Below are positions 1 to 13,072 of a stretch of 13,072 bases of DNA, piece after piece. Source of the DNA: Fulvivirga aurantia (GTDB lineage Bacteria; Bacteroidota; Bacteroidia; Cytophagales; Cyclobacteriaceae); NCBI RefSeq assembly GCF_009711475.1, contig NZ_SMMD01000878.1, positions 1 through 13,072 of the forward strand. The letters are read 5' to 3'. A program made the translations under genes and the position numbers. Below the pieces are notes generated by a model, which was given only the letters and a program-made list of their open reading frames with translations, was not told where the DNA came from and ran no database searches. How positions within the stretch are numbered: position 1 is the first letter of the stretch; every line of letters starts with the position of its first letter.

Positions 1-197
1 TTTTATAATTACCTCCTAAGCAGTTATGTAATAAAACTTTCTATTATAGGTTCTACACGATATAAATGCCTGATAATCAATATTCAGTGAACTACCCTGA
101 ACGGTTGGGAAAAAGCTGTTTTAATATTATTCTACATTTTATATCAGTTTGTTTAAAATCGCTTAATTTCTTACTTCAAACTCACAAGTCTTACAAT
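1..197. other. Intergenic stretch downstream of the lipocalin-like gene
   Basis: This AT-rich segment follows the stop codon of the lipocalin-like gene. All minus-strand frames are broken by stops, and a plus-strand open frame that begins here only runs antisense to the lipocalin-like gene. I see no convincing GC-rich hairpin followed by a T-run, so no intrinsic terminator is called. The one clear signal is the ribosome binding site near the left edge. The segment therefore probably serves as spacer or leader between the polyketide genes and a next gene lying outside the window. Confidence 0.6.
11..17 (-). promoter_or_regulatory. Strong ribosome binding site for a gene starting beyond the left edge
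   Basis: On the minus strand these bases read AGGAGGT, a full anti-16S match. They are followed by AATTATAAAA up to the window edge, with no start codon inside. The next gene would begin at or just past the edge, about 10 nt or more downstream, slightly longer than ideal spacing. Most genes in the window lack such a strong site, which makes a chance match less likely. The coding sequence itself is not visible. Confidence 0.45.
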
Positions 198-644
198 TCA
201 GACTTTGCGCCATTCTACGTTAAAAATGATCTCCTGATCGCCCGTTTCGATTGGTGGTGTAGAAAGTATCAATCTGTCACCTTCAATTCTTCCGAAACGT
301 CTCTCTGTATTGCCAAGCCAGTTGGGGAAGGTGCCGCCAAGTACTGTATGTACAAAGGTGCCAGGCTCTTCTTCCTCATAAGTGCCGAAATACGCAAAAT
401 ATGTTTTAAAGGCATCTACGATCTCATCAGACGTACCATCGTACATGCCATCTTTTTTAAACTTTTTTCTGTTTTCTTTTGCGATATGCACACTCATATA
501 ACCGCTTTCTGTATACATGAGCACCCCTGTTGGGCTGGTGCCAAAGTAATCTACAACCTCTCCATTGGGTCCGTTATAGGTCCATGAGACTAACTCCCAT
601 GTACCTATTATTTCTTCCGTGATTTTATTATCAAGTAAACTCAT
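198..644 (-). CDS. Lipocalin-like domain protein, partner of the polyketide synthase
   Basis: The 148-residue protein resembles the lipocalin-like family (Pfam Lipocalin_5 type), small beta-barrel proteins often found beside biosynthetic genes. Visible family marks are the N-terminal GTWELVSW strand (residues 14-21), the SGYMSV strand (47-52), an aromatic YFAYFGTYE segment (82-90), and a C-terminal part with NWLGNTERRF (108-117) and LILSTPP (125-131). There is no signal peptide or membrane segment, so it should be cytoplasmic. It starts 3 nt after the synthase stop codon, so the two are almost certainly co-transcribed and perhaps translationally coupled. Family members have no single established reaction. 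Binding, cyclising or otherwise shaping the polyketide is an inference from position only. The family assignment is fairly sure; the role is unknown. Confidence 0.8.
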   Translation of the reverse strand: MSLLDNKITEEIIGTWELVSWTYNGPNGEVVDYFGTSPTGVLMYTESGYMSVHIAKENRKKFKKDGMYDGTSDEIVDAFKTYFAYFGTYEEEEPGTFVHTVLGGTFPNWLGNTERRFGRIEGDRLILSTPPIETGDQEIIFNVEWRKV

Positions 645-647
645 AGC

Positions 648-3600
648 TTAAACTTCAACTGTTTTAGTAGTCGGGTTTATTACTTCTTTATTAATTAGTT
701 CAGTTACAAAGTCTACATCATTTCTCAAATAATGATGGTCGCCCTCTCTTTCTATCAATTTGAAGTTTAGAGTAGTTTCATTTTTCCATGCACTCATTTG
801 CGCAGTACTTACAGTTTCGTCATTTACGCCATGTATGCCGATGATGTTGAGGTCTAAAGGAGGCTCAAAATCATATTTATAGCTACTAATCAAATTTAGA
901 TCACCTCTTAACTGCTTGATAAGGATAGCTTTTAACTCCGGATCTGCTGTATTGCTCAAGTATAGAAATCTCTTTTCTAATTGTGCATCTGTCGCATTAG
1001 GATCTAACGTAGTTTTATCATATGCAGATAACTGAGGAGTAGAAGAAACGAACATTTTTACCGGAAGCGTAGCATGTCTTCTTCGTAACTCTCTGGCTAC
1101 TTCAAAAGCTATGAGGCCTCCCATACTGTGACCCATAAACATAAAAGGTTTATCGATTACAGGTAGCAAAGCATCCGTGATCTTGGTAATTGCTTCGCCC
1201 ATTTTATTTAAAGGTGCTGTTGAAGACGACTTACCTCTACCTGGAAGCTCTACAGTCACTAACTGTATTTTCTCATCGATAAAGTCCTTCCAGTCATCAT
1301 ATAAGGCCGCACTACCACCCGCATCATGGAAACAGATAAGCTGAATTTTTGTGCTATCTGTAGCTTCTTCCACAGTAATTACCGGTTGTTTCTCACCTTT
1401 TTTATGGTTTTCATTTGCTCCGCCAAACAGCTTATTTAAAAGAAATTGAGAGTATTCTGCGATAGTAGGATGTTCCCAAATTTCTGTAACAGACAGCTTT
1501 ACCTCAAGTGCTTTTTCAAGCTTATTTCTAAACTGAACGGCCATGAGCGAATCGATACCGAGACTTTTAAACTTCGATTTAGTTGATAAATCACTTTCAG
1601 CCATTTTGATAATACCAGCCGTCAGTTTCTTTATGTGAAGTTCGATAGCTTCAAGTCGGTCCTCATTTGACGGTAAAATCTGCATCGTTTTCAATAAACT
1701 TTGCCCATCGTTGGCATTGTCATTGTCGGTGATTACAGGCTTAAAATAATTGCTTGCACCTAATGCCGGGAAGTACTCAGCTGCCTGATTTGTATCAATT
1801 TTAAATACTCCGAGATTGGTATGGTTTTGATCAAACACCTTACTCAAAGCAGAAACAGCCTCATGCATAGGTGTAGCTTCAAACCCTTCTGCCTTAGCGA
1901 ATTTTTCCAGATTTTCTCCGGAAGCTACCATCCCTACATCACTCATTACACCCCAGTTGATGCTATTAGCAGGCAAGTTGTGTTTTTGTCTAAACTGTGC
2001 AAGTGCATCCAATGAAGCATTTGCAGCTACATAGCTTGCCTGGCCAGTAAGGCCTAATAAACTCGATGCAGACGAGAATAGCACGAAGTGATCAAGGTTA
2101 AATGAACTAGAAATTCTATGCAAATTCCAGGCACCCTGCACTTTAGCGTCCATGGCAAAATCCAGATCTTTCTCTTCGATTTCAACCAGTTGCTGCGCCT
2201 TTATAAGACCTGCGGCATGTACTATGCCTTTTATTGGTCTCTCTTTATTTACTTTCTTTAAGAGTGCGTCAAGTGTGTTGTAATCATTTACGTCACAAGC
2301 TTCGATGCTTATTCTTGCACCTGCTCCTTTTAGAGCGTGTATTTTTTCCTGCAATAAATCATCAAGAGTGGTTGATCGACTGATGAGGCAGAAATTACGC
2401 ACACCACATTCAAACATCCATTCTACCATAGAGAAGGCGATTCCTTTATAGCCGGTAACCACATAGGTACCAATGGATGAAAACTTAGTCTTTTGCAAAT
2501 CATATACATCAGGACTGTACGTTTCTAACCGTTGTGCAAAAATCGAATTACCTCTAATAGCTATTTCTTTTTCTTTTGCTATTGGATTTCCAATAAGCGT
2601 TGCTAGTGTATTTAACTCCTGAGGATTAGGTGTATAACTCAAGTCGAGATGTTTTACCTCATATTGAGAAACCTCGTTGAAGGCTACTTTGCTAAGTCCG
2701 ACTAAACCAGCCTGCGACAGGTTGATGTGAGCACTCTCAACAGGGGCTGTACCATTGGTAACCACGGTCAACTGAGGTGTTTTGTCAGATTTGTATCCTT
2801 CTAATGCTTTTACAACTTCTAAGAAATTTAATGCAGAAGCCCTTTCAAGTTTTACAGTATCACTGGCAAACCTGCTGAGAGCAAAAAATATTACTTCATC
2901 AGCATTATAGTCTTCCATGCTTTTCAGACCCTCAGAACGCATGCTCAGAAGATCTACTTTATGACCAGCTGCTGTAAGTCTTTCAGCAAATTCGGAGGTT
3001 TGAGGTGCCTCTTCTGCTTCAATAACCAAAATTGATTTGCTTTTGCCTTTTCCAGTGCTTAGAGCAAGCTTCTCATAGTTGGTTTTGTAATACCAGTTTG
3101 CCTGATCTTCTTCATTGTCATTAAACCTAAAGATTTTACCTGCTAGCTGAGTCAACTTTACCAAAACCTCACCACTGCTATCTGTAATTATAACGTTAGC
3201 TGAGATTTCATCACATTGGCCATCATTAGTTTTTTGTTCTTTGGTGATAGTGGTGTGTACCTTCAACTCATTGCTAAACCACATGGGTTTAAAAACTTCA
3301 ATAGCATCTATACCAGTAAGATATGTGCTACATGTAACGTCCTTCTCAAAGTTAGTGTGCTTAGCAAAAAGCGTTTGTAGACATGCATCTAACACAGCAG
3401 GGTGAAATTGATATTTTCCAAGGCTGTGTACGAGTTGTTGATGTACTGTAACATTAGCATAAACATCATTTCCTGATACCGTGATACCTTCAATACCCTG
3501 GAAGTAATTGCCGTATTGTAGTCCCAGACCTTCTAATTGTTGGTAATAGTTCTCTTTAGAAGTAGCAGCTATGAAATCAATTTTGTGCGTTTCTGTAGCG

Positions 3601-6600
3601 TTTGTTGTTTGATTTGAAAAAGAACCACATGCAGTTTCTGTCCAATTTCCATCTATTTGCTGATAAAACTGAAAACTCTTTTTATCGGTCGAAATTTTTA
3701 ACTGAACATGAGCCTCCTGTCCTTCTTCGAGTGTTATGGCAGACTTAAACTGTAGATTTCTAAAGCTAACGGCTTCCTGACCAGTCAATTGTCTTAAGGC
3801 TGTTGTCAGCATTTCAACATAGCTTACCCCAGGTAAAACCACCTTGCCAGATACAGCGTGATCTGTCAAATAAGGGAACTCCTCTATGCCAATATGAGCC
3901 TCCCAAAAATGATAACCATCAAGCTGAGCTAGTTTTAATTCTTTGCCCACCCATGGGTGACCTTCCTTACTAGTCTTTTGTGCGTTTTTGCGCTCAGTCA
4001 GTGTATAAGTAGATCTTTGGAATGGATATGCAGGTAGTGCCAATGTCGGTATTGTCGGATTATCATATTTCTGATTCCAATCAATATTTAGCCCTTGTTG
4101 GTACAGTGAGTCTAAGCTCGAGTAAAACTCGACTACCTCTGGCTTATTTCTGTATAGAGTACCAGAAGTCACGCCACTACCGTTGTATGCATCGAGACAC
4201 TCGGTTACAGCGGTGGTAAGTACCGGGTGAGGGCTTACTTCAATAAATACATTGTATCCATCAGCAATAAGCTGCTCCATAACACCGGCAAACTGAACAC
4301 CATTTCTTAAATTGTTTACCCAGTACCCAGCATTAAGACTTTCACCTTCGATTAATTTATTTTCAACTGTTGAGTATAATTTAGTTGTATTCTTTACAGG
4401 ATTTACTTCTTGTAAAGCAACAGCTAGCTTAGCTTTTAATGGCTCCATTTGAGCACTGTGAGAAGCAACATCTACTTTTACCTGTCTGCAAAACTTTCCT
4501 TGTTTTTCAAGTTCATCAAGCAAATCTGATATAAGAGATTGATCGCCCGCAAGTACTGTAGACTTGGGACTATTATTTACAGCAATAGAAAGTCCGGGAT
4601 ACTGTTTGATCGCTTCCTCGGCTTCTGGAACGGTCAGTTCTGTTACTGCCATAGCGCCACCGGTGCCACTTACAGTTTTCATCAGTTTGCTTCGAGTACA
4701 AATCACTCTGGCAGCTTCATCTAAAGAAATACTACCTGAGATATGTGCCGCAGCAACTTCTCCCATACTATGTCCTGTAACTGCATCTGCAGTAACACCA
4801 AATGATTGCCATAATCTGGCTAATGCGATTTGCATGGCACAAAGTGCCGGTTGTATCACATCGATTTCGTTTAATCTTGATTCTTCCTCTGAGGCGTTAA
4901 GCTGCGATATCAAAGACCAATCACAATATTTAGCGAATGCGGCATCGCACTCATCGATGGCTTGCTTAAATACAGGTTCTTTTATGTACAAGCCCTGGCC
5001 CATGCCCAGCCACTGCGAGCCTTGTCCAGGAAAAATGAAAGCAACTTTAGGCTTTTCTACCACTGTGCTGTCTGGAGAACCTGATCGTAGGTACTCTTCC
5101 AGCTGAGCGATCATGTCAAGCTTATTGTTAGCCACAAATAGCTTTCTGTAATCAAAAGCAGGCTTTCTTATCGCTGAAGCTATGTTCGTACTTATAAAAT
5201 CTTCCATTTTCCCATTTAAATGATTAGTGAGAAAATGCTTGTAAGACTTCACGTAATCTAGCAAAGCCTTTTCAGATCTGCCTGAGATTGGCAAAACATG
5301 TTTGCTGTGCTTGTCATGAGAATTTGTTTCTTCCTTTTTGCTTGCAGGGCGATACTCTTCAATTACTGTGTGGCCATTAGTGCCTCCCCACCCAAATGAG
5401 TTTACACCTACCTTCATGGTTTCGTCTCCTTCAACCGGCCACTCAGAGTGCTCGGCCTGCACCTTGACATTGATCTTTTCAAAATCAATTTCAGGATTAG
5501 GAGTATTGAAGTTTAAGTTTTTTGGTAGTTGTTTATTGTTAATGGCAAGCACGGATTTGATAAGTCCTGCCATACCTGCCGCACCTTCAAGGTGTCCGAT
5601 ATTTGTTTTTACAGACCCTACATGCAATGGTCGCTTTCTGTTTTTACTAAAGAATGTGCCCAAAGCTTTAGTCTCAGTCGGGTCTCCTAATTTTGTGCCC
5701 GTACCATGTGCTTCTACATAGTGTACATCAGCTGGGTTTATTCCAGAATCCTGATAAGCTTCATTGAGCACATCTAGTTGACCGGCCACACTCGTAGCAG
5801 GTAAATTTTGATTGTACCCATTATTATTTAAAGCTGTACCTCTTATTACAGCAAATATTTTGTCACCGTCTCTTTCTGCATCAGAAAGTTTTTTGAGTAG
5901 AATGATTCCGCCTCCTTCGCCTCTTACAAAACCATCCGCTCCTGCATCGAATGTGCTACACTTTCCTTTTACAGATAACCCGCCAAACTTCGACAATAAT
6001 ACATTTTGGTCCGGGTCTAACATGTGATTTACACCACCCACGATGCTCTGCTCTATACTACCATCCCAAAGACTCTGGCAAGCCAGATGTAATGCTACAA
6101 GAGATGATGAGCAGCCTGTGTCAACTACCAGACTAGGTCCTGAAAAACCGTAAAAGAAAGAAATACGGTTGGCTATAATATTTGCAGACTGACCAACGGC
6201 AGAGTGGCTGGTTACTTCTGCATGTTTGTGCTTTCTGTGATGTTCAAAGTCGCTCCATATGTTACCGACATAAACACCTATCTTTTTACCTGCTACTTTT
6301 TCAAAAGGAATGTTGCTGCTTTCCAGGCACTCCCAGGTAAGTTCCATCATCAGCTTTTGAGATGGACTCATTTCAGCTGCTTCTGCAGGCGATATGTTAA
6401 AAAATAATGGATCAAAGTCATCAATCTTTTCAAACATAGATCCATGACGTTGATTGGTTTTATCCTTTGCTGATTTATCAGGATTATAATACTCTTCGAT
6501 ATCCCATCTTTTGATGGTATCAATAGTGTCTTTTCCTTGAGATAATAAAGCCCAGAATTCTTGAAGGTTGTTTACCTTAGGGAAGCGGCAAGACATACCA

Positions 6601-6626
6601 ACAATCGCTATAGGTTCTTTAGACAT
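648..6626 (-). CDS. Stand-alone type I polyketide synthase, KS-AT-DH-KR-ACP-TE
   Basis: This 1992-residue cytoplasmic megasynthase builds a polyketide chain from malonyl-type extender units. Ketosynthase, about 4-425: Cys172 in DTGCSSS (usually DTACSSS), His307 in EAHGTGT, His345 in KTNIGH. Acyltransferase, about 527-830: GQGSQ loop, Ser620 in GHSMGE, VASH at 720-723. The post-AT linker ends near LPAYPFQR (864-871). Dehydratase, about 889-1165: His923 in HxxxGxxxxP and Asp1080 in DxxxQ. Ketoreductase with structural half, about 1178-1610: Lys1495, Ser1519, Tyr1532 and Asn1536 kept, but the NADPH loop is TGYKGIAF (1391-1398). Acyl carrier, about 1655-1735: Ser1693 in GIDSL. Thioesterase, about 1758-1980: Ser1834 in GHSMGG, Asp1936, His1964. 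No enoylreductase or methyltransferase is seen. The ketosynthase begins at residue 4, leaving no docking domain, and a thioesterase is fused, so iterative use is likely. The product is not predictable. Confidence 0.95.
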   Translation of the reverse strand: MSKEPIAIVGMSCRFPKVNNLQEFWALLSQGKDTIDTIKRWDIEEYYNPDKSAKDKTNQRHGSMFEKIDDFDPLFFNISPAEAAEMSPSQKLMMELTWECLESSNIPFEKVAGKKIGVYVGNIWSDFEHHRKHKHAEVTSHSAVGQSANIIANRISFFYGFSGPSLVVDTGCSSSLVALHLACQSLWDGSIEQSIVGGVNHMLDPDQNVLLSKFGGLSVKGKCSTFDAGADGFVRGEGGGIILLKKLSDAERDGDKIFAVIRGTALNNNGYNQNLPATSVAGQLDVLNEAYQDSGINPADVHYVEAHGTGTKLGDPTETKALGTFFSKNRKRPLHVGSVKTNIGHLEGAAGMAGLIKSVLAINNKQLPKNLNFNTPNPEIDFEKINVKVQAEHSEWPVEGDETMKVGVNSFGWGGTNGHTVIEEYRPASKKEETNSHDKHSKHVLPISGRSEKALLDYVKSYKHFLTNHLNGKMEDFISTNIASAIRKPAFDYRKLFVANNKLDMIAQLEEYLRSGSPDSTVVEKPKVAFIFPGQGSQWLGMGQGLYIKEPVFKQAIDECDAAFAKYCDWSLISQLNASEEESRLNEIDVIQPALCAMQIALARLWQSFGVTADAVTGHSMGEVAAAHISGSISLDEAARVICTRSKLMKTVSGTGGAMAVTELTVPEAEEAIKQYPGLSIAVNNSPKSTVLAGDQSLISDLLDELEKQGKFCRQVKVDVASHSAQMEPLKAKLAVALQEVNPVKNTTKLYSTVENKLIEGESLNAGYWVNNLRNGVQFAGVMEQLIADGYNVFIEVSPHPVLTTAVTECLDAYNGSGVTSGTLYRNKPEVVEFYSSLDSLYQQGLNIDWNQKYDNPTIPTLALPAYPFQRSTYTLTERKNAQKTSKEGHPWVGKELKLAQLDGYHFWEAHIGIEEFPYLTDHAVSGKVVLPGVSYVEMLTTALRQLTGQEAVSFRNLQFKSAITLEEGQEAHVQLKISTDKKSFQFYQQIDGNWTETACGSFSNQTTNATETHKIDFIAATSKENYYQQLEGLGLQYGNYFQGIEGITVSGNDVYANVTVHQQLVHSLGKYQFHPAVLDACLQTLFAKHTNFEKDVTCSTYLTGIDAIEVFKPMWFSNELKVHTTITKEQKTNDGQCDEISANVIITDSSGEVLVKLTQLAGKIFRFNDNEEDQANWYYKTNYEKLALSTGKGKSKSILVIEAEEAPQTSEFAERLTAAGHKVDLLSMRSEGLKSMEDYNADEVIFFALSRFASDTVKLERASALNFLEVVKALEGYKSDKTPQLTVVTNGTAPVESAHINLSQAGLVGLSKVAFNEVSQYEVKHLDLSYTPNPQELNTLATLIGNPIAKEKEIAIRGNSIFAQRLETYSPDVYDLQKTKFSSIGTYVVTGYKGIAFSMVEWMFECGVRNFCLISRSTTLDDLLQEKIHALKGAGARISIEACDVNDYNTLDALLKKVNKERPIKGIVHAAGLIKAQQLVEIEEKDLDFAMDAKVQGAWNLHRISSSFNLDHFVLFSSASSLLGLTGQASYVAANASLDALAQFRQKHNLPANSINWGVMSDVGMVASGENLEKFAKAEGFEATPMHEAVSALSKVFDQNHTNLGVFKIDTNQAAEYFPALGASNYFKPVITDNDNANDGQSLLKTMQILPSNEDRLEAIELHIKKLTAGIIKMAESDLSTKSKFKSLGIDSLMAVQFRNKLEKALEVKLSVTEIWEHPTIAEYSQFLLNKLFGGANENHKKGEKQPVITVEEATDSTKIQLICFHDAGGSAALYDDWKDFIDEKIQLVTVELPGRGKSSSTAPLNKMGEAITKITDALLPVIDKPFMFMGHSMGGLIAFEVARELRRRHATLPVKMFVSSTPQLSAYDKTTLDPNATDAQLEKRFLYLSNTADPELKAILIKQLRGDLNLISSYKYDFEPPLDLNIIGIHGVNDETVSTAQMSAWKNETTLNFKLIEREGDHHYLRNDVDFVTELINKEVINPTTKTVEV

Positions 6627-6702
6627 GATTTTGTGGTTAGGTTTTAAAAATTTTAGATTGCGATGCTAAGTTCTTAAGTATGCATGCCTAATAAATCAGG
6701 GC

Positions 6703-6723
6703 GATTTCTGATATCTGAAAATC
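6703..6723. repeat. Imperfect palindrome centred on GATATC
   Basis: The arms pair around a central GATATC (6710-6715) with one central-flank mismatch and one bulged base, giving GATTTC on the left and GAAAATC on the right. It lies 77 bp upstream of the synthase start codon. Size and position suit an operator, but AT-rich DNA produces such palindromes by chance, so function is a guess. Confidence 0.3.
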
Positions 6724-6817
6724 AGTGTTTTATGAGTTAAAATCGGCCAAAAATGATTTATTTGAGTGTTTTGTTTAAGCGTACCTGAGGATGTCGAGCA
6801 AAATTTACAAATACGTC

Positions 6818-6833
6818 TCAGGGTTTACCCTGA
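6818..6833 (+). repeat. Perfect hairpin TCAGGG-TTTA-CCCTGA just upstream of the transferase start
   Basis: A six-base-pair perfect stem with a TTTA loop ends 15 nt before the transferase ATG at 6849. It is followed by A-rich, not T-rich, sequence on the plus strand, so it is not an intrinsic terminator. CCTGAG at 6784-6789 can pair with CTCAGG at 6817-6822, which would exclude this hairpin. The ATCAGGG word also occurs at 6695-6701. It could be an operator or a leader-RNA structure. Confidence 0.4.
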
Positions 6834-6848
6834 TAAAAAAGTAAGGAA

Positions 6849-7469
6849 ATGAGGCTTATTTACTATTTAATCGGGGATGATGAAGTCAAAGAAGAACAAA
6901 AATTGACTCAAAATCTTCCTCAAAATCACCTTGATAAAGCTTCCGAATATCAGTTTATTTCTGACAAGTTACGGTTCCTCGCAGGCCGAAATTTACTCAT
7001 AGAGGCACTCGACAAAATGGGTAAGTCATTAGATTCTGTTTACTATGATGAGAAGGGCAAACCTCATGTAGAGGGTATCAGTTTTTCAATAAGCCATTCT
7101 GAGCGACTTGTTGTATTGGTTTTAAGTGATATAGCCGATGTTGGCGTAGATGTAGAGTTTATACGAGAAATTGATGTGAATGAACTCAGTGCTGAGTTTA
7201 ATGAGGCAGATCAAAGGCGGCTCAAAGCAGCAAATGATGTTTTAGATGAGTTTTTTCAAATCTGGACTGCTAAAGAGAGTGTGATGAAAGCAGATGGGCG
7301 AGGCTTTTATTTATCTCCCAAAAAGATACAAATCGATGAAGAAGTGGCAATTGTAGAAGATAAAAATCAGAAATGGTTTTTACAATATATTAATTTGGCC
7401 ACTGGCTATAAGACTTGCGTGTGTAGTACTATCGAACCTAAGGTTAAAGTCGAGCAATTAAGGCTTTGA
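6849..7469 (+). CDS. Sfp-type 4'-phosphopantetheinyl transferase
   Basis: The enzyme transfers phosphopantetheine from coenzyme A to a conserved serine of carrier domains, and its obvious target here is Ser1693 of the neighbouring polyketide synthase. At 206 residues it is close to the usual Sfp-type size. The motifs are in order: GKPH (70-73), FSISHS (79-84), GVDVE (99-103) and WTAKES (139-144) with Lys147. Asp101, Glu103 and Glu143 are the expected Mg ligands. The ATG at 6849 is preceded by AAGGA almost touching it, a weakly placed ribosome site. The gene is divergent from the synthase, and its 3' end overlaps the end of aroE by 12 bp in convergent orientation. It might also serve other carrier proteins in the cell, but the context favours dedication to this locus. 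Confidence 0.93.
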   Translation: MRLIYYLIGDDEVKEEQKLTQNLPQNHLDKASEYQFISDKLRFLAGRNLLIEALDKMGKSLDSVYYDEKGKPHVEGISFSISHSERLVVLVLSDIADVGVDVEFIREIDVNELSAEFNEADQRRLKAANDVLDEFFQIWTAKESVMKADGRGFYLSPKKIQIDEEVAIVEDKNQKWFLQYINLATGYKTCVCSTIEPKVKVEQLRL

Positions 7470-8198
7470 CCAAATCTCCCATGATTTTTCTGCTTGCAGA
7501 TGAAGCATTTCTAGGCCATTTTTTGTTTTAGCCCCTTGCTCATCGCCTTTTTTCATAAATAATGTCATTTCTGGGTTATAGACCAGGTCATACAACCAAT
7601 GCTTTTCATTGAGATAGTCGTACGGAATTGAAGGAGAATTATCTTCCAGAGGAGACATACCAACAGGTGTGGTGTTGATTATAAGATTGTGATTTTGTAT
7701 AAATGAAGCATTCTTCAGCAATTGCTCATAAGTCAAATCGCCTTTGGTTTTATCCCGTGAAATGATTCCAAATGGAATTTTCATTTTGGTTAGGGTAGAA
7801 GTAACAGCTTTTGAGGCCCCACCTGATCCTAAAACCAAAGCCTGATAGTCGATGTTTAGATCGAGCCAATTTTTCAGCGATGTCATAAAACCATAATAAT
7901 CGCTATTATAACCAACCCTCTCTCCATTTTCGATATTTACTACATTTACCGCACCTACCATTTTAGCACTCTTGTCGAACCGATCGAGATGAGGTTTGAT
8001 GAGCTCTTTATAAGGTACGGTAACATTAAAGCCTTTGAGATTATCCATCTGGAATAATGCCTCAACCTCCTGAATATTTTCTAATTCAAAAAGATCGTAT
8101 GAATAATCTTCAAGGCCAAGATTGTTAAATTTTTCAGAGAAGTACTTCTTTGAAAAGGAATGTCCTAATTTCTTACCTATGAGACCAAACCGAGGCAT
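7458..8198 (-). CDS. aroE: Shikimate 5-dehydrogenase
   Basis: The enzyme reduces 3-dehydroshikimate to shikimate with NADPH in aromatic amino acid synthesis, in the cytoplasm. At 246 residues it is slightly shorter than typical AroE (about 270). Substrate-binding Ser14 and Ser16 lie in LGHSFSKK, catalytic Lys64 in NVTVPYKE, and catalytic Asp100 in NSDYYGF (usually NTD). The nucleotide-binding loop is GSGGAS (124-129), followed by INTTPVGM (174-181), YDLVYNPE (203-210) and NGLEMLHLQAE (227-237) with Gln235. All key residues are present, so it should be active. The start codon overlaps the stop of the DUF368 gene by one base (TGATG), indicating translational coupling. It is the last gene of the run and ends 12 bp inside the convergent transferase gene. 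Confidence 0.95.
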   Translation of the reverse strand: MPRFGLIGKKLGHSFSKKYFSEKFNNLGLEDYSYDLFELENIQEVEALFQMDNLKGFNVTVPYKELIKPHLDRFDKSAKMVGAVNVVNIENGERVGYNSDYYGFMTSLKNWLDLNIDYQALVLGSGGASKAVTSTLTKMKIPFGIISRDKTKGDLTYEQLLKNASFIQNHNLIINTTPVGMSPLEDNSPSIPYDYLNEKHWLYDLVYNPEMTLFMKKGDEQGAKTKNGLEMLHLQAEKSWEIWSKP

Positions 8199-9136
8199 CA
8201 GTGTGGACCAGCTTTATAACTTGCGATTTTCTCAATTGCCACTACTATGAAGATACCCAATGCCATAAAAAGGACGGCTTTGAACACCATAGGGTCTTCA
8301 TTCAGCTGTCTGAAGTATTCTCCAGGTAAAACGTTTTTTGTCAGGTAAGCTTCTTGCTCTCCATCAGAGTTTATTCTAAAGGCTGTTGGTATTTTCCATG
8401 GCCAAACTTTATTGAGAGAACCTATCATAAAACCTGAAAGTACTCCTATCGCTATGTCATGATACCTGTGAAGCAACCAGGATACACCTCTGGCAAAAGT
8501 CAATAATCCTAGAATACAACCTGCGCCAAAAACCAAAAGCACGGCTATATCTATGTCGCTAATCGCTGCAGTGATGTAGGCATACTTACCTAAAATAAGC
8601 AATATAAACGCACCCGAAATACCAGGTAAAATCATGGCACAAATGGCTATAGCCCCTGCTAAAAATACAAACCAATACGAATCAGGAGTGGTTGTTGGAG
8701 TCGCTTCCGTAATAAAATAGGCAATTGCTGTACCTGCTATAATGGCAATTACATTTATGATATGCCATTTCTTTGTTTCTCGAAGAACTAATATTGAAGA
8801 AACAATGATTAGCCCAAAGAAAAAGGACCACACCGATATTGGGTGGTTGTTGAGCAAATAATGCATAAGGGAAGCTAATGAAAAAACACTAGTCAAAATC
8901 CCAAGAAATAATGGTAGCAAAAAGCTACCATTTATTTTTTCCCAAAACTCCTTTAGTTTAAATGAAAAAAGGAGTTTAAATGCTTCGATATCAACGGCTT
9001 TAATCGAGTCTAATAGTTCTTCATAAATGCCTGTAATAAAGGCCACTGTTCCACCACTCACACCGGGAACCACATCCGCACCTCCCATTCCTACACCTTT
9101 GAGGTATAGCAATAGGCTATTTTTAAAGCCAGACAT
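8198..9136 (-). CDS. popT: DUF368 / PopT-type undecaprenyl-phosphate translocase
   Basis: This 312-residue polytopic inner-membrane protein belongs to the DUF368 family. Members studied in Vibrio cholerae and Staphylococcus aureus return undecaprenyl phosphate across the membrane for reuse in cell-envelope synthesis. The internal duplication typical of the family is visible as two re-entrant-like motifs, PGVSGG (24-29) and PGISGA (171-176), each next to hydrophobic segments. Other hydrophobic stretches lie near 72-95, 100-118, 127-142, 155-170, 196-215 and 283-302. No cleavable signal peptide is evident. It lies 5 nt after the ComA-like gene and overlaps aroE by one base. The lipid-carrier role is established for other members. 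It is inferred here from family membership. Confidence 0.88.
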   Translation of the reverse strand: MSGFKNSLLLYLKGVGMGGADVVPGVSGGTVAFITGIYEELLDSIKAVDIEAFKLLFSFKLKEFWEKINGSFLLPLFLGILTSVFSLASLMHYLLNNHPISVWSFFFGLIIVSSILVLRETKKWHIINVIAIIAGTAIAYFITEATPTTTPDSYWFVFLAGAIAICAMILPGISGAFILLILGKYAYITAAISDIDIAVLLVFGAGCILGLLTFARGVSWLLHRYHDIAIGVLSGFMIGSLNKVWPWKIPTAFRINSDGEQEAYLTKNVLPGEYFRQLNEDPMVFKAVLFMALGIFIVVAIEKIASYKAGPH

Positions 9137-9141
9137 AAATC

Positions 9142-9912
9142 TTAATTACCGTTTTGTGAAAGAAAATGATTGAAAGTATCTCCTCTCAGCCCTAAACGAA
9201 TGGTTTCTAAAGGAATTACCTCATTTGGCGCAATGTTACCCAGGTTTACATTGGCTCCGAGTAGTTTTATAAACCATACCTGCTGTGTTTTTTGAGGAGC
9301 TTCCCATAGAATTTTTTCAAAAGGTATTTTAGTCAAAATCTCCTGAACAAGACCAGATCTCACTTCACCGGATGATCTAAAGAGGCCAACGTTTCCACTT
9401 TCGCGAGCTTCTCCAATTACCTTCCAGGCACCTGCATCAAGTTCTGCCTGCATAAGTTTAATCCATTGGTAAGGAGGGATAATTTTTTCTTCGTCTTTAG
9501 ACCCCACTTCAGACAGTACAGTTACCTGATCAGAAAGCTTACTGATATAGTCGCATTTTTTATCATGATCTAACTCGATAGAGCCATCAGAAACTTCTGC
9601 GTATTTAAGGTCATACTTGTCTAGCACTCTGCGGTAGTCGTCAAACTGATTTCTTATAATGAATGCCTCAAATAAAGTGCCCCCAAAATAAACCGGGATA
9701 CCAGCATCGTGATATACCTTAATTTTTTCTTTTAGGTTAGAGGTGACATAGGATGTTGCCCATCCAAATTTTACTATGTCGATGTATTGACCGCTAGCGT
9801 CTATGAAGTCTTCTACTTCTCTGATGCTCAGGCCTTTATCCATGGCCATAGTAAAACCGTATTGCCTGGGCTTTTGAGTTCGCTCAGGAATATTATTCAA
9901 GCTATAATTCAT
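9142..9912 (-). CDS. comA: Phosphosulfolactate synthase family protein (ComA-like)
   Basis: ComA enzymes add sulfite to phosphoenolpyruvate to give (2R)-phospho-3-sulfolactate, the first step of coenzyme M synthesis in methanogens. The 256-residue length fits the family. Family motifs along a TIM barrel are KFGWATS (48-54), YFGGTLFE (75-82), EVSDG (106-110), SEVGSK (134-139), GEARESG (167-173), WEAPQK (203-208) and VNLGNI (222-227). No other coenzyme M genes are in the window. In Bacteroidota a sulfolactate or cysteate branch, for example toward sulfonolipids, is an attractive but unproved role. The start overlaps the TPR gene stop by one base (TAATG), and the gene precedes the DUF368 gene by 5 nt, so it belongs to one operon. 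Family call firm, substrate less so. Confidence 0.88.
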   Translation of the reverse strand: MNYSLNNIPERTQKPRQYGFTMAMDKGLSIREVEDFIDASGQYIDIVKFGWATSYVTSNLKEKIKVYHDAGIPVYFGGTLFEAFIIRNQFDDYRRVLDKYDLKYAEVSDGSIELDHDKKCDYISKLSDQVTVLSEVGSKDEEKIIPPYQWIKLMQAELDAGAWKVIGEARESGNVGLFRSSGEVRSGLVQEILTKIPFEKILWEAPQKTQQVWFIKLLGANVNLGNIAPNEVIPLETIRLGLRGDTFNHFLSQNGN

Positions 9913-11318
9913 TAGGAATTGTCTTTTCTATATTGATCAATAATTTTATAGAGAGCCTTTTGAGTTTCGAGTTTTGGAAAGAACTCAAATAGCACTTCGT
10001 GTTTTTCGAAGTCCAAAATTAAGGCATTTTCTAAATAATTAAAGGCTTCTTGGTATTTCCCCGCACTTATAAGATAAGCTGTAAGTCTGTAAAAGCATTC
10101 TGCATCGTCAGGATTCTCTTCTAAAGCATTGATCATCAGGTCTATAGCCTTTTCGTACTCTCCCTGTTCGTAATAAATAAATGACCAATTAAGCCAGATT
10201 TCAATGTCTTCAGGGTTGAGTTTATTGGCTTCCTGATAGGCATCGGTACTGCTTATTACATTTCCTACCTGATATTCTGCATCGCCAACAGCTTTCCAAT
10301 AATTATAATTTTCTTTATCAAGCTTAAGAGCCTTGTTGTAAAAATGAATCGATTGATGCCATTTTTCCTGCTTTTTAAGGCACTCGGCAGCCCCAAACCA
10401 TGCTTCGTGATATAATGTATCTAGCTTAGCTGCTTTTTGAAAGTACTTAAGGCCAAGCTCGTACTGCTCCATTTTTTCGTAAGTGAGGCCGAGTTGGCAG
10501 TATACTTCAGGGCTGGCCCCCTCAATATCAAGGGTTTTTTTATAGGCATCCAAAGCTTTAGTAAAAGCTTCCATGGTCAAATAAGTATTGCCCATGTTAA
10601 AATATGCCGAAGAGAAGTTTTCTTCAATTACAACTGCATATTCGTATGCCTGGATGGCCTCTTCATACTTACCCAGTTTGTTATAAACAATGCCCAGGTT
10701 GTACCATGCTGCCTGAGAATATGGATCTGCATCTATAAACTGCTTGTAGTAGGAGATGCTACTTTCTAATTCGCCTTTAATGTCCAGACAATAAGCCAGT
10801 TCATACAGCGCGCCATCATGATAGATATTTATCTCAATAGTATTTTTATAAGCATCAATTGCCTCATCGTACATATCCATGCTCTGGTATGCCAGACCAA
10901 TGCTGTAATAGGTCTCATCTTTATCTTCAGCAAAGACTAAATTTTTCTCATAAGCTTCAATGGCATCCATGTAGTTGCCCTTGAGAGAAAAAATCGAGCC
11001 CTTTAAAAAGTATATTTCTGCATCATTAGGTTGAAATGATTCAGCCTGCTCGAGTAAATCAAGCGCTTGATCATAATCCTGTAAGTTGCTTAAGATATGA
11101 GCTTTTGAGATAATGAGCTCCGTAGAAAAGGGGTATTGTTCTATCGCCAGGTTTACAGCTGAGAGTGCCTTATTATACCTGCCCCGTTCTAAAAAATAAT
11201 GTATAATGAAGTCGAAGTTTTCGAGGTCAAAAAAGTGAGAGGCTTTATTTTTTATGTGTTCTTCAAACTTATTGATGAGCTCGTTTTCTTCCTTCTTTTT
11301 CTTAAAATTTCCTGCCAT
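9912..11318 (-). CDS. Tetratricopeptide repeat protein of about twelve repeats
   Basis: The 468-residue protein is almost wholly built of 34-residue TPR units from about residue 34 to 438. Consensus pieces such as AWYNLGIVYNKLGKYEEAI (204-222), AYFNMGNTYL (238-247) and IWLNWSFIYYEQGEYEKAI (374-392) recur at regular spacing, giving about twelve repeats. A short basic, charged N-terminus (FKKKKEEN, 5-12) precedes them. There is no signal peptide, lipobox or membrane helix, so it should be a cytoplasmic scaffold. A GAAGGTG ribosome site 5 nt upstream of the ATG supports the start. It is the first gene of the tightly coupled TPR-comA-DUF368-aroE run. No partner can be named from the sequence. Confidence 0.9.
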   Translation of the reverse strand: MAGNFKKKKEENELINKFEEHIKNKASHFFDLENFDFIIHYFLERGRYNKALSAVNLAIEQYPFSTELIISKAHILSNLQDYDQALDLLEQAESFQPNDAEIYFLKGSIFSLKGNYMDAIEAYEKNLVFAEDKDETYYSIGLAYQSMDMYDEAIDAYKNTIEINIYHDGALYELAYCLDIKGELESSISYYKQFIDADPYSQAAWYNLGIVYNKLGKYEEAIQAYEYAVVIEENFSSAYFNMGNTYLTMEAFTKALDAYKKTLDIEGASPEVYCQLGLTYEKMEQYELGLKYFQKAAKLDTLYHEAWFGAAECLKKQEKWHQSIHFYNKALKLDKENYNYWKAVGDAEYQVGNVISSTDAYQEANKLNPEDIEIWLNWSFIYYEQGEYEKAIDLMINALEENPDDAECFYRLTAYLISAGKYQEAFNYLENALILDFEKHEVLFEFFPKLETQKALYKIIDQYRKDNS

Positions 11319-11353
11319 TCAAACACCTTCGAAGTTTAATGAATTTAAACAAT

Positions 11354-11377
11354 TCTCCTTAATAAGTAACAAGGAGA
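11354..11377 (-). repeat. Stem-loop between the epimerase and TPR genes
   Basis: TCTCCTT (11354-11360) and AAGGAGA (11371-11377) pair perfectly around a 10-nt loop, starting one base after the epimerase stop codon on the minus strand. The stem is only three-sevenths G/C and lacks a clean T-run afterwards, so as a terminator it would be weak. It could instead protect or process the transcript between the two gene blocks. The AAGGAGA arm is about 36 nt from the TPR start, too far to act as its ribosome site. Confidence 0.35.
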
Positions 11378-11378
11378 T

Positions 11379-12359
11379 TTAGATTTTATTGTCTAAATAA
11401 TATGCACACGTCCAGTCAAGTGTATCACTTAACGAGGCAAAGGTATGATTTAGTTCTTTCACCGCCTTTGTGTTGTCAAAGTAAATTTGACTATTGCCTA
11501 ATCTGGCGGTTTCTCGCGTAATCATAGGCTTTTTGTTTGAGAAAAAAGATTTTATCCATTCGGCAAACAAGCCAAGTTTTACGAGCTGAGGTTTAGCTTT
11601 TACTGATGGGGCTTTCTTATTAAAACGTTTGGCGATCTCATCAAACAAAGTTTTAAATGTAACATTGCCTGCGTTTAGAATATAGCGTTCACCATATTTG
11701 TCAGGATGGTCAAGTAAGTACATTACTGCAGAGACTACATCTCTAACATCTACATAATTTACAAGGCCTTCTGTATAAAATGGCTTTTCTTTCCAAACGT
11801 ATTTAAAAATTGTAGAGCTGCTTCGATCCCAATCACCCGGCCCCAAAACTACAGATGGGTTAAGAATGACTGCATTAAGACCTTCTACAATACCCCTCCA
11901 AACTTCCAGTTCTGCAAAGTGCTTAGATTCCCCATAGTTTGTATTCCACTTTGAATTTTGCCATTTAGTCTTTTCGTCAACCCTACCTTCGTGTTTGTTT
12001 CTACCAAGCGCTGCTACACTGCTAATGTGAATGAATTTCTTAATATCATTAATAAGGCACAGGTCGATAAGCTTTTTTGTGCCTTGAATATTAACCTCAT
12101 CCATTAGGTCTTTGTCGGAAGCATGGTAAGAAACCACTGCAGCAGAGTGAATAACAGTATCAACCTGATCAATAATTTCTTCTATGGTATTTATTTCGGT
12201 AACATCTCCCTCATGCCACTTAATTTGGTCTTTAATGTCACTGAGTAGGTCTAACTTGCTGGAGGCTCTCTTTAGAGCAATAAATTCCTTGCCTTGCTGA
12301 TGTAGCTTTCTACAAATAAAACTGCCTAAAAAGCCGGTAGCACCTGTAACAAGTATCAT
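11379..12359 (-). CDS. NAD(P)-dependent epimerase/reductase of the extended SDR family
   Basis: The 326-residue protein is an extended short-chain dehydrogenase with a Rossmann fold, resembling dihydroflavonol-4-reductase-like and sugar epimerase enzymes. The N-terminal GATGFLG (6-12) binds NAD(P). HSAAVVSY (71-78) follows, and ISSVAALG (112-119) supplies the catalytic serine. Tyr142 and Lys146 form YxxxK in YGESK, and NPSVVLGPGDW (167-177) and VDVRDV (203-208) match the family. The true substrate, a sugar nucleotide, an aldehyde or another carbonyl, cannot be told from the motifs. It overlaps the upstream phosphatase gene by 4 nt (ATGA), so the two are co-transcribed. That link to a capsule-type phosphatase makes a role in surface polysaccharide possible but not shown. 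About 60 bp with a stem-loop separate it from the TPR gene. Confidence 0.87.
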   Translation of the reverse strand: MILVTGATGFLGSFICRKLHQQGKEFIALKRASSKLDLLSDIKDQIKWHEGDVTEINTIEEIIDQVDTVIHSAAVVSYHASDKDLMDEVNIQGTKKLIDLCLINDIKKFIHISSVAALGRNKHEGRVDEKTKWQNSKWNTNYGESKHFAELEVWRGIVEGLNAVILNPSVVLGPGDWDRSSSTIFKYVWKEKPFYTEGLVNYVDVRDVVSAVMYLLDHPDKYGERYILNAGNVTFKTLFDEIAKRFNKKAPSVKAKPQLVKLGLFAEWIKSFFSNKKPMITRETARLGNSQIYFDNTKAVKELNHTFASLSDTLDWTCAYYLDNKI

Positions 12360-13072
12360 AATGAATTATTCAGTAGTGGGAGTCTAAGTGCTTTTGTGTA
12401 ATACTTTTCATTTACAGATCGCTGCATTACCTGCAAATGATTCTTATTATGGCAATCGCTACCTAAGAAATGAATCTTCTTATTATCTATCATACGTTCT
12501 GCCATTTTTCTTACCTGTCTTGAGTAGTAACCGGTAATAGAATTAATATTTAGCTGCAAGTAAACACCTCGGGTTATTAAGTCATCGATTAAATCAGGAT
12601 TACTTTGAATATACGCATAACGCTCTGGGTGTGCCAATATCGGATTTATTCCCCTGGATTTAGCCTTAAAAATAAATTCATTGAGATAAAAAGGCTGGTT
12701 CATAAATGACGTTTCGAATAACATGTAATTATTACCGAATAGTAATAACTCCTGAGACTCGTCATCTATGATCTGCATCAAGTGATCATCCAGATAGTAC
12801 TCAGCAGCAGCCTCTACCTGCATATCAATACCCTCTTCCTTAAGAATGGACCTGAGTTCAGTCATTTTGGCGTTGATAGACTCTACAGAATTGTTGTAGA
12901 AATCCTGCATGATATGAGGAGTCGTAATGAGCTTCTTATAGCCCATCTCTGCTAGTGATTCGATAATAAACAATGACTCATCGTATGAGTCAACTCCATC
13001 ATCCAGATTTGGTAAAAGGTGAGAATGTAAATCTGTAGAAAGAGGAATTACGGGAGGTTTCTCTTTTTTTTT
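12356..13072 (-). CDS. CpsB/CapC-type PHP tyrosine-protein phosphatase, 5' end outside the window
   Basis: The protein belongs to the PHP-fold, metal-dependent phosphotyrosine phosphatases (CpsB, CapC, YwqE) that act on tyrosine kinases controlling polysaccharide export. The frame stays open to the last base of the window. The 33 codons upstream of an in-frame TTG (12971-12973) encode DLHSHLLPNLDDG, the first metal-binding motif, so translation starts beyond the edge and the TTG is internal. Downstream motifs are TTPH, AAAEYY, LAHPERY and LGSDCHN, completing the set of metal ligands. The visible 238 residues are close to the family's usual 250 or so, so only a few residues are missing. The edge sequence gives a lysine run before the motif. 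It overlaps the epimerase gene by 4 nt. Confidence 0.9.
   Translation of the reverse strand, partial: KKKEKPPVIPLSTDLHSHLLPNLDDGVDSYDESLFIIESLAEMGYKKLITTPHIMQDFYNNSVESINAKMTELRSILKEEGIDMQVEAAAEYYLDDHLMQIIDDESQELLLFGNNYMLFETSFMNQPFYLNEFIFKAKSRGINPILAHPERYAYIQSNPDLIDDLITRGVYLQLNINSITGYYSRQVRKMAERMIDNKKIHFLGSDCHNKNHLQVMQRSVNEKYYTKALRLPLLNNSL

Follow-up and report, generated by a model that had tools for sequence, protein, structure and literature searches.

The 13,072-base window analysed here is one entire contig of Fulvivirga aurantia, with its left edge at an assembly end, and it carries a one-module polyketide synthase (PKS) locus that probably makes one small molecule. A synthase, a lipocalin and a phosphopantetheinyl transferase, proposed in a first-pass annotation, were all confirmed at their positions (Table 1). 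We consider it reasonably probable that these genes form a type I PKS locus of one module, which works in the cytoplasm and yields a small polyketide; its product, number of cycles and lipocalin role are our reconstruction. A scan of the window for consensus promoters performed no better than on shuffled sequences, and repeats were absent from the two stretches searched.

Table 1. Genes, synthase domains and intergenic stretch in the window.
Feature	Position	Strand	Details
Type I polyketide synthase KS-AT-DH-KR-ACP-TE, 1992 aa	648..6626	-	Pfam and active-site residues
Ketosynthase (KS)	5337..6617	-	residues 4-430; Cys172, His307, His345
Acyltransferase (AT)	4107..5039	-	residues 530-840; Ser620, His723; GHSMGE, VDVASHS motif
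Dehydratase (DH)	3144..3959	-	residues 890-1161; His923, Asp1080
Ketoreductase (KR)	1941..2471	-	residues 1386-1562; Lys1495, Ser1519, Tyr1532; glycine loop TGYKGIAF
Acyl carrier protein (ACP)	1440..1634	-	residues 1665-1729; Ser1693
Thioesterase (TE), type II (RifR-like) kind	687..1343	-	residues 1762-1980; Ser1834, Asp1936, His1964
Lipocalin_5 protein, 148 aa	198..644	-	Pfam; start 3 bp past synthase stop
Sfp-type 4'-phosphopantetheinyl transferase, 206 aa	6849..7469	+	Pfam; divergent from synthase
Intergenic stretch synthase/transferase, 222 bp	6627..6848	.	divergent promoters presumed

Pfam models matched the synthase in the order KS, AT, DH (as two half-models), KR, ACP and TE. The KS model begins at residue 4, in agreement with the earlier remark that an N-terminal docking region is lacking. 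Catalytic residues, which we assigned from motifs assumed to be diagnostic, are all present, and the KS, its own AT and the ACP lie on one chain with their active-site residues, the arrangement of a type I cis-AT PKS. The active sites of KS, AT, ACP and TE are kept in all 35 aligned one-protein synthases. The TE is closest to stand-alone thioesterases, its best four PDB matches being 3qmw, 3qmv and two entries of RifR, which we take to be a type II thioesterase. The best PDB matches of the AT (DEBS and Lsd14 fusion among them) scored 252-253 bits as compared to 179 for CurL and 120 for LovB. VASH in the AT motif is presumably a methylmalonyl mark, and a methylmalonyl-CoA mutase is present in the source genome (98.93% complete, 947 contigs).

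The protein encoded immediately downstream matched Lipocalin_5 (PF13924) over residues 13-148 with an E-value of 5.5e-32 and 111.1 bits against a gathering score of 25, and its beta-barrel matches solved lipocalins. A search of PDB sequences with this protein returned nothing at E 0.1. Its best fold matches are Bacteroides proteins without known function, and no hydrophobic leader was seen when judged by eye. A strong lipocalin match occurs in 32 of the 390 family genomes and the synthase lies directly upstream in every one of them; a recurrence of this extent is beyond chance. Of 31 gaps measured between the two genes, 24 do not exceed 30 bp, and that in the window is 3 bp. Among 14 relatives of the same genus, synthase and lipocalin are present together in the same 10 and both missing in 4. 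Distances between lipocalins correlate with those of the synthase domains at 0.80-0.86, as compared to 0.87-0.90 for pairs of domains inside the synthase, values from which shared ancestry was not removed. Two family genomes carry synthase sequence with no lipocalin match, in one case broken (G017) and in the other a contig-end fragment 59% identical (G057). The idea that such lipocalins stand beside PKSs in general was rejected: the stretches that carry ten other lipocalin relatives in a 395-genome sample of the phylum show no match to a PKS. Seven weaker lipocalin matches were found in the family, and the two that were looked at likewise had no PKS in their stretch.

The transferase is the loosest member of the locus. 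It matched ACPS (PF01648) with 48 against 25 bits (1.4e-12), as Sfp-type enzymes do, and reached no NCBIfam cut-off. The synthase-lipocalin-transferase trio does recur in Bacteroidota, and the activator that the first-pass annotation assigned to it is present in the window; however, clustering or BLAST places a transferase near the pair in only 21 of the 32 genomes, in one case (G582) without Pfam support, and the source genome has a second transferase. A fourth small gene with a predicted STAS fold is a more constant neighbour than the transferase, being near the pair in 26 of 31 relatives, while a search of the window's own genome, run without a positive control, gave no match for it. As recurring partners in the relatives we saw only lipocalin, transferase and STAS-fold gene, and most other neighbours have no assigned function. 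Three relatives that lack the synthase have aroE and uvrB 2-3 bp from each other, a spacing consistent with the locus being gained or lost as a whole. The sole result of searching contigs of named genomes was an Enterococcus record that matched the AT stretch at 24%.

From these components the following route can be proposed. The transferase would place phosphopantetheine on Ser1693 and the AT would load a malonyl-type extender, perhaps methylmalonyl. The KS would then condense, probably more than once, and KR and DH would turn each beta-keto group into an enoyl group, the chain remaining unsaturated because there is no enoyl reductase. The type II-like TE would hydrolyse the free acid off, and the lipocalin, in which no export signal was seen, may hold the hydrophobic product, free or ACP-bound, and fold or cyclise it. 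Relatives that have lost the KR would by the same route set free beta-keto products, for which lactonisation or decarboxylation could follow.

The synthase is cis-AT and probably iterative. Among five KS matches in the source genome only one lies in a long frame, of 2005 aa, and the remaining four are in frames of 387-437 aa. All 34 stretches from relatives that were searched for further modules contain a single match each for KS, AT and TE and no second module. No other module was thus found in locus or genome, and the description of the locus as self-contained is borne out. The earlier suggestion of iterative use would suit a single module that ends in a TE; it is tempered by the KS itself, whose best scores among solved structures are with modular cis-AT KSs (PikAI and CurL in the PDB). 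In a tree without characterised iterative KSs from bacteria, the ketosynthases group as a single clade. Its sister is the KS of a KS-AT-ACP-TE protein, the terminal one in lipocalin-linked loci of a two-protein type. Since that protein would extend an upstream chain, both observations lend themselves to a single turn, in which one malonyl or methylmalonyl unit is added to an acyl group from fatty acid metabolism, processed once and released as a modified fatty acid with the lipocalin as acyl carrier; the weak fold matches of the lipocalin, which include fatty-acid-binding proteins, point the same way. We regard this reading as rather unlikely, as the locus has no recurring neighbour that would load an acyl group, although a distant gene might do so. 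A secondary lipid synthase of the polyunsaturated fatty acid (PUFA) type has in its favour the single large protein with a domain set like that of fatty acid synthase, and PfaA-like ketosynthases do occur, as KS fragments, in family members. Tandem ACPs are a mark of PUFA synthases. The window synthase has a single PP-binding stretch, scores 432.5 bits against the cut-off of 1010.1 for TIGR02813 (PfaA), and its KS lies far from the PfaA-like ones in the tree; we rejected this assignment and give it hardly any weight.

The KR residues Lys, Ser and Tyr are kept in 26 of the 35 aligned one-protein synthases, and the DH His and Asp are kept in the same 26; of the nine synthases whose KR is incomplete, eight no longer have the DH Asp. 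The exception (G957) keeps both DH residues and lacks the KR Tyr. That KR and DH are kept or lost together argues that the KR really reduces. The glycine loop of the window KR is one residue shorter than those of EryKR1 and 4imp, the best-scoring KRs in the PDB, and every one of the 24 intact KRs of the family has a loop of this length. Among 26 intact KRs, 16, that of the window included, have Ala in place of the last Gly of the loop; for both reasons NADPH binding could be impaired. Together with the loss of the KR about three times within the group while the locus was kept, these features would suit a KR that reduces in no member and serves as epimerase or scaffold, the whole group making beta-keto products. 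This seems improbable to us, because the conserved DH would then have no hydroxyl substrate to act on. The term 'partially reducing' used earlier does not extend to the whole group, since 9 of 35 synthases have a KR that is either missing or dead.

The synthases form a graded series from full KR and DH, through a dead KR with DH residues kept and a dead KR and DH in an intact frame, to deletion of the KR, and the series ends in the two-protein form, whose terminal protein has neither KR nor DH. All these forms adjoin the lipocalin. We tentatively put forward, as a possibility below even odds, a class of one-protein PKSs over several Cytophagales families, in which the fixed cytoplasmic lipocalin would be a dedicated cyclase or product chaperone and the reductive half would be removable, independent lineages having dropped the KR and switched from enoyl to beta-keto products. 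Bacterial one-module PKSs are among the simplest systems for learning how chain length and reduction are controlled, and the graded series is natural material for asking whether reduction governs chain length. The locus also bears on whether a small lipocalin can be a post-PKS enzyme of a bacterial one-module PKS, and it may account for some of the type I PKS clusters in marine Bacteroidota that are as yet unassigned.

The first-pass annotation did not recognise the locus as a described Bacteroidota pathway, and our literature search found no published description of a synthase-lipocalin gene set; in the accessible text, PF13924 and polyketides were joined only for the genome of a nematode-parasitic fungus. 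Polycyclic tetramate macrolactam (PTM) synthases, according to the accessible parts of PMC10308959, are monomodular iterative cis-AT PKSs, including uncharacterised ones of Bacteroidetes, and share with the window synthase one KS-AT-DH-KR-ACP module in a small locus. Those proteins continue with C-A-PCP-TE, whereas in the window synthase the TE follows the ACP directly; a PTM hybrid was rejected, as no Condensation or AMP-binding match and no NRPS domain was found in it. SgaAB of Pseudomonas fluorescens sphingolipids (PMC12134224) is likewise described as a lone iterative type I PKS at the core of a small bacterial cluster, but its partner is a PLP-dependent serine palmitoyltransferase, and the word lipocalin is absent from the main text of that paper. 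A lipocalin fold is also paired with iterative PKSs in the lipocalin-like Diels-Alderases beside PKS-NRPSs that are described in the accessible parts of PMC9701702; these are fungal, and the window lipocalin is likened to them by description only. None of the fungal enzymes was among the matches listed, an absence that carries no weight. For the spirocyclases OlmO and OssO (PDB 7sfn, 7sfp), Z values against the window lipocalin were tied with those of many plain ligand binders and show no special kinship, and a Diels-Alderase or spirocyclase role is not told by fold alone. Closer to hand are four PKSs (G097, G024, G026 and G030) from within the same family and order, each about 2400 aa long and adjoining a PF01648 transferase. 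The one scanned, that of G097, is KS-AT-DH-ER-KR-ACP-TE, whereas the window synthase is without ER, and the genomes G024, G026 and G030 have no lipocalin match. These PKSs are 35-38% identical to the window synthase over the first ~1100-1380 residues, and their KS belongs to another clade.

The synthase, a type I PKS (1992 aa in the window), lies directly upstream of the gene for the lipocalin, a Lipocalin_5 (PF13924) protein (148 aa in the window), in each of the 32 family-sample genomes whose lipocalin match reaches E 1e-50 (14 and 18 genomes in two neighbourhood surveys). The first-pass annotation had proposed a minimal self-contained locus made of these two genes and an Sfp-type 4'-phosphopantetheinyl transferase of 206 aa; its observation is correct and stronger than was stated. 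The neighbourhood check finds the gene set recurring in Bacteroidota, the transferase being present in 21/32 of the stretches by a count that pools differing stretch sizes and methods (4/14 by clustering and 17/18 by BLAST). The window is one entire contig of a genome of 947 contigs that is 98.93% complete. No ER or NRPS domains were found in its synthase by Pfam, and the 3' ends of the transferase gene and aroE overlap by 12 bp.

Coordinates of the features in the window
Feature	Position	Strand	Remarks
Lipocalin	198-644	-	start 3 bp past the synthase stop
Synthase	648-6626	-	Pfam order KS, AT, DH, KR, ACP, Thioesterase; KS at the very start
Transferase	6849-7469	+	divergent; separated from the synthase start by 222 bp
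ComA-type phosphosulfolactate synthase homologue	9142-9912	-	PF02679, 6e-95; in a block syntenic within the genus
Right side: aroE, VCA0040-like (undecaprenyl phosphate translocase-like) membrane protein, ComA-like protein, TPR protein, epimerase-like protein, CpsB/CapC protein			names from Pfam matches

Among 14 relatives of the same genus, 10 carry the full-length synthase and the same 10 carry the lipocalin, while the other 4 carry neither; one of these 4, G012, has a different PKS. Lipocalin matches at E 1e-15 or better occur in 39/390 genomes of the family sample, and of the 7 weaker ones two were inspected, both of which stand alone. The lipocalins of the window and of genome G608 were missed by ORF choice in the neighbourhood survey and were placed via gene coordinates or the lipocalin search. 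With mechanically assigned starts, the gap between the two genes is at most 30 bp, overlaps included, in 24 of the 31 cases measured and reaches a maximum of 390 bp. The synthase is not always accompanied by the lipocalin: a search run without a positive control gave no lipocalin match in G017, where the synthase is broken, or in G057, which holds a contig-end fragment of it (59% identical). The decayed copy of G017, a genome of another genus, is spread over three frames with the transferase still adjoining (L062, G017:C254, 1-5483).

An extra small gene is present near the pair in 11/13 and 15/18 relatives in the two surveys. It has no Pfam match and its predicted model (pLDDT 92.4) matches SpoIIAA-type STAS folds; a search of the window's own genome, made without a positive control, yielded no match. 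Two more STAS-like genes are seen near the synthase locus of G033 (L058 16602-17483), where this small family is repeated. When the transferases of two relatives were put to Pfam, that of G668 matched PF01648 and that of G582 did not.

The locus sits between aroE and uvrB in G004 (uvrB assigned by Pfam), G005, G006, G009 and G013; in G003, as in the window, it adjoins aroE on a contig that stops short of uvrB. Three genomes without the synthase (G007, G010 and G011) have aroE and uvrB spaced by 2-3 bp. The synthase is located elsewhere in G002, G008 and G014, and their aroE-uvrB interval is taken up by a STAS-like gene (28-29% to that of the cluster), a 348-aa gene and a gene of 267-268 aa, the last being methyltransferase-like in G008. 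In G012, where the synthase is lacking, aroE is followed by a STAS-like gene with 49% identity to that of the cluster, and the contig stops before uvrB. Next to aroE in two stretches where the synthase is absent (L197 4802-8566 and L202 4595-7176) are STAS-like, 344-348 aa and methyltransferase-like genes, the 344-348 aa gene having no Pfam match.

Exactly one KS, one AT and one TE match was found in each of 34/34 relatives' stretches (L049-L061, L122-L139, L154, L155 and L157; 13, 18 and 3 stretches), with KR absent in 6, a count that sets aside the broken synthase of G017, the second copies in G859 and G957 (split or cut), two-protein loci and longer PKSs. This bears out the proposal of a self-contained one-module locus. 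A second group of one-protein PKSs in Bacteroidota, of about 2400 aa, adjoins a PF01648 transferase in each case (L063, L064, L065 and L067), and ER is present in the one member scanned.

In the order sample (390 genomes, own family included), lipocalin matches at E 1e-25 occur in 10 genomes, namely that of the window, 3 more of the family, G816, G957, G859, G833, G941 and G1071. G816, G957 and G859, of other families, have the same pair as the window, and the latter two contain an additional copy of the locus that is incomplete or split. In G833 and G941, of two further families, the lipocalin follows a KS-AT-ACP-TE protein (1288 and 1270 aa) without DH and KR. This protein is preceded in G833 by a larger PKS of 2366 aa (with KS, DH and KR, two AT stretches and a pair of ACP stretches, of which one is C-terminal) and in G941 by a similar one over two adjacent open frames, the first of which opens with an ACP. 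The larger PKSs upstream of the lipocalin-linked protein (L162 6583-13683 and L163 6336-13417) are unusual in having ACP and AT stretches, two of each, around KS, DH and KR. The match in G1071 is without a PKS. In the phylum sample (395 genomes), the window's own lipocalin aside, 10 relatives of it gave no PKS match in stretches of 13-14 kb.

Reduction is optional within the group. One-protein synthases were aligned from 35 genomes, 32 in the family sample plus G816, G859 and G957, and all 35 share the Cys and both His of KS, the Ser and His of AT, the Ser of ACP and the catalytic Ser, Asp and His of TE. Six of the 35 (G565, G654, G725, G512, G627 and G642) have a deletion of KR and another residue in place of the DH Asp, 4 of them with the DH His replaced as well, and G957 has lost the KR Tyr and glycine loop while retaining both DH residues. 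On quick KS-AT trees supported by SH-aLRT only, the KR state changes 2 times among 32 synthases, 3 times among 35 and 4 times with the two-protein forms added. G003 and G013 keep an intact frame with replacements at the KR Tyr, at the KR glycine loop and at both DH residues (His, and Asp by Glu). Their dead DH and KR are each 61% alike, as compared to 64% and 71% in the working pair G004-G005, as if the dead domains were retained as a scaffold. By comparison with EryKR1 and 4imp, the window's KR has a glycine loop shortened by one residue, a length that the other intact KRs of the family share; the last Gly of this loop is Ala in 16/26 intact KRs.

In the KS tree, one clade (SH-aLRT 100) unites the 32 KSs of the family, and its sister (SH-aLRT 100) is the KS of the KS-AT-ACP-TE protein of G833 and G941. 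FabF and the PfaA-like KSs, which are fragments labelled by TIGR02813 under the full-length cut-off, lie far from this clade. The ketosynthase phylogeny called for earlier separates the synthase from PfaA-like enzymes; the tree covers Bacteroidota PKSs and KSs from single records of Streptomyces, Nostoc and Persicobacter, with no characterised iterative reference among them. Iterative use of the synthase, as proposed in the first-pass annotation, is plausible, if unproven.

A literature search, with most subscription journals outside its reach, found no published description of the synthase-lipocalin pair. As regards known systems, one report describes 16 clusters in Fulvivirga kasyanovii, 1 of them a type I PKS and 14 without a characterised counterpart (PMC12565237), and another mentions that monomodular PTM-like PKSs, uncharacterised, occur also in Bacteroidetes (PMC10308959).
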